Shown here piece by piece: positions 1-64,000 of a stretch of DNA of 64,000 nucleotides. The notes under the pieces were generated by a model. That model ran no database searches. It was not told the DNA's origin and saw nothing but the letters and a program-made list of their open reading frames with translations. The translations under genes and the position numbers were made by a program. Every line of letters starts with the position of its first letter. The stretch's first letter is position 1. This DNA is from Shimia sp. CNT1-13L.2 (GTDB lineage Bacteria > Pseudomonadota > Alphaproteobacteria > Rhodobacterales > Rhodobacteraceae): contig NZ_JANDJO010000001.1 of NCBI RefSeq assembly GCF_024331145.1, positions 496,001 to 560,000 of the forward strand. Reading direction: 5' to 3'.

Positions 1-420
1 AAGCTGCGCCCGATCATGATCCGCAAGGGCTCGCTCGGTCCGAACCTGCCCGACCGCGATATGATGGTCTCGCCGAACCACCGTATGCTGCTCGTCAGCC
101 AGCAGGCACAACTGCTCTTTGAAGAGAGCGAAGTGCTCGTGGCTGCCAAGCACCTGGTCCACATGGACGGGGTTCACCAGGTCGACACCACCGGCGTGGA
201 GTACATCCACTTCCTGTGTGACCACCACGAGGTTGTTCTTGCCAACGGCGCATGGAGCGAAAGCTTCCAACCCGGCGAGTTCTCGATGGGTGGCATCGGC
301 CAGGAACAGCGCGCGGAAATCTACGAACTGTTCCCGGAACTGCAAGATCGCGAGACGCTCGAGAACTTCTCCGCGGCTCGCCTGACCCTGAAGCGGCACG
401 AAGCCAAACTTCTGGGCTAG
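1..420 (+). CDS. Hint (Hedgehog/intein) domain protein, 3' end only
   Basis: The frame is open from base 1, so this is the C-terminal 139 residues of a longer protein whose start lies outside the window. The stretch contains SPNHRML (about residues 24-30) and later HFLCDHHEVVLANG and a WSESF-like tail, the pattern of the Hint_2-type domain that is frequent in Rhodobacterales surface and secreted proteins, often next to RTX repeats. Hint domains can self-cleave, but the N-terminal cysteine or serine block is not in view, so activity cannot be judged. A strong hairpin terminator follows the stop codon directly. Identification of the domain is fairly safe; the function of the whole protein is unknown. 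Confidence 0.7.
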   Translation, partial: KLRPIMIRKGSLGPNLPDRDMMVSPNHRMLLVSQQAQLLFEESEVLVAAKHLVHMDGVHQVDTTGVEYIHFLCDHHEVVLANGAWSESFQPGEFSMGGIGQEQRAEIYELFPELQDRETLENFSAARLTLKRHEAKLLG

Positions 421-453
421 GGGCCTCCACTGGGGCAAATGTTTCGCTAGCGG

Positions 454-479
454 AAGGCGGTCCTTAGGGGCCGCCTTTT
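454..479 (+). terminator. Rho-independent terminator after the Hint gene
   Basis: A 10-bp stem (454-463 with 468-477, one G-T pair) closes a TTAG loop and runs straight into TTTT. It lies 33 bases after the stop of the Hint-domain gene and isolates it from the hpaD operon. Confidence 0.75.
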
Positions 480-493
480 GCGTATGGGGCGGG

Positions 494-534
494 TTGACAG
501 CCGCCAGTCAATTTACTTAACATGTGAATTGTTA
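494..534 (+). promoter_or_regulatory. Candidate hpaD promoter with inverted-repeat operator
   Basis: A perfect TTGACA (494-499) is followed 17 bases later by a poor -10 hexamer (TTAACA, 517-522). The inverted repeat TAACA-N7-TGTTA (518-534) overlaps this -10 and ends 19 bases before the hpaD start. Its position suits repression by the GntR/FCD regulator encoded two genes downstream. The site assignment is inference from position and symmetry only. Confidence 0.4.
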
Positions 535-553
535 TTCAGGAGGAGAGTGACCG

Positions 554-1534
554 ATGCCCGTACCCGCCCCCAATCTTTATCCGCCATTCAACATCGTGCG
601 CCTGTCACATGTCGAATACCGCGTCACCGATCTGGCCAGGTCGCGTGCCTTCTATGTCGACACTCTCGGCCTTCAGGTGACCTATGAGGACGACAGCCAT
701 ATCTACCTGCGCGCCATGGAAGAACGCGGGCATCACTGCATCATCCTCGTCAAGGCGAACACAGCCGATGTCGGCGTTCTGGGTTTCAAACTCTATGACG
801 AGCCTGATCTCGACAAGGCCGCCGCATTCTTTGCCAACAAGGGCCTGCCCGTGGAGTGGGTGGAACGCCCCCACATGGGCCGCACCCTGCGCACCCGCGA
901 CCCCTGGGGAATTCCGCTGGAATTCTACGTCAAGATGGATCGCCTTGCCCCGATCCATCAGAAATACAGGCACTACAACGGCGTAAAACCCCTGCGCATC
1001 GACCATTTCAACATGTTCTCGGCAGACGTTGATGCCTCGGTTGCCTTCTACAACGAGATCGGCTTCCGCACGACCGAATACACGGAAGATGCCGAAAGCG
1101 GCCGTGTCTGGGCGGCATGGATGCACCGCAAGGGCGGCGTGCATGACGTCGCCTTTACCAACGGCACCGGTCCGCGCCTGCACCACACGGCCTTCTGGGT
1201 ACCGACCCCGCTCAACATCATCGACCTCCTCGACCTGATGTCGACCACAGGCTGGGTGGACAACATCGAACGCGGTCCAGGGCGGCACGGCATCTCGAAC
1301 GCCTTCTTCCTCTACGTGCTGGACCCGGACGGCCACCGGATCGAGATTTACTGCTCCGACTACCAGACCGTTGATCCGGATCTCGAACCGATCAAATGGG
1401 ATCTGAAAGACCCGCAACGCCAGACCCTCTGGGGCGCCGCCGCACCACGCTCGTGGTTCGAACACGGCTCCACCTTCGAAGGCGCGGAAACAACCGAAAG
1501 CGCCCTCAAGGCCCAGCCGATCATCGCCCCCTGA
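554..1534 (+). CDS. hpaD: Homoprotocatechuate 2,3-dioxygenase-type extradiol dioxygenase
   Basis: A 326-residue type I (vicinal oxygen chelate) extradiol dioxygenase that should cleave a catechol such as 3,4-dihydroxyphenylacetate next to its hydroxyls. Two VOC modules are visible (about 15-130 and 147-270). The metal triad matches that of the Brevibacterium homoprotocatechuate enzyme: His151 in IDHFN, His211 in LHHTAF, Glu264 in HRIEIY, with His197 (VHD) at the position of the second-shell acid/base His. An AGGAGGAG-type ribosome site precedes the ATG. It heads an apparent operon with hpaI (66-base gap) and a GntR regulator. The true substrate could be another substituted catechol, because most of the usual hpa genes are absent nearby. 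Confidence 0.88.
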   Translation: MPVPAPNLYPPFNIVRLSHVEYRVTDLARSRAFYVDTLGLQVTYEDDSHIYLRAMEERGHHCIILVKANTADVGVLGFKLYDEPDLDKAAAFFANKGLPVEWVERPHMGRTLRTRDPWGIPLEFYVKMDRLAPIHQKYRHYNGVKPLRIDHFNMFSADVDASVAFYNEIGFRTTEYTEDAESGRVWAAWMHRKGGVHDVAFTNGTGPRLHHTAFWVPTPLNIIDLLDLMSTTGWVDNIERGPGRHGISNAFFLYVLDPDGHRIEIYCSDYQTVDPDLEPIKWDLKDPQRQTLWGAAAPRSWFEHGSTFEGAETTESALKAQPIIAP

Positions 1535-1600
1535 CCCTCTGGACAATCCGCCAAACACACAGTCAGATGTGGCCAAACCCGTGCCCTCAAGGAGCCAGCC

Positions 1601-2374
1601 ATGCCCGCGCCCAAGAACCTTTTCAAAGACGCCATCGCCGCCAAACAGCCGCAAATCGGCCTCTGGGTCACCGCCGCCGACGCGGGGATCACCGAACTGA
1701 TCGGCACCACCGGCTTTGACTGGCTGGTGGTCGATAGTGAACACGCCCCCAACGACATCCGCAGCCTGCGCGACTCCCTGATGGCGCTGAACGGGTCCGA
1801 CAGCCACCCGGTCGTGCGTATCCCCTTTGGCGAGGCATGGATGGTGAAACAGGTTCTCGATGCCGGCGCACAGACGGTTCTGGTGCCGATGGTCGATACC
1901 GCCGAACAGGCCCGCGAAATGGCCGCCGCCATGTACTATCCGCCCAAGGGCATCCGGGGCATGGGCGCGTCGGGCGCGCGGGTCTCGCGGTTTGCCGCCA
2001 TCGCCGACTATGTCGCCACCGCAAATGACGAGGTCTGCCTGATCGTGCAGGCCGAAAGCCGCGCCGCGCTGGACAACCTCGATGACATCCTCGCCGTGGA
2101 CGGTGTACACGGCGTCTTTATCGGCCCGGCCGACCTCTCGGCCGACATGGGCTATCCCGGCAACGCCAACGCCCCCGAAGTGCAGAAGGCCATCGCCGCC
2201 GCCATCCAGAAGATCGCCGCCAGCGACAAGGCCGCCGGCATCCTGACCCAGGACCTTGCTTCGGCGAAAACCTATCTCGACCTTGGCGCGACCTTCGTCG
2301 CCGTCGGCATAGACACGGTTTTCCTTGCCAAGGGCCTTCGCAAATTGTCGAGCGACGCCAAAGACTTGCTCTGA
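1601..2374 (+). CDS. hpaI: HpcH/HpaI family aldolase (4-hydroxy-2-oxoheptane-1,7-dioate aldolase type)
   Basis: A 257-residue class II (metal-dependent) pyruvate aldolase. In the homoprotocatechuate meta-pathway this enzyme splits 4-hydroxy-2-oxoheptanedioate into pyruvate and succinate semialdehyde. Visible family residues, each three positions after the E. coli HpaI number, are His48 (SEHAPND), Arg73 (VVRIP), Glu152 (VQAES) and Asp178 (GPADLSADMG). An AAGGAG ribosome site lies before the ATG. It follows hpaD, so the pair supplies ring cleavage and the final carbon-carbon cleavage. Related enzymes acting on 2-keto-3-deoxy sugar acids share the fold, so the name rests partly on the neighbour. 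Confidence 0.85.
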   Translation: MPAPKNLFKDAIAAKQPQIGLWVTAADAGITELIGTTGFDWLVVDSEHAPNDIRSLRDSLMALNGSDSHPVVRIPFGEAWMVKQVLDAGAQTVLVPMVDTAEQAREMAAAMYYPPKGIRGMGASGARVSRFAAIADYVATANDEVCLIVQAESRAALDNLDDILAVDGVHGVFIGPADLSADMGYPGNANAPEVQKAIAAAIQKIAASDKAAGILTQDLASAKTYLDLGATFVAVGIDTVFLAKGLRKLSSDAKDLL

Positions 2375-2413
2375 GGCTGGACAAAGGCGCGGCCGAACGT
2401 CGATAAAGGCCAC

Positions 2414-3064
2414 ATGGCAGGCCAGACAGACACCATCATCAACGCCATCCTTGGCGACATCGAATCCGGCACCCTCAATCCCGGCGACGGGATTGACGAA
2501 ACCGCGCTGGCCAATCGTCTGGGCGTGTCCCGCACGCCCATGCGTGAAGCCATGATCCAGCTTGAAACCGCAGGCCTGATTGCCCGCCTGCCCCGCAAGG
2601 GGGCGGTGGTCTTCAAACCGACCCTGGAAGAATTCCTCGCCATCCTGGAAGTGCACGCCAAGCTGGAAGGGCAAGCCGCCGGCCTCGCCGCCCGCCGCCT
2701 GTCACGCGACCATGCAGAACAGCTCGAAGACATCGTGCGTTCCTGCGAAAAACACGCCGCCGAAAAGGGCGATGCCGATCCGGACGCCTATTACCAGCTG
2801 AACATGCGGTTCCACGAAATCGTTGCCGTCGCAGCGGGCAATCCCTTCCTGCTCGAGATGATCAAGACCAACGCCCGCAAGCTGATGGCCTACTACCGCG
2901 CCCGCTATCAATACGTCGGTGCCATCGCCGATTCCGCCCGCGAACACCGCGAAATCGCCACCCTGATCACCGCCCGAGACGCCGAGGCCGCCGAATACCG
3001 CATGGCCCGCCACGTCCAGTTCGATCAGGTCACCGCGATGGATCTGCTCGCGGTGCTCAGCTAA
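2414..3064 (+). CDS. GntR family transcriptional regulator, FCD (FadR) subfamily
   Basis: A 216-residue regulator with an N-terminal winged helix-turn-helix (about 28-60, with ANRLGVSRTPMREA) and a C-terminal all-helical FCD ligand-binding domain (about 73-205) containing the expected Arg/His/Asn metal- or ligand-site residues. FCD regulators generally respond to carboxylate intermediates of the pathway they control. It is third in the operon with hpaD and hpaI (39-base gap), so autoregulation through the inverted repeat at 518-534 is plausible. The gene ends inside a twin-hairpin element that separates it from the convergent amidotransferase gene. Confidence 0.85.
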   Translation: MAGQTDTIINAILGDIESGTLNPGDGIDETALANRLGVSRTPMREAMIQLETAGLIARLPRKGAVVFKPTLEEFLAILEVHAKLEGQAAGLAARRLSRDHAEQLEDIVRSCEKHAAEKGDADPDAYYQLNMRFHEIVAVAAGNPFLLEMIKTNARKLMAYYRARYQYVGAIADSAREHREIATLITARDAEAAEYRMARHVQFDQVTAMDLLAVLS

Positions 3065-3114
3065 GAGAATTTTCTCGAAAATTCTCGCCCCCGAAAATCC
3101 TTCTAGAAGGATTT
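3065..3114. repeat. Twin-hairpin element, copy 1
   Basis: Two palindromes lie eight bases apart. The first pairs GAGAATTTTC (3065-3074) with GAAAATTCTC (3077-3086) around TC. The second is the perfect 20-base palindrome at 3095-3114 with core CTAG. It starts right after the GntR stop codon and overlaps the last codons and stop of the convergent amidotransferase gene (stop at 3103-3105). Copy 2 lies at 6501-6553 with the same order and the same first-hairpin core ATTTTCTCGAAAAT. Likely role: bidirectional terminator or mRNA 3'-end stabiliser. Confidence 0.7.
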
Positions 3115-3822
3115 GCCATCCCGCGCCCATTCGAAAAACTGCACGATCTGCCGCCCGAAGACATCCCGGTCTGCGGTGTTCTTAAGCGACTCGCGCGCCG
3201 CCGCCGTGACCTCTTCCCCGACATAGTCCGCCGTGAACTCCACCAGGTCGGCGATGAACCCGTCTGTCATCTCGGGGTGATACTGCGTGGTAAATATGTG
3301 CCGCCCCTTGAGGTAGCCCCCCACGCGACACCCTGGCCCCGAGGCCACGACCTCCGCGCCTTCGGGCAGCTCGGTCACCTGCTCGATATGGCTGGCATAA
3401 AGCCCCACCTGCGCGGGCCGCTCCCCGAACGGCAGCGCACCCACCGAATCGGTCAGGGCAAATCCATGCACCCAACCCTCAGGATTGCGCCCCACGGCCC
3501 CGCCCAGCGCCAGCGCGATCGCCTGATGGCCGAAACATGCCCCGAAAACGGGCAGTTGTGCCGCGTCCATCTCTCGGATCAGATCGAATAGCTGCGACAC
3601 CCAGGCCGCGTCATCATGCACCGAAGCCGGGCTGCCGGTGATCATCGCCCCGTCAAAGGCCTGAATATCCTCGGGAAATTCCCCATCCTTGACCGCGAAC
3701 ACCTCGCAGTCCCACGCCGGGCGCTGCTCTTTCACGAGGGTGGCGAATTTTTCACCATCCTTGGGTCGCGCCTGTGCAAAATCGCTTTCGTCGGTATTGG
3801 TCATGAGGATCGCAAGTCGCAT
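3103..3822 (-). CDS. Class I glutamine amidotransferase (possible gamma-glutamyl-amide hydrolase)
   Basis: A 239-residue single-domain class I glutamine amidotransferase. The catalytic triad is visible: Cys96 in GACFGHQ, with His182 and Glu184 in QYHPEM. There is no fused synthetase, so it acts alone or with a separate partner. It is divergent from the P450 and glutamine-synthetase-like genes across 96 bases. Free-standing proteins of this fold serve as gamma-glutamyl hydrolases in amine catabolism (PuuD, AtdA2), which is my preferred role; a generic GATase-like function remains possible. The ATG at 3822 has GGAG nine bases upstream; an upstream in-frame start at 3846 would add eight residues. 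Confidence 0.75.
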   Translation of the reverse strand: MRLAILMTNTDESDFAQARPKDGEKFATLVKEQRPAWDCEVFAVKDGEFPEDIQAFDGAMITGSPASVHDDAAWVSQLFDLIREMDAAQLPVFGACFGHQAIALALGGAVGRNPEGWVHGFALTDSVGALPFGERPAQVGLYASHIEQVTELPEGAEVVASGPGCRVGGYLKGRHIFTTQYHPEMTDGFIADLVEFTADYVGEEVTAAARESLKNTADRDVFGRQIVQFFEWARDGKSF

Positions 3823-3918
3823 TTCCGGGCTCTCCGAATTTTTCATTTTGCATATTTATGATCTCCATATATATACATAACAAAGCAAGTAAACAAGCCA
3901 GCAAGGGAGGCAGCTTGT
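3823..3918. promoter_or_regulatory. Shared AT-rich divergent promoter (amidotransferase / P450)
   Basis: This 96-base gap is the most AT-rich stretch nearby, with a run of alternating AT at about 3867-3875. On the plus strand TTGCAT (3848-3853) is followed by TATATA (3870-3875, 16-base spacer) or TATACA (3872-3877, 18-base spacer), then an AGGGAGG ribosome site before the P450 ATG. The minus-strand gene must be driven from the same interval. No clear operator dyad was recognised. Confidence 0.45.
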
Positions 3919-5181
3919 ATGACTGTCTGGACACCCACCGATAACGGCCACGCCGATCTGACCAGCCACGACACGTTTGCCAGTGGTGCACCGCACAATA
4001 CCTTCAAGCGCCTGCGCGACGAAGATCCGGTCAGCTGGACCGACTACGCCGACGGTCAGGGTTTCTGGTCGATCACCCGCCACCAGGACATCACCGAGAT
4101 GAACCGCAATTTCGCGGTCTTCTCTTCGGCCCGTGGCATCCGCATGGAAGACCAGTCGTATGAGGAATACCTCGCGCGGCGCACCTTTCAGGAGATCGAC
4201 CCGCCCGAACACATGCTGACCCGCATCAAGGTGGCCAAGGCCTTCTCGAAACCGGTTGTGGCAGGTTTCGAACAGGACCTGCGTGACCTCTCGAACCAGA
4301 TTCTCGACGTCGCGCTTTCGGAAACCGAATTCGACGCCACCAAGGCCATCGCCCGCCAACTGCCCATGCTCATGCTCGGCCGCATCCTTGGCACGCCGGA
4401 GAAAGACCTGCCGTGGCTGGTCGAAAAGGGTGATGCCCTCATCGCCAACACCGACCCGGATTTCACCGACCACGTCCTCGACAAGATGACGACGGATGAA
4501 TTCCGCATGATGCCCTTCAACTCGCCCGCCGGTGCCGAGTTGTTCCAATACGCAAAAGAGCTGATGGCGCATAAGAATGAGACCGGCGACACCAACGGCA
4601 TCCTGCACCTGATCCTGCAACCCGACAAGGATGGCAACGTGATCTCGGAGGAAGAGTTCCGCAACTTCTTTTGCCTGCTGGTCGCCGCCGGCAACGACAC
4701 CACGCGCTACTCGATCGCCGCCGGTATCCAGGCCCTCGCCCACCAACCTGAACTGCTCGCGCAGATGCAGCAGGGCGGCGATGATCTCTGGGAACTGGCA
4801 CCCGACGAAATCATCCGCTGGGCCACACCCGCCCTCTACTTCCGCCGCACGCTCACGCAGGATTTCGAGGCACACGGCAAGCAGATGAAAGAAGGCGACA
4901 AGGTGCTGTTCTGGTGGTCTTCGGCCAACCGTGATGATGCCGTCTTCGACGATCCTTTCCGCGTCAACCTTTTGCGCAGCCCGAACAAGCACATGTCCTT
5001 TGGCCAGTCCGGCCCGCATGTCTGCCTTGGCATGTGGCTGGCCCGCCTCGAGGTCCGGGTTCTGTTTCAGGAACTATGCAAACGCCTCAAAACAATAGAA
5101 CCTAACGGAGAGCACAAATTCCTGCGCTCCAACTTTGTCGGCGGGATCAAGGAACTCCCCGTCCGCATCCAACTGCAATAA
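3919..5181 (+). CDS. Cytochrome P450
   Basis: A 420-residue soluble bacterial P450 with no membrane anchor. The I-helix oxygen-activation motif is AAGNDTTR (256-263), the K-helix motif is EIIR (297-300), and the heme-cysteine loop is FGQSGPHVCLG (361-371, thiolate Cys369). That loop is one residue longer than in P450cam and resembles the GPHxC form of CYP124/125/142-like enzymes that act on bulky or steroid substrates. It starts an operon with a glutamine-synthetase-like ligase (12-base gap), a ferredoxin (a probable electron donor) and an SDR. The substrate is unknown; the company suggests a gamma-glutamylated amine or an aromatic compound feeding the HpaD/HpaI route. Confidence 0.93.
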   Translation: MTVWTPTDNGHADLTSHDTFASGAPHNTFKRLRDEDPVSWTDYADGQGFWSITRHQDITEMNRNFAVFSSARGIRMEDQSYEEYLARRTFQEIDPPEHMLTRIKVAKAFSKPVVAGFEQDLRDLSNQILDVALSETEFDATKAIARQLPMLMLGRILGTPEKDLPWLVEKGDALIANTDPDFTDHVLDKMTTDEFRMMPFNSPAGAELFQYAKELMAHKNETGDTNGILHLILQPDKDGNVISEEEFRNFFCLLVAAGNDTTRYSIAAGIQALAHQPELLAQMQQGGDDLWELAPDEIIRWATPALYFRRTLTQDFEAHGKQMKEGDKVLFWWSSANRDDAVFDDPFRVNLLRSPNKHMSFGQSGPHVCLGMWLARLEVRVLFQELCKRLKTIEPNGEHKFLRSNFVGGIKELPVRIQLQ

Positions 5182-5193
5182 GGGAGGCCAAGG

Positions 5194-6483
5194 ATGAAAG
5201 ACCGTCTGCGCGCCGTTTTCTGTGACCACCTGTCCATCATGCGGGGCAAGTACCTGCCGCATTCCAAGCTGGCCGACTCCGAGACCCGTTTCTGCCGCTC
5301 CACCTTTGGCGTCCACTACGACAAGGATCTGCTCGACGCGCCGGGGGCGATGATGATGCAGGGCCTCCCCGACATGGAACTGCGCTGGAAACACGATGAC
5401 ATCCGCGACAGCTGGGACCCGCATACCAAGATCGTGCTGGGCGACCTCTATGACCACGAAGGTGCGCCGCTGCCGCTGTGTCCGCGCGGCACCCTGAAAC
5501 GCGCTGTGGCCGCCTGGGAAGAAAAGGGGCTCACCCCCAAGGTTGGCATCGAACTCGAGGCCTACGCCCTGCAAGCCGACGAAGATGGCAACCTGCGCCC
5601 CTACGACACGCCCGGCGGCGTGGTCTATGGCACCGGCCCCCTGTCCGATCCGATGCGCTTCAACGATGCGATCTGGGAAAAGGCCGATCAGCTGGGCTTC
5701 CGCCTCGACATGATCACCTCGGAATTCGACGCGCCCCAGTTCGAATACACCCTCACCTTCGACAACGCGGTTCAGGCTGTGGACGATATCGTCCTGTTCC
5801 GCCTTATGGCGCGCGAGATCGCGCTGGAACACGGCATCATCCTGTCGTTCATGCCCAAACCCATCGCCGAAGCGGGCGGCTCGGGGATGCACATCAACTT
5901 CTCCTTCTCCGATGTGTCGGGCGGCAATGCTCTGTCGTCGGGGCCGCGCAACCTGCCGGAAACCCTGAACGATCTGTCGCGCGGATGCCTCGCGGGTCTG
6001 CTGCATCACCACAAGGGCCTCGCCGGTCTCATCGCGCCCACTGCAAACAGCTACCAGCGCCTGCAACCGGGCTCGCTCTCGGGGTTCTGGAAAAACTGGG
6101 GCGGCGACCACCGCAACGTGACCACCCGCATCAGCTCGGAAGGCGGCCCGAAATCGCGTCTCGAACACCGCATGGCCGATGCCACATCGAACCCCTACAC
6201 GGCCACTGCTGCAGTCCTGACCGCCGCCCGTCTGGGTGTGGAAAACGGCTATGACCTCCAGCCGATCGAAACCGGGGACGGGTTCGAAAAGAATGACGCC
6301 AAGGAAAGCTGCGCGATGGACCTCAAGGGCGCCACAGCAGACCTCAAGGCCGACACGGTTCTGGCCGACGCATTGGGCCGGACGCTGGTCGATAACCACG
6401 TCTACATGAAAGAGAAAGAGGTCAAGAAAACCCGCGATCTCGAGGGCGACGCCCTGCGCGACTTCTACGTTTACTTCGTCTGA
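5194..6483 (+). CDS. Glutamine synthetase family protein (putative gamma-glutamyl-amine ligase)
   Basis: A 429-residue member of the GlnA superfamily. Catalytic-domain signatures are present: GIELEAY (118-124, metal-binding Glu), SEFDAPQFE (176-184), GSGMHINFSF (229-238), NSYQRL (285-290) and LEHRMADATSNPY (323-335). The N-terminal beta-grasp half is short and divergent, and the 430-residue length fits PuuA/IpuC-type ligases better than housekeeping GlnA (about 470). These enzymes use ATP to join an amine to the gamma-carboxyl of glutamate. Its place between a P450 and a ferredoxin, opposite a lone glutamine amidotransferase, points to amine activation and later deprotection. The actual amine cannot be told from sequence. 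Confidence 0.85.
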   Translation: MKDRLRAVFCDHLSIMRGKYLPHSKLADSETRFCRSTFGVHYDKDLLDAPGAMMMQGLPDMELRWKHDDIRDSWDPHTKIVLGDLYDHEGAPLPLCPRGTLKRAVAAWEEKGLTPKVGIELEAYALQADEDGNLRPYDTPGGVVYGTGPLSDPMRFNDAIWEKADQLGFRLDMITSEFDAPQFEYTLTFDNAVQAVDDIVLFRLMAREIALEHGIILSFMPKPIAEAGGSGMHINFSFSDVSGGNALSSGPRNLPETLNDLSRGCLAGLLHHHKGLAGLIAPTANSYQRLQPGSLSGFWKNWGGDHRNVTTRISSEGGPKSRLEHRMADATSNPYTATAAVLTAARLGVENGYDLQPIETGDGFEKNDAKESCAMDLKGATADLKADTVLADALGRTLVDNHVYMKEKEVKKTRDLEGDALRDFYVYFV

Positions 6484-6500
6484 TCCCAACACTTCGGCAG

Positions 6501-6553
6501 GCAGGATTTTCTCGAAAATCCTGCCCCTCGCAAAACCTTTCCCAAGGTTTTGC
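6501..6553. repeat. Twin-hairpin element, copy 2
   Basis: Stem one pairs 6501-6511 with 6514-6524 (11 bp, TC between). Five bases later stem two pairs 6530-6539 with 6544-6553 (10 bp, TCCC loop). It shares the first-hairpin core and the overall plan of copy 1 at 3065-3114, but the outer bases differ and still pair. It sits inside an operon, 17 bases after the ligase stop and 30 before the ferredoxin start, so it may act as partial terminator or as a protective mRNA end that sets relative expression. Confidence 0.7.
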
Positions 6554-6583
6554 CCGCCCCCCTCATCCCCAAGGAGCCACCCA

Positions 6584-6898
6584 ATGAAAGCCACCTGGAA
6601 ACTCGCCGACGGCACTGAAATCTCCGCAGAGATCGCCAATGGCACCAACATGATGCAGGCCGCGGTCGACAAAAACATTCCCGGCGTGATCGGAGAATGC
6701 GGCGGCTGCCTCTCCTGCGCCACCTGCCACGTCTATGTCGACGGGGCCTGGCTCGACAAAACCGGCAGTGCCGACGATTTCGAAGACGCCATGCTCGACG
6801 TGGCCGAGGCCGAGCGCACCGACGCCTCGCGCCTGTCCTGTCAGATCGAGGCGAGCGACGCGCTCGACGGCCTCGTCCTCATCGTTCCCCAGCCCTGA
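6584..6898 (+). CDS. [2Fe-2S] ferredoxin, adrenodoxin/putidaredoxin type
   Basis: A 104-residue ferredoxin. The cluster ligands follow the vertebrate/putidaredoxin spacing: Cys39-x5-Cys45-x2-Cys48 in GECGGCLSCATCHVYV, and Cys86 in RLSCQIE; Cys42 is extra. This class delivers electrons one at a time to class I bacterial P450s, so it most likely serves the P450 encoded at 3919. No ferredoxin reductase gene is visible in the cluster, so a general reductase encoded elsewhere would be needed. It lies 100 bases after the ligase gene, beyond the twin-hairpin element, with an AAGGAG ribosome site. Confidence 0.92.
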   Translation: MKATWKLADGTEISAEIANGTNMMQAAVDKNIPGVIGECGGCLSCATCHVYVDGAWLDKTGSADDFEDAMLDVAEAERTDASRLSCQIEASDALDGLVLIVPQP

Positions 6899-6937
6899 CA
6901 CCAAGGGGCCCTGCCCCCTCACACAGGAAACGCGCCC

Positions 6938-7327
6938 ATGAACTCTCCCCTCACCCGCTATGCCTTTCTTGCCGGAGTGGCCTATTTCTGCTGCATGTCA
7001 CTGGCCCATTTCTTCGGCATGAAACAGCCGCTGTTGTTCGTCTACTACGACACGCCCTTTCACGCCTATCAGGACAAGATCATCTCCTTTGCCGTGACCG
7101 CCTATATCGCGCTGTTCTGGCTGGCGTCCAAAAGCCGCGAGGCCGTGCCCGCCGCCCTGATCGTCATGGCCCTGACCGTCCTTGGTCTTGCCTCGGTCAA
7201 CATGTCCGATGCCCTGGCCAGCGTTCTGACCGAGGGGCAAAGCACCCTGCCCTACTGGATTCAGACTATCCTGATCGGCGCCTATCTCATCGTTCTGACC
7301 GACCTCTGGCGGCGCGACGTGCGCTAG
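6938..7327 (+). CDS. Small integral membrane protein of unknown function
   Basis: A 129-residue protein with about four hydrophobic segments (roughly 7-25, 46-62, 70-86 and 105-122) and short polar ends, the last being WRRDVR. No motif of a known transporter or enzyme family was recognised. It lies 39 bases after the ferredoxin gene and 68 before the SDR gene, all on one strand, so it probably belongs to the P450 operon. It might help substrate entry or anchor a soluble partner, but that is speculation. Confidence 0.65.
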   Translation: MNSPLTRYAFLAGVAYFCCMSLAHFFGMKQPLLFVYYDTPFHAYQDKIISFAVTAYIALFWLASKSREAVPAALIVMALTVLGLASVNMSDALASVLTEGQSTLPYWIQTILIGAYLIVLTDLWRRDVR

Positions 7328-7395
7328 GGCCTTGTATCGCGCCCCCGCCCTCCCGACATTGGAACCGCAACAGGAACCAATAAGGGGGCGCGAAG

Positions 7396-8055
7396 ATGCC
7401 ACGCAAAGCACTTGTCACCGGCGGCAACAGGGGCATCGGCCTTGCCATCGCCAAGGGCCTCAAGGATCAGGGGCTCGACGTTATCATCGGGGCGCGCCAG
7501 GCGTCTGATGGCAAGGCAGCGGCGCAGGTGATCGGCGCGAACCATGTTGTTCTCGACGTGTCCGATCCCCAGAGCATCACGGCCGCCCTCGAACAGGTCG
7601 GCTCGATCGACGTTCTGGTCAACAACGCTGGTATCCTCAACAGCGGCGGCGTCCTGGACGACCCACAGGATTTTGCCGATTGCATGGCCGTCATGGTGAA
7701 CGGCCCCTACCACCTCATGCGCCATGTCGTGCCCCAGATGGGTGCGGCGGGCTATGGCCGTATCGTGAACCTGTCTTCGGGCTGGGGCGCGTTCTCGGAC
7801 GGGGTGGCCGGTCCCGGTGCCTACGGTGTCGCCAAGGCGGCCCTGAACGCCCTCACCGTTGCCGCCAATCATCACCTGCCACGAGGGGTGAAAGTCAACG
7901 CCATGTGTCCGGGCTGGGTGCACACCCGCATGGGCGGCAGCGCAGCACCCCGCACCCCCGAAGAGGGCGCAGACACCGCCATCTGGCTTGCCACCCTGCC
8001 CGACACCGGGCCAAGCGGCGGTTTCTTCCGGGATCGCCGTGAAATCGCGTGGTAA
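7396..8055 (+). CDS. Short-chain dehydrogenase/reductase (SDR)
   Basis: A 219-residue classical SDR: nucleotide motif TGGNRGIG (8-15), NNAG (76-79), a Ser at about 127-128 in NLSSGW, and the catalytic pair Tyr143 and Lys147 in YGVAK. It should oxidise or reduce a hydroxyl/carbonyl with NAD(P). The C-terminal part is short (typical SDRs reach about 250), but the catalytic core is complete. It closes the P450 operon on the plus strand and ends three bases before the convergent DMT transporter, which fits oxidation of a P450 hydroxylation product. Confidence 0.85.
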   Translation: MPRKALVTGGNRGIGLAIAKGLKDQGLDVIIGARQASDGKAAAQVIGANHVVLDVSDPQSITAALEQVGSIDVLVNNAGILNSGGVLDDPQDFADCMAVMVNGPYHLMRHVVPQMGAAGYGRIVNLSSGWGAFSDGVAGPGAYGVAKAALNALTVAANHHLPRGVKVNAMCPGWVHTRMGGSAAPRTPEEGADTAIWLATLPDTGPSGGFFRDRREIAW

Positions 8056-8058
8056 GGC

Positions 8059-8985
8059 CTAGCGCCGTGGCCGCTTCTGCGCGACCACCACGCCGGCAAT
8101 CACGATGGCCGCTCCGGCGGCCTGTTGCCAGTCCCAGGTCGCGCCCAGACCCAGCATCAGAAGCATGACGTAGAACGGCGCAACATTGATGTGGAACGAG
8201 GCCACTGCCACACCAAGGCGGCCCACGGTGGCAATCCACATCAGCTGGCTCAATGCCATGCCCGCAATCGCGTAAATGGCCATCAACCCCATCTGCGTGC
8301 CATCCACCACCCCTTTGGGCAGCACATCAAACCCGGCCGCGTGCGTAGCCAACAGGGCCACCGCGTTGAACATCAGGCCGCCCGCAAGGGTGATTGTCGT
8401 GCGCCCGATCTGTGACAGGGTCGGAAAGGCGGTGACGGTTGCGTGGCTGCCGATGGCGAACAACGTGCAGGACACGACCACCGCCGCGGCACCGATCCCG
8501 ATATCGCCAAGATCCCCATTCGCCGTCGCCACGATGCCGCCCACAACCGAGGCCGCAAGCCCGACCAGAAACGCCCTGTTGATCTTGCGGGTCCGGGATA
8601 TCACCTCGATCAGAGCCGCCGAAATGGGCGAGGTCGAGGCGATGATCGCCACCGTCACCGGATCGGTCAAAGCCTGTGCCAGCAGCAACAGATAGGCCCC
8701 GGCGCCAAAGGTCAGCCCTCCGATGATCGCCCCCTTGCCCCAGCGCGCCGACACCACCGCACGCGGGCCGTCCATCAGGATCCAGACCGGCACAAGAAGT
8801 GTTACGGCAAGGGCGAAACGCGCTGCGATCAACGCCAAAGGTGGCCAGTTCTCCAGCAAAATCTCGGCAGCAGGAAACCCGCAGGCCCATGTAAACATGG
8901 ACGCCACGCCAAGCGCATTGCCGGAAAACACGCTGCTTGCGCCGGCGGTTTGCACCCGCGCAGAGCCAGGGTTTGTCATGGACAT
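8059..8985 (-). CDS. DMT superfamily (EamA-type) transporter
   Basis: A 308-residue membrane protein with about ten transmembrane segments in two related halves, typical of EamA/RhaT-like drug/metabolite transporters, which export amino acids or small metabolites. It is convergent with the SDR gene and divergent from the hydroxypyruvate-isomerase-like gene. The ATG at 8985 has GAGG seven bases upstream; an in-frame start at 9042 would add 19 polar residues with no hydrophobic character and is less likely. The substrate is not predictable. Confidence 0.8.
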   Translation of the reverse strand: MSMTNPGSARVQTAGASSVFSGNALGVASMFTWACGFPAAEILLENWPPLALIAARFALAVTLLVPVWILMDGPRAVVSARWGKGAIIGGLTFGAGAYLLLLAQALTDPVTVAIIASTSPISAALIEVISRTRKINRAFLVGLAASVVGGIVATANGDLGDIGIGAAAVVVSCTLFAIGSHATVTAFPTLSQIGRTTITLAGGLMFNAVALLATHAAGFDVLPKGVVDGTQMGLMAIYAIAGMALSQLMWIATVGRLGVAVASFHINVAPFYVMLLMLGLGATWDWQQAAGAAIVIAGVVVAQKRPRR

Positions 8986-9017
8986 ACCCGCACCTCGAAC
9001 TGTCGAATCAGAAGGCG

Positions 9018-9084
9018 GTCGAAAATGCGACCGTTGAGTCAAAAAATGCCTTTAATCCCCTGTCACTTCTGTCTCATTTTCGAC
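9018..9084. promoter_or_regulatory. Pair of inverted 10-bp sites in a divergent promoter
   Basis: GTCGAAAATG (9018-9027) and its exact reverse complement CATTTTCGAC (9075-9084) are 57 bases apart between the divergent DMT and hyi-like genes. They could be two binding sites for one regulator. The evidence is the repetition alone. Confidence 0.3.
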
Positions 9085-9153
9085 AGCATGTCGGTTTCAG
9101 ACCTTGCACCGATCCGCCGCTCCGGCCCAAATACCGCCGAAAAGGACAGCCTC

Positions 9154-9912
9154 ATGCCCCGATTTGCCGCCAACCTGACCCTCCTCTTTACCGAGGTTCC
9201 GCTGCTCGACCGGATTGCCGCCGCGCGCGATGCCGGCTTTGACGGTGTTGAAATGCTGTTCCCCTACGCCGCCGCGATAGGCGATCTGAAATCAGCCCTC
9301 GACACGGCCAACCTGCCGCTGATCCTGATCAACACCCCGGCCCCCGACTGGGACACCGGCGGTCGCGGCTGCGCGGCCATTCCCGGTGCCGAAGCCCGAT
9401 TTCGCGAAGGGTTCGAACAGGCCCTTGCTTATGCGCGGGGCCTTGGCACGCCTATCATCCACATCATGTCCGGTCTGGCGTCGGGCCCCGAGGCAAAACA
9501 AACCCTGATCGACAACCTGAAATGGGCAACAGGCCGCGTGCCCGAACAACCGCTGACAATCGAACCGATCAACACCCACGATATTCCGGGCTATTTCCTC
9601 GACGATTTCGATCTGGCCGCCGACATTCTTGACGCCGTGGCCGCCCCCAATCTCGCCCTGCAATTCGATGCCTACCACGCCCACCGCATCACCGGGGACA
9701 TGCCCGCCACATGGGCGCGACACGGCCACCGCGCCACGCACATCCAGATCGCGGGCGCCCCCGGACGTCATGAACCCACTGGGGGTGATATCGACTACCC
9801 GGCCTTCTTCACCCACTTGGATACAACCGGCTACTCCGGTTTTGTCTCCGCCGAGTACTTCCCCGCCGCAGAGACAACCAAGGGCCTCGCCTGGCTGCAC
9901 TCAGCCCGCTGA
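9154..9912 (+). CDS. hyi: Hydroxypyruvate isomerase-like TIM-barrel protein
   Basis: A 252-residue xylose-isomerase-like TIM barrel. Landmarks of the Hyi/OtnI family are FDGVEMLFPY near the N terminus, LTIEPIN in the middle (metal-binding Glu) and VSAEYFPA near the C terminus (second Glu). The family interconverts hydroxypyruvate and tartronate semialdehyde, or related 2-oxo sugar acids. An AAGGAC ribosome site precedes the ATG at 9154. The 3' end overlaps the convergent CHMI-like gene by 12 bases. No glyoxylate carboligase or tartronate semialdehyde reductase gene is next to it, so the substrate is open. Confidence 0.75.
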   Translation: MPRFAANLTLLFTEVPLLDRIAAARDAGFDGVEMLFPYAAAIGDLKSALDTANLPLILINTPAPDWDTGGRGCAAIPGAEARFREGFEQALAYARGLGTPIIHIMSGLASGPEAKQTLIDNLKWATGRVPEQPLTIEPINTHDIPGYFLDDFDLAADILDAVAAPNLALQFDAYHAHRITGDMPATWARHGHRATHIQIAGAPGRHEPTGGDIDYPAFFTHLDTTGYSGFVSAEYFPAAETTKGLAWLHSAR

Positions 9913-10236
9913 CGGCTCGAAAACATTGGTCAGGTAAAAGTCGTCGCTATAGTGGATGGCCATCGAGAAATAGCACCGCTGCCGCAGATGCGTCTTCACC
10001 GCCGCCTCAAGATCATCCCGCAACGCCCGTGTAAAGGCGGCATCGCGATGCGGCTTGGTCAACAGCGAGACTTCGACCAACAGATGCGTGTGATGGAACA
10101 CGGCAGCAGGATAGGCCCGCCCCTTGCACACACCCGCCCCCGCATCATGGGCATTGATGGTGGTCTCGATCGCGCGCAGCACCTCCTGCGCGTCAAAGTC
10201 GAGGTCCGACGAATATTTCAGGTCTGCATGTGGCAT
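9901..10236 (-). CDS. 5-carboxymethyl-2-hydroxymuconate isomerase (CHMI) family protein
   Basis: A 111-residue protein starting MPHADLKYSSDL. CHMI belongs to the tautomerase superfamily, in which the proline after the removed Met is the catalytic base; Pro2 and the PH start match HpaF. CHMI isomerises the ring-cleavage product of homoprotocatechuate, so it would fit the hpaD/hpaI pair 8 kb away. It is however arranged with polA: its ATG shares one base with the polA stop (TGATG), implying translational coupling. Sequence divergence from HpaF leaves room for another tautomerase activity. Confidence 0.65.
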   Translation of the reverse strand: MPHADLKYSSDLDFDAQEVLRAIETTINAHDAGAGVCKGRAYPAAVFHHTHLLVEVSLLTKPHRDAAFTRALRDDLEAAVKTHLRQRCYFSMAIHYSDDFYLTNVFEPSAG

Positions 10237-13046
10237 CAGTGCGCCTCCGCCCAGTTCGCGCCGGTTCCGGCATCCACGATCAACGGCACGTCCAGCTTGA
10301 CCGCCGGTTCCGCCGCCGCTTCCATCACCGCCTTGGCGGTTGCAATGGTCTCTTCCACCGCGCCTTCGTCGACTTCAAAGACAAGTTCATCGTGCACCTG
10401 CAACAACATCTTCGCAGGCAGGTCCGCAATCGCCTCGGGCATCCGGATCATGGCCCGGCGAATGATATCCGCCGCCGTGCCCTGAATGGGCGCGTTGATC
10501 GCCGCCCGCTGCGCAAACCCGGCCCGCGGCCCCTTGGCATTGATCTCAGGCATATGGATCTTGCGACCGAACAGCGTCTGCACATGCAGGTTTTCTTTCG
10601 CAAAGGCCTTGGTCTCGTCCATGTAGGTCCGAATGCCGGGAAAGCGTTCGAAATAACGGCTGATAAAGTCCTGCGCCTCGCCGCGCGGAATCCGCAGGTT
10701 GCGCGCCAGACCAAAGGCCGAAATGCCATAGATCACACCAAAGTTGATCGCCTTCGCCTGCCGCCGGATATCCGACGTCATCTCGTCGAGCGGCACGTTG
10801 AACATCTCACTCGCAGTCATCGCGTGAATGTCGTGCCCGTCGCGGAACGCCTGTTTCAGCGCATCAATCCCCGCCATATGGGCAAGAATACGCAATTCGA
10901 TCTGGCTATAGTCCAGCGCGATAAGAACCTTGCCCTCATCCGCCACAAACGCCTCGCGAATGCGCCGCCCCTCTTCCGTACGGATCGGTATGTTTTGCAG
11001 ATTCGGATCAGACGAGGCCAACCGCCCGGTGTTGGCGCCGGTCTGCACGTAGGATGTATGCACCCGACCCGTCTCGGGGTTGATATGGTCCTGAAGCGCA
11101 TCCGTGTAGGTCGACTTCAACTTCTGCAACTGGCGATAGTCCAGAACCCGCGCCGCGAAATCATGGGTCGCGGCCAGTTCCTCAAGCACATCCGCCGGGG
11201 TCGACCATTGCCCTGTCTTGGTCTTCTTGCCGCCTTCAAGGCCCATTTCCTCGAACAGGATCGCCCCCACCTGCGCCGGCGACTGCACGTTGAACTCATG
11301 GCCTGCCAACTCGTAAAGCTCGGCCTCGTATCCTGCCATCTTCTGGGCAAAGGCATTCGACATCCGGCTCAGCGTGTCGCGATCCACCTTGATGCCATGC
11401 ATCTCCATCTGCGCCAGCACCGGCGACAGGGGCCGCTCCAGCGTCTCATACACCGTGGTCACCTGCTCCTGGTGCAGCTTCGGCTTGAACATCTGCCACA
11501 GGCGCAGGGTCACGTCGGCATCTTCGGCGGCATATTTCACCGCATCCTCAATCGGCACCTTGTCAAAGGTGATCGCGGATTTCCCCGTCCCCAACAGCGT
11601 CTTGATCGAGATCGGCTGATGCCCGAGATAGCGTTCCGCCAACTGGTCCATACCGTGCCCGTGCATCCCCGCGTGCAGCGCGTAGCTCAAGAGCATCGTG
11701 TCATCAATCGGCGCGACCTGCACCCCATAGCGTTTCAGGATCTTGCAGTCATACTTGGCGTTCTGGAAAATCTTGAGGATGCTTTCATCCTCCAACACAG
11801 GCTTCAGAACCTCCAGCACCTCGTCCAGCGGCATCTGCCCCTCGGCCAGCTCGTCACTGCCAAACAGATCGTCACTCGCGCCCTTCACGTGGCCAACAGG
11901 GATATAGCAGGCCTCGCCCGGCTCCACCGACAGGCAGACCCCCACCAGGTCTGCCACCATCTCGTCAAGGCCGGTGGTCTCGGTGTCCACCGCCACATAC
12001 CCCCGCGCCCGCGCCTTCGCGACCCAGGTCTCAAGCGCGGCCCGGTCCTTGACCCACTCATAGGCCTCGGCGTCAAACGGCTTGTCCTCCGGCGCATCCG
12101 CCCCGCCCGCAGGCGCAGCCCCCGCAGGGGCTTCGGCAATCACCGGCGCTTCAACCCCGATCTGCTCGGCAATCCGCTTGCTCAGGGTGCGGAATTCCAT
12201 ATCGGCCAGGAAATGCATGAGGACTTCCGGCTCCGGCTCCCTGACCTCAAGGTCTTCCAGCGTGAAATCCAGCTCCATGTCACAATCCAACTGCACCAGC
12301 CGTTTCGACATCTCGATCTGGTCGCGCTTCTCGATCAACGTCTGACGGCGCTTGGGCTGTTTGATCTCTTCCGCCCGATCCAGCAACTCTTCCAGCGAGC
12401 CATATTCATTGATCAACAGCGCCGCAGTCTTGATCCCGATCCCCGGCGCACCGGGCACGTTATCGACGCTGTCGCCGGCAAGCGCCTGCACATCCACCAC
12501 GCGCTCCGGTCCGACGCCAAACTTCTCGTGCACGCCGTCGCTGTCGATCCGCTTGTTCTTCATCGCGTCCAGCATCTCGACGCCACCGCCCACAAGCTGC
12601 ATCAAGTCCTTGTCCGAACTGATGATCGTACACCGCCCCCCGGCTTCACGCGCCTGACAGGCCAGCGTGGCAATGATGTCATCTGCCTCGAAACCTTCGA
12701 TCTCCTTGCAGGCGATATTGAAGGCCTTGGTCGCCTCGCGGGTCAGCGGGAACTGCGGAACAAGATCCTCCGGCGCGGGCGGGCGATTGGCCTTGTAGAG
12801 ATCATAAATCTCGTTGCGGAACGACTTGCCGGAATAGTCGAAGATCACCGCCACGTGGGTGGGGGCATCCGGTCCGGTGTTGCCCTCGACATAGCGGTGC
12901 AGCATGTTGCAAAACCCCGCAACCGCGCCAATCGGCAGGCCATCCGACTTGCGCGTCAGCGGCGGCAGGGCGTGATAGGCGCGAAAGATGAACGCCGAAC
13001 CGTCAATCAGATGCAGATGGCACCCTTTGCCAAAACCGGTTTCCAT
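10236..13046 (-). CDS. polA: DNA polymerase I
   Basis: A 936-residue Pol I with all three domains: N-terminal 5'-3' exonuclease/flap domain (LIDGSAFIFRAYHAL at the start), a central DEDDy 3'-5' exonuclease with VAVDTETTGLD, and the C-terminal polymerase with motif A DYSQIELRILAHMAG, the O-helix KAINFGVIYG and motif C QVHDELVFEV. It fills gaps in excision repair and removes RNA primers. The start at 13046 (METGFGKG) has AGGAGG six bases upstream; a longer in-frame extension to 13253 would add about 69 residues with no family similarity and is rejected. The stop overlaps the start of the CHMI-like gene. Confidence 0.97.
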   Translation of the reverse strand: METGFGKGCHLHLIDGSAFIFRAYHALPPLTRKSDGLPIGAVAGFCNMLHRYVEGNTGPDAPTHVAVIFDYSGKSFRNEIYDLYKANRPPAPEDLVPQFPLTREATKAFNIACKEIEGFEADDIIATLACQAREAGGRCTIISSDKDLMQLVGGGVEMLDAMKNKRIDSDGVHEKFGVGPERVVDVQALAGDSVDNVPGAPGIGIKTAALLINEYGSLEELLDRAEEIKQPKRRQTLIEKRDQIEMSKRLVQLDCDMELDFTLEDLEVREPEPEVLMHFLADMEFRTLSKRIAEQIGVEAPVIAEAPAGAAPAGGADAPEDKPFDAEAYEWVKDRAALETWVAKARARGYVAVDTETTGLDEMVADLVGVCLSVEPGEACYIPVGHVKGASDDLFGSDELAEGQMPLDEVLEVLKPVLEDESILKIFQNAKYDCKILKRYGVQVAPIDDTMLLSYALHAGMHGHGMDQLAERYLGHQPISIKTLLGTGKSAITFDKVPIEDAVKYAAEDADVTLRLWQMFKPKLHQEQVTTVYETLERPLSPVLAQMEMHGIKVDRDTLSRMSNAFAQKMAGYEAELYELAGHEFNVQSPAQVGAILFEEMGLEGGKKTKTGQWSTPADVLEELAATHDFAARVLDYRQLQKLKSTYTDALQDHINPETGRVHTSYVQTGANTGRLASSDPNLQNIPIRTEEGRRIREAFVADEGKVLIALDYSQIELRILAHMAGIDALKQAFRDGHDIHAMTASEMFNVPLDEMTSDIRRQAKAINFGVIYGISAFGLARNLRIPRGEAQDFISRYFERFPGIRTYMDETKAFAKENLHVQTLFGRKIHMPEINAKGPRAGFAQRAAINAPIQGTAADIIRRAMIRMPEAIADLPAKMLLQVHDELVFEVDEGAVEETIATAKAVMEAAAEPAVKLDVPLIVDAGTGANWAEAH

Positions 13047-13169
13047 GTCGCGCCTCCTGTAACCTGTTCCTGTCCCGTTCTGCCATGCTCTCCCCCAAGG
13101 TGCCAGTCGCAATCTTTTGCATTGCCACCTCCTGCCCGCTTCAATGCACCCAAAATACTCCAGGGGGTC

Positions 13170-13192
13170 CAAGGGGGGCAGCGCCCCCCTTG
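13170..13192. repeat. G-run/C-run palindrome between polA and the lysine operon
   Basis: A perfect 10-bp stem (13170-13179 with 13183-13192) with AGC in the loop: a run of six G paired with a run of six C, flanked by CAA/TTG. A weaker relative (GGGGC-CCT-GCCCC, 6905-6917) follows the ferredoxin gene. Such palindromes are scattered between Rhodobacterales genes; here it lies upstream of both divergent genes rather than at a transcript end. Confidence 0.5.
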
Positions 13193-13244
13193 CCAAGCTC
13201 TCGAAGGGCTGATTTACCATGCCCGCAATTGAGAGGGATCGCAG

Positions 13245-14300
13245 ATGACTCATCTATGGGTACGCGCCGAACAACGGCCAAACGAAGAACGTGTCGGGCT
13301 CACCCCCGAAGGCGCGAAACAGCTGATTGCCAAGGGCATCCGCGTCACCGTCGAGGAAAGCTCGGTCCGCGCCATCCCGATTGACGGCTACCGTGATGCG
13401 GGCTGCGACATCGCGCCGGAAAACACCTGGCCCGACGCCCCGCGCGACGCGATCATCTTCGGCCTCAAGGAACTGCCCGAAGACGGCACGCCGCTGCCCC
13501 ACAAGCACATCATGTTCGGCCACGCCTACAAGGGCCAGCATTCCGGCGTTGCCCTGCTCAAGCGTTTCAAGGCCGGGGGCGGCACGCTCTACGATCTCGA
13601 ATATCTCGTTGATGACACCGGCCGCCGCGTCGCCGCCTTTGGCTACTGGGCGGGCTATGCCGGCGCTGCTGTCACCCTCAAATCCTGGGCCGCGCAACAA
13701 CGCGGCACGCTCTGCGGGCCGGTGGGTGTCTATGCCAACAAGGACACGCTTCTCGACGATCTCGGCAGCGAACTCGACGCACTGGATACAGACCTGCCGA
13801 CCGCCATCGTGATCGGGGCATTGGGCCGCGTCGGCACCGGTGCCGCCGACCTTCTTGAAACCATGGGTGTTGCCGTGACCAAATGGGACATGGCCGAAAC
13901 CGCCAGCGGCGGCCCGTTCCCCGAGATCCTGCAGCACGACATCTTCATGAACTGCATTTTCGCACGTCCCGGCACGCCGGTGTTCGTCCCGCAAGATGCC
14001 AAATCCGCCGAGCGCCAGCTCACCGCGATCGGCGATGTCGCCTGCGATCCCGACAGCGATTACAACCCGGTGCCGGTCTACGACAAGGCCACCACCTGGG
14101 AGGCCCCGGCCCTGCGCGTCCACGAGGCACCGGTTCTCGATGTCATGGCCATCGACAACCTACCCTCGATGCTGCCGGTCGAATCCTCGGAAGACTACGC
14201 CGAACAGCTGCTCGCCACCCTGCTCAAGGTTGACGATCTGTCCGACGGCGTCTGGACCCGCGCCGAGGCGGATTTCCAAACCCACAGCAAGGATCTCTGA
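13245..14300 (+). CDS. Saccharopine dehydrogenase, LYS1-type (NAD+, L-lysine-forming family)
   Basis: A 351-residue protein of the alanine dehydrogenase/LYS1 family. The N terminus MTHLWVRAEQRPNEERVGLTP contains the RxEERVGLTP pattern of LYS1, and a Rossmann segment AIVIGALGRVGTGA is at about residues 187-200. In bacteria this enzyme works in lysine degradation, condensing lysine with 2-oxoglutarate to saccharopine or the reverse. Together with the LYS9-like gene at 14685 it forms a split version of the bifunctional LKR/SDH seen in plants and animals. It is followed after three bases by a SemiSWEET gene, so the two are co-transcribed. Confidence 0.88.
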   Translation: MTHLWVRAEQRPNEERVGLTPEGAKQLIAKGIRVTVEESSVRAIPIDGYRDAGCDIAPENTWPDAPRDAIIFGLKELPEDGTPLPHKHIMFGHAYKGQHSGVALLKRFKAGGGTLYDLEYLVDDTGRRVAAFGYWAGYAGAAVTLKSWAAQQRGTLCGPVGVYANKDTLLDDLGSELDALDTDLPTAIVIGALGRVGTGAADLLETMGVAVTKWDMAETASGGPFPEILQHDIFMNCIFARPGTPVFVPQDAKSAERQLTAIGDVACDPDSDYNPVPVYDKATTWEAPALRVHEAPVLDVMAIDNLPSMLPVESSEDYAEQLLATLLKVDDLSDGVWTRAEADFQTHSKDL

Positions 14301-14303
14301 GAC

Positions 14304-14555
14304 ATGCGCCCCGAGATCATCGGCTACCTCGCCGCAACCCTTGGCACGATCTGCTGGATCCCCCAAGCGTGGAAGGCCTGGTCCACTCGTGACACCTCGG
14401 GGCTGTCGCTGCCGTCGAACCTGATGTTCCTGATCACCGTGTCCTTGTGGCTGGTCTACGGGCTGATGGTCGTCGATTGGCCCATCATCGTGGCCAACAT
14501 CTTTGCCGTGACCGCCGTTCTCACCATCGTTGCGGCCAAGCTAAAGTACAAATAA
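14304..14555 (+). CDS. SemiSWEET family PQ-loop transporter
   Basis: An 83-residue protein with three transmembrane helices (about 5-22, 36-54 and 60-78) and the PQ-loop motif WIPQAWKAW in the first helix region, exactly the size of a bacterial SemiSWEET half-transporter, which dimerises to move small sugars. Its start is three bases after the LYS1-type stop, and a terminator follows its stop. Sitting inside a lysine operon is unexpected for a sugar carrier and may hint at another small solute. Confidence 0.85.
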   Translation: MRPEIIGYLAATLGTICWIPQAWKAWSTRDTSGLSLPSNLMFLITVSLWLVYGLMVVDWPIIVANIFAVTAVLTIVAAKLKYK

Positions 14556-14565
14556 TCCCACAAAT

Positions 14566-14600
14566 CGGCGCGACACCCCTGTGACCGTCGTGCCGTTTTT
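14566..14600 (+). terminator. Rho-independent terminator after the SemiSWEET gene
   Basis: A 9-bp stem (14566-14574 with 14587-14595, one G-T pair) is followed at once by TTTTT. It lies 10 bases after the SemiSWEET stop, so the LYS9-like gene at 14685 probably has its own promoter in the following 85 bases. Confidence 0.7.
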
Positions 14601-14684
14601 CATGGAACCTATTGAAGTCGTCCGCGTTTCACGCTCAAGCTGCGTTCCAGTTCAAAGATCGAAACGCTTTAGGGAGCGAGACTC

Positions 14685-15827
14685 ATGACCATTCACTGGT
14701 GTGGCACCGGCCTGTCGGCCATCCCCGGCCTGCGCCGCCTGATCGAGGCAGGCCAGGACGTGACCGTCTGGAACCGGACCGTCGACAAGGCCCAAGAGGC
14801 GGTTGGCGATCTGACCGACAAGATCAAGGCCTTCGACATCGACGTGCTTGGCGGCGAACTGGCCGCAGACGACGTGGTTGTCTCCATGCTGCCGGGCGAC
14901 TGGCACGTGCCGCTGGCCGAACTCTGCATCGCCAAGGGCGCGAACTTCGTCTCGTCTTCCTACATCGCCCCCGAGATGAAGGCGCTGGACGAGAAAGCCC
15001 GCGCCGCCGGTGTCGCCTGCGTGAACGAGGTCGGCCTTGACCCGGGCATCGACCACCTGATGGCCCACGCCCTTGTCGCCGACTACAAGGCCTCTTCCGC
15101 CTATGACGTCAGCAACGCGATTTCGTTCATTTCCTACTGCGGCGGCATCCCGAAACACCCCAACCCGTTCCGGTACAAATTCAGCTGGTCGCCGCTCGGC
15201 GTGCTCAAGGCCCTGCGCTCGCCCTCCCGCTCGATCCGCGATTTCGCCCCGCTCGACGTGGCCCGCCCGTGGGATGCGATCTCGTCCTACATCGCCCCGC
15301 TGCCGGCACCGGAAAGCTTCGAAGTCTACCCCAACCGCGATTCCATCCCCTTCATGGAAGACTACAACTTCGACGCGGACTGGAACGTCAAAGAATTCGT
15401 CCGCGGCACCCTGCGCCTGAACGGCTGGGCCGAAGCCTGGGACGAGGTCTTCAAGGAAATCGAAACCCTCTCCGGCCCCGAAGGCGACGCCCGCCTCAAG
15501 GAAATGTCCGATCAGTTCTGGAACGAGAACGCCTATGACGACGGCGAACCGGATCGCGTCGTGCTCTGCGTTGGCCTCAAGGCCGAAAACGACGGCAAAG
15601 AGGTCTGGAACAAGACCTACGTCATGGACGCCTGGGGCGACGAACGCGGCACCGCCATGGCCCGCCTCGTGTCGATCCCGGTATCGCTGGCCGTCGAATC
15701 CGTCCTGAACCGAGAAATCGCTGCCGGCGTGCATGCCGCCCCCAGCGATCCCAAGCTGTTCACCCGCTGGCTCAAGGAAATCGACACCCTCGCCCAGCAC
15801 CTGCAGATCGTCGATCACACCGCCTGA
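14685..15827 (+). CDS. Saccharopine dehydrogenase, LYS9-type (saccharopine reductase family)
   Basis: A 380-residue protein of the LYS9 family. The N-terminal Rossmann stretch HWCGTGLSAIPGLRRLIEAG carries the nucleotide-binding loop; NEVGLDPGIDHLMAH (about 110-124) and FSWSPLGVL are family signatures. It should oxidise saccharopine to glutamate and 2-aminoadipate semialdehyde, the second step of lysine degradation after the LYS1-type enzyme. A GGAG ribosome site precedes the ATG. Its transcript can end at the hairpin with six T at 15876-15909, which lies inside the convergent flavodoxin-fold gene. Confidence 0.88.
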   Translation: MTIHWCGTGLSAIPGLRRLIEAGQDVTVWNRTVDKAQEAVGDLTDKIKAFDIDVLGGELAADDVVVSMLPGDWHVPLAELCIAKGANFVSSSYIAPEMKALDEKARAAGVACVNEVGLDPGIDHLMAHALVADYKASSAYDVSNAISFISYCGGIPKHPNPFRYKFSWSPLGVLKALRSPSRSIRDFAPLDVARPWDAISSYIAPLPAPESFEVYPNRDSIPFMEDYNFDADWNVKEFVRGTLRLNGWAEAWDEVFKEIETLSGPEGDARLKEMSDQFWNENAYDDGEPDRVVLCVGLKAENDGKEVWNKTYVMDAWGDERGTAMARLVSIPVSLAVESVLNREIAAGVHAAPSDPKLFTRWLKEIDTLAQHLQIVDHTA

Positions 15828-15835
15828 TCGCCAAA

Positions 15836-15859
15836 GAGTGCCCCACCAAAGGGGCACTC
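15836..15859. terminator. Hairpin after the LYS9-type gene (no T run)
   Basis: A perfect 9-bp stem GAGTGCCCC/GGGGCACTC (15836-15844 with 15851-15859) with a six-base loop, eight bases after the stop codon. No T run follows on either strand, so it may pause or protect rather than terminate; the true terminator is probably the next hairpin. Confidence 0.5.
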
Positions 15860-15873
15860 CCCTCCCAAAAACC

Positions 15874-16467
15874 TCAAGCCGCTGCCGCCCCCATGGCAGC
15901 GGCTTTTTTCAACCACTTGCCGATCACCCGCTGTTCGGGATGGCTGGTGCCACTGAACTGCGTGATCTTCAGCGGACGAATGCCCACAAAGCCAAGGATC
16001 TGACCCCGAAGCTGCACCATCAGCGCATTGCGATACAACAGGCGGAACACCCAGTTCGGCGTATCCGACAGCATCAGAACCCGCCCCGTGCGCCCGCTCA
16101 GCATCGGCCCCGGCAACCCCAGCTTGGTCGGGTTGCGCGTATCAAACGTCCGCCCCGGCAGGAACGCCCGATCCACGAGCCCCTTGAGCTTGGCCGGCAA
16201 CCCGCCCCACCAGACCGGCGTCGCCAGCACCACGTGCTCTGACCATTCGATGTCCTGCAACACCTTCTCCAACCCCGGCTCCAGCGGCTTCTGGTTCACG
16301 TAGCCGCCGAACCCATAGTCCGGGTCAAAGTCGAGGTCGTGCAGACGCGTCATCCGCACCTCGTGGCCGGCATCCCGCGCCGCCTTTGCATAGCTCTCGG
16401 CAAGGCTTCCCGTCAGCGAGGTTTCCGCAGGGTGTCCGTCCAGAACAAAAATCCGTTTCACAGTCAT
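15874..16467 (-). CDS. NAD(P)H-dependent quinone/flavin oxidoreductase, flavodoxin_2 fold
   Basis: A 197-residue protein of the NQO1/MdaB/KefF flavodoxin-like family: KRIFVLDGHPAETSLTG at the N terminus (phosphate loop of FMN/FAD), ATPVWWGGLPAKLKGLVDR at about 80-98 and a GKTLMLSDTP-like RVLMLSDTPNW further on. Such enzymes make two-electron reductions of quinones or similar toxic electrophiles. It is divergent from a TetR gene across three matching 12-bp palindromes, so it is very likely the regulated target. The ATG at 16467 has GGAGAG upstream; an upstream extension would run through the operators and is rejected. Confidence 0.85.
   Translation of the reverse strand: MTVKRIFVLDGHPAETSLTGSLAESYAKAARDAGHEVRMTRLHDLDFDPDYGFGGYVNQKPLEPGLEKVLQDIEWSEHVVLATPVWWGGLPAKLKGLVDRAFLPGRTFDTRNPTKLGLPGPMLSGRTGRVLMLSDTPNWVFRLLYRNALMVQLRGQILGFVGIRPLKITQFSGTSHPEQRVIGKWLKKAAAMGAAAA
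15876..15909 (+). terminator. Rho-independent terminator embedded in the convergent gene
   Basis: The stem GCCGCTGCC (15878-15886) pairs with GGCAGCGGC (15895-15903), and six T follow (15904-15909). The whole structure lies in the last codons of the minus-strand flavodoxin-fold gene, where it encodes a lysine- and alanine-rich tail, so one sequence serves as protein end for one gene and terminator for the other. Confidence 0.7.
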
Positions 16468-16492
16468 GAGGCTCTCCATGATTCCATTAAAT

Positions 16493-16557
16493 TGACCATG
16501 GTCACTTTTATTGCCCTCAAAATTGACCGCGGTCAATATTAAATTTGACCACGGTCA
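16493..16557. promoter_or_regulatory. Three TGACC-type palindromic operators (TetR sites)
   Basis: Three 12-bp palindromes share the form TGACCNNGGTCA: 16493-16504 (AT centre), 16524-16535 (GC centre, extended to 14 bp by flanking T/A) and 16546-16557 (one symmetric base changed). Their starts are 31 and 22 bases apart, close to three and two helical turns, so bound dimers would lie on one face. They fill the gap between the divergent quinone-reductase and TetR genes, which implies joint repression and autoregulation. Confidence 0.8.
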
Positions 16558-16578
16558 CAAATCATGCGATGACACCCC

Positions 16579-17172
16579 ATGGCCAGAGCAATCCAACAAC
16601 GCACCCTCAAGACCCGCGCCAAACTTCTGGACGCGGCCACCGCCGTCGTTTCCGAAAGCGGCTACGAAGCTTTGCGCGTGGAAGAAGTTGTCCTGCGCGC
16701 CGGTGTCGCCAAGGGCACCTTCTTTGCGCATTTCAAGGACAAGGATGCCCTGATGGATCAACTGATCGGGGCCGAGATCGACCGTCACCTCGACCAGATC
16801 GAATCCCTTTCCGCGCCAAAATCCATTTCCGAGATGGTCGACGCGCTGATGCCGCTTGCGGATTTCATGAGCTGCGAACGCTATGTCTTCGACGTGATCA
16901 TCCGCTACTCCGGCGCCGCCGCCAACGAAGAAATCGGCCCGATTGCCATGACCTTCGGCCGCCATGCCGAGGTCGTGACCAAGTGGCTCTCCAACACACC
17001 CTTCCGGCAGGACATCTCACCTGAACTTCAGGCCGAAGGCGTGCAGGCCTTTGCCATTCAGGCGATTTCCCTGATGTTCTGTTCCCTGCACAATGCGGTC
17101 ACGGTGCGCGACCGGCTGGAAACCTACCTCGACGCTTGGCTGCTGCCATCCGCGGCGGGCAAGGCAACGTAA
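16579..17172 (+). CDS. TetR family transcriptional regulator
   Basis: A 197-residue TetR protein. The DNA-binding domain occupies about 8-55, with VVSESGYEALRVEEVVLRA leading into the recognition helix KGTFFAHFKDKDAL; the rest is a variable helical ligand domain. It is divergent from the flavodoxin-fold oxidoreductase, and the three operators between them mark it as the local repressor, probably released by a quinone or electrophile. The ATG at 16579 lies 21 bases after the last operator. Confidence 0.9.
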   Translation: MARAIQQRTLKTRAKLLDAATAVVSESGYEALRVEEVVLRAGVAKGTFFAHFKDKDALMDQLIGAEIDRHLDQIESLSAPKSISEMVDALMPLADFMSCERYVFDVIIRYSGAAANEEIGPIAMTFGRHAEVVTKWLSNTPFRQDISPELQAEGVQAFAIQAISLMFCSLHNAVTVRDRLETYLDAWLLPSAAGKAT

Positions 17173-17199
17173 AAGCCCGCGTCACTTCCTGACACGGGC
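17171..17199 (-). terminator. Terminator between convergent tetR and DUF3775 genes
   Basis: A stem of ten base pairs with one mismatch (17175-17184 with 17190-17199, loop CTTCC). Read on the minus strand it is followed by TTTT (17174-17171), so it best serves the DUF3775 gene, but it starts two bases after the tetR stop and may act in both directions. Confidence 0.6.
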
Positions 17200-17242
17200 C
17201 TGAAATCATTCATATTTTCCGGCGCATCACGCCGAAGGTCCC

Positions 17243-17569
17243 TCATCCGCGACGGACAAGTTCATCCTCTTCGTCGGAAAGGTTGATGCCAAGGGCATCC
17301 ATCCCGTTCTCAAGGTGGTCCGACAGGTGTGGCGATCCCAGAAGATAGTCGGCAGTCGGGGCCGTCGCCTCCGCCTTCGCGGTTTCGATCGCCTCTTCCA
17401 ACTCGTCCGCCATAAAGCTGTCACGGCCGATCCACATCACGGCGACAAGGCTCGCCTGCTCATCTTCATTCAAGCGTTCGATGAAGCCCCTGAGCTCGCC
17501 CTCGGCGCGGTTAAGCTCGCGGGACATCAGCACCACCTGCGCAACCTTCCACGGCGAAATTTCAAGCAT
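17243..17569 (-). CDS. DUF3775 domain-containing protein
   Basis: A 108-residue acidic soluble protein, mostly helical by composition, with MLEISPWKVAQVVLMSRELNR at the start and a DSFMADELEEA segment; this matches the DUF3775 family of alphaproteobacteria, whose function is not known. It has no signal peptide or membrane segment. It is transcribed from the 157-base gap after rmuC and ends before the hairpin at 17171-17199. Confidence 0.7.
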   Translation of the reverse strand: MLEISPWKVAQVVLMSRELNRAEGELRGFIERLNEDEQASLVAVMWIGRDSFMADELEEAIETAKAEATAPTADYLLGSPHLSDHLENGMDALGINLSDEEDELVRRG

Positions 17570-17726
17570 AGTCTTAGGCCTCCATTAGTTCTGTGCCCCT
17601 ATTGCACAGATAAATATGCCCCCCGTCCTTGATCTTTCGCAAATCAATTCGTGGTTCGCATCTTTAATCTTGCCATGCCGCAAGGGGGACAACAGCTGCA
17701 CTTTGGGCTGCGTCAGCGTGCAAACA

Positions 17727-19079
17727 TCACGCGTCCGGCTTGGCCAGCGGCACAACCTTGGTCTCTTCGGGGGCCAGTTCCTCAAAGTCGAAATTGTCCA
17801 GACGACGCGCCCGACGGCCCGCCTTGTCGGCGCTGATCTTGATCTCGGAAATGTCCTTGGCCGCCTGCCCGAAGTGCCGGTCAAGGTTCTCGACCCGCGT
17901 CCCAAGCCGTTCCACATCCGAATAAAGCAAGCCAAGCTCGCGACGGATCGCACCGGCCTGTTCCCGCATCCGCGCGTCTTTCAGAATCGCCCGCATGGTG
18001 TTCAACGTCGCCATGCAGGTGGTCGGCGACACGATCCAGACCCGCGCCGCAAACCCTTCCTGCACCAGCTCCGGAAACTTGGCGTGCAACTCGGCATAGA
18101 TCGCTTCCGACGGCAGGAACATCAGCGCACCATCCGCCGTAACCCCTTCAAGGATGTATTTTTCCGAAATGTCCTTCACGTGCTTACGCACCGACGTGCG
18201 GAACATCTGGATACCGGCCTTGAGCTCTGCCTCGGTCTCGGCCCCTACCATCACCTCATAGGCTTCCAGCGGAAACTTCGAGTCGATCACGATGGGCCCC
18301 GGCGGGTTCGGCAGGTGGATCAGACAGTCGGCCCGCTTACCATTCGGCAGCGTATGTTGCAGCGAATAGCTGTCTTTCGGCAGAGCCTTGGACACGATGT
18401 CGTTCAACTGGATTTCCCCAAAGGCCCCGCGCGTCTGTTTGTTCGACAGGATATCCTGCAACGACAGCACATCGCCCGACAGCTTGGTAATATTTTCCTG
18501 CGCCTTGTCGATGGTCGACAGCCGCTCCTGCAACGCCGTCAGCGAGGTCGCGGTGCGCTTGGCGTTGCCCATCAGGCTTTCGTTCATCTTGGCCTGCATA
18601 TCGTTCAGCGCGCGGTTCGTCTTCAACTGAAGATCCGCCATGTTCTCCTGCAACCGCATCTGGCTCTGGCCCAGCGTCTCCGACAGCTTGAGCTGCTGCG
18701 CCGCCAGCGTGTCCGCCATGTTTTGCTGCATATGCGCAAGGTTCTCGCCCGTGCTGCGCTGTGCCTTGGCAAGGTTCTCATGCAGGTTCAACTGCACCTC
18801 GCCCAGCCGCTGTTCCATCAGGTTGGTGATCTGCGATTGCGCCTGCGCCTGTGATTGCGCCACCGTGCTCAGGCTGCCGCCCAGCTGCTCCTGCCCAAGC
18901 GCAAGCTGATCCACCCGCTGCCCCATGCCCGACAGCTGGTTCAGCACCCCTTGAGTGGCCGCCGCCGACTGCCGCGCCCGGCGCAACATCGCCCACAGCA
19001 TCAGCAGGATAAGCGCCACGCCCACACCGGCACCGATCAACAGGTATTCCTGCGTCTGGGGATCCGCAAAATCAATCAT
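17727..19079 (-). CDS. rmuC: DNA recombination protein RmuC
   Basis: A 450-residue RmuC. One N-terminal transmembrane helix (about 12-30) is followed by a long coiled-coil region rich in Gln, Leu and Asn (about 40-190) and then the conserved nuclease-like core containing [26 protein letters not shown] and [11 protein letters not shown]. RmuC limits inversions at short inverted repeats and is thought to be a membrane-tethered nuclease. Its ATG overlaps the mutL stop by four bases (ATGA, 19076-19079), so it is translationally coupled to a second genome-stability gene. Confidence 0.92.
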
Positions 19080-20950
19080 GTCCGCCCGAACAGCCTTTCA
19101 ATATCGCTCAGTTTCAATTCCACGTAGGTCGGCCGCCCGTGGTTGCATTGCCCGGAATGCGGCGTCGCTTCCATCTCGCGCAGCAGGGCATTCATCTCGT
19201 CCGCCCGCATCCGCCGCCCCGACCGTATCGACCCGTGACAGGCCACACGGCTGAGGATCGCCTCGATCCGCGCCTGCACAAGAAAGCTCTCGCCCTGGTC
19301 ATCCAGCTCGTCGAGGATATCCAGCACCATCGCCCGCGCATTCACCTCACCAAGGATCGCCGGCGTCTCGCGCACCGCAACAGCCCCGCCACCAAAGGCC
19401 TCGATGGTCAGACCCAGCTTGGACAGCTCCTCCGCCACCGCCAGCAAGCGCGCGCAATCGCCATCCGAAAGCTCAACGATCTCGGGGATCAGCAACGCCT
19501 GCGCGGCGACACCGTTTTCGGCCATCTGGGTCTTGAGCCGCTCATAGACCAGCCGCTCGTGCGCCGCGTGCTGATCGACAATCACCATGCCCGTCTCGGT
19601 CTGGGCGATGATATAATTCTCGTGCACCTGCGCTCGCGCAGCCCCAAGCGGCAGAGCCTCGGTCGGGGCCTCCTGCGCCTCGGGCGCGGCCACATCAACC
19701 ACCGGCTCAACCCGCGCGCTATAGCTTTCCGACAGATCAGCAAACCCCGGCTCAACCACCGGTGCCGGCGCCTGCATTCCATACGCTACCGTACGGGCGC
19801 CCAGCGAAGGCCGATCCATCTGGTAAACCCGCGCCGGACCGCCCATAGGCTCTGGCCGCATCGCGCCAAGCGTCGCGCCCGCCACCGTCGTCGAGGCCCG
19901 ATGCCCCGCCTCGGCAAGCGCATGGCGCAAACCACTCACGATCAGGCCCCGCGCCGTCCCCGGATCGCGGAACCGCACTTCGGATTTCGCCGGATGCACG
20001 TTTACGTCCACAAGATGCGGGTCGCATTCGATGAACAGCGCCGCCGCCGGATGCCGGTCGCGGCTCAGGAAATCGAAATAGGCCGCCCGCAGCGCCCCCA
20101 CCAACAACTTGTCCTTCACCGGCCGCCCGTTCACGAACAGGTACTGCGCCACGTTCGACCCGCGCGAATAGGTTGGCAACGCCGCATACCCGGTCAGGTG
20201 CAGCCCCTCGCGGCTGGCATCAATGCGCAAGGCGTTCTCGGCGAACTCGGCACCGATGATCCGCGCCAGCCGCCCGTGCAGCGCATCGAACAGGTCGCCG
20301 CTTTCGGCTTCGGCCCGAAAGGTGATCCTCCCTTCGCCCCCGCCCGACACATCGCGCAGCACGAACCCCACGAAAGGTTCGGCCATCGCCAGCCGCTTCA
20401 CCACATCGGTGATCGCCTGTGCCTCGGCCCGATCAGAGCGCATGAATTTCAACCGCGCCGGCGTGGCAAAGAACAGGTCGCGCAACTCGACGATGGTGCC
20501 GTTCGAAAGGGCCGCGGGTTTCGCCGCCGCCATCTTGCCGCCATCCACCGTGATCACCGCGGCGTCCGCTCCCGGCACCCGCGATGTAATCGACAACCGG
20601 CCCACCGCCCCCAAGGACGGCAGCGCCTCGCCCCGAAACCCGAAGGTGTGAATATCCAGCAGGTCCGACCCGTCAATTTTCGAGGTCGCATGGCGTGACA
20701 GGGCCAGCGGCAAATCCTCTTCGGCAATCCCGCACCCATCATCCGTCACACGGATCAGGGTCTTGCCACCATCGGCATAGGCCACCTCGATCCGCCGCGC
20801 ACCGGCATCCAGCGCATTCTCGACAAGTTCCTTCACCGCCGAGGCCGGACACTCCACCACTTCACCGGCGGCAATCCGGTTGATCTCGGCATCGTCAAGT
20901 TGCCGGATAACCGGCCGATTTTGGCTTATTTTGGGGTCAGGCTGGGACAT
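19076..20950 (-). CDS. mutL: DNA mismatch repair protein MutL
   Basis: A 624-residue MutL. The N-terminal GHKL ATPase shows [25 protein letters not shown] motif I, DDGCGI (motif II) and [12 protein letters not shown] (motif III). The C-terminal part holds [12 protein letters not shown], the metal site of the nicking endonuclease found in MutL of organisms without MutH. The start at 20950 (MSQPDPKIS) is preferred over an upstream in-frame start at 21028, which would add 26 residues before the conserved region. It is the first gene of a mutL-rmuC pair. Confidence 0.95.
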
Positions 20951-21071
20951 ACCGCAAAACCTAGCATAGTCGCGCTTGATTCTGCCACAGGCAATGGCGG
21001 CGGAAATTGTAACCGCTGCGCCGCTCATCCCACGTTGGAAAGGGTGTTGTCAAACGCTGTTTCGGCCCTGC

Positions 21072-21350
21072 TCAGTCGCCGCTGTCCGAACCGCTCTCAC
21101 TGCCGATCACCATCGCAAGCGAGGTCGCGACAACCGCGTCGGGGTCAACCGATTGCAATGGTTTGCGGCGTGCCAGTACGATCAGGGCAATGCCCGCAAA
21201 CCCCAGCAATCCACCCACGAAAAGCCCCGCGAAAATCGCCTCTGCATCGCCAGTGCGATACCCCAACGACGCCTGTCCGGCAAAGAACCCAAGACCGGCC
21301 CCACAGAGGCCGATGGCGATCAGATAGATGATCAGTTTGCGCAGCCACAT
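21072..21350 (-). CDS. Small two-helix membrane protein, unknown function
   Basis: A 92-residue protein with two hydrophobic helices (about 6-24 and 38-58) joined by an acidic loop, a basic RRK after the second helix and an acidic, Ser-rich tail ending SESGSDSGD. No family was recognised. The ATG at 21350 (MWLRKLII) has GGGAG nine bases upstream and is preferred over 21383. It stands alone between mutL and the oxoprolinase gene on the same strand. Confidence 0.55.
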   Translation of the reverse strand: MWLRKLIIYLIAIGLCGAGLGFFAGQASLGYRTGDAEAIFAGLFVGGLLGFAGIALIVLARRKPLQSVDPDAVVATSLAMVIGSESGSDSGD

Positions 21351-21460
21351 GGCGCGTCTCCCGATACGAAACACCCGCCTCAAGGCTGCGCCTTTTTTGC
21401 ATTTCTGTCAAATTCGGCCCGAAATCAGGCCTGAAATCAAACCGGGAACAGGCAGGGATT

Positions 21461-24400
21461 TCACCCTGCCTTGCCCCAACCACCACCGCCCGGCGTCGCC
21501 ATGCCGAACACGCCGCCTGCGGGCAGTTCGATCTCGTCGTTTCCTTTGAGATCAACACGTTGCCCATCCGGCATTTCGGCCCAGTTCACACCGACGCCCC
21601 CGGCCGCACCACCGTCCACACCGTAGGGCGGAACAATGCGGTGCGAGGTCAGCGTCGTCACCGTCACAGGCACAAGGAACCGCATCCGGCGCCACGATCC
21701 TTCGCCGCCACGCCACTCTCCGGCGCCTCCGGAATCAGCGCGAATCCCGAACTCCTCAAGCCGCACGGGGAACCGTTTCTCAAGGATTTCCGGATCGGTC
21801 ATGCGGGTGTTGGTCATGTGGCTTTGCACCGCGTCACACCCGTTAAAGCCCGGCCCGGCACCGGTGCCTCCGGCGATGGTCTCGTAGTTCTGGAAGTCCG
21901 CGTTGCCCCAGATGAAGTTGTTCATCGTCGCCTGCGAACAGGCAATCACGCCCAGCGCGCCATAAAGCGCGTTACAGGTGGCCTGGCTGACCTCGGTATT
22001 CCCCGCGATCACGGCCGCCGGATAGACCGGGTTCAACATGGACCCGTCCGGCACAACGATCCTGAGGGGTTTCAGACAGCCTTCGTTCAGCGGGATTTCC
22101 GCCCCGACCATCGTCCGGAAAACATAAAGAACCACCGCACGGCAAATCGACAGCGGCGCATTATAGTTGCCCGCGTGCTGCGCGCTGGTTCCGGTGAAAT
22201 CAATCACCGCTTCACGCGCCTCACGATCAACCGAGACCTTCACCTCGATCTGTGCACCGCTATCCATCGGATAGCTGAACGCCCCGTCGTTCAGACGGTC
22301 GATCACGCGGCGCACGCTTTCTTCGGCATTGTCCTGAACGTGGCCCATATAGGCCTGCACCACGTCCAGACCGTATTGCGCCACTACCTTCAACAACTCG
22401 CGTCGCCCGGTCTCGTTCGCGGCAACCTGCGCCTTGAGGTCGGCCATGTTCTGATCGGGATTACGCGCCGGATAGGTGCCTGACGCCAGCACATCCCGCG
22501 CCCGCGCCTCTTGCAATTCGCCCTGTTCAACAAGGCGCACGTTGTCGATCAACACGCCTTCGTGGTCGATATGCGTACTATCCGGCGGCCCCGATCCCGG
22601 GGTCCGGCCGCCAATATCGGCATGGTGCCCGCGCGAGCCCAGCCAGAACACCACCTCGCCACCGTGGAACACGGGCGTCACCACCGTCACATCCGGAAGG
22701 TGCGTGCCGCCGTTGTAGGGTGAATTCAGCATAAAGGCATCGCCCTCGGCCACATCTGGGTTCTGCCGCATCACGGTCCGGATCGACTCGGCCATCGATC
22801 CAAGGTGCACCGGCACATGCGGCGCGTTCGCCACGAGATCGCCATTGGTGTCAAAGATCGCACAAGAGAAATCCAGCCGTTCCTTGATGTTCACCGACCA
22901 CGACGTATTGGCCAGCGTTGCCCCCATCTGGTCGGCCACGCTCATGAACAGGTTGTTGAACACCTCCAGCAACACAGGGTCCGCCTCGGTCCCCGCCGCC
23001 TTGGCCCGCGCCATGTCTTCGACGCGCTCCACCACGAGGTTGCCAAGGCCATCCACCCGCGCTTCCCAGCCGGGTTCGATCACGTTGGTGCCCGTCGCCT
23101 CGGTGATCACCGCCGGCCCCTTGACCACGGCCGCCCCGCCAAGGGTGTCACGATCAAACAGCGGCACCTCCTGCCACGCCTCGCCGACATGGACACCGAT
23201 CATGGCTTTGGCCGCGCCATCGCCCTCGGACACGACCGCCGAAGGCGCCTCGCCGGTTTCGCCAATTGCCTCGACCGAGATCATCTCGAACAACAGACCC
23301 CGCTCTGGCGAGACAAAACCGAACCGCTGCTTGTGCGCCTCCTCAAAGGCCACCCGCATCTCAGCCTCCGGCCCAAACGGCACCTCAAGCGCCTGGTGGG
23401 ACCCGTCATAGCGCAGATGCGCACGCGCCTCGATCCGGACCTGCTCCACCCCCTGCGCAACCACCTCGTCGCGGGCCTCTGCCTCGATCCCGGCCAGCGC
23501 CGCAGCCGCCGCAGCAGCATCCGCCACCGGCGCATCCAGCTGCACCTCGCGCATCGCCCGGATCTCTGCCAGCCCCATGCCATAAGCCGACAGCACGCCC
23601 GCGTGCGGATGGATGAACACCCGCTTCATGCCCAGCGCATCCGCCACCAGACAGGCATGCTGCCCGCCCGCGCCGCCAAAACACTGCAACGTATACTGCG
23701 TCACGTCATGGCCGCGCTGTACGGAAATCTTCTTGATCGCATTGGCCATGTTGTCGACCGCGATCCGCAGGAACCCTTCGGCCACCACCTCCGGCGCCTG
23801 CTCCGGCTGGCCCGTCGCCGCGGCAATCTCGGCCGCCAGCGCCGTGAACTTCTCGCGCACGACCTCCGCATCCAGCGGCAAATCGCCATTGATGCCAAAG
23901 ACATGCGGGAAGTGATCCGGATTCAACTTGCCCAGCATCACGTTACAATCGGTCACCGTCAGCGGCCCGCCACGACGGTAACAGGCCGGCCCCGGATCGG
24001 CCCCTGCGCTTTCCGGCCCCACCTGGTACCGGCCATCACGGAACGAACAGATCGAACCGCCCCCCGCCGCAACCGTGTGAATATCCATCATCGGCGCGCG
24101 CATCCGCACCCCGGCCACCTCGGTCTCGAACGATCGCTCGTAATCACCGGCATAGTGGCTGACGTCGGTCGAAGTGCCGCCCATATCAAACCCGATCAGC
24201 TTGTCGAAACCAGCCGCCTCGCCGGTCTTGACCATGCCCACGATACCACCCGCCGGCCCCGAAAGGATCGCGTCGCGCCCGTGGAACAGGCTGGCATCGG
24301 TCAGGCCGCCATTAGACTGCATGAACAACAGCCGCTCGCAGGCCCGCCCCATATCCAGCGCCCCCGCCACCTGTTCGACATAACGGCGCAGGATCGGCGA

Positions 24401-25039
24401 GAGATAGGCATCCACAACCGTGGTATCGCCCCGCCCCACCAGCTTGGCCAGACGGCTCACTTCCGAACTTACCGACACCTGCGTAAAGCCGATCTCCCGC
24501 GCCATCTCGGCGGCGCGCTCCTCATGGGCGGGGTTCAGATACCCATGCAGACCTGCAATCGCGATCGCGCGGATACCTCCGTCAAATCCGGCCTGCATCG
24601 CAGCCCGCAGGCTCTCTTCGTCCAGCGCCTTCACGACACCGCCATCGGCATCAAGACGCTCGTCCATTTCGATCACGTCTTCATACAACAGGTCCGGACG
24701 CTTGATCTCGAGGTCAAACAGGCGCGGACGGGTCTGGTACCCGATCTTGAGCAGGTCTTTGAACCCCTTGGTGATCACCAGAAGAACCCGCTCGCCCTTG
24801 CGCTCCAAAAGCGCATTGGTGGCCACCGTGGTGCCCATCTTGACGGCGCGAATGCCGCCATCGGGAAAGGTCGCGCCTGCGCCCATCAACTCGCGAATGC
24901 CCTGCACCGCCGCATCACGATAGCGTTCGGGGTTCTCCGACAACAGCTTGTGCGTCACAACCCCGCCATCCGGCTGACGCGCCACGATATCGGTAAATGT
25001 GCCACCCCGGTCGATCCAGAATTCCCAACGTCCGCTCAT
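21461..25039 (-). CDS. 5-oxoprolinase/hydantoinase family, HyuA-HyuB fusion
   Basis: A 1192-residue protein joining both halves of the ATP-dependent hydantoinase/oxoprolinase family. Residues about 1-680 are the HyuA half ([13 protein letters not shown] at the start, [11 protein letters not shown] near 285-295, an actin-like ATPase fold). Residues about 700-1190 are the HyuB half ([33 protein letters not shown]). The fused length and order match eukaryotic-type 5-oxoprolinase, which opens 5-oxoproline to glutamate with ATP; hydantoin or other cyclic amides are alternatives. It is divergent from the phosphatase-SQR gene across 163 bases. Confidence 0.88.
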
Positions 25040-25202
25040 AGCGTGCCTCCCAAATTACCGGCCAAGGCTTCACCCCCTCGACGACCAATGTCAACGCCCC
25101 CTGCGACCCTTGGACCCTTCCCAAAATTCGGGCATCATCTTAAAGAGACCAGAACGCGCGCTATCACCGGCCTCTTTCCGGCCAAACCAAAAGGAATGAC
25201 CG

Positions 25203-26876
25203 ATGGACGCCAAGAAGATTTCCGAACAGATTTCCGTGTCCCCGCAGATCACCGCCGCCGATGTAAAGACCATCGCCGCGCTAGGGTTCCGTTCGATCAT
25301 CTGCAACCGCCCCGACGGTGAAGGCCCCGACCAGCCCTCCTTTGACGAGATCGAAGCCGAAGCCGTAAAGGCCGGTCTCACCTGCCGTCACATGCCGGTC
25401 ATCTCTGGCAAGGTCACTGATGAAAGCGCGGCTGAATTTGGCACCGCCCTGATGGAGCTTCCCGGACCGGTTTTCGCCTATTGCCGCACCGGTACACGCT
25501 CGGCAACGCTCTGGTCTTTGGCCCAGGCTGCCACTATGAAGCCCGCCGAAATCCTCGAGGCAACGCAGGCCGCCGGCTACGATATGGCCGGTGTGGTGCG
25601 CCGCATCGTGAACGGCGGCAAAACCCCGACCGACACTGCGGACGCCGCCTTTGACGTGGTGATCGTCGGTGGCGGTGCGGCCGGTATCGCCGTGGCCGCC
25701 TCGCTGACATCGCGCAAGCCGGGCCTCGACATCGCGGTCATTGATCCGGCCGGCACCCACTACTACCAGCCCGGCTGGACAATGGTCGGCGGCGGCATTT
25801 TTGATGCCGAAACCACCGCCAAGACCATGGGCAGCCTGATCCCCAAAGGCGTGCATTGGATCAAGTCCGCCGTCGCCGCGTTTGAGCCGAAAGACAACGC
25901 AGTCGTCCTCGATGGCTGTCGCGTGGTGAAATACAATCGCCTGATTGTCTGCCCCGGCCTAAAGCTGAACTGGCATGGCGTCGAGGGCCTTGTCGAAACC
26001 CTCGGCAAGAACGGCGTCACCTCGAACTATCGCTATGACCTCGCGCCCTACACCTGGGAGCTGGTCAAGGGCCTGAAACAGGGCCGCGCCCTCTTTACCC
26101 AACCGCCGATGCCGATCAAATGCGCTGGCGCCCCGCAAAAGGCGCTCTATCTCTCGGCCAACAACTGGGAGCGCATGGGAACCCTGCCGCAAATCGACAT
26201 CGAGTTCATGAATGCCAACCCCACCCTGTTCGGCATCAAGGATTATGTCCCGGCGCTGATGGACTACATCCAGCGCTACAATGCGAAGCTGAACTTCCAT
26301 CACAACCTGATCGCCGTCGATGGCGCGGCCAAAACCGCCACCTTCGAAGTCACCGCACCGGACACCGAAACCACGACGATCACCCGCGAATTCGACATGA
26401 TGCACGTCTGCCCGCCGCAGATCGCACCCGACTTTATCCGTGTCTCGCCACTGGCCGACTCGGCAGGCTGGGTCGATGTGGATCAATCCACCCTGCGCCA
26501 CAAGGAATTCGATAACATCTGGTCGTTGGGTGACGTGATGAACGCCCCGAATGCCAAAACCGCCGCCGCAGCCCGCGTGCAGGCCCCCATCGTGGCGGAA
26601 AACGTGGTCGACGACATCGCCGGAAAATCCCCGACCGCCATCTACAACGGTTACGGCTCCTGCCCTCTCACCGTTGAACGCGGCAAGATCGTACTGGCGG
26701 AATTCGGCTATGGCGGCACCCTGTTGCCGACCCTGCCAAAGTGGCTGATCAATGGCGAACGCCCCTCGGCACTGGCCTGGATTCTCAAGGAACAAATCCT
26801 GCCGCCGGTCTACTGGAAGGCCATGCTGCGCGGCAAGGAATGGCTTGCCAAGCCCGAGAAAGTCTCGGCCAAATAA
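25203..26876 (+). CDS. TIGR01244-type phosphatase/sulfurtransferase fused to SQR-like flavoprotein
   Basis: A 557-residue two-domain protein. Residues 1-110 are a DUF442/Blh-type domain with the CRTGTRS loop (Cys94, Arg99), shared by dual-specificity phosphatases and rhodanese-like sulfur carriers. Residues about 150-550 are an FAD oxidoreductase of the sulfide:quinone oxidoreductase group, with VVIVGGGAAGI (153-162) and YYQPGWTMVGGG; the latter half contains PIKCAGAPQKALYL. The fusion suggests sulfide oxidation coupled to persulfide handling, as in Blh/Pdo systems. An AAAGGAATG ribosome site and a downstream terminator frame it as a single-gene unit. Confidence 0.85.
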   Translation: MDAKKISEQISVSPQITAADVKTIAALGFRSIICNRPDGEGPDQPSFDEIEAEAVKAGLTCRHMPVISGKVTDESAAEFGTALMELPGPVFAYCRTGTRSATLWSLAQAATMKPAEILEATQAAGYDMAGVVRRIVNGGKTPTDTADAAFDVVIVGGGAAGIAVAASLTSRKPGLDIAVIDPAGTHYYQPGWTMVGGGIFDAETTAKTMGSLIPKGVHWIKSAVAAFEPKDNAVVLDGCRVVKYNRLIVCPGLKLNWHGVEGLVETLGKNGVTSNYRYDLAPYTWELVKGLKQGRALFTQPPMPIKCAGAPQKALYLSANNWERMGTLPQIDIEFMNANPTLFGIKDYVPALMDYIQRYNAKLNFHHNLIAVDGAAKTATFEVTAPDTETTTITREFDMMHVCPPQIAPDFIRVSPLADSAGWVDVDQSTLRHKEFDNIWSLGDVMNAPNAKTAAAARVQAPIVAENVVDDIAGKSPTAIYNGYGSCPLTVERGKIVLAEFGYGGTLLPTLPKWLINGERPSALAWILKEQILPPVYWKAMLRGKEWLAKPEKVSAK

Positions 26877-26882
26877 CGTCTC

Positions 26883-26918
26883 AAGCCCCGGACCCGTCAA
26901 AGGCTCCGGGGCTTTTTT
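26883..26918 (+). terminator. Rho-independent terminator after the SQR fusion gene
   Basis: A perfect 10-bp stem AAGCCCCGGA/TCCGGGGCTT (26883-26892 with 26905-26914) runs into a T tract (26913-26918), six bases after the stop codon. It also borders the stop of the convergent MocR gene. Confidence 0.85.
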
Positions 26919-26922
26919 CGCT

Positions 26923-28293
26923 CTAGCCCAGCCAATCCTTCCGCGTCACCGCATCCCGCAGAGCACGCAGGTCACTGGCAAGCTGCTCCATCCCGATCGG
27001 ACCACCCAGACAGACCCGCACCGCCTCTTGCGGCGCGCCCGCAACGGTAAAGGCATCGCTCGGCATGATGCCGATCTGACGCCCCGCCATCCGCACCATG
27101 ATCTCGGCCCGGCTTGTGCCTTCGGGCAGCGCCAGCCACAGGTTGAACGCTTCCGGCGCACCCAGCACATCACAGCCCGCCAGCACCTTGGCCGCCAGCG
27201 CCTGCCGCTCCCGCGCCGCACCGCGCACGAACGCCTGCACCGCCTCTGCCGTGCCATCCTCGATCCAGCGCCCCATCAGCGCCAGCGACATCGGCGAGGC
27301 CATCACGTGCATCGCCCGCAAACTCTGGGAAAACGCCCCCATCATCTCGGGCTTCGGCACCCGCACATAGGCCAGCCGCAATCCCGCCCCGAAACACTTG
27401 GACACCCCCGCCACATGCCAGCCCAGCCCCGGCACCCGATCCGAGATCGGCCGCGGCGCATCCGACGCGACAAAGACATAGGCATCATCCTCGATCAGCG
27501 GCATGTCGTGGTCGCGCAGCACCGCCGCAATCGCCTCGCGCCGCCCCTCCGGCACCGTCCGCGTCGTGGGGTTCTGCAAGGTCGGGTTCAGGTAGACCGC
27601 CACCGGCCACTGGCTGGTGATGGCTTCCTCAAGCGCCTCGGGCACCATGCCGTCATCGTCACAGGCCACCCCGATCAGCCGCAGCCCCAGCCGCGCCGCA
27701 ATCGCCCGCAATCCCGGATAGGTCACGTCCTCGCACAAGACCGCCATCCCCGGCTCGCCCAGCACCGAAAGGATCGCATGGATCGCCGCATGAGCACCCG
27801 GGGTGATCGCCAGATCCGCCGCCTCCGCCGCAATCCCGTTGGCCGCCAGCCATCCGGCCGCAACCTCCCGATCCGCCACGCTTCCGGTCACCGACTGGTA
27901 CCGCAGCACCGGCAGCAGATTGGCTGCCACATGCGCCAACCCGCCCTGCATCCGCGCCACAAGCTCCGGATCATCCGGCTCGGGTGGCATGTTCATCATC
28001 GGATCTTCTTCCGAAGCCCGTTTCGGGTCCGGCCCCTCGGCCGCCTCCTCGGGCGCCTTCACGAAAGACCCGCGTCCGACAAAACTCTCGATATAACCGC
28101 GCCGCACCGCCTCGGCATAGCCGCGCGAAACTGTCGAGAAATCCACCCCAAGCCTCTGGGCAAACGCCCTCTGCGGCGGCAACCGATCCCCCGGCGCCAA
28201 CAGTCCACGCATCACATCCGCATGGATTGCTTCGGCAATCTCGATATAGCGGGGCTTGTCCGTGTCCCCCAGGACAGGATTCCAATCCTTCAC
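26923..28293 (-). CDS. MocR-family regulator (GntR winged helix + PLP aminotransferase-like domain)
   Basis: A 456-residue protein if it starts at the GTG at 28293. An N-terminal GntR winged helix (about 15-80, with LPPQRAFAQRLGVDFSTVSRGYAEA) is joined to a class I aminotransferase fold; the PLP-lysine region is GVSKCFGAGLRLAYVR and the Asp site is IEDDAYVF. MocR proteins regulate vitamin B6, GABA or taurine metabolism using PLP as cofactor. The GTG start is supported by AAGGAG seven bases upstream (28301-28306), while further upstream codons lack both a ribosome site and family similarity. No obvious aminotransferase or transporter target is adjacent. Confidence 0.85.
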   Translation of the reverse strand: MKDWNPVLGDTDKPRYIEIAEAIHADVMRGLLAPGDRLPPQRAFAQRLGVDFSTVSRGYAEAVRRGYIESFVGRGSFVKAPEEAAEGPDPKRASEEDPMMNMPPEPDDPELVARMQGGLAHVAANLLPVLRYQSVTGSVADREVAAGWLAANGIAAEAADLAITPGAHAAIHAILSVLGEPGMAVLCEDVTYPGLRAIAARLGLRLIGVACDDDGMVPEALEEAITSQWPVAVYLNPTLQNPTTRTVPEGRREAIAAVLRDHDMPLIEDDAYVFVASDAPRPISDRVPGLGWHVAGVSKCFGAGLRLAYVRVPKPEMMGAFSQSLRAMHVMASPMSLALMGRWIEDGTAEAVQAFVRGAARERQALAAKVLAGCDVLGAPEAFNLWLALPEGTSRAEIMVRMAGRQIGIMPSDAFTVAGAPQEAVRVCLGGPIGMEQLASDLRALRDAVTRKDWLG

Positions 28294-28444
28294 GACCCGT
28301 CTCCTTGACGTTATCCAGCCATCACATCTGTCGCGCGCCCCGTGCATAGCGATACAATATGAAACATTCAAGGCAAATTGATCGATATTGATTGCAATCA
28401 ATTTAGAATCGCCCTAAGCCGAACCAAACTTCGGAGCATGACAC

Positions 28445-28825
28445 ATGACCCAGGACACCCTCGCCGAAACACAGGATCGCCCCCTGAAACCCGCCATCGT
28501 GAAAGGTCTGCGCCTGCGCTGCCCGAACTGCGGCGAAGGCAAACTCCTGCACTCCTACCTCAAGGTGAACACGGAATGCAGCGAATGCGGACAGGATCTC
28601 AGCCACCAGCGCGCCGATGACGGCCCCGCTTACCTGACCATCCTGATCGTCGGTCACATCCTGGGCTTTGCCCTGCACATCCTCTTTGTGCACTTCCGCC
28701 CTGATCCCTGGACACTGGCGCTCACCCTGTCGGTGATTACGGTATCCGCGTCCCTGTTCATGCTGCCACGCATGAAGGGCCTCGTGGTCGCCTACCAATG
28801 GGCCAAGCGGATGCACGGCTTCTAA
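28445..28825 (+). CDS. DUF983 domain-containing membrane protein
   Basis: A 126-residue protein: a zinc-ribbon-like N-terminal part with two CxxC/CxEC pairs (CPNCGEGKLL and ECSECGQDL, about residues 31-54) followed by two transmembrane helices (about 62-84 and 90-108). This is the DUF983 architecture, widespread in alphaproteobacteria and unstudied in detail. It is divergent from the MocR gene across about 150 bases and convergent with luxI, separated by a strong hairpin. Confidence 0.8.
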   Translation: MTQDTLAETQDRPLKPAIVKGLRLRCPNCGEGKLLHSYLKVNTECSECGQDLSHQRADDGPAYLTILIVGHILGFALHILFVHFRPDPWTLALTLSVITVSASLFMLPRMKGLVVAYQWAKRMHGF

Positions 28826-28831
28826 GACCCC

Positions 28832-28865
28832 AAAAAACAGAAAGGGCGCCCCAACAGGGACGCCC
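28832..28865 (-). terminator. Terminator of the luxI gene (bidirectional)
   Basis: A stem of 9 bp with one mismatch (28844-28852 with 28857-28865, loop AACA). On the minus strand it is followed by TTT and then six T (28837-28832). It lies between the convergent DUF983 and luxI genes. Confidence 0.7.
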
Positions 28866-28891
28866 GTGCTCTCAGCCTCGTTATTCGTTTT

Positions 28892-29752
28892 TTAACCGGC
28901 GATCAGGTCTACTTCGCTGTCGCGGATCATGCCCGCCTTGCGCAGAATACCGGTAAGCTTCTTGGCCGCTTCCAGTTCACCCATGTCAGAGGCCGCATGG
29001 AATTGATCCAGGCAGTACTCTTCCAACATCGATTGCGTCACACGGATTTCCGAAGCCGCAGGGACCATACCTTCAAACAGGGTTTCCGGTGCTTTCGGCG
29101 CAGGCACTTTGTCCGCTAACGAGTCTGCCGTCTCCTCATCGACAAAAACGTCGCCCTCGATACCGGCAAACGCCCGGATCTTCTCGATGCGCTCGTCACT
29201 GCAATCCAGCAATGCCGCCATCGCAGGCACCTTGCCCATCGGAACCGTCTTGCCCAGATAGTCATAGGGCGCACAATCCGACCGTTTCAGCACCCGGTTC
29301 ATCACCGGATCGATCACGGTCACGATATCGCTGATACCCGAATTCTGGGCGTACTCCAGCGATCCTGCCATCAACTCGCAGGTGGCATAACTTACCGAGT
29401 TACGACACTTACCACGCCCCAAAAGCTCTGTGTCCACGCAGAACCGGGTCGATTCCCAGATCGTCGGACTGCGCAACGGCGGCTGGCCGTCGAGAATTGA
29501 GGAAAACACATCGGACAGCATGTGCGGCCCCGTGGTCTGAAGCGCACGAACACAGGACACAACACGCCCCTCTTCGTTCACGCCAATAACATACGCGGGG
29601 TTCAAAGCATCAAACTGATCAACCTCTTTACCATCTACGACTTCTACTTCCCAACCGAGACGCCCGCCAAAAACACGCGCTCGGAGTTCAAACATCTGGT
29701 CCAGGAGGCCGCGATAGCGGTCCCGGTTCATACCGTCGACTACGATGATCAT
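28892..29752 (-). CDS. luxI: Acyl-homoserine-lactone synthase with C-terminal extension
   Basis: A 286-residue LuxI family enzyme that makes an acyl-homoserine lactone from SAM and acyl-ACP. Conserved positions are visible in the first 110 residues: LRARVFG, the Trp of LGW, EVDQFD, VSCVRAL and the WESTRF Glu/Arg pair. Usual LuxI proteins have about 200-225 residues; here about 80 extra residues follow the catalytic fold, acidic and helical, with a Pro/Ala-rich linker (VPAPKAPE) and a terminal predicted helix pair. The ATG at 29752 (MIIVVDG) has GGAGAA upstream; the GTG at 29770 is less likely. It is downstream of luxR on the same strand. Confidence 0.9.
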   Translation of the reverse strand: MIIVVDGMNRDRYRGLLDQMFELRARVFGGRLGWEVEVVDGKEVDQFDALNPAYVIGVNEEGRVVSCVRALQTTGPHMLSDVFSSILDGQPPLRSPTIWESTRFCVDTELLGRGKCRNSVSYATCELMAGSLEYAQNSGISDIVTVIDPVMNRVLKRSDCAPYDYLGKTVPMGKVPAMAALLDCSDERIEKIRAFAGIEGDVFVDEETADSLADKVPAPKAPETLFEGMVPAASEIRVTQSMLEEYCLDQFHAASDMGELEAAKKLTGILRKAGMIRDSEVDLIAG

Positions 29753-29789
29753 GATTCTTCTCCGCTGCACTTACACGCTGCGGTGAATG

Positions 29790-29805
29790 TGAACTTTTCA
29801 GTTCA
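29790..29805. promoter_or_regulatory. Lux-box-like inverted repeat upstream of luxI
   Basis: TGAACT-TTTC-AGTTCA is a perfect dyad with 6-bp arms, 38-53 bases before the luxI ATG in the 85-base luxR-luxI gap. Size and position suit a LuxR-type operator, but the sequence is not a classical lux box and no second copy was found. Confidence 0.4.
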
Positions 29806-29837
29806 GAACCTCTATTGGGGAAATCCCGTAGTGGGTA

Positions 29838-30539
29838 TCACAGTGGGTAGATCAGCCCGAGCCCGATTGCGCGCCCGACGGCCTGAGATGTTGTCAAAGC
29901 ACCAAGTTTACTACGACTCGACCGCAGGTGAACTTCCACGGTCCGGCTCGAAATCGACAGGATATCCGCCACATCCTGCTGGGTCTTGCCGGCGGCCGTC
30001 CATTGCAGGATTTCGACTTCTCTCTCAGAAAGCGCCGGGTGCGTCAACTTCTGAGTAAGCGCATGCGACTTAACAACCGTGTCATGCAAATGCACCGCGG
30101 CATTCTGCAAATCACCGATGATCTGCTTTTTCAAAAGCGCCCATTCCGCATCCGAACACTTGCGCGTCACGCTGAACAGGCCAACATCTCCGAAGGGCCC
30201 GCGCACCGGGATCGTCAGGCCTTGATCGGCGATACCGAAATCATGCGCGGCCCGAAAAATCGTCTGGAATGTATCCTCGCCTCGCAGACGCTGCCAATCA
30301 ACGGGTGCGATGCTCTTGCTTGCGGCAATCAATGCGGGGTCGCGGTTTTGAAACCCCTCGTCCACGTACACCTTCTGCCATTCGTCGGGATAGTTCACAA
30401 ACCCATGCACCGATCCGGCAATGGGATTCATGCCCGCATATGCCGCATAGTCCAGCTCATGCGTTTCGCACACCTCGTCCAGAAAGGAACGCAGGTTGTT
30501 TCCCTGAAACGGAAGTTTGCTCAGATCGACAACGGACAA
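29838..30539 (-). CDS. LuxR family regulator with autoinducer-binding domain
   Basis: A 233-residue LuxR-type protein. The autoinducer domain (about 10-150) shows the conserved Trp/Tyr/Asp-Pro pattern: FVNYPDEWQKVY and NRDPALI, then a WQRL Trp and the Gly of GLTIPVRG. The C-terminal LuxR HTH covers about 170-228 (LSEREVEILQWTAAGKTQQD). It most likely senses the signal made by the adjacent LuxI. The start is TTG at 30539, with AGAGG six bases upstream; there is no earlier ATG in frame, and the next ATG would remove part of the ligand domain. Rare start codons can keep regulator levels low. Confidence 0.88.
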   Translation of the reverse strand: MSVVDLSKLPFQGNNLRSFLDEVCETHELDYAAYAGMNPIAGSVHGFVNYPDEWQKVYVDEGFQNRDPALIAASKSIAPVDWQRLRGEDTFQTIFRAAHDFGIADQGLTIPVRGPFGDVGLFSVTRKCSDAEWALLKKQIIGDLQNAAVHLHDTVVKSHALTQKLTHPALSEREVEILQWTAAGKTQQDVADILSISSRTVEVHLRSSRSKLGALTTSQAVGRAIGLGLIYPL

Positions 30540-30574
30540 GTAACGCCTCTTCGCTCGCCCGTCTTCGGGTCTTC

Positions 30575-30952
30575 CTAGTGCAGTTGGGTAGGCGTCCCCC
30601 TGCCGTCAAGCTTGGACTCTACCAAGAAGTCAAATAACGCACTTCTGTGGGGTTTTGAAAGCGCATTATAGTGATCGACGATTTCACGCGCCTCTCTGTT
30701 CAGAAATTCGGGGCATGTGCCCGCCACACCGCAGCTTTCCTGTTCACTCGCAAAGAAGGTTTCGATCGCCACGCCGAGGATGTCGGCAATTTTGAACAGC
30801 TGCGTTACCGAGGCGCGAATCCTGCCTGCTTCCAGATCGGCCACGTGCTTTTCCGCCACGCCCAGCTGCATCGCCAGACCCATTCTCGACAGGCCGCGCT
30901 TTGCCCGCAGCGAGGCAATGCTCTGCCCCAGAAATTCGTCAATCAAACTCAC
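30575..30952 (-). CDS. XRE family HTH regulator
   Basis: A 125-residue protein with a Cro/C1-type helix-turn-helix (about 9-64: LGQSIASLRAKRGLSRMGLAMQLGVAEKHV) and a short C-terminal tail that is not a cupin. A GTG start at 30952 (VSLIDEFLG) with AGGA eight bases upstream is preferred; a GTG at 31015 is possible. It is 36 bases upstream of luxR on the same strand, so it may be the first gene of an xre-luxR-luxI unit and a modulator of quorum sensing. Confidence 0.75.
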   Translation of the reverse strand: MSLIDEFLGQSIASLRAKRGLSRMGLAMQLGVAEKHVADLEAGRIRASVTQLFKIADILGVAIETFFASEQESCGVAGTCPEFLNREAREIVDHYNALSKPHRSALFDFLVESKLDGRGTPTQLH

Positions 30953-31112
30953 ACCTGAAATCCTCGCTAAATTCGCGGGCCCTACATGAATCACTTGCCT
31001 CAGCAAATCAAGCACCCAATGACCCTAATTGGCGTCAAATCCCGATTTCGCCCCCTCGCTTACGTTGGGCTAACCACGCACTGTCCGTTAACTAGGCAAA
31101 TCCGGATTTCAC

Positions 31113-31152
31113 CACCTCCGCAATACCGACGTAATACCGACGCAATACAGAC
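31113..31152 (+). repeat. 40-bp dispersed repeat with 11-bp internal period, copy A
   Basis: A 40-base segment matches, in reverse orientation, 50381-50420 with 38 identical bases; the first 31 are identical without a break. Inside it the 11-mer TAATACCGACG is tandemly repeated (CAATACCGACG, TAATACCGACG, then a partial CAATACAGAC), so the repeats lie on one helical face. Copy A lies about 122 bases upstream of the sulP start. Confidence 0.85.
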
Positions 31153-31214
31153 CCGCGTACCAACATGCCTGCAAAGCCTTAATCCGCTGATTTTCATCTC
31201 GCGGCCTACCCCTC

Positions 31215-31244
31215 TTCACAAATTCTCAGTTTTGAATATATAAG
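31215..31244 (+). promoter_or_regulatory. Candidate sulP promoter
   Basis: TTCACA (31215-31220) and TATAAG (31239-31244) are separated by 18 bases and place the transcription start about 24 bases before the sulP ATG. Both hexamers are one or two bases from the sigma-70 consensus. Confidence 0.45.
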
Positions 31245-31274
31245 ACACTACACAGCTGATGGAGCCCGGACCCG

Positions 31275-33008
31275 ATGTCCCCTATTGCCCGCTACTTCCC
31301 GATCCTCCAGTGGTCAAAAGAGTATAATAAAGAAGCACTTACATCCGATCTCGTCGCGGCTGTAATTGTGACCATCATGCTGATTCCGCAGTCTCTGGCC
31401 TACGCGCTGCTCGCTGGCCTGCCGGCAGAAATGGGCCTCTATGCCTCGATCCTGCCCCTCGTCGCCTATGCGATCTTCGGCACCTCCCGCGCCCTCGCCG
31501 TCGGCCCCGTCGCCGTCATTTCCCTCATGACCGCCGCCGCCGTCGGCAATCTCGCCTTGCAGGGCACGGCTGAATATGCCGCAGCAGCCATTGCACTGGC
31601 GTTCATCTCGGGCCTGATGCTTACCGTTATGGGATTGTTTCGATTGGGTTTTCTGGCGAACTTCCTGTCTCATCCGGTGATCGCCGGCTTCATTACGGCG
31701 TCGGGTGTTTTGATCGCCACGTCACAGCTGAAACACATCTTGGGCGTCGATGCGCACGGGCACAATCTGATCGACCTGATCGGTTCTCTGATCGCCCACC
31801 TACCGGAAACCAATCTTGCGACGCTGGCCATCGGCACAACGGCCACCGCCTTTTTGTTCTGGGTCCGCAAGGGCCTGAAACCCGCTCTTATGTCTCTTGG
31901 CCTTAAGGCGCGACTGGCCGACATCCTAGCCAAGGCAGGCCCCGTCGCCGCAGTGGCCGCAACCACGCTTGTTGCCTGGGGGTTCAACCTTTCCGACGCA
32001 GGGGTGCGCATCGTGGGCGACGTCCCCAAGGGCCTTCCCCCTTTCGCCTTGCCCAGCTTTTCCGCCGACATCTGGTCCTCCCTCTTTGTTTCGGCACTGC
32101 TGATCTCGATCATCGGCTTCGTTGAATCCGTTTCGGTCGCGCAGACACTTGCCGCCAAGAAACGCCAACGCATCGTTCCAAATCAGGAATTGATCGGCCT
32201 TGGCACCTCGAACATTGCCGCTGCGATTTCAGGGGGTTATCCAGTAACGGGCGGGTTTGCGCGATCCGTGGTGAATTTCGATGCCGGCGCCGAGACGCCA
32301 GCCGCAGGAGCATTCACCGCTATCGGTATTGCCCTGGCGGCCCTGCTCCTTACCCCCCTGCTGTTCTTCCTGCCCAAGGCCACTCTGGCCGCGACCATCA
32401 TCGTGGCGGTGCTGAGCCTCGTCGATTTTTCGATCCTTCCCAAAACCTGGAACTACTCGAAGGTCGATTTCATGGCGGTGGCCGCCACCATCTTCCTTAC
32501 CCTCGGCTTTGGTGTCGAAGTCGGGGTCTCCGCAGGGGTTCTCTTGTCGCTGGGCCTCTTCCTCTACAAGACATCCCGCCCCCACGTGGCCGAAGTTGGC
32601 CTTGTTCCCGGCACCCAGCACTTCCGAAATATCCTGCGCCATAAGGTCGAAACACACCCGAGCATCGTGACGCTGCGGATCGACGAGAGCCTCTACTTTG
32701 CCAACGCACGGTTCCTTGAGGATTATCTTTACGATCGCGTGGTATGTGATGAACCGATCAAAAATGTCGTCCTGATGTGCTCGGCCGTGAACGAAATCGA
32801 CATGAGCGCCTTGGAAAGTTTGGAGGAGATAAACCGACGTCTCGACGAAATGGGGATTTCCCTGCATCTCTCCGAGGTAAAAGGCCCGGTCATGGACCGC
32901 CTGCAACGCAGCCACTTTCTGGAAGACCTCACCGGTCGTGTGTACCTGTCGCAGTTCGACGCGATGAAGGCCCTGACGCCACAGCCATCCCCGGTCAGCG
33001 CCGCTTAG
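31275..33008 (+). CDS. SulP family inorganic anion transporter with STAS domain
   Basis: A 577-residue inner-membrane transporter. Residues about 1-420 contain the many hydrophobic segments of the SLC26/SulP fold, including the signatures LIPQSLAYALLAGLPAEMGLY and SGGYPVTGGFARSVVNFDAGAETPAAG. Residues about 440-565 form a cytoplasmic STAS domain (VVLMCSAVNEIDMSALESLEE). SulP proteins carry sulfate, bicarbonate or other anions; the substrate cannot be assigned without a neighbour. It stands alone, four bases from the convergent sitD-like gene. Confidence 0.9.
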   Translation: MSPIARYFPILQWSKEYNKEALTSDLVAAVIVTIMLIPQSLAYALLAGLPAEMGLYASILPLVAYAIFGTSRALAVGPVAVISLMTAAAVGNLALQGTAEYAAAAIALAFISGLMLTVMGLFRLGFLANFLSHPVIAGFITASGVLIATSQLKHILGVDAHGHNLIDLIGSLIAHLPETNLATLAIGTTATAFLFWVRKGLKPALMSLGLKARLADILAKAGPVAAVAATTLVAWGFNLSDAGVRIVGDVPKGLPPFALPSFSADIWSSLFVSALLISIIGFVESVSVAQTLAAKKRQRIVPNQELIGLGTSNIAAAISGGYPVTGGFARSVVNFDAGAETPAAGAFTAIGIALAALLLTPLLFFLPKATLAATIIVAVLSLVDFSILPKTWNYSKVDFMAVAATIFLTLGFGVEVGVSAGVLLSLGLFLYKTSRPHVAEVGLVPGTQHFRNILRHKVETHPSIVTLRIDESLYFANARFLEDYLYDRVVCDEPIKNVVLMCSAVNEIDMSALESLEEINRRLDEMGISLHLSEVKGPVMDRLQRSHFLEDLTGRVYLSQFDAMKALTPQPSPVSAA

Positions 33009-33012
33009 ACGT

Positions 33013-33939
33013 CTATTCCACCGGCGCGCCGGTGCGGGAACGGCAGGGTCCGAAAAGTGCGGCCAAAACAAGGATTACGCCTGACACGGTGGCGATCATC
33101 CCTGCCGCGCTAACGGCGTTGTTCGCCCCAAACCACATCGGACCAAAGCCCGCGAAAACGTACCCCAGAACGGCGGAAACCAGGGCAAAGACAACGCTCC
33201 AAGCGATCTGCACTTCAAGTCGGTTGGTCATCAGACGCGCGGCCGCTGGCGGGCAGATGAACATCGCGATCACGATGATCGAGCCGACCGCATCAAACGC
33301 CGCCACCGCTGCAATCGCGGCCACGATCACAAGGGCAAATCCGATCACCCCCGTGCGCACGCCAAGCGTGCGGGCGAACCCTTCGTCAAAGGTCGAGAGC
33401 TTGAGCGGTCGCCACATGATCCAGGTGAAAGCCACCACCCCGATAAGGGTCAATGCGATCCTGATCAGTTCGTCCGGCAACCCCGCCAGTGCAACAGGAT
33501 CCCAGAGGCTTTCCCACCCCACGGCATCCAGCCAGATCAGGCTTTCGAGATTGCCATAAAGCGCGTGTTCCACATCAAGGTGCACAGACGACGTGTCCGA
33601 TTGTTCAAGCAACAACACGCCACCGGCGAACATGGAGGTGAAGGTCACACCCATTGCCGCCCCGGGTTCGATCTTGCCCAGACGCCGGATTGCCTCAATC
33701 AAGGCCACGGCCACAACCGAGGCCCCCGCAGCGCCGAACATCATGGGCCACGCGGCCACCGTTCCCGTAATCAGGAACGCCACGACAATACCCGGCAAAA
33801 CCACATGTGAAATCGCATCACCGATCAACGCCTGACGCCGCAACACAAGGAAGTTGCCGGGCAATGCACAGGCCACCGCGGCAAACATCCCGATCAACAA
33901 GGGCGTCAGAGACAGGGGGACAAACTCGGCTCCGCTCAT
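33013..33939 (-). CDS. sitD: Metal ABC transporter permease (SitD/MntD type)
   Basis: A 308-residue ABC-3 family permease with about eight or nine transmembrane helices and the family pattern ALIGDAISHVVLPG near the N terminus. It is the fourth gene of a binding protein-ATPase-permease-permease series; two different permeases distinguish SitABCD/MntABCD/TroABCD transporters for Mn(II) or Fe(II) from the single-permease zinc system ZnuABC. Its ATG overlaps the stop of the upstream permease by four bases, consistent with heterodimer assembly. Confidence 0.82.
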   Translation of the reverse strand: MSGAEFVPLSLTPLLIGMFAAVACALPGNFLVLRRQALIGDAISHVVLPGIVVAFLITGTVAAWPMMFGAAGASVVAVALIEAIRRLGKIEPGAAMGVTFTSMFAGGVLLLEQSDTSSVHLDVEHALYGNLESLIWLDAVGWESLWDPVALAGLPDELIRIALTLIGVVAFTWIMWRPLKLSTFDEGFARTLGVRTGVIGFALVIVAAIAAVAAFDAVGSIIVIAMFICPPAAARLMTNRLEVQIAWSVVFALVSAVLGYVFAGFGPMWFGANNAVSAAGMIATVSGVILVLAALFGPCRSRTGAPVE

Positions 33940-35141
33940 GCTGGAACTCCCATTGGTCCACCGATCCTGCGGTCAATTTCCTCGATCTGATCCGTGGTTA
34001 GCACCGTTTCGATCTCGCGCAGCCCGTCGTACAAGGCGGCCGCGCTCTCAAAGGCCTGATCCGCCCGAACCAATTCCCAGCGTTTTTCGTCGCGCAGCGC
34101 CTTGGCCGCGCGAGCCCGCCCCTCCTCGGTCGCCACACCATCCGCCCGCGCAAGACCTGCGCGCTCCAACAGGCGGAGTGTCAGCTTTTCATAGATCGGC
34201 TGCCCCTGTGCCAGCGCCAGCAAACCCTGCCGCATATGAACCCGCCTCTGAAAACTCAGGTGCCGCAGCAAGGCCGCCAAAACGCCGCGGTTCGGCGCCA
34301 GAAGCAGGGAAAGAATGAACATCCCAAAGCTCGTGAGCACAATAATCGGACCGGTTGGCAGATGCGGGATGGCTGCAGAAAGCGCGGCCCCAACATAGCC
34401 GGAAACGCCCCCGACGATGCCGGAGATCAATGTCACCCTGTCTGTGCGATCGGTCCAGAAACGTGCGGTCACAGGCGGGATGATCAGCATTGCCACGATC
34501 AGGATCAGCCCTACGATCTTGAGGCCAACAACCGTCACCGCCATGGCCAGCGCCATGATCGCAAGGTCGATGCGTGGCACGTTGATGCCGCTCGCTGCCG
34601 CAAACTCGGGATCAAAGGCCACCAGCGCCATCGAGCGACGCAGCAACAGGACCACGGCGAGCGTCAACGCCCCACCAGCCGCGATCACCACGGCATCGTT
34701 CCACAACATGCCGGCGGTAGACCCGAGGAGGAACCCTTCCAATCCGGCTTGGCGCCCTACAGACATTGTCTGGATCACGGTCAGGATAACGATGCCAAAC
34801 CCAAAGAACACCGACAGAACGGCGCCAATCGCGGCGTCTTCGGCAAGGCGGGTGCGCCGGGTGAGCCAGCTTACCCCCAACAGGCCGATCCATGCGGACA
34901 CGGCCGAGCCGAACAGCAACCCCGGCAGGCTACGGCCATCGCCGCCCAGCAAAACCATGACAATAAAGGCAAGGCCGACCCCCGGCAGGGTTGCGTGGCT
35001 GATGGCGTCGCTCACAAGGGCCCGCTTGCGCAGGAACAGGAATGTGCCAGTCACTCCGGCAGCGACACCCAGAAAACAGGCACCAATTGCCACCAGAGTG
35101 GCGTTGTAGCCCATCTGTAGAAACAGCGCGTCCCAGAGCAT
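33936..35141 (-). CDS. sitC: Metal ABC transporter permease with C-terminal winged-helix-like extension (SitC type)
   Basis: A 401-residue protein. Residues about 1-285 are an ABC-3 permease (ALVSDAISHATLPG near the N terminus, LLIPPVTARFW-like segment later). The last 115 residues are soluble and charged, with RRVHMRQGLLALAQG, LLERAGLARADGVATEEGRARA and a C-terminal DQIEEIDRRIGG; the pattern of short helices resembles the winged helix of DtxR/MntR regulators. Such an extension is known in some TroC/MntC permeases and may sense metal or couple to the ATPase. It follows the ATPase gene by two bases. Confidence 0.82.
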   Translation of the reverse strand: MLWDALFLQMGYNATLVAIGACFLGVAAGVTGTFLFLRKRALVSDAISHATLPGVGLAFIVMVLLGGDGRSLPGLLFGSAVSAWIGLLGVSWLTRRTRLAEDAAIGAVLSVFFGFGIVILTVIQTMSVGRQAGLEGFLLGSTAGMLWNDAVVIAAGGALTLAVVLLLRRSMALVAFDPEFAAASGINVPRIDLAIMALAMAVTVVGLKIVGLILIVAMLIIPPVTARFWTDRTDRVTLISGIVGGVSGYVGAALSAAIPHLPTGPIIVLTSFGMFILSLLLAPNRGVLAALLRHLSFQRRVHMRQGLLALAQGQPIYEKLTLRLLERAGLARADGVATEEGRARAAKALRDEKRWELVRADQAFESAAALYDGLREIETVLTTDQIEEIDRRIGGPMGVPA

Positions 35142-35143
35142 GA

Positions 35144-35950
35144 TCAGCCTGCGGCGAGGTCGAGTTGATCTACATGCGCGGTGGCCAGACGGCCGCCATA
35201 CGTCTTGTCGAGGTTCTCTGCGGTAAAGGCCTCTGCCACCGAGCCTTCGGCAATTCTGCGGGTGTTGATCATGAACACGCGATCGAAATACTCGCTCACG
35301 GTTGAAAGGTCATGATGCACGGCCACAACGGTTTTTCCCTCGGCCTTGAGCCCTTTCAGAACATCAATGATCGCCTTTTCAGTCGCGGCATCCACCCCGG
35401 CAAAGGGCTCGTCCAGGAGGTAGAGATCGGCCCCCTGTGCAAGCGCACGCGCAAGGAACACGCGCTGTTGCTGTCCACCAGACAGCTGACCGATCTGGCG
35501 GTTGGCAAAATCCGCCATACCGACGCGATCCAGACAGTCCCGCGCCTTGTCCACGTGATGCTGGCGCACGCGACGCAGCAAACCAAGTTCGCGGTGCAAA
35601 CCCATCAATACGACGTCAATGACACGGGTCGGAAAATCCCAGTCAACGCTCGCCCGCTGGGGCACATAGGCAATGCGATTACGCTGGCCCTTCAGAGGCT
35701 TGCCAAAAATCATCACCCGTCCGGAAAGCGGTTTCACGATACCCAGAGCCGCCTTGAGCAAGGTGGATTTGCCCGCTCCGTTCGGACCGATGATCGCTGT
35801 CATGGAGCCTTCCGATACGGTCATGTCTACCGAGAAAACCACCGGCTTTTGACCATAAGACACCGTCATGCCACGCACGGCAAACGGGCTGGCTTCGACC
35901 TGGTCGAGATTGGGGGCAACGCCCTGATTGGCTGCAAGTTCGAGTGTCAT
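35144..35950 (-). CDS. sitB: Metal ABC transporter ATP-binding protein (SitB type)
   Basis: A 268-residue ABC ATPase: Walker A GPNGAGKST (about 54-62), Q-loop VPQRASVDWDFP, signature LSGGQQQRVFLARAL, Walker B LYLLDEPFAGVD and the switch His in VAVHHDLS. The WDFP segment after the Q-loop is typical of Mn/Zn transporters. It energises import together with the two permeases; gaps of 17 bases to the binding-protein gene and two to the permease show a tight operon. Confidence 0.88.
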   Translation of the reverse strand: MTLELAANQGVAPNLDQVEASPFAVRGMTVSYGQKPVVFSVDMTVSEGSMTAIIGPNGAGKSTLLKAALGIVKPLSGRVMIFGKPLKGQRNRIAYVPQRASVDWDFPTRVIDVVLMGLHRELGLLRRVRQHHVDKARDCLDRVGMADFANRQIGQLSGGQQQRVFLARALAQGADLYLLDEPFAGVDAATEKAIIDVLKGLKAEGKTVVAVHHDLSTVSEYFDRVFMINTRRIAEGSVAEAFTAENLDKTYGGRLATAHVDQLDLAAG

Positions 35951-35967
35951 CGTCTACCTAACCCGCT

Positions 35968-36930
35968 TCAAAACCCTGCCGACAACTTGCCGGCCATGCC
36001 ACGCGCCGGAGCTTCGCCGCCCAACGCCTGCGCAATAACGGTAGCGTTGTGATCGATCATGCCAAGGTAGGTGCCTTCATATGTGCCATCCCGGCCCATC
36101 GCATCCGAGAACAACTCGCCACCGATGATCACTTCATGGCCACGTGCAGCAGCGCCCTCGGTCAGCGCGCGAATACTGCGATCCGAAACCGAGCTTTCGA
36201 CAAAAACCGCACCGATGTTGCGCTCGACAAGGATATCGACCAACGCGCCGATCCGGTTAAGCCCGGCTTCGGATTGGGTCGAGATGCCTTGAATACCCAT
36301 GACCTCGAACCCGAAATCGCGACCGAAATAGCTAAAGGCGTCATGCGCTGTCACCAGCACGCGGGATTCCTGCGGTACAGTGGCAATCACACGCTCGGCA
36401 TAGGCCTGCAAGTCACCCAGTTCCTTCTGGAATGCAGCGGCATTCGCATGGAAGGCGTCCTTCATATCCGGACGTACGTCGCTCAGCACATCACGGACCT
36501 GATCAACGACTCCCGTCCAGAGATCAGGCACCATCCAAACGTGAGGATCGAACTTGTCATCATAGTCCGGGTGGCTGCGGAGTTTGCCGCGATCAAGCCC
36601 ATCCGTGACGGCATAGACAGTGCCACGCTTTTCCAGCTTGTGAAGAAACTCTTCCATCTGCGCTTCGAGATACAGACCGTGCCACAGCACGACATCCGCG
36701 CGCGTCATAGCAACGATATCTGAACGGGTCTGACGATAGGAATGGGGATCCACGCCGGGGCCCATCAAGCTCTGCACCTCGACCAGATCGCCACCCACCT
36801 GCCGCGCGGCGTCGGCAATCATGCCGGTTGTCGCAACAACCGTTAGCTTGTCGAGTGCAAAAGCGGGGCCTGCAAGGGTCACTGCCCCTGCGGCGCTGGC
36901 TGCCAGAAATCCACGGCGAGAGAATCGCAT
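35968..36930 (-). CDS. sitA: Periplasmic metal-binding protein (SitA/TroA type)
   Basis: A 320-residue cluster A-I solute-binding protein. An N-terminal export signal with SRRGFLAAS, of twin-arginine style, is followed by the mature start ALDKLTVV. The four metal ligands can be seen: His in VDPHSY, His in FDPHVWM, Glu in VFVESSVS and Asp in LFSDAMG, the His-His-Glu-Asp set of manganese/iron binding proteins. There is no long His-rich loop as in ZnuA, which argues against zinc. It is the first gene of the operon, behind a Fur/Mur-like palindrome; ATG at 36930 with AAGGAAGGA upstream. Confidence 0.87.
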   Translation of the reverse strand: MRFSRRGFLAASAAGAVTLAGPAFALDKLTVVATTGMIADAARQVGGDLVEVQSLMGPGVDPHSYRQTRSDIVAMTRADVVLWHGLYLEAQMEEFLHKLEKRGTVYAVTDGLDRGKLRSHPDYDDKFDPHVWMVPDLWTGVVDQVRDVLSDVRPDMKDAFHANAAAFQKELGDLQAYAERVIATVPQESRVLVTAHDAFSYFGRDFGFEVMGIQGISTQSEAGLNRIGALVDILVERNIGAVFVESSVSDRSIRALTEGAAARGHEVIIGGELFSDAMGRDGTYEGTYLGMIDHNATVIAQALGGEAPARGMAGKLSAGF

Positions 36931-36991
36931 CGTTGGTCCTTCCTTGTTCTGACAATGAATATGAGAGCCATTCGCAACAAAGTCAACGCAA

Positions 36992-37008
36992 TTGAGAATT
37001 ATTCTCAA
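36992..37008. promoter_or_regulatory. Fur/Mur-type palindromic box upstream of sitA
   Basis: TTGAGAATTATTCTCAA is a 17-base palindrome, perfect except for its centre, and lies 62-78 bases before the sitA ATG. It resembles the GAGAAT-type half-sites of Fur boxes. In rhizobia and Roseobacters the Fur homologue Mur represses sitABCD when manganese is sufficient, so this is the expected operator. Confidence 0.7.
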
Positions 37009-37115
37009 ATAACTTTTGACCAAATGGCCAAAATTTATGCAACGGGCGTCGCGGCAATCTTGCCAAGGCTGCGGCAGCATGACACGGTGGGGTCTGATCT
37101 GAACAGGGATGAGAC

Positions 37116-38108
37116 ATGCACACCCCGACAGCCACCTCCATGGAACACCAGTTGCCTCAAGCGGTTGAACCCCGCAATCCGGGCATGGAACTCGATCTTG
37201 ACTGGGTCCGCCGCGCGCAGGCCAATACCTCGGCGATCGAACGCCGGGCCAAAACGCTGCCCGGTCGCCGCTCTGTCAAGAAAGACTACCAGGCCGCATG
37301 GCTTTGCCGCGCCATTAGCTGCATCGACCTGACGACCTTGTCTGGCGATGACACCGAGGGGCGCGTTCAGCGCCTCTGCGCCAAGGCCAAACAGCCCGTC
37401 CGCGAAGACATCCTTGATGCGCTTGGCATGCAGGGTCTGACCACCGGCGCCATCTGTGTTTACCACGATATGATCCCGACCGCGGTCACGGCCCTTGAAG
37501 GCTCGGGCATTCCCGTCGCTGCCGTTTCCACGGGCTTTCCTGCGGGCCTGTCGCCATTCCATCTTCGGGTGGCCGAGATCGGCGAAAGCGTAAAGGCAGG
37601 GGCCGAGGAAATCGACATCGTCATTACCCGCCGCCATGTTCTGCAAGGAAACTGGCAGGCACTCTATGACGAGATGAAAGCCTTCCGCGAAGCCTGTGGA
37701 GATGCACACGTCAAGGCGATCCTTGCCACCGGAGAACTTGGCACCCTGCGCAACGTCGCGCGGGCCTCCCTTGTCTGCATGATGGCCGGTGCCGATTTCA
37801 TCAAGACATCCACTGGCAAGGAAAGCGTGAACGCCACCCTGCCCGTGTCGCTGGTGATGATCCGTGCCATCCGCGACTACTATGACCGGACCGGCTTCCG
37901 TGTCGGCTACAAACCTGCTGGCGGTATTTCCAAGGCCAAGGACGCGATCACCTATCTGTCTCTGATGAAAGACGAACTCGGCGACCGCTGGCTGCAACCC
38001 GACCTGTTCCGCTTTGGGGCCTCGTCGCTGCTCGGCGATATCGAACGCCAGTTGGAACACCACGTCACTGGCGCCTATTCCGCCGGATACCGCCACGCAA
38101 TGGCCTGA
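37116..38108 (+). CDS. deoC: Deoxyribose-phosphate aldolase
   Basis: A 330-residue DeoC that splits 2-deoxyribose 5-phosphate into glyceraldehyde 3-phosphate and acetaldehyde. The Schiff-base lysine lies in ADFIKTSTGK, with KPAGGI further on as the phosphate/second-lysine region and EEIDIVITRRHV as another signature. The first 70 residues are an extension compared with the E. coli enzyme (about 259) and resemble the longer bacterial/animal DERA form. It is followed after 13 bases by an ALDH16 gene, which could oxidise the acetaldehyde produced. Confidence 0.92.
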   Translation: MHTPTATSMEHQLPQAVEPRNPGMELDLDWVRRAQANTSAIERRAKTLPGRRSVKKDYQAAWLCRAISCIDLTTLSGDDTEGRVQRLCAKAKQPVREDILDALGMQGLTTGAICVYHDMIPTAVTALEGSGIPVAAVSTGFPAGLSPFHLRVAEIGESVKAGAEEIDIVITRRHVLQGNWQALYDEMKAFREACGDAHVKAILATGELGTLRNVARASLVCMMAGADFIKTSTGKESVNATLPVSLVMIRAIRDYYDRTGFRVGYKPAGGISKAKDAITYLSLMKDELGDRWLQPDLFRFGASSLLGDIERQLEHHVTGAYSAGYRHAMA

Positions 38109-38121
38109 CAGGACACAGACA

Positions 38122-40461
38122 ATGACCGTAAAAGAGATCTTTGACAGCATGGACTATGGCCCTGCCCCCGAAAGCGCCGGAGATGCGCTTGCGTGGATTG
38201 TCGATCAGGGGGCCAAGTTCGGCCACTTCATCAACGGCAGCTTCACCAAAGCCACGGACGATTTCCAAAGCCGCAACCCGGCCAATGGCGAAACCTTGGC
38301 AACGCTTTCCCAAGCCTCGCAGGATGACGTGAACGCCGCCGTTACGGCCGCACGCAAGGCGCAGGCAAAATGGGAGAAACTCGGCGGGCATGGCCGGGCA
38401 AAGTACCTCTATGCCATTTCGCGCCTGCTGCAGAAACACGCCCGCCTGTTTGCGGTGCTCGAAACCCTCGACAACGGAAAGCCGATCCGCGAAAGCCGTG
38501 ACATCGACATTCCGCTGGCGCAGCGGCATTTCTATTATCACGCAGGCATGGCGCAGCTGATGGACAGCGAACTGCCAGACCGCGTCGCCCTTGGTGTTTG
38601 CGGCCAGATCATCCCCTGGAACTTCCCGCTTCTGATGCTGGCATGGAAAATCGCGCCAGCGCTTGCGATGGGCAACACGGTGGTACTGAAACCCGCCGAA
38701 TACACCTCGCTGACGGCCCTGCTGTTTGCCGACATCTGCCGCCAGGCCGGCCTGCCGGATGGTGTTGTCAACATCGTGACGGGCGACGGTGCGGTGGGCG
38801 AGATGATCACCGCCCACGAAGACATCAACAAGATCGCCTTCACCGGCTCAACCGACGTGGGGCGTAAGATCCGCGAAGCGACCGCCGGAAGCGGAAAATC
38901 CCTGACGCTCGAACTGGGTGGAAAATCCCCCTACATCGTGTTCGACGATGCGGATATCGACAGCGCCATCGAAGGCCTTGTCGATGCAATCTGGTTCAAT
39001 CAGGGTCAGGTATGCTGCGCCGGTTCGCGCCTCTTGGTGCAGGAAGGCATCGCCGAAAAGTTCCACAGCAAGCTCAAGGCGCGCATGGACGGGTTGCGCC
39101 TTGGAAACCCGCTGGACAAGTGCATCGACGTGGGCGCGGTGGTCGATCCGGTCCAGCTGCAAACCATCACGGACATGGTCAACACCAATAGCGAAGGCGA
39201 AACCTATCATGCGGCCGTCGAGATGCCAGTCGAAGGCTGTTTCTATCCCCCGACCCTGATCACCGGGCTCGCGCCTTCGTCGCCTCTGATGCAAGAGGAA
39301 ATCTTTGGCCCCGTACTGGTGTCGACAACCTTCCGGACCCCGGACGAAGCCGTCGCCCTGGCCAACAACACGCGTTACGGGCTGGCCGCGTCCCTCTGGA
39401 CGGAGAATGTGAACCTTGCTCTGGACATCGCGCCCAAACTCGTGGCCGGCGTCGTCTGGGTGAACGCGACCAACCTGTTCGACGCTGCCGCAGGGTTTGG
39501 CGGCAAACGCGAGAGTGGGTTCGGGCGCGAAGGCGGCTGGGAAGGGCTGGCGGCCTATACCAAACCCCGAAAGGCCACCAAAGCGCTTGCCCCCATCGCG
39601 GGCTTCAAGGGCGACAAGGGGCCATCCGACCCGCTGGATCGTACTCCGAAACTCTATATCGGCGGCAAACAGGCACGTCCTGATGGCGGCTATTCACGAC
39701 CAATCTACGGCAAGTCCGGAAACCTGCTTGGCCAGGCGCCCATCGCCAATCGCAAAGACATTCGCAACGCGGTGGAAGCCGCACAGGCGGCCAAGGGCTG
39801 GGCCGGTACGACGGGCCACCTGCGGGCACAGATCCTCTACTACATCGCGGAAAACCTCTCGGCCCGCGCCGAAGAATTCGCGTCGCGTGTCAATGCCCTG
39901 ACCAACGCACGCAATGGCGCGCGGGAAGTCGAGGCGTCAATCCAGCGCCTGTTTTCGGCTGCGGCCTGGGCCGACAAATACGACGGTAAGGTTCACAATG
40001 TTCCGATCCGCGGTGTGGCCCTCGCGATGCGCGAACCCACTGGCGTGATCGGTGCCCTATGCCCGGACGATGCACCATTGCTGGGGCTGGTCTCGGTGAT
40101 GGCGCCGGCAATCGCGATGGGCAACCGTGTGATCCTCGCGGCGTCAGAGCCTTTCCCGCTGGCCGCCACAGATTTCTACCAGGTGCTTGATACGTCTGAT
40201 GTGCCTGCGGGCGTCGTCAACATCCTGACCGGTACCCATTCGGAACTCGCGTCAACGCTGGCAAGCCATCTGGACATCGATGCGGTCTGGTCCTTCTCGT
40301 CCACCAACCTGTCCGCCGAGATCGAGCGCGGCAGCGCAGGCAACCTCAAACGAACATGGGTCAACAACGGACAGACACCGGACTGGTTCGAAGACAACTC
40401 CCGGGCCTTTCTTGAGGCCAGCACCGAGATCAAGAACATCTGGGTGCCTTACGGAGAGTAA
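38122..40461 (+). CDS. Two-domain aldehyde dehydrogenase (ALDH16 family)
   Basis: A 779-residue protein. The N-terminal ALDH (about 1-500) has the full active site: PWNFPLLMLAWK, the Glu of LELGGKSP, and catalytic Cys298 in GQVCCAGSR. The C-terminal part (about 515-775) is a second ALDH superfamily domain that keeps much of the coenzyme-domain pattern (EPTGVIGALCPDDAP) but has no catalytic cysteine loop, as expected for ALDH16. Such enzymes form unusual dimers; a bacterial ALDH16 from a Roseobacter relative (Loktanella) has been studied structurally. It is in an operon with deoC, so the likely role is aldehyde removal during deoxynucleoside use. Confidence 0.9.
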   Translation: MTVKEIFDSMDYGPAPESAGDALAWIVDQGAKFGHFINGSFTKATDDFQSRNPANGETLATLSQASQDDVNAAVTAARKAQAKWEKLGGHGRAKYLYAISRLLQKHARLFAVLETLDNGKPIRESRDIDIPLAQRHFYYHAGMAQLMDSELPDRVALGVCGQIIPWNFPLLMLAWKIAPALAMGNTVVLKPAEYTSLTALLFADICRQAGLPDGVVNIVTGDGAVGEMITAHEDINKIAFTGSTDVGRKIREATAGSGKSLTLELGGKSPYIVFDDADIDSAIEGLVDAIWFNQGQVCCAGSRLLVQEGIAEKFHSKLKARMDGLRLGNPLDKCIDVGAVVDPVQLQTITDMVNTNSEGETYHAAVEMPVEGCFYPPTLITGLAPSSPLMQEEIFGPVLVSTTFRTPDEAVALANNTRYGLAASLWTENVNLALDIAPKLVAGVVWVNATNLFDAAAGFGGKRESGFGREGGWEGLAAYTKPRKATKALAPIAGFKGDKGPSDPLDRTPKLYIGGKQARPDGGYSRPIYGKSGNLLGQAPIANRKDIRNAVEAAQAAKGWAGTTGHLRAQILYYIAENLSARAEEFASRVNALTNARNGAREVEASIQRLFSAAAWADKYDGKVHNVPIRGVALAMREPTGVIGALCPDDAPLLGLVSVMAPAIAMGNRVILAASEPFPLAATDFYQVLDTSDVPAGVVNILTGTHSELASTLASHLDIDAVWSFSSTNLSAEIERGSAGNLKRTWVNNGQTPDWFEDNSRAFLEASTEIKNIWVPYGE

Positions 40462-40466
40462 ACAAA

Positions 40467-40496
40467 AAGGCGCTCCAACCGGAGCGCCTTTTCTTT
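40467..40496 (+). terminator. Rho-independent terminator after deoC-ALDH16
   Basis: A perfect 10-bp stem AAGGCGCTCC/GGAGCGCCTT (40467-40476 with 40481-40490) with an AACC loop and a TTTCTTT tail, six bases after the stop. The A run before the stem makes it usable for the convergent M16 gene too. Confidence 0.85.
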
Positions 40497-40512
40497 CCGG
40501 ATACCTGTAACC

Positions 40513-41811
40513 TCAGACGCCTTCCGGCTTACCCACGATCACGAAATGCAGGTCTTCCGGCCTCAGCAACTCTGACGCCACGCGATTGACATCTTCCAGG
40601 GTCACGGCGTTCACCTTGTCATTTCGGGTTTCGATATAGTCGATCGGAAGATCGTCCATCTGCATCCCCACCATGATCCGCGCAATCGACCCATTGCCGT
40701 CAAAACGCAGGGGATAGGCCCCCGTCAGCAAAGCCTTGGCCTTGGCAAGCTCTTCCTCGGTCACGCCGTCCTTGGCGATATGAGCCCATTCCGACCGGAT
40801 AACATCTACCGCTTCGGAAATACGGTCATTGGCCGAAGACACCGAACCGATGTACAGCGCCGCATGGTCTTTGGGAGCGAGATAGGAATAGACCCCATAG
40901 GTCAGGCCGCGTTTCACACGAACTTCTTCCATCAGGCGACTTTCAAACCCTCCGCCTCCCAGAATGACATTCAGGACATAGGCGGCAAAGAAATCATCAT
41001 CGTGACGGTCAATGCCTTCATGACCGAACAGCGCCACCGATTGGGGGGTGTCGAACTCAACGACCGTTGTGCCACCTTTCAGCATCAACTCTGCCTGAAC
41101 CGGCATTTTGGCACCCTCTGCGGGCAGTTCGCCCAGAAGATCGTCAAGCAGAAACCCAAGTTCCTCGGCGGTGATATCGCCGACCGCCGAAACAAACAAA
41201 CGATCACGCGCCATGGCCCCATCGTGTGCAGCAATGATATCTTCCCGCGTTAACGCGGCAACGCTTTCCTGGGTGCCTGCGTATTGCGATCCATAAGGGT
41301 GTTCGCCAAAGGCCAGCGCGTCAAACGACCGACTTGCGATTTCGTCGGGGTCTTTTTCGCTTGATCGGATGGACGCCAGAACCTGAGCACGTACACGTTC
41401 AACCGCCTGAGGATCAAAGCGCGGCTCAACAATGGACGACCGCAAGAGCTGAACGGCGGCGTCGCGGTTCTCTGTCAGGAAACGCGCGGATACCGACAGG
41501 GTATCGTCGCCGACATCATAGCTGAACTGCGCAGCAAGCGCTTCGGTGGCCTCGGCAAAGCCCTGACTGTCAAGATCGCCCGCCCCTTCTTCCAGAAGGC
41601 CGACCATCAGGTTCGTCGCCCCTCGCTTGCCCGGAGCATCGAGAGAGGCCCCGCCCTTGAAGCGCACTTCCAGAGCAACAAACGGGATCGACGGCTCTTC
41701 CACCAACCATGCCTTGATTCCGCCTGGCGAGGTAACTTCTTTGATTTCCACGCCCGCCTGAACCGGCAGCGCGAAGACGATCACAAGGATTGCAGATAGG
41801 AAACGGATCAT
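40513..41811 (-). CDS. M16 family peptidase-like protein lacking the zinc motif
   Basis: A 432-residue secreted or periplasmic protein with a signal peptide (about 1-19, MIRFLSAILVIVFALPVQA). The fold is M16, but the HxxEH zinc motif is replaced (ATNLMVGLLEEGAG at the matching place), so it is a non-catalytic partner. Bacterial M16 enzymes often come as an active and an inactive subunit; the active one is encoded directly upstream with a four-base overlap. YGVYSYLAPKDHAALYIGSV is the conserved C-terminal M16 region. Confidence 0.87.
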   Translation of the reverse strand: MIRFLSAILVIVFALPVQAGVEIKEVTSPGGIKAWLVEEPSIPFVALEVRFKGGASLDAPGKRGATNLMVGLLEEGAGDLDSQGFAEATEALAAQFSYDVGDDTLSVSARFLTENRDAAVQLLRSSIVEPRFDPQAVERVRAQVLASIRSSEKDPDEIASRSFDALAFGEHPYGSQYAGTQESVAALTREDIIAAHDGAMARDRLFVSAVGDITAEELGFLLDDLLGELPAEGAKMPVQAELMLKGGTTVVEFDTPQSVALFGHEGIDRHDDDFFAAYVLNVILGGGGFESRLMEEVRVKRGLTYGVYSYLAPKDHAALYIGSVSSANDRISEAVDVIRSEWAHIAKDGVTEEELAKAKALLTGAYPLRFDGNGSIARIMVGMQMDDLPIDYIETRNDKVNAVTLEDVNRVASELLRPEDLHFVIVGKPEGV

Positions 41812-43148
41812 TGGCTCACCTCCACGTTTTCAGGCGCTTTCAGCCAACCAGTGACCGAAGTTTTGCGATTGAACACCTGCTTGGCAGCGGAAATTATGTC
41901 GTCTTCCGTCACGGCTTGCAGAATGTCTGGCCATGCTTGCACATCCGAGATCGTTAGACCGGACGTCAGCGCCGCACCATAGCGATTGGCCAAGCTATCG
42001 ACGCTGTCGCGCGCATAGATCTGCGAGGCCCGCAGCTGCATCTTGATCCGCTCAAGGTGGTCCCGATCCACACCCTCTTCGAGGAACTCTGCAATTGCCG
42101 CGTCCATGGCATCTTCTGCGTCCTGAAGGCTGACGCCCTGGGAGGGAACGATGGTCAGATCGAAGGTCGTATCATCCAGGGATGTCCCGCGATACCAAGC
42201 GCCGGTATAGACCGCGACCTGTTGTTCAAACTGCAACTTTTCCGTCAGGACTGATGTGGTTCCCCCGCCAAGAACTTCGGCGAGGATCGTCAGGGCCGCA
42301 GCGGTTTCTTGGTTTCCGGGGTCCCGTTCAGGCGCAAGGTAGGACCGTGTCACATAAGGCTGGGCCACGCGCGGATCTTCGAACACCATCCGACGGGCAG
42401 AGGTTTGCGGCGGCTCTTGCGAACGCGCGCGCGGCTCAAGCTCGGGATTGGGCGGGATTTTTCCATAGTAGGTGTTTGCCAATTCCAGTACCGCGTCGGG
42501 TTCGACATCGCCCGCGACAACAAGCACGGCATTGTTCGGCGCATAGTACGTCTCGTAGAACGACAGCGCATCCTCAAGCGACAGGTTTACCATTTCGTGC
42601 CGCCAGCCGATGATCGGCACGCCATACCGATGGTTCAGGTACTGCGCGGCATTGAGTTGCTCGCGCATCAGCGCACCCGGACTGTTCTCGGTACGTTGGT
42701 TCCGCTCTTCGATGATAACATCCCGCTCCGTCAGGATTTCCGCCTCACCAAGCTGAAGATTGACCATGCGATCGCTTTCCATCTGCATCATCAACTCGAG
42801 CCGGTCAGCCGCCACGCGTTGAAAGTAGGCCGTGTAATCATAACTCGTGAAGGCGTTGTCGCGACCGCCGTTTGCTGCCACCGTGGCCGAGAACTCTCCC
42901 GGCTCAAGGGTCTTTGTACCCTTGAAAAGCAGGTGTTCGAGAAAGTGAGCAATTCCGGATGATCCGGCAGGCTCGTCCGCTGATCCTGCACGATACCAGA
43001 CCATGTGCGTCACCACGGGTGCGCGGTGGTCTTCGATGACAACCACCTGCATACCGTTGTCGAGGACAAAGTCAGTTACGGTGTCTTCAGCTTTCAGAGG
43101 CGCGGCCGCCAATAAAATCGCACCGGCCAAAGCGAACAAACGCTTCAT
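41808..43148 (-). CDS. M16 family zinc peptidase (active subunit)
   Basis: A 446-residue periplasmic peptidase with a signal peptide (about 1-20). The inverted zinc motif is His68-x2-Glu71-His72 in AHFLEH, with the third ligand in VIIEERN near residue 148. It resembles insulinase/PqqL-type proteins that degrade small peptides. The ATG at 43148 (MKRLFALAG) is preferred over a GTG at 43172 because GGGAG lies just upstream and the signal peptide then has a normal n-region. It pairs with the inactive subunit encoded downstream. Confidence 0.9.
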   Translation of the reverse strand: MKRLFALAGAILLAAAPLKAEDTVTDFVLDNGMQVVVIEDHRAPVVTHMVWYRAGSADEPAGSSGIAHFLEHLLFKGTKTLEPGEFSATVAANGGRDNAFTSYDYTAYFQRVAADRLELMMQMESDRMVNLQLGEAEILTERDVIIEERNQRTENSPGALMREQLNAAQYLNHRYGVPIIGWRHEMVNLSLEDALSFYETYYAPNNAVLVVAGDVEPDAVLELANTYYGKIPPNPELEPRARSQEPPQTSARRMVFEDPRVAQPYVTRSYLAPERDPGNQETAAALTILAEVLGGGTTSVLTEKLQFEQQVAVYTGAWYRGTSLDDTTFDLTIVPSQGVSLQDAEDAMDAAIAEFLEEGVDRDHLERIKMQLRASQIYARDSVDSLANRYGAALTSGLTISDVQAWPDILQAVTEDDIISAAKQVFNRKTSVTGWLKAPENVEVSQ

Positions 43149-43191
43149 CAGAGTTCTCCCCGAAAATTTCACACGTCACAAATAATAGTTA

Positions 43192-43207
43192 CGCCCGCAA
43201 CCGGGCG
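43192..43207 (-). terminator. Weak hairpin between bamF and the M16 genes
   Basis: CGCCCG (43192-43197) and CGGGCG (43202-43207) form a 6-bp stem with a CAAC loop. On the minus strand a moderately T-rich stretch follows. It could end part of the bamF transcription before the M16 pair. Confidence 0.35.
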
Positions 43208-43242
43208 CTTCAAGGGGCAAGCCAGCAGTGTAACGAAAACGT

Positions 43243-43758
43243 TTAGTTCTTGGGAGGAGCGGCAGGTGTCTTCGCACCGCCCAACCGCCAACGCCGCTGC
43301 TCGCGATATTGGTCGAGGTGCTGGTCATCGTAGATTTCGTTGTAACGATCCGTTGGTACAATACGGATGTTAGCGAAACGCCCTCTGCGCTCACGAAAGT
43401 CTTCGTCCTCGGCGGCCGTGACGGCACGAATGTCTGCTTGACGCCCCTTGCGCGCCGCATAGTTCACCATCGCAGCATCTGCGCTGGAAGGCGCGCCGGC
43501 CTGGGTCGCAGAGCGTTTGCCACCCAACGCGGCAACCGCATCCCCCACAGGATCGACATCGGTGAGGTTTTCTCCACCCGGAGTAGGCGCAGGAAGTTCG
43601 GCATAGTTCTCTGGCGCAGACAGGGGCTTGGACGGTACGATACGGAACTCGTCCGGGCCCTCGCCATTAGAGCTCAGGATGCGAATACCGCTTTCGCTGC
43701 CTGCGCAGCCCGCAACCGCAACGGCCAACCCGAAAATCACAACCTGCGACAATCGCAT
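43243..43758 (-). CDS. DUF3035 lipoprotein, BamF-type subunit
   Basis: A 171-residue outer-membrane lipoprotein: signal peptide with the lipobox VAGC (Cys18), then a low-complexity periplasmic chain with the DUF3035 pattern PDEFRIVPSKPLSAPENYAELP-like segment at about 37-55. In Caulobacter the family member BamF is part of the beta-barrel assembly machine, where alphaproteobacteria lack BamC. It is downstream of lspA, the lipoprotein signal peptidase that would mature it, with a 50-base gap. Confidence 0.82.
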   Translation of the reverse strand: MRLSQVVIFGLAVAVAGCAGSESGIRILSSNGEGPDEFRIVPSKPLSAPENYAELPAPTPGGENLTDVDPVGDAVAALGGKRSATQAGAPSSADAAMVNYAARKGRQADIRAVTAAEDEDFRERRGRFANIRIVPTDRYNEIYDDQHLDQYREQRRWRLGGAKTPAAPPKN

Positions 43759-43808
43759 GAGTCTACTCCTCTAACCTTGCCCGCTTTTATCCGATTGCTT
43801 CGGCGGCG

Positions 43809-44279
43809 TCACCTAGGCTTTTTCGAGCCCCCAAAAAATGCCAAGCCAATGGCGCCAGCAAAGATCCAGACATCTGCGAGATTAAAGGCAAACGGGTTTT
43901 GAATGCCGCAGCAGGACATGTTCAGGAAATCGGCGACCGCGCCATAGATCAGGCGATCAACCACGTTTCCGATGGCCCCGCCAATCAACATCCCGGCAGC
44001 GAACAGCCCCATCCGCCCCGGTGGATCACGCCGCACCCAGAACAGCACAAAGCCGACAATCGCCACCGCAATTGCAATCAGAACCCAGCGGGCGGCGTCA
44101 GATCCGTTTGAAAACAGGCCAAAGTTCACACCTTCGTTCCACGCCATCGCAAAGCGCAGGAATGGTGGGAAGACATCCATCCTGCCCACTTCGATCAAGT
44201 TCAAGTAGTGAACTACGAAGTATTTGCTGGCCTGATCGGTCAGAAATGCCCAAAAACCGGCCCAGAACACCAGACGCAT
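43809..44279 (-). CDS. lspA: Lipoprotein signal peptidase
   Basis: A 156-residue inner-membrane aspartic peptidase that cuts prolipoprotein signal peptides. Four transmembrane helices are evident; the catalytic aspartates are Asp108 in NVVDRL and Asp136 in NLADVW, and WNEGVNFGLF (48-57) is the conserved periplasmic segment. The ATG at 44279 has AGAAGGGG upstream; an in-frame start at 44363 would add 28 polar residues and is rejected. Confidence 0.93.
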   Translation of the reverse strand: MRLVFWAGFWAFLTDQASKYFVVHYLNLIEVGRMDVFPPFLRFAMAWNEGVNFGLFSNGSDAARWVLIAIAVAIVGFVLFWVRRDPPGRMGLFAAGMLIGGAIGNVVDRLIYGAVADFLNMSCCGIQNPFAFNLADVWIFAGAIGLAFFGGSKKPR

Positions 44280-44336
44280 GGATCGCCCCTTCTGCCTTTC
44301 TGCGTTTGTTTTATGTTTCAGGGCCTTGCCTGAAGT

Positions 44337-44373
44337 CTCCGCCCCGGCACGCGCAGATCGCACCGGGGCGGAG
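44337..44373 (-). terminator. Long-stem hairpin after purH
   Basis: A perfect 11-bp stem CTCCGCCCCGG/CCGGGGCGGAG (44337-44347 with 44363-44373, 15-base loop) starts 11 bases beyond the purH stop. No T run follows, so it may be factor-dependent or only pause polymerase before lspA. Confidence 0.45.
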
Positions 44374-44383
44374 AAAGGGTGTC

Positions 44384-45973
44384 TTAGTGACGGAAGTGGC
44401 GCATGCCCGTGAAGACCATCGCGATACCGGCCTCGTCCGCCGCCTTGATGACTTCTTCGTCACGCATGGAGCCACCGGGTTGAATGACGCACTTGCCACC
44501 CGCCGCGGCGGCTTCGAGCAGTCCATCAGGGAACGGGAAGAACGCATCCGACGCAACGGCGCAGCCCTTTGTCGGCACTTCGTCCAGACCAATTTCGGCG
44601 GCCATACGCTCGGCTTTGGCCGCCGCGACATTGGCACTGTCGAGGCGCGACATCTGACCGGCACCAACGCCGACAGTCGCACCGTCCTTGACGTAGACAA
44701 TCGCATTCGACTTCACGTGTTTCGCCACTTTCCAGGCAAACAAGAGATCGGCCATTTCTTGCTCAGTCGGCGCTTTCTTGGTCACGACTTTCAGATCTTC
44801 CAGGCCGACATAGCCCACGTCCTTGTCCTGAACCAGCATACCGCCGGCCACCTGTTTGTAGGCAACGATCGGCTCGCGGGTATTCGGCAGGCCCTCGGTC
44901 AGCAGCAGGCGAAGGTTCTTCTTGGCCGCAAAGATTTCCTTGGCTTCATCCGACGCGCCGGGTGCAATCACGACCTCGGTAAAGATCTCGACGATCTTGG
45001 TGGCCGTCTCTGCATCCAGCGGCTGGTTCAGGGCAACAATACCGCCAAAGGCCGAGGTGCGGTCGCAGTCGAAAGCCTTCTGATACGCGTCGACAAGGCT
45101 TTCACCCACCGCAACGCCACAGGGGTTCGCGTGTTTGATGATCGCACAGGCCGGGCCGTTGGCCGGATCGAACTCTGCCACCAGCTCATAAGCCGCATCG
45201 GTGTCGTTGATGTTGTTATAGCTCAGCTCTTTGCCCTGAAGCTGAACCGCGGTCGCAACGCCCGGACGGTTCGAACCGTCGGTGTAGAAGGCGGCCTTTT
45301 GGTGGCTGTTTTCGCCGTAACGAAGGGTCTGCTTCAACTCACCGGCAAAGGCACGGCGCTTGGTTGCTTCCAGCTCGAGCTGACCCGCCATCCAGTTCGA
45401 TACAGCCGAGTCATATGCGGCGGTGCGGGCATAGGCCTTCTGCGCCAGCTTCTTGCGGAACTTCGGACAGGTCGCACCGCCGTGCTGGTCCATATCGCCC
45501 AACAGCTTCTCGTAGTCTTCCACGTCAACGATCACGTTGACGAAGGCCGCGTTCTTGGCGGCGGCTCGGATCATTGCAGGACCACCAATGTCGATGTTCT
45601 CGATGCAGGTGTCATAATCCGCACCCGCGGCAACGGTCGCCTCAAAGGGGTAGAGGTTCACCACCAGAAGGTCGATGCCACCGATGCCATGCTCATCCAT
45701 CGCCGCAACGTGTTCGTCGTTATCGCGCAGCGCCAAGAGACCACCGTGCACTTTGGGGTGCAGCGTTTTCACGCGACCATCCATCATCTCGGGGAACCCG
45801 GTGACTTCCGAAACGTCTTTTACGTCCAGACCTGCATCGCGCATTGCCTTGGCGCTGCCACCGGTCGAGAGCAGTTCGACGCCACGCTCGGAAAGCGCGG
45901 TGCCCAGCTCGATCAGTCCGGTCTTGTCGGAAACGGAAATCAGTGCGCGGCGGATGGGTGTCAGATCGGTCAT
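44384..45973 (-). CDS. purH: Bifunctional AICAR transformylase/IMP cyclohydrolase
   Basis: A 529-residue PurH that performs the last two steps of IMP synthesis. The N-terminal cyclohydrolase domain begins [17 protein letters not shown], and the C-terminal transformylase domain carries [14 protein letters not shown] and [14 protein letters not shown], with the KH of that last motif as catalytic residues. The protein has the standard length and no disruption. It follows a heparinase II/III family gene by 22 bases, in an order common among Rhodobacterales. Confidence 0.97.
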
Positions 45974-45995
45974 ATCGTATAGGGGTCCCGTAGGG

Positions 45996-47744
45996 TCAGG
46001 TTGTCATATCCAGCTCATCCCGGTTGAGGTCTCGGATGGCAACTGCAGATTCCTGCGCCTTGGCCATGGACCACCGGATGCGCGTCGCATACTCCATTGC
46101 GACGCCGGATAGAACGACCTGTTTTGTCGCGCGGGGCTTCAAACGCGTTTTTTCTAGGTAAACACTGGCTTCAAGCGTCAAATTGGCGGTTCCGTCATGC
46201 CGGAACACCCAGATTTCCCCACTTTTAAGAGCAACCGACACGGCCGTGCCCCCCATATCCAGCGCCGCATCGGCCTCTGGATGCAAATGGAATCGGATCT
46301 GGTAGGGGACACCCTGAAGGCTTGTCGCGTCAAAAGCCGCATCAAATCGTCTCTTGGACGCATCGTCGAGGGCAACCAGAAGGTCTTCGCCAACCATACC
46401 CCGACCATCAAATGTAAGCTCCAGAGTACGCGCATGAGTCAGCCCGTGGGTCTGAGAATACCCGTCATGCCCGCCTTGAAAGCGCACCCCGTCGGGGGCC
46501 TGCCCCATTTGGATCGGCACGTTTACGGGTGCGTCTTCCAACTCTTCGTTGCGCCACCCTTTGCCGCGACCGGCTTCCCCCAGCCGTGCGCTCGAAAACC
46601 CGTCCAGCGAAAGTGTGGAATGGCTCGGGGTCGCGCGCCCTGCCCTTCGCCAGTCTCCGCCAAAGCTCGATCCGGAACCACAATTCACGATCACGGGACG
46701 TCGGCCACTGGTCAGTTCAAACGCCAAAGTTGAGGCATGGGCATTGATCGACGCCGGACCTGTTGGCGGTGGGCTGGCATCCACGATCACACTGGTGCGC
46801 CCGGCCGAAAGGCGGGCAAATCCCATCGCCAGACCGTCAGCCTGCCGCGTCTTCACCTGGCTCTCTGCCAGCGCATGGTCCAAACGCCCCTCGAGGCCGC
46901 GACCGCCACCATGAAACCGCGCCAGACCACCATCCGCGTGCCGCAGCGTGCGCAGCGTTGGCGCAATTCGTTCAATCGCCTCAAGGTGTGCTGGCGATAG
47001 ATCGTGGCCCTTGTCCCCCAGCGCTGCTGCGGCCCAGGTCAGCAAGGTGAAGACTTCCAAAAGTTCTTCGGGATTTCGGGTTGGGATACCGCCCTGTTCC
47101 GTCACCTGCGCCTTGCACTCTTTGTCGAGCGCCTTGCACGCCGGCGAAACGTGCATTTCCATGCCTTCCAGCGCCAAACCGGCATAGATCAAACCCGTGA
47201 GCGCCTCGAACCTTGGCAGGCCGGCTGGGGTTGTATGCCAACGCTTCGACAGGAAAATCGTCTGTTGGCCCAAAGAACGGTAGAATGCCTCCGACTGCTC
47301 GGACTCTCGCCCCCGCAAAAGGAAAATCGCGTGATTGATCCAGCGGATCAGGCGACGACCCGTCAGTTCCGGTGTCCATCCGGGGCCACGGCCGCGCCCA
47401 TAGGTGGCAATCCACTGCCACAACCACGTCTGCGCCTTTTCTCTTGCTGCCATGTCGCCGACCGCGGCCAGATCATCCAGCCACGCAAAGCCATGCACCT
47501 CCTGCCAGAACACCGGATCGGTTTCGTTCAACGACCAAAGATCCGCCTCTGGCGCAGCGACCAGATGACCCGCGAACAGGTAGTTGCCGGCCACCAACTG
47601 CCGCCCCTTGGCAAAGCTGCCGATCGTGCGTGGCTCAGGCGTCGAGGTAAAGGCAGTGGCCGCACGGGCACGGGTGCTCCTGCGTGCATGCACGCGATGC
47701 ATGAAGCGCGTCCAGCGCGCCGAAACACCGTCGGGATTGCTCAT
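45996..47744 (-). CDS. Heparinase II/III family protein
   Basis: A 582-residue protein with an alpha/alpha-toroid N-terminal half (about 60-320, [10 protein letters not shown] and [13 protein letters not shown]) and a beta-sheet heparinase II/III domain (about 330-560, [39 protein letters not shown]). No signal peptide was found, unlike true secreted lyases. The gene sits between rsmB and purH in many Rhodobacterales, where a role in envelope polysaccharide turnover is usually assumed but untested. Confidence 0.82.
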
Positions 47745-47860
47745 GTCGTACTGCCTCTACGCCATGTTGGCGTTTTGCAGCGCATGATAGCCTCAACCCG
47801 CTAAGGAGTCACCGATTGAATCGGCGCGATGGGCAAGACCGGCAAAGACCTGCAAACGCA

Positions 47861-49129
47861 TCACGCCTTGCGCAGACACGCCATGTAGAAGCCGTCCATG
47901 CCGCCGTTGTCCGCCCAATAGTCAGGGCGCAGGCGAAGGCCGCCTTCCTCGGTGATCCACTCGGGATCGATTCCCGGCACATTCAATGCCTCTCGGTCCA
48001 CGGTGACATCATCGCGCGCCTCAATAAGGTCTTCGACCTGGCACTCCCCCTCATCGGGAAGCAGCGAACAGGTACAGAAAACAACCCGCCCGCCCGGTTT
48101 CACCAAAGAGAGTGCGTGGTTCAGCATTTTTGCCTGCAACTCGATCAGCCCACCGATTTCGCTGCCGTCTTTTGCAAAGGGCAGGTCCGGGTGACGACGG
48201 ATCGTACCGGTCGCGGAACACGGGGCATCAAGGATGACAGCGTCCCACTGCCCCTCCTGATCCATCACGTCGCCAACGATCAGCTCTGCCTCAAGCCGCG
48301 TACGTTTGAGGTTTTCCTTGAGACGTCCCATGCGGCTTTCAGAATCATCCACAGCCGTCACCGTTGCGCCCGACGCGGCGATCTGCATCGTCTTGCCGCC
48401 CGGTGCTGCACAGAGGTCAAGAACTGTCTCGCCCGCTTTCGGCGCAAGCACTTTCACCGGCAGCGCCGCCGCAGCGTCCTGCACCCACCAGCTACCTTTT
48501 TTGTACCCCGGCAAAACCGAAACCTGTCCCGCATCCGTCAGCCGAACAGTGCCGGTGTCCAGAAGCTCGCCACCCAAGGAACGTTGCAATGCGCCCTGAT
48601 CGCCCTTGGCCGTCAAATCCAGCGGCGCACCCGCAAAATGGGCGGCTTCCATCGCCCCGACAACATCACCGCCATAGGCCTCAACCAATGGGCTGCGCAG
48701 CCATTTTGGCAGGCGCGGCACACGCAAAGTAGGCCACACCTCTTCGCCATTCGCCGCCACCTTGCGCAACACCGCATTGACCAGCCCCTTCATCGAAGCC
48801 GTCCGCTTGTTGCGCGCCACGATCTCGACCGCGGCATTCACCACACCGTGCGCCGCACCGCCCGCACAAAGCTCAATCGTCGCGAGGCGCAGCGTGTTGC
48901 GCACTGTCAGCGGCGGGTATTTTGCTAGGTGTTTCTGAAGAATGCGATCCGCGCGCTCCATGCCACGCAGGGTCTCGAGCGCAAGGCGCTGCGCCCGTGC
49001 ACGATCCTCCGGCTCAAGCCGTTCCAAGGCCCCGGCCCCAATCAATTCGGAAAGCAACCGCCCTTCACCGATGACCTTGTCCAAAAGGTAAACGGCACTG
49101 CGGCGGGCCTGAACTCCGGTCTGGGACAT
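47861..49129 (-). CDS. rsmB: RsmB/NOP family rRNA cytosine-C5 methyltransferase
   Basis: A 422-residue protein with an N-terminal NusB-like RNA-binding domain (about 1-140) and a SAM-dependent methyltransferase domain (about 165-420). SAM motif DLCAAPGGKTMQ and the two catalytic cysteines in DAPCSATG and VFCTCSL identify an m5C methyltransferase, in E. coli specific for position 967 of 16S rRNA. The ATG at 49129 has AAGGAG seven bases upstream. It is divergent from the SDHAF4-like gene. Confidence 0.93.
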   Translation of the reverse strand: MSQTGVQARRSAVYLLDKVIGEGRLLSELIGAGALERLEPEDRARAQRLALETLRGMERADRILQKHLAKYPPLTVRNTLRLATIELCAGGAAHGVVNAAVEIVARNKRTASMKGLVNAVLRKVAANGEEVWPTLRVPRLPKWLRSPLVEAYGGDVVGAMEAAHFAGAPLDLTAKGDQGALQRSLGGELLDTGTVRLTDAGQVSVLPGYKKGSWWVQDAAAALPVKVLAPKAGETVLDLCAAPGGKTMQIAASGATVTAVDDSESRMGRLKENLKRTRLEAELIVGDVMDQEGQWDAVILDAPCSATGTIRRHPDLPFAKDGSEIGGLIELQAKMLNHALSLVKPGGRVVFCTCSLLPDEGECQVEDLIEARDDVTVDREALNVPGIDPEWITEEGGLRLRPDYWADNGGMDGFYMACLRKA

Positions 49130-49204
49130 GTGGACGCTCCTTCGCTCTCTTGTCCAACAGGGACGGGCGCGTATATCAAGGGGCAATCCGGAAAGGAACC
49201 CGCC

Positions 49205-49399
49205 ATGAGCGACGAAACCCAGAATCCCCCTGAAAAGCGCGATCTGCCGCCCGCAGCACTGCGCGCCCTTGCCGAAGCGGAAGAACGCCGCAAGAACGCC
49301 AAGGACCCAGAGATGCCCACCGAACTTGGAGGCCGCGACGGCCCCGAACCGGTCCGCTACGGCGACTGGGAGAAGAAGGGCATCGCAATCGATTTCTGA
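49205..49399 (+). CDS. DUF1674 protein, SDHAF4-like succinate dehydrogenase assembly factor
   Basis: A 64-residue protein whose C-terminal 19 residues, GPEPVRYGDWEKKGIAIDF, are the diagnostic DUF1674/SDHAF4 motif. In mitochondria SDHAF4 binds the free flavoprotein subunit of succinate dehydrogenase and helps it assemble. The first 35 residues are charged and probably disordered. The ATG at 49205 with GGAAAGGA upstream is clear. It lies in the gap between rsmB and dapB, both on the other strand. Confidence 0.88.
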   Translation: MSDETQNPPEKRDLPPAALRALAEAEERRKNAKDPEMPTELGGRDGPEPVRYGDWEKKGIAIDF

Positions 49400-49487
49400 T
49401 TGCAGGCCCTGCGCCGATCTTGGCCTAAGCCCAGAGCCAGTCGATTTCGGCGATACGAAGGAAGGGTGAGCGGCGATGAGGGAGAAT

Positions 49488-49524
49488 CAAAAATCCCCGC
49501 TACGACATCTGGAAGCGGGGATTT
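49488..49524 (-). terminator. Rho-independent terminator after dapB
   Basis: A perfect 11-bp stem AAATCCCCGCT/AGCGGGGATTT (49491-49501 with 49514-49524). On the minus strand it runs into TTTTT, 23 bases beyond the dapB stop. Confidence 0.8.
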
Positions 49525-49546
49525 GATAATTGGGTCGATTTCAAGA

Positions 49547-50356
49547 TCAGAGGCCCAGGACGTCGATCATGTCGTATTCACCGGGCTTTTTGTCCTGCCC
49601 CCAAAGGGCCGCCTTGAGGGCGCCACGGGCAAAGATGGCGCGGTCGCTGGCGAGGTGACGCAGGACGATGCGCTCGCCTGGGGCGGCAAACATCACGTCG
49701 TGTTCGCCCACGATGTCGCCGCCACGAATGGCCACGAACCCGATATCACCCTTCTTGCGCGCGCCGGTAATGCCGTCACGGACGCGGTCCTCAACATCGG
49801 CCAGAGACACGCCACGGCCCTCGGCCGCGGCCTCGCCCAGCATCAGGGCCGTGCCGGACGGTGCGTCGACTTTCTGATTGTGGTGGCTTTCGATCACTTC
49901 GATATCAAAGTCTTCGTCAAGCGCCGCAGCCACCTTTTTCGTCAATTGAACCAACAGGTTGACACCCAGGGACATATTGCCAGCACGCACGATCACGGCA
50001 TGGCGGCCACAGGGTTCGAGCTTGGCAATGTCTTCGTCCGTCATGCCGGTTGTGCCGATCACATGCACCGCACGGGCCTGCGCCGCCAGCTTGGCAAACT
50101 GCAACGTGGCCGCCGGAGCGGTAAAGTCGATCACGGCCTGCGCCTTGGCAAAGGCTTCCAGCGGCTGATCGGTAACGGCAACGCCCAGCGCCTGACCGCC
50201 CATGGCCTCGCCAATGTCCATGCCGACCCAGGGATGGCCTTCGCGCTCAACCGCCCCGACAAGGCGCGCCTTGTCGCTATCCACCACGGTCTTGATAAGC
50301 ATCTGACCCATCCGGCCAGAGGCCCCGGTGATGACGATTCCCGGAAGATCTTCCAT
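49547..50356 (-). CDS. dapB: 4-hydroxy-tetrahydrodipicolinate reductase
   Basis: A 269-residue DapB of the lysine/diaminopimelate pathway. The N terminus [15 protein letters not shown] is the NAD(P)-binding motif, and [16 protein letters not shown] (about 155-170) contains the catalytic His-His and the substrate-binding Lys and Gly-Thr. Full length and intact. It is divergent from rbfA; one copy of the 40-bp repeat lies 25-64 bases before its ATG, inside its promoter or leader. Confidence 0.95.
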
Positions 50357-50380
50357 GGTGAAATTCCCTTGTTTTGGCGT

Positions 50381-50420
50381 GTCTGTAACGCGTCGGTATT
50401 ACGTCGGTATTGCGGAGGTG
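50381..50420 (-). repeat. 40-bp dispersed repeat with 11-bp internal period, copy B
   Basis: The reverse complement of this segment equals 31113-31152 at 38 of 40 positions, with 31 in an unbroken run (50390-50420). It lies in the 145-base divergent dapB/rbfA promoter region, reading toward dapB. Both copies being in divergent promoters suggests a regulator-binding site or a small mobile sequence element. Confidence 0.85.
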
Positions 50421-50501
50421 CGCATTTCCGATTGTTCGAGGCCCCGTTTAACCAAAGCGCAGGCGCTTGGCAAAGCCTCGTGAAAGGCATAAGTGGGGTC
50501 C

Positions 50502-50903
50502 ATGGCAAAGAACAAGTTCCATGACGGCCCCGGCCCATCGCAGCGACAGCTGCGCGTAGGTGAATTGATCCGCCGCACGCTCTCTGACGTGCTGGCGCGT
50601 GGCGACGTGCATGACCCCGACCTGAACCGCATGTCCATCACCGTTGGCGAGGTCCGTACCTCGCCCGACCTCAAGATCGCGACGGCCTATGTCCTGCCGC
50701 TTGGTGGTAAGGGGCAGGATGACGTGCTCAAGCTTCTGGCCCGTAACAAGAGCGAGTTGCGCCGCGCGATTGGCAAGAAGACCGGCCTCAAGTTCACACC
50801 CGACCTTCGCTTCCAGCTGGATCAGACCTTTGATCAGATGGACGAGACCCGCCGGATGCTGAACCAGGATCACGTGCGTCAGGACATCGAGCCCGACGAA
50901 TGA
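50502..50903 (+). CDS. rbfA: 30S ribosome-binding factor A
   Basis: A 133-residue RbfA (KH-like fold) needed for maturation of the 16S rRNA 5' end. [22 protein letters not shown] at the N terminus, [22 protein letters not shown] in the middle and [15 protein letters not shown] near the end are the family landmarks. The ATG at 50502 gives MAKNKFHDG. Its stop overlaps the start of the phosphodiester glycosidase gene (ATGA, 50900-50903). It belongs to the ancient rbfA-truB-rpsO-pnp neighbourhood, here interrupted. Confidence 0.93.
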
Positions 50904-51622
50904 TCCGCTGGGCCGCCCTTTTCGTTGCCCTGATGGCCACGGAAGCGGCAGCGGTCGAATGTCGGGATCTTTCCCACGAAGGAAATCGCTATTCCCTCTG
51001 CGAGGTTGCGCCCGCAGAGGAAGACCTACGCCTGTTCCTGCGTGACGGGGCGGGGCAGCCTTATGGCACCTTCAAGACCATCGAAGACAGCCTGAGTGAC
51101 GGCAAGACTCTGAGCTTTGCCATGAACGCCGGCATGTACCATCCCGACCGCCGCCCTGTCGGTCACTATGTCGAGGACGGGCAGGAAGAGATGCGCCTTT
51201 TGACCGGCGCAAGCAACGGGAACTTCGGGCTGTTGCCGAACGGGGTTTTCTGCGTGGGCGAGGATCGCGCGGATGTTTTCGAAACACTGGATTTCGCGGC
51301 GACCCAGCCGGATTGCCGCCACGCCAGCCAATCCGGACCGATGCTGGTCATTGACGGGGCGCTGCATCCGCGTTTCCTTCCCGACAGTACCTCGAAACGC
51401 ATTCGCAATGGCGTTGGCACGCGGGATGACGGGCAGCGCGCCATCTTTGTCATCTCGAACAACGAAGTGACGTTTCACGCATTCGCCCGCCTGTTCCGGG
51501 ACGTCTTGCAGACACCCAACGCGCTTTATTTCGATGGCCGCATCTCACGCCTGCACGCTCCGGCATTAGGCCGGTCAGATGCAGGGTTCCCGATGGGGCC
51601 GATCGTTGGGGTTGTGGAATAG
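50900..51622 (+). CDS. Phosphodiester glycosidase family protein (NAGPA/DUF2233)
   Basis: A 240-residue exported protein with a signal peptide (about 1-18, [18 protein letters not shown]). The NAGPA-type core shows [41 protein letters not shown] and the Asp of [12 protein letters not shown], the pattern of enzymes that remove GlcNAc from phosphodiesters. The bacterial YigE/DUF2233 branch has no settled substrate. It overlaps rbfA by four bases and is thus co-translated with a ribosome factor, an accidental-looking partnership seen also in other Rhodobacterales. Confidence 0.82.
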
Positions 51623-51737
51623 GTCACCGGTTTTCGGCTGCTTCGCAACGACCATCCTTTAGGGCCTCAGAGTTGAGATTTTATCCGGATTGATCGCACG
51701 CCCTTTCAAGGGCTGTGCCTGCCTGGGCGGGCGTAAA

Positions 51738-51783
51738 TGCGCCTGCCGGGGGGCAGGCAGGCGCAGCCCGGCGGTGCCGCCGG
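51738..51783. repeat. Two adjacent GC-rich hairpins between convergent genes
   Basis: The stem GCGCCTGCC/GGCAGGCGC (51738-51746 with 51755-51763) is followed after two bases by a second perfect palindrome, CCCGGCGG-TG-CCGCCGGG (51766-51783). The preceding 35 bases (GCCTGCCTGGGCGGGCG and neighbours) repeat the same GCCTGCC/GGGCGG words. There is no T run. It lies in the 219-base gap after the phosphodiester glycosidase gene and before the convergent lyase gene; a REP-like element or factor-dependent terminator is possible. Confidence 0.55.
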
Positions 51784-51841
51784 GTAGTTCCCACCCGCTA
51801 AGTCGCAAGTCAGCTGTCTTCTTCGAACCCCGCGCCGACGC

Positions 51842-52747
51842 TCAATCCACCGGCGGCACACCACGCGCTTCCAGCATCTTTACGTCCACGTCTTCGCGCC
51901 GCGAGCCGTATCGCATTTCATCGTAAAACACGACATGCGTGGGCAACTCGACACCCCAATCGAACTTGAACGGTGTCGGCGACGGGCTTTTCGATTTTCC
52001 GGATTCGTGGCTCTGCTTATAGGCCTTTGCTTCGGCTGGAGTCTTGCCGCGCGCCGCGAGATATCGGCTGACGAAACTGTTGTAGATGCCGTATTTCAAA
52101 CCCAGCTTCGGTTTCTTTTTGCGGTACTCGGCCGGCATAAAGGGAGAGCGTTTCTCGCAGATCACCCGGCCGTCCTTGTAGAGCTGGAAATAGGTTTTCT
52201 GACCGGAGTGGCCGTAATGGGCATAGATCGTGATGTCGATCCAGCGCCCCTTCCAAGACGAGAGCGAACCGAGCTTGCATTCCTGACCGTCGGCGAACTT
52301 CAGGTAGGGGCGGTCATTGAAGGTAAGCCACCACATCGGTGTAAGCCAACCTTCGGCTTTCACCTGCCCCAGCAGGGTGTTTGCGCGTCCGAGACTTTGA
52401 AAGCTTTTCGGGATGAACATCGAATAGCCGTACCAGACGCCCTGCCCGGGTTTGGACATGGCGTTCTTGGGCTTTTCCTTCATTTCGACCCGACCGCGAT
52501 CGGTGTCGCAATCATTCCAACCGGACGACTTTCCGCAATCACCGTGCCGGATTTCGAAACGCTGTGACTTGCTGCCTCGGCGGGCGAAATCCTTGACCAA
52601 GGCAAAGCGGTATTTACTCTTGTGCGAAAGTGCCTCGATCTTGACCTTCTTGAGGACCGAGTTGCGGATCGGTTTTTCCTTGGCAATAGCGTCGCCCGCG
52701 CTGGAGACGGCCAGAATACCGGCGACCAAAATGGGAATGAGTTTCAT
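51842..52747 (-). CDS. Heparin lyase I family polysaccharide lyase-like protein
   Basis: A 301-residue secreted protein with a signal peptide (about 1-22). The mature chain looks like the jelly-roll of polysaccharide lyase family PF14099: QRFEIRHGDCG, VWYGYSMFIPKSF, WWLTFNDRPYLKFAD and WIDITIYAHYGHSGQKTYFQLYKDG. The target may be an acidic glycan, but substrate prediction is unsafe. It is convergent with the phosphodiester glycosidase gene and divergent from truB. The ATG at 52747 has AGGAG seven bases upstream. Confidence 0.78.
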   Translation of the reverse strand: MKLIPILVAGILAVSSAGDAIAKEKPIRNSVLKKVKIEALSHKSKYRFALVKDFARRGSKSQRFEIRHGDCGKSSGWNDCDTDRGRVEMKEKPKNAMSKPGQGVWYGYSMFIPKSFQSLGRANTLLGQVKAEGWLTPMWWLTFNDRPYLKFADGQECKLGSLSSWKGRWIDITIYAHYGHSGQKTYFQLYKDGRVICEKRSPFMPAEYRKKKPKLGLKYGIYNSFVSRYLAARGKTPAEAKAYKQSHESGKSKSPSPTPFKFDWGVELPTHVVFYDEMRYGSRREDVDVKMLEARGVPPVD

Positions 52748-52868
52748 GAAATGCTCCTGCTGCAATTGTCTCTCAGGCTAGAGTCAGACCCGCGTTCGTG
52801 GCAACTGAAATTGACAAGCGGAATGGCATCCGCTACGCCGCCGCCTCATCTCAAGAATGGATCGCATC

Positions 52869-53774
52869 ATGGGACGCAAACGCAAGGGACGTGACATTTC
52901 CGGCTGGCTGGTGGTTGATAAACCGGCGGGCATGACCTCGACTTCGGTTGTCAACAAGGTGCGTTGGGCGATGGAGGCCAAGAAGGCCGGCCATGCGGGC
53001 ACCCTCGATCCTGAGGCCACGGGCGTTCTCGCTGTGGCGCTGGGTGAGGCGACCAAGACGGTGCCCTATCTGACCGATGACCTGAAGTGTTATGAGTTCA
53101 CCGTACGCCTTGGGCAGGCCACCAACACCGACGATGCCGAGGGCGAGGTGATTGCCCAATCCGACGCACGCCCAAGCGATGACGAGATCAAGGGCGCGCT
53201 TGGCCAGTTCATCGGCGACATCATGCAGGTGCCGCCCAAGTTCAGCGCGGTCAAGATCGACGGCGAACGCGCCTACAAGCTTGCCCGCGACGGCGAAGAC
53301 GTCGAGATCGCCGCAAGGCCGCTGTGGGTCGAGTCGCTGGTGATGCTGGATCGCGAAGACGAAGACCACGTGTTGCTTGAGCTGACCTGTGGCAAGGGTG
53401 GTTATGTGCGTTCGATCGCGCGGGACCTTGGTGCGGCACTGGGCTGTTTCGGCCACGTACGCGAGTTGCGCCGCATCTGGTCGGGGCCCTTCACCGCCGC
53501 GGAGGGGATCAGCATCGAAGAGATCGACGCCAAGGCCAAGACCACTGATCTGGACGCCTACCTGCGGCCGCTGGAAGAGGTGCTGGCCGTCCTGCCGGAA
53601 GTGAAGTGCACCGCCGAGGGGGCCACGCGCCTGAAACACGGCAATCCCGGCATGGTGCTGGCCAGTGACGTCGACTATGGCGAAGAGTGCTGGGCCTCGT
53701 TCGAGGGCAAGGCCGTGGCCGTGGGTGTTTTCAAGGCGGGCGAGTTGCATCCCAGCCGGGTTTTTGTCGACTGA
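52869..53774 (+). CDS. truB: tRNA pseudouridine(55) synthase
   Basis: A 301-residue TruB. The catalytic Asp47 is in [14 protein letters not shown], after [30 protein letters not shown]-like text and [12 protein letters not shown] follow as family motifs. It modifies U55 in tRNAs. The start at 52869 ([13 protein letters not shown]) matches relatives; another ATG at 52857 would add four residues and neither has a strong ribosome site. It stands between a lyase gene and a DUF1643 gene, away from rpsO. Confidence 0.93.
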
Positions 53775-53837
53775 TCCGTGGTTGCCCTCTCTTTCCGGAC
53801 GCTTGCCTCTTGTTCCTAGGCACGGCACAAACGCGGG

Positions 53838-54362
53838 ATGATCACACGCGAGTTTCAAAAGGGCGATGCCGCCTCAAGCGCGACCTATTCGGATTGCGAA
53901 ACCTACCGCTATTCCCTGACGCGCGTTTGGGATGATGCGGGCCGCAAGGTGGCTTTCATCATGCTCAACCCTTCCAAGGCGACCGAAGCGCAGAACGACC
54001 CGACAATCGAACGCTGCGAACGCAGGGCGCGGGCGCTGGGGTTCGGCGGGTTTCGCGCGGTGAACATCTTTGCCCTGCGTGAAACCGATCCGAAACTGCT
54101 GCGCACCCACCCCGAGCCGCAGGGGCCCGACAATGACGACGCCGTCTCCCAAGCCTGCCTTTGGGCGGATGTGATCCTCGCCGGATGGGGCGCGCATGGA
54201 GAGCACCTTGGACAAGGCGACGCCATGCGCGAGGTGCTGCGCGGCACGGGACGGACGATCCATTGTCTTGGCCTGACCAAAGCCGGCCACCCCCGCCACC
54301 CGCTTTACATCGCCTACGCCCAGCAGCCAGAAATCTGGACCCTGCCAGAGACGACCCGTTAA
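53838..54362 (+). CDS. DUF1643 domain-containing protein
   Basis: A 174-residue soluble protein. AFIMLNPSKATEAQNDPTIERC (about 38-59), the signature of DUF1643, is followed by GFRAVNIFALRETDP, NDDAV and VILAGWGAHG; the C terminus contains CLGLTKAGHPRHPLY. The fold resembles uracil-DNA glycosylase-like or nucleotide-binding proteins, but no activity is established. It is 63 bases downstream of truB on the same strand and may be co-transcribed with it. Confidence 0.82.
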   Translation: MITREFQKGDAASSATYSDCETYRYSLTRVWDDAGRKVAFIMLNPSKATEAQNDPTIERCERRARALGFGGFRAVNIFALRETDPKLLRTHPEPQGPDNDDAVSQACLWADVILAGWGAHGEHLGQGDAMREVLRGTGRTIHCLGLTKAGHPRHPLYIAYAQQPEIWTLPETTR

Positions 54363-54450
54363 CCAAGTTCCCTGTTTGACGTTTACCGGCGCGATGCCCT
54401 GTGGCCTACTTTGGCGGGGGCCTGTGTTCCGGACAAACGGGGTTGGTGCG

Positions 54451-55479
54451 ATGTGGTTACTTGCGGGAATTATTGGTGTCATGGCGGCCGGATCCACGGC
54501 GGTTTTCAGTTTTGACACGGACGAAGACGAGTCAGAGAGCGAAAACAACGACCTGCCCGAGGAAGAAAACGCAGAGGCCGCTGCACAAGACACAACCGAC
54601 CTTCTGGAAATTGCAGGCACACCATTGCAGCCGGTGGACGTCGACACGCCACAAGACACGACGCAGGCCACTGAGGGCGCAGATACCTTGATTGGCCTGA
54701 ACACGGACGATCACATTGATGGCCTTGCCGGCGACGACCAGATCAACGGATATGAAGGCAACGACACCCTGTATGGCGGCACCGGTCAGGATCACCTATT
54801 CGGTGCCGAAGGTGAAGACGCGCTGTTTGGCGGGGACGACAACGACCGCCTTCACGGACAGGACGGTTCTGACACCCTGCTTGGCGAGGCAGGGGATGAC
54901 AGGCTGGCCGGATACCTTGGTGATGACCATCTTACCGGCGGCGATGGCGCGGACTCGCTCCTTGGCGGGGCGGGCGATGATCTTTTGCAGGGTGGCAACG
55001 ATGATGACGCGCTGCATGGCAATGAAGGTGACGACACCCTGACAGGGGGTGATGGCAGCGACACCCTGTTCGGCGGGGACGGCAATGATCTTGTTGACGG
55101 GCGCGACGCCGATGGTGCAATGGACTTTCTCAATGGTGGTCAGGGTGATGATACGATCACTGCGGGCGCCGGCGACATGGCGCATGGCGGTGACGGGCTC
55201 GACACCTTCCTGCTTAGTGAATGGGATCAGGTGGGCGGTCCGGTCACGATTGTCGATTTCAACGACTCGGAAGACAGCCTCGTCCTGATGTATGAAGATA
55301 GCGGGAATGGCGATCCAGAGGTTGATATTCGCAAGGACTCCAATGACCCGAACCGAACCGAGGTTCTGGTGGATGGCATTCCCGTCGCCGTCGTGATGGG
55401 AGGGGGGGGCCTGTCTGCGGCAGACATCACGCTTTTGCCACAGGGCGGACCGGGTGCAACCGAGTTGCTACGCGTTTGA
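54451..55479 (+). CDS. RTX-repeat calcium-binding protein
   Basis: A 342-residue acidic protein. A hydrophobic N-terminal segment (MWLLAGIIGVMAAGSTAVF, 1-19) is followed by an acidic linker (DTDEDESESENNDLPEEE) and then about 16 RTX nonapeptides of the type GGxGxDxLx (about 75-265), ending in a beta-domain with TIVDFNDSEDSLVLMYED. RTX repeats fold on binding calcium outside the cell, normally after type I secretion. No secretion ATPase gene is nearby. The start at 54451 is chosen for its hydrophobic beginning; a TTG at 54376 would put that segment internally. Confidence 0.82.
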   Translation: MWLLAGIIGVMAAGSTAVFSFDTDEDESESENNDLPEEENAEAAAQDTTDLLEIAGTPLQPVDVDTPQDTTQATEGADTLIGLNTDDHIDGLAGDDQINGYEGNDTLYGGTGQDHLFGAEGEDALFGGDDNDRLHGQDGSDTLLGEAGDDRLAGYLGDDHLTGGDGADSLLGGAGDDLLQGGNDDDALHGNEGDDTLTGGDGSDTLFGGDGNDLVDGRDADGAMDFLNGGQGDDTITAGAGDMAHGGDGLDTFLLSEWDQVGGPVTIVDFNDSEDSLVLMYEDSGNGDPEVDIRKDSNDPNRTEVLVDGIPVAVVMGGGGLSAADITLLPQGGPGATELLRV

Positions 55480-55620
55480 GGGGCTTCGCCCTTCCCTTTT
55501 GGAGAAATATCTCTTATACGCGCGCATCCGGTGGACGAATCCGTATGCCGGACACTTTCCTGGACCTTGCTGGACGACATCCCGGCTTGTGCCCGCAACC
55601 CTTAATCATGGGAGACCCCG

Positions 55621-55890
55621 ATGTCGATTACTGTTGAAGAAAAAGCCCGCGTTCTGGCCGAATTTGCAACCAAAGAAGGCGACACCGGTTCGCCGGAAGT
55701 ACAGGTTGCTATCCTGACCTCGCGCATCAACACCCTGACCGAGCACTTCAAAACCCACAAGAAGGACAACCACGGTCGTCGTGGCCTTCTGAAAATGGTT
55801 GCTCAGCGCCGTAAGCTGCTGGACTACCTGAAGGGCAAGGAAGAAGCACGTTACCAAGACCTGATCAAGCGTCTCGGCATCCGTCGCTAA
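55621..55890 (+). CDS. rpsO: 30S ribosomal protein S15
   Basis: An 89-residue S15, the standard length, with the conserved [15 protein letters not shown] and the 16S/rRNA-binding helices [29 protein letters not shown]. Complete and intact. A strong terminator follows 24 bases after the stop. In most bacteria pnp comes next; here two unrelated genes intervene. Confidence 0.98.
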
Positions 55891-55914
55891 GCATTCCGGA
55901 TCATCCGATCCAGA

Positions 55915-55946
55915 AACACCCGCTCCTCTTTGGAGCGGGTGTTTTC
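55915..55946 (+). terminator. Rho-independent terminator of rpsO
   Basis: A perfect 12-bp stem AACACCCGCTCC/GGAGCGGGTGTT (55915-55926 with 55932-55943, loop TCTTT) leads into a short T run. It ends the rpsO transcript before the nitrilase-family gene. Confidence 0.9.
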
Positions 55947-56027
55947 GTTTGTGGCCACCGGAAAGCCTTGCGCAATGGCGGGCGTCGGGGTGAATTGGGC
56001 GGAGATTGCGACGACAGGACCCCGCCA

Positions 56028-56879
56028 ATGACCAGCGCCGACACCCTGACCTTTCTGGCCTGCCAGATCGACATCCCCCCGATGACCACGGCCGCCGAGA
56101 GGGACGCGCACCTTGCCCGATCCGCGGCGAAGGTGCGGGCCGAACTTGCCGCCGCCGACAGACGGGTCGATCTGGTGATGCTGCCGGAACTTTCCAGCAT
56201 CGATTATGCGCGCGACACGTTTTCCAGACTGGACGAGATGGCAGAGCCTGTCGATGGCGCGTCGTTTCAAACATGGCGGGCGGTGGCGCAGGAGTTCGGA
56301 TGCCACGTTTCCTTTGGGTTTGCCCGCAAGGGGGACGGCGGGCCATTCATCAGTGTAGGTGTGGTCGGCCCAAACGGTGACCTGATCGGCAGTTACGACA
56401 AGCTGCATCTCGCACAATACGGCGCGTCGATGGAGAAAGAGTATTTCAATCGGGGCGATCACCTGCTGGTCTTTGAGGTCAACGGTTTCCGGCTGGCCCC
56501 GATCATCTGCTACGACATCCGCATCCCGGAATTGTCGCGCACGCTGGCCGTGGATCATGGTGTCGAGGTGATCCTGCATTGCGGTGCCTACTATCGCGAC
56601 GAATCCTTCGCTACATGGCACCCTTTCGCGACCACGCGGGCGCTTGAGAACCAGGTGTTCTTTCTCTCGCTGAACCGGGCGGGGCAGACTTATGGCAATT
56701 CGCTGTTTTGCTGGCCGTGGATGGATGAAACCATCGCTCCCGTCCGTTTTGACAACACCGCCGAGACCTTCCGTCTGATCACGATGGACCGCGCCACGCT
56801 AGAGGCGGCACGGCGCGATTATACGTTCTTGAAGGACCGGCTTGAGGACTATGGGGCGGTTGGGACGCACCAGGATTGA
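56028..56879 (+). CDS. Carbon-nitrogen hydrolase (nitrilase superfamily) protein
   Basis: A 283-residue enzyme with the catalytic triad Glu54 (LPELS), Lys125 (YDKLHL) and Cys161 (IICYDIRIPE). It hydrolyses a C-N bond, probably an amide or carbamoyl group; the superfamily is wide, so the substrate is open. The ATG at 56028 has AGGA upstream (a longer start at 55968 is less convincing). It lies between rpsO and pnp and is convergent with the SGNH lipoprotein gene. Confidence 0.87.
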   Translation: MTSADTLTFLACQIDIPPMTTAAERDAHLARSAAKVRAELAAADRRVDLVMLPELSSIDYARDTFSRLDEMAEPVDGASFQTWRAVAQEFGCHVSFGFARKGDGGPFISVGVVGPNGDLIGSYDKLHLAQYGASMEKEYFNRGDHLLVFEVNGFRLAPIICYDIRIPELSRTLAVDHGVEVILHCGAYYRDESFATWHPFATTRALENQVFFLSLNRAGQTYGNSLFCWPWMDETIAPVRFDNTAETFRLITMDRATLEAARRDYTFLKDRLEDYGAVGTHQD

Positions 56880-56915
56880 TGACACCCGAGCGTGCCGTTC
56901 GCGGCTTGAAACGCT

Positions 56916-57635
56916 CTACCTGTCTTTGTCTTCGGCTTTGATAAGTTCTGCCACCCGCTGACCGATGATCGTGCTGGCCTTGACCGAAGGGTGGATCATG
57001 TCGACGCCGTGGAACGATCTGTCCCCGTGCGGCACCAGTTCGGCATTCGACAGGAAATAGACGCCCTCGACCTGATCGGCCAGACGCGCAATCCGGGCTT
57101 CGAGAACATCGCCTTCCGAACGGCACTCGTCGATCATCGAGCCGACGCCGGGACTCCGCAGATAACCGACCCATACCACGCGGGCGCCGGTCTTGCGGAT
57201 GTCGGTGACCAGCTTGGCAATTGCCCCGCCGCGGCCATTCTGGGAAATCAGCTTGTCCAGCTTGCGTTCACAGGCCTTGCAGCCACAGCCCAGCCAAAGA
57301 TCGTTGCCGCCACCGTTCAGGACAACCCAATCCCAGCCGTCGCTCGAGAACTGGCTTTCGATACGGAACCCGGCCGCGCCGGAAATCGGGAGCCTGTAGA
57401 GGATCCGTGCGCCGCCGACAGACCGGTTGACCACAGGTTCCTGGAGTTCGCGCGCAACGGAATGGGCAATCGACCGCCCGCTGATCCCATGCCACGCCAT
57501 GAGACTGTCGCCCATGGCAAGAATGCGAGGCCCCTCCGAACGGGAGACTTCGGCACCCTTGGGGGCAGGTGCCGTTGTCGCGCAGGCGGACAAAACCAAA
57601 GCTGTCAGGGTCAGGATCAAAAAGGGCAGGCGCAT
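56916..57635 (-). CDS. SGNH/GDSL hydrolase-like lipoprotein
   Basis: A 239-residue lipoprotein: signal peptide and lipobox LSAC (Cys18), then a flavodoxin-like SGNH domain with the nucleophile in AMGDSL (Ser44), NGGGNDLW (block III Asn) and DMIHPS near residue 218 (His). It is an esterase or acyl-hydrolase of the periplasm or outer membrane. An unusual cysteine pair CGCKAC sits after the Asn block. It is transcribed against the neighbouring genes, between rpsO and pnp. Confidence 0.83.
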   Translation of the reverse strand: MRLPFLILTLTALVLSACATTAPAPKGAEVSRSEGPRILAMGDSLMAWHGISGRSIAHSVARELQEPVVNRSVGGARILYRLPISGAAGFRIESQFSSDGWDWVVLNGGGNDLWLGCGCKACERKLDKLISQNGRGGAIAKLVTDIRKTGARVVWVGYLRSPGVGSMIDECRSEGDVLEARIARLADQVEGVYFLSNAELVPHGDRSFHGVDMIHPSVKASTIIGQRVAELIKAEDKDR

Positions 57636-57827
57636 CAATTCAGGGGCTCTATTCACGCAGTATCAAGGACGTGGGCACATATGGGGAGTTCGGCGCGGGG
57701 AAAGCAAGGGCAACTCTGTGCCGATGCAAACTCCCTGCTTTCAAAACGCTTCAATCTCATGTAAGGGCCTTGCATCCGACACGTTGTGCTTGGACCCTGG
57801 CACTCGGACAGAAGAAGGAAGGGGTCG

Positions 57828-57882
57828 GCGGCAATGGGGCCGCTATATGAAACGGGAGACCCGGAGGGCCGGGAGTGCTCCC
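57828..57882 (+). other. Possible structured leader of pnp
   Basis: In the 262-base gap before pnp two short hairpins occur: GCGGC/GCCGC (57828-57832 with 57839-57843) and GGGAG/CTCCC (57871-57875 with 57878-57882), the second just before the AGGA ribosome site. PNPase autoregulates by cutting a hairpin in its own leader in E. coli, so such structure is expected, but these stems are small. Confidence 0.3.
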
Positions 57883-57897
57883 AACTAGGATAACATG

Positions 57898-60042
<2,145 letters not shown>

Positions 60043-60065
60043 TCTCCTCTGGAAATTTGAGAATT

Positions 60066-60098
60066 GGCGGTCCGGGATTTTCCGGTCCGCCGCTTTTT
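60066..60098 (+). terminator. Rho-independent terminator after pnp
   Basis: A stem of ten positions with one T-T mismatch (60066-60075 with 60082-60091) is followed by GCTTTTT. It starts 23 bases after the pnp stop and precedes the glycosyltransferase operon. Confidence 0.8.
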
Positions 60099-60116
60099 CC
60101 TGAATTTGGCATTCTT

Positions 60117-60989
60117 ATGACTACAGACCTTAGCCGTATTGGCATTGTCACCGTTTGCTACCGGAGCATGGCGGTTCTCCCGGAAATGTTGGCAACGATC
60201 TCTGATGAAGTACCCGTCGTTCTGATTGATAATGCAGGCGATGACGATCCAGAGCTAACTGAATTGGCCACCCGGCATGGTGCCAAGCTGATCGTAAACG
60301 GCAAGAATCGGGGCTTTGGCGTGGCGTGCAACCAAGGCGCGGCAGAACTCACGACCGAATTTCTCTTGTTCCTGAACCCGGATGCCGCTTTGGCACCTGA
60401 CGCACTGGAGCGATTGCTGGAAGCGGCCGACGCCTATCCCGACGCGGGGGCCTTCAACCCCAAGATCGCGTCTCCACAAGGCGCGCAGCTGTTCAAACGC
60501 AATAGCCACCTGTTTCCCAAATCGCACAAGATGCCGCGGGGCTGGCCCGCCCAGGACAGCGAAGTCACGGTTTTGTCGGGCGCCGCTTTCTTTGTTCGGC
60601 GCAGCGCTTTTGAAAGCGTTGGAGGGTTCGATCCAAATATTTTTCTGTACCACGAAGACGATGACCTCGCCCTTCGATTGCGCCAGAGCGTAGGACCCTT
60701 GCGATTTGTCAGCAACGCGCGTGTCACCCATCTCGAGGGGCGCTCGTCAGTGCGGTCACCCGAGATTGCCACGCTAAAGGCATGGCACATGGCGCGTTCG
60801 CGGGTCTATGCGACACGCAAGCATGGCCGTCCGATTCCGTTTGCCCGCGCGCTGCATTCCGCGATGCGGCAGCTGCTCTCTCCAGCCGTGTTGTTTTCCA
60901 AACGCAAGCGGGCCAAACAAGTCGCCTACCTGACGGGTGTCCTAAGCTCATTCTGGGATGGCGGCGCGACGCGGGAAGCACAAAGATGA
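60117..60989 (+). CDS. Glycosyltransferase family 2 protein
   Basis: A 290-residue GT-A fold glycosyltransferase of the rhamnosyl/WbbL-like type: GIVTVCYRSM at the start, NKGFGVACNQGA-like text (about 60-75), the FLNPDAAL metal region and GGFDPNIFLYHEDDDLALRLR with the acidic EDDD. It transfers a sugar, probably in cell-surface polysaccharide. The ATG at 60117 lies after the pnp terminator; the stop overlaps the next gene by four bases. Confidence 0.87.
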   Translation: MTTDLSRIGIVTVCYRSMAVLPEMLATISDEVPVVLIDNAGDDDPELTELATRHGAKLIVNGKNRGFGVACNQGAAELTTEFLLFLNPDAALAPDALERLLEAADAYPDAGAFNPKIASPQGAQLFKRNSHLFPKSHKMPRGWPAQDSEVTVLSGAAFFVRRSAFESVGGFDPNIFLYHEDDDLALRLRQSVGPLRFVSNARVTHLEGRSSVRSPEIATLKAWHMARSRVYATRKHGRPIPFARALHSAMRQLLSPAVLFSKRKRAKQVAYLTGVLSSFWDGGATREAQR

Positions 60990-61708
60990 CAAAGCTGAAC
61001 AGACGACTCTTGCTGGCAGCCCGGCGTTTGATTGTCGGCGACAAGTATTCTGTCCACGGTGTCACGGTGACGGTCCCTCTAAGTGTCGATCCTGAAATCC
61101 GCTATTTGCTGGCCCGACGTCGGCCGTACGAAGATCCGGAGGCCCGATTTGTCCGGGCCCATGTGGAAATGGGTACCCACGTGGTTGAACTTGGTGGCTC
61201 AATCGGCGTTGTTTCCGCCTTGATCCGCAAAGCGATCGGACCGCAGGCCAAGCATGTCATTGTCGAAGCGAACCCCGCCCTGGCGGCCGTATGTAAGGTC
61301 AATGCAAGCGCAACTGCGAATCCTGGCTGCGTCGAGGTGATCGAAGCAGCGGTGGATTATTCCGGCGCCGAGCAGGTCATGTTCGACTTCGGGCACAATG
61401 CCCATACCGGACGGGTTTCCGATCAGGGTGTTCCAGTCCCCACGACAACATTGGGCACTGTTGCCGCATCCTTGCCGAGCGGTCCGGCCGTTCTGGTTTG
61501 TGATATCGAAGGTGCGGAACTTAGTCTGATTTTTTCGGATACCGCAGCGCTGGAACGATTTGAAACCGTTATCCTGGAAACCCATCCACATGCCTATCCA
61601 GATGGCTTCGAGGATCTGGACAGGATGCTGACTCACCTCGCCGCACAGGGCTTTGCGCAAATTGACAGCGCCGACGATGTGGTGATCTACAAGCGCCGCG
61701 AACCATGA
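60986..61708 (+). CDS. FkbM family methyltransferase
   Basis: A 240-residue SAM-dependent methyltransferase. The SAM motif is VVELGGSIGVVSALI (about 57-71), and VLVCDIEGAELSL is the FkbM signature; ETHPHAYPDG comes later. In polysaccharide clusters FkbM proteins O-methylate sugars. The gene overlaps the stops/starts of both neighbours by four bases, so the three proteins are made together. Confidence 0.85.
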   Translation: MTKLNRRLLLAARRLIVGDKYSVHGVTVTVPLSVDPEIRYLLARRRPYEDPEARFVRAHVEMGTHVVELGGSIGVVSALIRKAIGPQAKHVIVEANPALAAVCKVNASATANPGCVEVIEAAVDYSGAEQVMFDFGHNAHTGRVSDQGVPVPTTTLGTVAASLPSGPAVLVCDIEGAELSLIFSDTAALERFETVILETHPHAYPDGFEDLDRMLTHLAAQGFAQIDSADDVVIYKRREP

Positions 61709-62514
61709 AAATACCCGGTTACTTCATCAATCTTGATCGCGCTGAACAACGCGCCGCGCATATGCGCTCCGAGGCGGAAAGATTGGATCTGCCGCTGACC
61801 CGATTGCCCGCGGTTGATGGAAGACAGTTGGATGAAACGGAACAGGCTGCCCTGCACGAACCGGCCATTGGCATGCATCGCATGTCCGGCCCTGAAATTG
61901 GCTGTTTTCTCAGCCACCGCGCTGCCTGGAAGCAGATCGCCGAGGGGGAATATCCCTTTGGCGCTGTGTTCGAAGATGACCTGAAGTTCGCCGAGGACAG
62001 TACGCAGCTATTGAACGATGACAGCTGGCTGCCCGAGGGCGCTGGTGTCATCAAGATCGAAACCACGTCTCGCAAGGTTTTGGTTGAGCCGCCTTACGCG
62101 CCCGTTGGCCCCAATCGCCAGCTTGGCCGCCTTGGATCTCTGCATCTGGGAGCGGGCGGCTATATCCTGTCTCGTGACTTCGCCGCCACGTTGATCGACC
62201 GCACAGAGCAATTTTCCGTGCCGGTGGATTATCTACTGTTTGATCAGACACATGGCCTTTCGATGGATGTGGACCGCTGGCAGTTGTTTCCGGCGATTTG
62301 CGTTCAGCAGGTACGCTCAAAAGACAACTTCCTCCCAAGCGGCGCCGAGGCATCTGGTCTCGACAGCGCCCGTAAAGTTCTGAAACGCAAGGGTTTGGCA
62401 AAGCTGCGTCGTGAATTGTCGCGCCCCTTCGTCGACGCCGCGAAAGAGATTTCCGCCCGATTGCACGCGCGGCGCATGGGCGGAAAATGGATCTTTATCG
62501 ACTATAACGACTAA
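61705..62514 (+). CDS. Glycosyltransferase family 25 protein
   Basis: A 269-residue GT25 (LPS beta-galactosyltransferase-like) enzyme: YFINLDRAEQRAAHM at the N terminus, GPEIGCFLSHRAAWK (about 60-75), the acidic VFEDDLKF and LGAGGYILSRDFA. With the GT2 and the FkbM methyltransferase it makes a compact set for adding and methylating a surface sugar. The end lies 12 bases from the convergent peroxiredoxin gene. Confidence 0.88.
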   Translation: MKIPGYFINLDRAEQRAAHMRSEAERLDLPLTRLPAVDGRQLDETEQAALHEPAIGMHRMSGPEIGCFLSHRAAWKQIAEGEYPFGAVFEDDLKFAEDSTQLLNDDSWLPEGAGVIKIETTSRKVLVEPPYAPVGPNRQLGRLGSLHLGAGGYILSRDFAATLIDRTEQFSVPVDYLLFDQTHGLSMDVDRWQLFPAICVQQVRSKDNFLPSGAEASGLDSARKVLKRKGLAKLRRELSRPFVDAAKEISARLHARRMGGKWIFIDYND

Positions 62515-62526
62515 CTTCGGTGAAGA

Positions 62527-63180
62527 TCACTCAGGCAGCTTCGTCATCCGCAGGTACGGGAAGTGGGTGGTGAACTCGCCGTACTTGGCCTTGGCGTCCT
62601 CGTCACTGACGGCGACCGGGATCACCACGTCTCCACCCGGGGTCCAGTTGGCCGGGGTCGCGACGTTCTCCTTGGCTGCGGTCTGAAGACCGTCGAGTGC
62701 GCGCAGAACCTCGGCAAAGTTGCGGCCAACGTTCATCGGGTAGGTCATCGACAGCTTGAGCTGTTTGTCCGGGCCGATGATAAAGACCGAGCGCACGGTT
62801 GCGCTGTCGGCCGGGGTGCGACCATCCGGCAGGTAGGCTTCCGCCGGCAGCATGTCGAAGGCCTTGGACACGGCGAGACCCTCGTCGGCGATGATCGGAA
62901 AACCTGCCTTGGTACCGGCAAAGCCTTCGATGTCGCTCTTCCAGCCCTTGTGGTCTTCAACGCCGTCGACAGAGACGCCGATCACCTTGCAGCCGCGCTT
63001 GTCCCATTCGTCGGCAAGCTGTGCCACGGCCCCGAATTCGGTGGTGCAGACCGGGGTGAAATCCTTGGGGTGCGAGAACAGGATGGCCCAGCTGTCGCCG
63101 ATCCAGTCGTGGAACGAGATGCTCCCCTGATCGGTTTCAGCCGTGAAATCGGGGACTGTATCGTTGATGCGCAAACCCAT
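62527..63180 (-). CDS. 1-Cys peroxiredoxin (Prx6 type)
   Basis: A 217-residue peroxiredoxin. The peroxidatic Cys45 is in FTPVCTTE, preceded by LFSHPKD; the length and the C-terminal domain (about 150-217) are those of Prx6/AhpC2-type 1-Cys enzymes, and no resolving cysteine is placed as in 2-Cys Prx. It reduces hydrogen or organic peroxides. The ATG at 63180 (MGLRINDTVP) has AAGGAGAG upstream; an earlier start at 63243 is rejected. Confidence 0.92.
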   Translation of the reverse strand: MGLRINDTVPDFTAETDQGSISFHDWIGDSWAILFSHPKDFTPVCTTEFGAVAQLADEWDKRGCKVIGVSVDGVEDHKGWKSDIEGFAGTKAGFPIIADEGLAVSKAFDMLPAEAYLPDGRTPADSATVRSVFIIGPDKQLKLSMTYPMNVGRNFAEVLRALDGLQTAAKENVATPANWTPGGDVVIPVAVSDEDAKAKYGEFTTHFPYLRMTKLPE

Positions 63181-63300
63181 GTGTCTCTCCTTGAAAATGC
63201 GTTTCATACTGAGATGAACATAAGTGATGGAAAGAGCCTGCATAGGGGGCAGTAGAACTTTCTTTGCAACTCAGGGAAACTTGGCGCTCTGGACTTCTGG

Positions 63301-63320
63301 AGAAATTTGATCAAATTTCT
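63301..63320. promoter_or_regulatory. Perfect 20-bp palindrome upstream of an aldehyde dehydrogenase gene
   Basis: AGAAATTTGATCAAATTTCT is a perfect palindrome in the 215-base divergent gap between the peroxiredoxin and aldehyde dehydrogenase genes, 76-95 bases before the latter. Its uninterrupted symmetry with a TGATCA centre favours a dimeric regulator site over a terminator. Confidence 0.5.
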
Positions 63321-63395
63321 TGTGACGGTGCGGCACGGGGGGTTGCGAGAGCCACGACCGCCTGACACAGTGCAGCAAATTCTGGGAGGAATACC

Positions 63396-64000
63396 ATGAT
63401 TGAGAAACGCCAATTCTATATCAACGGGCAATGGGTCTCACCGGCCGCCGCCCGCGATTTCGACGTGATCGATCCGGCCACCGAAGAGGTTTGCGCCGTG
63501 ATCTCGCTGGGTGATCAGGCCGATACAGACGCAGCCGTTGCCGCTGCCAAGGCCGCCTTCCCGTCGTGGGCTGAAACCCCGCTGGAAGAGCGCGTTACCC
63601 TGATCCGCCGACTGGGTGAGATTTACAAGGAACGCCGCGACGAGATGGGCGAGGCGATCCGCATGGAAATGGGCGCGCCGATTGATCTTGCGCGCAACAA
63701 CCAGTGGGGCGCGGGCAGCTGGCACCTTGACGGGTTCCTTGACGCGCTCGAGAACTTCGAGTTCGAAAAACCCTATAAGGGCGCAGACCGGATGCGCATG
63801 GAACCCATCGGTGTGTGTGGCCTGATCACGCCATGGAACTGGCCGATGAACCAGGTTGTGCTCAAGGCGATCCCGGCGATGGCCGTGGGCTGCACGATGG
63901 TCCTGAAACCCTCCGAGATCTCGCCGCTGTCTTCGCTCCTGTTTGCCGAGATGGTCGATCAGGCGGGTTTCCCGGCGGGCGTGTTCAACCTCGTCAACGG
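63396..64000 (+). CDS. Aldehyde dehydrogenase, 5' end only
   Basis: The first 201 residues of an ALDH superfamily enzyme that continues beyond the window. FYINGQWVSP, VIDPATEEV, CGLITPWNWPMNQ (about 145-157) and VLKPSEISP (about 169-177) define the coenzyme-binding half; the catalytic Glu and Cys are outside. A GGGAGGA ribosome site precedes the ATG. Close relatives act on simple or aromatic aldehydes; the exact family cannot be set from this half. Confidence 0.9.
   Translation, partial: MIEKRQFYINGQWVSPAAARDFDVIDPATEEVCAVISLGDQADTDAAVAAAKAAFPSWAETPLEERVTLIRRLGEIYKERRDEMGEAIRMEMGAPIDLARNNQWGAGSWHLDGFLDALENFEFEKPYKGADRMRMEPIGVCGLITPWNWPMNQVVLKAIPAMAVGCTMVLKPSEISPLSSLLFAEMVDQAGFPAGVFNLVN

Follow-up and report, generated by a model that had tools for sequence, protein, structure and literature searches.

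One of the described systems closest to the locus reported here is the isopropylamine (Ipu) pathway of Pseudomonas sp. KIE171 and Paenarthrobacter aurescens TC1, which includes a ligase (a gamma-glutamylamide synthetase related to glutamine synthetase, GS), a cytochrome P450, a ferredoxin and a glutamine amidotransferase; our locus has the same types of protein. According to PMC6776027, the tagged amine is oxidised by the P450 system, and release of the product is a postulated role of the amidotransferase. Systems for aniline, chloroaniline and 1-naphthylamine (AtdA1/AtdA2, DcaQ and NpaA1) have a GS-like ligase that gamma-glutamylates the aromatic amine as well as a GAT-like enzyme, and aniline ends as catechol (PMC11335346). 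The putrescine (Puu) pathway combines a PuuA-like ligase with a GATase-fold hydrolase, both with counterparts here. In the morpholine/piperidine clusters of Mycobacterium and Gulosibacter (MorA, PipA) a P450 and ferredoxin partners also oxidise amines, in that case cyclic secondary ones, and a GS gene presumably adjoins the Mycobacterium clusters. In Gulosibacter the GS genes GMOLON4_438 and GMOLON4_3052 are numbered beside bioI (437) and pipA (3051), as given in PMC9477822.

The locus is part of a 64,000-nucleotide stretch of the genome of Shimia sp. CNT1-13L.2 (the window). We propose, with moderate confidence, that it would serve the catabolism of a beta-arylethylamine by way of a glutamyl tag, oxidation by the P450, removal of the tag and homoprotocatechuate. 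The logic of ligase, P450, ferredoxin and amidotransferase is already known from Ipu, and the link to a substrate is the new part. The original prediction, that no described pathway has this gene set, is contradicted by Ipu, which has all of these enzymes and a ferredoxin reductase (gene order read from plasmid pTC1); the unit in the window is without a reductase gene. The Ipu and window P450s share 28% identity, and the Ipu substrate is aliphatic whereas an arylethylamine is proposed here. In the 19 kb of pTC1 examined a phenylacetaldehyde dehydrogenase is annotated and a ring-cleavage dioxygenase is not. The aniline-type systems oxygenate with a Rieske dioxygenase, whereas the window has a P450, and the amine is likely of the side-chain type; neither a member of the Rieske/ring-hydroxylating dioxygenase family nor a PuuB-type oxidase is found among the ten proteins of positions 554-9042. 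None of the matches listed in a search of the full-text literature, which covers few subscription papers, linked these genes to an arylethylamine or to homoprotocatechuate. The related systems Ipu and NpaA1 do appear in that literature.

Genetic organization of the locus

The gene positions are those of the original prediction, and the open reading frame list and family searches indicated that the core of the set is real. A gene for a class I GATase-fold protein (3103-3846, minus strand; PF00117, 63.9 bits) is divergent from a plus-strand series consisting of a cytochrome P450 with haem ligand C369 (3919-5181; PF00067), a GS-family ligase of 429 amino acids (5194-6483; PF00120, 245.1 bits), a [2Fe-2S] ferredoxin (6584-6898; PF00111), a small protein without a family match that reads as a putative membrane protein (6938-7327), and an SDR (7396-8055). 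Counted from the longest GATase open reading frame, 72 bases separate GATase and P450. The ninth codon, a Met at 3822, is the start in several relatives and likely here too; only with this start does the gap equal the 96 bases described earlier as a shared promoter. This divergent promoter includes a conserved element, TGCATATTTATGATCTCCATATATATACA (3849-3877).

On the other side of the unit, all on the plus strand, are three genes in which the clue to the substrate proved to lie. The first is assigned from its family match as HpaD, the VOC-type homoprotocatechuate (3,4-dihydroxyphenylacetate) 2,3-dioxygenase (554-1534; TIGR02295, 418.1 bits, cut-off 321.4), and its best PDB match is homoprotocatechuate 2,3-dioxygenase 1f1x. 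It is followed by an HpcH/HpaI-family aldolase (1601-2374; PF03328, 181.7 bits), probably HpaI although its TIGR02311 score of 340.4 bits is below the cut-off of 368.8, and by a GntR/FCD regulator (2414-3064; PF00392 and PF07729). A palindrome, TTAACATGTGAA (517-528), is a putative operator 37 bp 5' of the HpaD start. The original prediction had overlooked that the unit is linked to the neighbouring HpaD, an aromatic amino acid decarboxylase and an amine transaminase.

Conservation in Rhodobacteraceae

Co-occurrence was analysed in 248 Rhodobacteraceae genomes representing 247 genera, and gene neighbourhoods in 131 related loci, of which 116 were distinct. The ligase was found in 51 genomes and an orthologue of the P450 in 50; 49 genomes had both, 2 the ligase alone and 1 the P450 alone, an association far beyond chance. 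The two genes were together in 113 of the 116 distinct loci, and ligase, P450 and GATase do neighbour each other in relatives, as had been anticipated. The GATase was present in 104 of the 116 (6 of the 12 misses were on contigs shorter than 6.1 kb) and the ferredoxin in 69, and the arrangement in which the GATase is divergent from P450, ligase and ferredoxin is kept across the family. Many of the carrier Rhodobacteraceae are marine. The view that genes for a likely gamma-glutamyl-amine ligase, a P450, its ferredoxin and a GATase-fold protein belong to a single conserved unit is thereby upheld, but the six-gene set proposed at first is reduced to these four. The membrane protein and the SDR were rejected as pathway parts because none of the 131 related loci (116 distinct) had a counterpart of either when the limits were set to E up to 1e-12, 35% identity and half the length; for the SDR, weaker matches (31-32% identity) occurred in 3 loci.

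Among the other linked genes in the 116 distinct loci were a GntR regulator (74), a class III amine transaminase (62) and an aromatic amino acid decarboxylase (24), whose best PDB match is DOPA decarboxylase. About half of the relatives have the transaminase and an aldehyde dehydrogenase linked to the unit; in Shimia these two genes are on another contig. In locus L179 one strand reads GATase-P450-ligase-Fd-ALDH-AmT3, and loci L166, L167, L175 and L176 each carry P450, ligase, aldehyde dehydrogenase and a LigB dioxygenase. On a single strand of L176, genes for an HpaE-like protein, the LigB dioxygenase, an FAH family protein and an acetoacetate-decarboxylase family protein are followed by a DOPA-type decarboxylase, P450, ligase, ferredoxin and ferredoxin reductase.

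Properties of the ligase, P450 and GATase

When compared with E. coli GlnA, the window ligase retains the metal and ATP/glutamate residues E129, E131, E212, E220, H269, R321, R339, R344, E357 and R359. N264 is replaced by Gly (Ala in PuuA and IpuC) and Y397 by Phe, and ammonia-site Asp50 and flap Glu327 are lost, D50 being replaced by C and E327 by L; these two positions are P/Y in PuuA and C/W in IpuC. The roles of the ammonia-site and flap residues are treated in PMC11335346, where the flap residue is printed as Glu357. In the ligase tree, which was built without the ligases of the AtdA1, DcaQ and NpaA1 systems, the window ligase belongs to a clade of its own (18 rows, support 100/100), with a Streptomyces group as sister (80/64). 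IpuC, which has 29% identity to the window ligase, falls outside this clade, and PuuA is in a different one alongside two further ligases of the Shimia genome, a placement that rules out membership of the Ipu or Puu ligases. Since the ammonia-site residues are missing, the protein is likely a gamma-glutamyl-organic-amine ligase rather than an ammonia-using GS; a true or regulatory glutamine synthetase was rejected from residues and tree together, in agreement with the original prediction.

The P450, whose best PDB match is an ancestral CYP125, has the traits of a class I enzyme, namely the haem Cys, an acid-alcohol pair and ExxR, with a [2Fe-2S] ferredoxin in the window. Residues C369, D260, T261, E297 and R300 are each conserved in 97% or more of the 131 sequences, counting duplicates. 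The ferredoxin is its probable electron donor, judging from family and position, and the single Reductase_C protein of the genome is encoded about 134 kb from the unit. P450 and ligase protein distances are correlated (Spearman 0.82; 131 loci, duplicates included), much of which is explained by shared ancestry alone.

The best PDB match of the GATase is gamma-glutamyl peptidase 1 (90.2 bits), followed by GMP synthase subunits. An alignment of 121 sequences, counting duplicates, shows each of its Cys-His-Glu residues C104, H190 and E192 conserved in 97% or more. It is likely a gamma-glutamyl amide hydrolase. A GATase homologue was found neither beside P450 and ligase in L166, L167, L175 and L176 nor within 20 kb in L066; therefore local untagging by this enzyme is not universal.

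Association with homoprotocatechuate genes

HpaD was present in 43 of the 51 ligase genomes vs 38 of the 197 without ligase (Fisher p 7e-18). Weaker correlations with the ligase were obtained for PaaA and HmgA (odds ratios of 5.2 and 7.5 vs 22.5 for HpaD; 248 genomes), which, like the lack of a VOC-type HpaD in 8 of the 51 ligase genomes, were counted against the arylethylamine reading. The HpaD association persists among the 167 HmgA-positive genomes (41/47 with ligase, 35/120 without) and among PaaA-positive genomes. The hpa genes adjoin the unit in several differing arrangements. In Shimia, HpaD to HpaI are all represented: HpaE (over its model cut-off) and HpaF, HpaG and HpaH (by homology) are all on contig C17, and the HpaI-like aldolase is in the window below its model's cut-off. 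The 4-hydroxyphenylacetate (Hpa) pathway uses HpaB, but a search of the Shimia genome for PF03241 (E up to 1e-10) was negative, and homoprotocatechuate is apparently made there by a non-HpaB route. HpaB is absent from 37 of the 43 genomes with ligase and HpaD. It is also absent from 32 of the 38 HpaD genomes without ligase; its absence is therefore not ligase-specific, which weakens it as proof of ring hydroxylation.

The links to HpaD, aromatic decarboxylase and amine transaminase point to an arylethylamine and not to aniline or a polyamine. Phenylacetate (Paa) was rejected as the main sink: of 81 named loci, only 10 have PaaA close to the unit (in Ruegeria, Leisingera, Cribrihabitans, Antarcticimicrobium, Pseudodonghicola and one uncultured bacterium), its co-occurrence is weaker, and the palindrome described below precedes 0 of 26 Paa genes. 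It may be a second sink.

A putative common operator

Of 110 divergent promoters (a set with duplicates), 70 matched the TGCATATTTATGATCTCCATATATATACA pattern, and in 56 of these the match spanned 29 bases. The palindrome TTAACATGTTAA, scored allowing up to 2 mismatches, was found upstream of 19/27 decarboxylase, 9/18 hpaF and 43/120 P450 genes; minor counts were obtained for FAD monooxygenase (2/17), MBL (2/14), FahA (1/11) and aldehyde dehydrogenase (3/57), and none for GntR (0/76), TctA (0/68) or AmT3 (0/66). The Shimia genome has sites of this type before HpaD, hpaE/hpaF and the decarboxylase, and in relatives sites of the same type as TTAACATGTGAA precede the genes for decarboxylase, hpaF and P450/GATase. 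In the window, the P450/GATase promoter is without the palindrome, as are 77 of the 120 P450 promoters. Six other palindromes gave 10 to 41 matches in the undeduplicated set vs 128 for the motif, and the shuffle control preserves base composition only. The TctC sites carry little weight, since one of the six, TTCAATATTGAA, matched 8 TctC promoters, close to the 11 of the motif. The motif was originally spotted in P450 and GATase promoters, which makes the counts for these genes partly circular; those for decarboxylase, hpaF and HpaD are free of that circularity. The palindrome is a candidate operator common to the unit and the hpa and decarboxylase genes.

Proposed pathway and alternative explanations

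The arylethylamine reading draws on the gene families, their conservation, the HpaD co-occurrence, the shared putative operator and the active-site make-up. Tyramine would be the most likely substrate, followed by dopamine. TTT-type transporters usually carry carboxylates and are therefore a poor fit to a free amine. The ligase would join the amine to the gamma-carboxyl of glutamate at the expense of ATP, and we infer that the P450 would oxidise the tagged amine with electrons received through the ferredoxin and the reductase encoded elsewhere; in the simplest form it would add the ring 3-hydroxyl, making the usual HpaBC step unnecessary. The GATase-fold enzyme would cut the tag and return glutamate, the class III amine transaminase and aldehyde dehydrogenase would convert the amine to the arylacetate, and HpaD would open the ring of homoprotocatechuate, followed by HpaE-I. 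We suggest only tentatively the route in full as a second, O2-dependent way to homoprotocatechuate, in which tyrosine would yield tyramine, and tagging, P450 ring 3-hydroxylation, untagging, transamination and oxidation would lead to homoprotocatechuate, replacing HpaBC in about one fifth of the sampled Rhodobacteraceae genera. That the P450 of this route would be of a so far unnamed type is a possibility of the same tentative standing.

A DOPA-specific decarboxylase would yield dopamine, already a catechol, and therefore leave no ring 3-position for the P450. This fits a less probable alternative, N-dealkylation, in which the P450 would hydroxylate the carbon beside the amide nitrogen of the tagged amine to give glutamine and an arylacetaldehyde, the latter oxidised to the arylacetate by the aldehyde dehydrogenase, while the GATase would act as a safety valve reversing excess tagging. 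The five loci without a nearby GATase homologue agree with it, and a GAT-like safety valve is described for aniline degradation in PMC11335346; yet both the widely conserved GATase and the linked amine transaminase would be left without an essential job. It is improbable that the P450 acts on a later, untagged intermediate, for example converting 4-hydroxyphenylacetate to homoprotocatechuate in place of HpaBC while ligase and GATase buffer or detoxify the amine: the HpaB gap in ligase genomes would be accounted for, but not the near-constant pairing of P450 and ligase nor their co-varying distances, with the share of ancestry noted above. Least probable is a pathway of the Ipu type, for an amine that is aliphatic or of another kind, with the homoprotocatechuate link as a by-product of catabolic-gene-rich genomes, which has the identical enzyme set and the PaaA and HmgA correlations in its favour but is opposed by the HpaD link within HmgA- and PaaA-positive genomes, the common putative operator and the repeated occurrence of hpa and decarboxylase genes beside the unit.

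If the arylethylamine reading is true, it would explain how homoprotocatechuate is formed in 37 of the 69 HpaD genomes without HpaB in the sample, and would give a function to a P450-ligase pair present in one fifth of the sampled genera. The logic of glutamyl tag and P450 would be extended from isopropylamine to aromatic amines, and roseobacters and their relatives would degrade neurotransmitter-type amines by the action of a P450 on the glutamyl conjugate.

Organization of the unit and its gene products

Family models place genes for HpaD (the ring-opening dioxygenase of the homoprotocatechuate, or hpa, pathway), an HpaI-like aldolase and a GntR regulator on the + strand, on the upstream side of the unit. 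Directly beyond GntR lies the GATase gene (3103-3846, − strand), from which the genes for the P450 (3919-5181), the GS-like ligase (5194-6483), a [2Fe-2S] ferredoxin (6584-6898), a small protein and an SDR diverge on the + strand; a gene for an EamA-family protein follows on the − strand. HpaD exceeds the cut-off of its curated model (418.1 bits vs 321.4), and its closest solved structures are homoprotocatechuate 2,3-dioxygenases. The nearest named relatives by ligase are Shimia aestuarii and S. thalassica (92%). The only ferredoxin reductase of the Reductase_C type in the genome is about 134 kb from the unit.

The GATase residues C104, H190 and E192 are kept in at least 97% of 121 sequences, and the closest solved relative is plant gamma-glutamyl peptidase 1. 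The P450 retains the haem cysteine, the acid-alcohol pair and ExxR, and 128 of its 420 positions are at least 97% constant (131 sequences, duplicates included). Among the E. coli GlnA positions compared with the ligase, ten with metal, ATP or glutamate roles are conserved and N264 and Y397 are changed; Asp50 and Glu327 of GlnA are replaced, as they are in E. coli PuuA, the ligase of the putrescine (Puu) pathway, and in IpuC of plasmid pTC1, the ligase of the isopropylamine (Ipu) pathway.

In a tree of 28 rows the ligase belongs to an 18-row clade (support 100/100) with members from Rhodobacteraceae, Novosphingobium, two other alphaproteobacterial families and, in one case, another class. The group nearest to it, with weak support (80/64), is a pair of Streptomyces ligases. 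IpuC, PuuA, GlnA and two other ligases of the same genome, which group with PuuA, fall outside; GlnA and the Sagittula and Arthrobacter citreus sequences are on long branches and their placement is unsure. Two PuuA-like ligase genes with a GATase-like gene between them are found on contig C9, apart from the unit. In genome G113 a ligase of a second subtype (49%) adjoins a P450 (71%) that belongs to the subtype of the window, and G145 has a similar mix with the two genes 24 kb apart; because of this mixing, the sequences suggest that both ligase subtypes do the same job.

Conservation of the unit

The family was sampled with 248 genomes from 247 genera (Rhodobacteraceae taken broadly; in the NCBI lineage Ruegeria belongs to Roseobacteraceae). 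With limits of E up to 1e-100 for the ligase and 1e-90 for the P450, the ligase was found in 51 genomes, the P450 in 50 and both in 49. The two ligase-only genomes are MAGs: at the G087 locus GATase and ligase remain while the intervening P450 has been lost, and in G069 the ligase is close to the end of its contig and the 10 kb upstream of it contain no P450. In the P450-only genome (G166) the P450 is a fragment cut by the contig end. Beyond the family the ligase is rare (at E up to 1e-60, 4/239 genomes in the rest of the class sample and 3/248 in the phylum sample; G283 counts in both, and one of the three phylum matches is a same-family genome). Oricola and Ahrensia are also among the named loci carrying it.

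Neighbourhoods were taken from the best 80 of 150 contig-search matches, TM1040 and 50 family genomes (131 in all); removal of 15 near-copies left 116 distinct loci, some on short contigs, in which a counterpart had to cover half the query at 35% identity or more. Counterparts were found of the P450 (113 loci; none in L128, L151 and L079), the GATase (104), the ferredoxin (69), the regulators GntR (74) and IclR (65), the transporter proteins TctC and TctA (67 each), the class III amine transaminase AmT3 (62), an aldehyde dehydrogenase (53) and a UPF0261 protein (44). The GATase was not found in the 20-kb loci L066 and L079, and in L078 and L083 it is at 33% identity, narrowly below the limit. 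The small membrane protein and the SDR, which the original prediction had included in a six-gene set, have no counterpart in the 116 loci under this definition, and neither has EamA; the membrane protein and the SDR do not belong to the conserved unit. In about half of the relatives AmT3, IclR, a tripartite tricarboxylate transporter of carboxylate type, the aldehyde dehydrogenase and UPF0261 (Tm-1-like) form a linked module with the unit (L049:3523-9000 and L196:6072-16369).

Association with homoprotocatechuate genes

The same 116 loci include HpaI (23), HpaF (17), HpaE (12), HpaH (12), HpaD (11) and HpaG (11), as well as phenylacetate PaaA (11). The hpa genes are upstream of the unit, on the same strand in two Shimia species and on the opposite strand in Oricola and Ahrensia, and adjoin it also in L065, L066, L077, L078, L083, L103, L158 and L178. 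In 24 of the loci a PLP enzyme is encoded close to the unit, and its matches are DOPA, aromatic amino acid and tyrosine decarboxylases; a 72% homologue is on contig C13 of the window's own genome. In L176 the enzyme adjoining the unit scores 729 bits against DOPA decarboxylase 7xin. On C13 a second P450 and a PaaX-type regulator (L200:3391-4578 and 6785-7681) also lie within 5 kb upstream of the decarboxylase and MarR genes.

Two unrelated dioxygenase types accompany the unit, VOC-type HpaD in the window and a LigB type in L166, L167, L175 and L176, for which HpaD_Fe is the sole NCBIfam match at E up to 1e-30, with scores (127 to 142 bits) below the cut-off of 316. Both types occur in the hpa runs of S. 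thalassica, Oricola and Ahrensia (among these L085:2791 onwards); the window's genome has its LigB-type gene on contig C17 (L193:5209-6060) with hpaE, G and H, and hpaF divergent. Streptomyces lunaelactis pSLUN1 (L202) and an S. canus plasmid (L167) carry a related ligase, a LigB-like dioxygenase gene, an aldehyde dehydrogenase and an acetoacetate-decarboxylase-family protein, together with a gamma-glutamyl hydrolase gene and a permease in the former and a P450, a ferredoxin and an FAD-dependent oxidoreductase in the latter. A Sagittula stellata plasmid has a distant ligase-GATase-P450 triad (L168:5920-9227), perhaps a further aromatic-amine variant; close by are a TRAP transporter and genes for ring-hydroxylating dioxygenases and a salicylyl-CoA hydroxylase. 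In another group (L049:16021-19983 and relatives) FahA, a metallo-beta-lactamase-fold protein and an FAD-dependent monooxygenase (PRK08132) adjoin the unit, and HmgA is just past the retrieved region in G070, G052 and G041.

HpaD is present in 43/51 genomes with the ligase vs 38/197 without it (p 7e-18; the genomes are from one family, hence not independent, and nearly all from different genera). The difference persists within HmgA-positive genomes (41/47 vs 35/120) and PaaA-positive genomes (33/39 vs 27/76). PaaA (39/51 vs 76/197) and HmgA (47/51 vs 120/197) are more weakly enriched, and HpaB, the hydroxylase making homoprotocatechuate, is not linked to the ligase (6/51 vs 16/197).

A putative operator

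The operator-like palindrome TTAACATGTTAA was scanned for, with up to 2 mismatches and within 150 bp upstream of genes, in the 126 of 141 loci left after near-copy removal, own-genome sites included. It precedes the genes for the decarboxylase (19/27), MarR (10/18), hpaF (9/18), GATase (40/109), P450 (43/120), TctC (8/70), hpaE (2/17), the ligase (13/123) and HpaD (1/13), and is absent before GntR (0/76), TctA (0/68), AmT3 (0/66) and Paa genes (0/26); in base-shuffled controls it was found for less than 1% of the genes counted. The window's genome has sites ahead of the HpaD gene in the window, of hpaE and hpaF on C17, and of the decarboxylase gene on C13, with TctC on C11 a weaker case. Since they have this motif in common, the three scattered loci are likely one regulon. 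Within these limits the P450/GATase promoter of the window lacks the palindrome; a different conserved element is present there.

Proposed pathway

The type of mechanism is already known from the Ipu, aniline and Puu systems. In Ipu the gamma-glutamyl-isopropylamide formed by the ligase IpuC undergoes oxidation by a multicomponent P450, and release of the product is ascribed, as a postulate, to an amidotransferase (PMC6776027). The unit would share this tag-oxidise-untag logic, but IpuC and PuuA lie outside the clade of its ligase. A full-text literature search, thin on subscription papers, found neither a description of this particular gene set nor a catabolic route through gamma-glutamyl-tyramine or -dopamine. 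The claim that no such pathway had been described is not supported, as Ipu already combines ligase, P450, ferredoxin and amidotransferase.

In the scheme that we favor, an arylethylamine would be tagged by the ligase, oxidised by the P450 and untagged. Hydroxylation by the P450 of the ring of tagged tyramine would account for more of the genes than the other readings do, with GATase, AmT3 and aldehyde dehydrogenase in one gene run (L179) or AmT3 and aldehyde dehydrogenase elsewhere, as on C11 of the window's genome. The main rival is that the P450 N-dealkylates tagged dopamine or tyramine, which suits the relatives that lack a GATase better than ring hydroxylation does. We hold the specific order of steps with less confidence than the conversion itself, and the scheme as a whole, as a compromise, at about even chances. 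It is fairly probable, reading the product from the flanking genes, that the unit leads from an arylethylamine to homoprotocatechuate.
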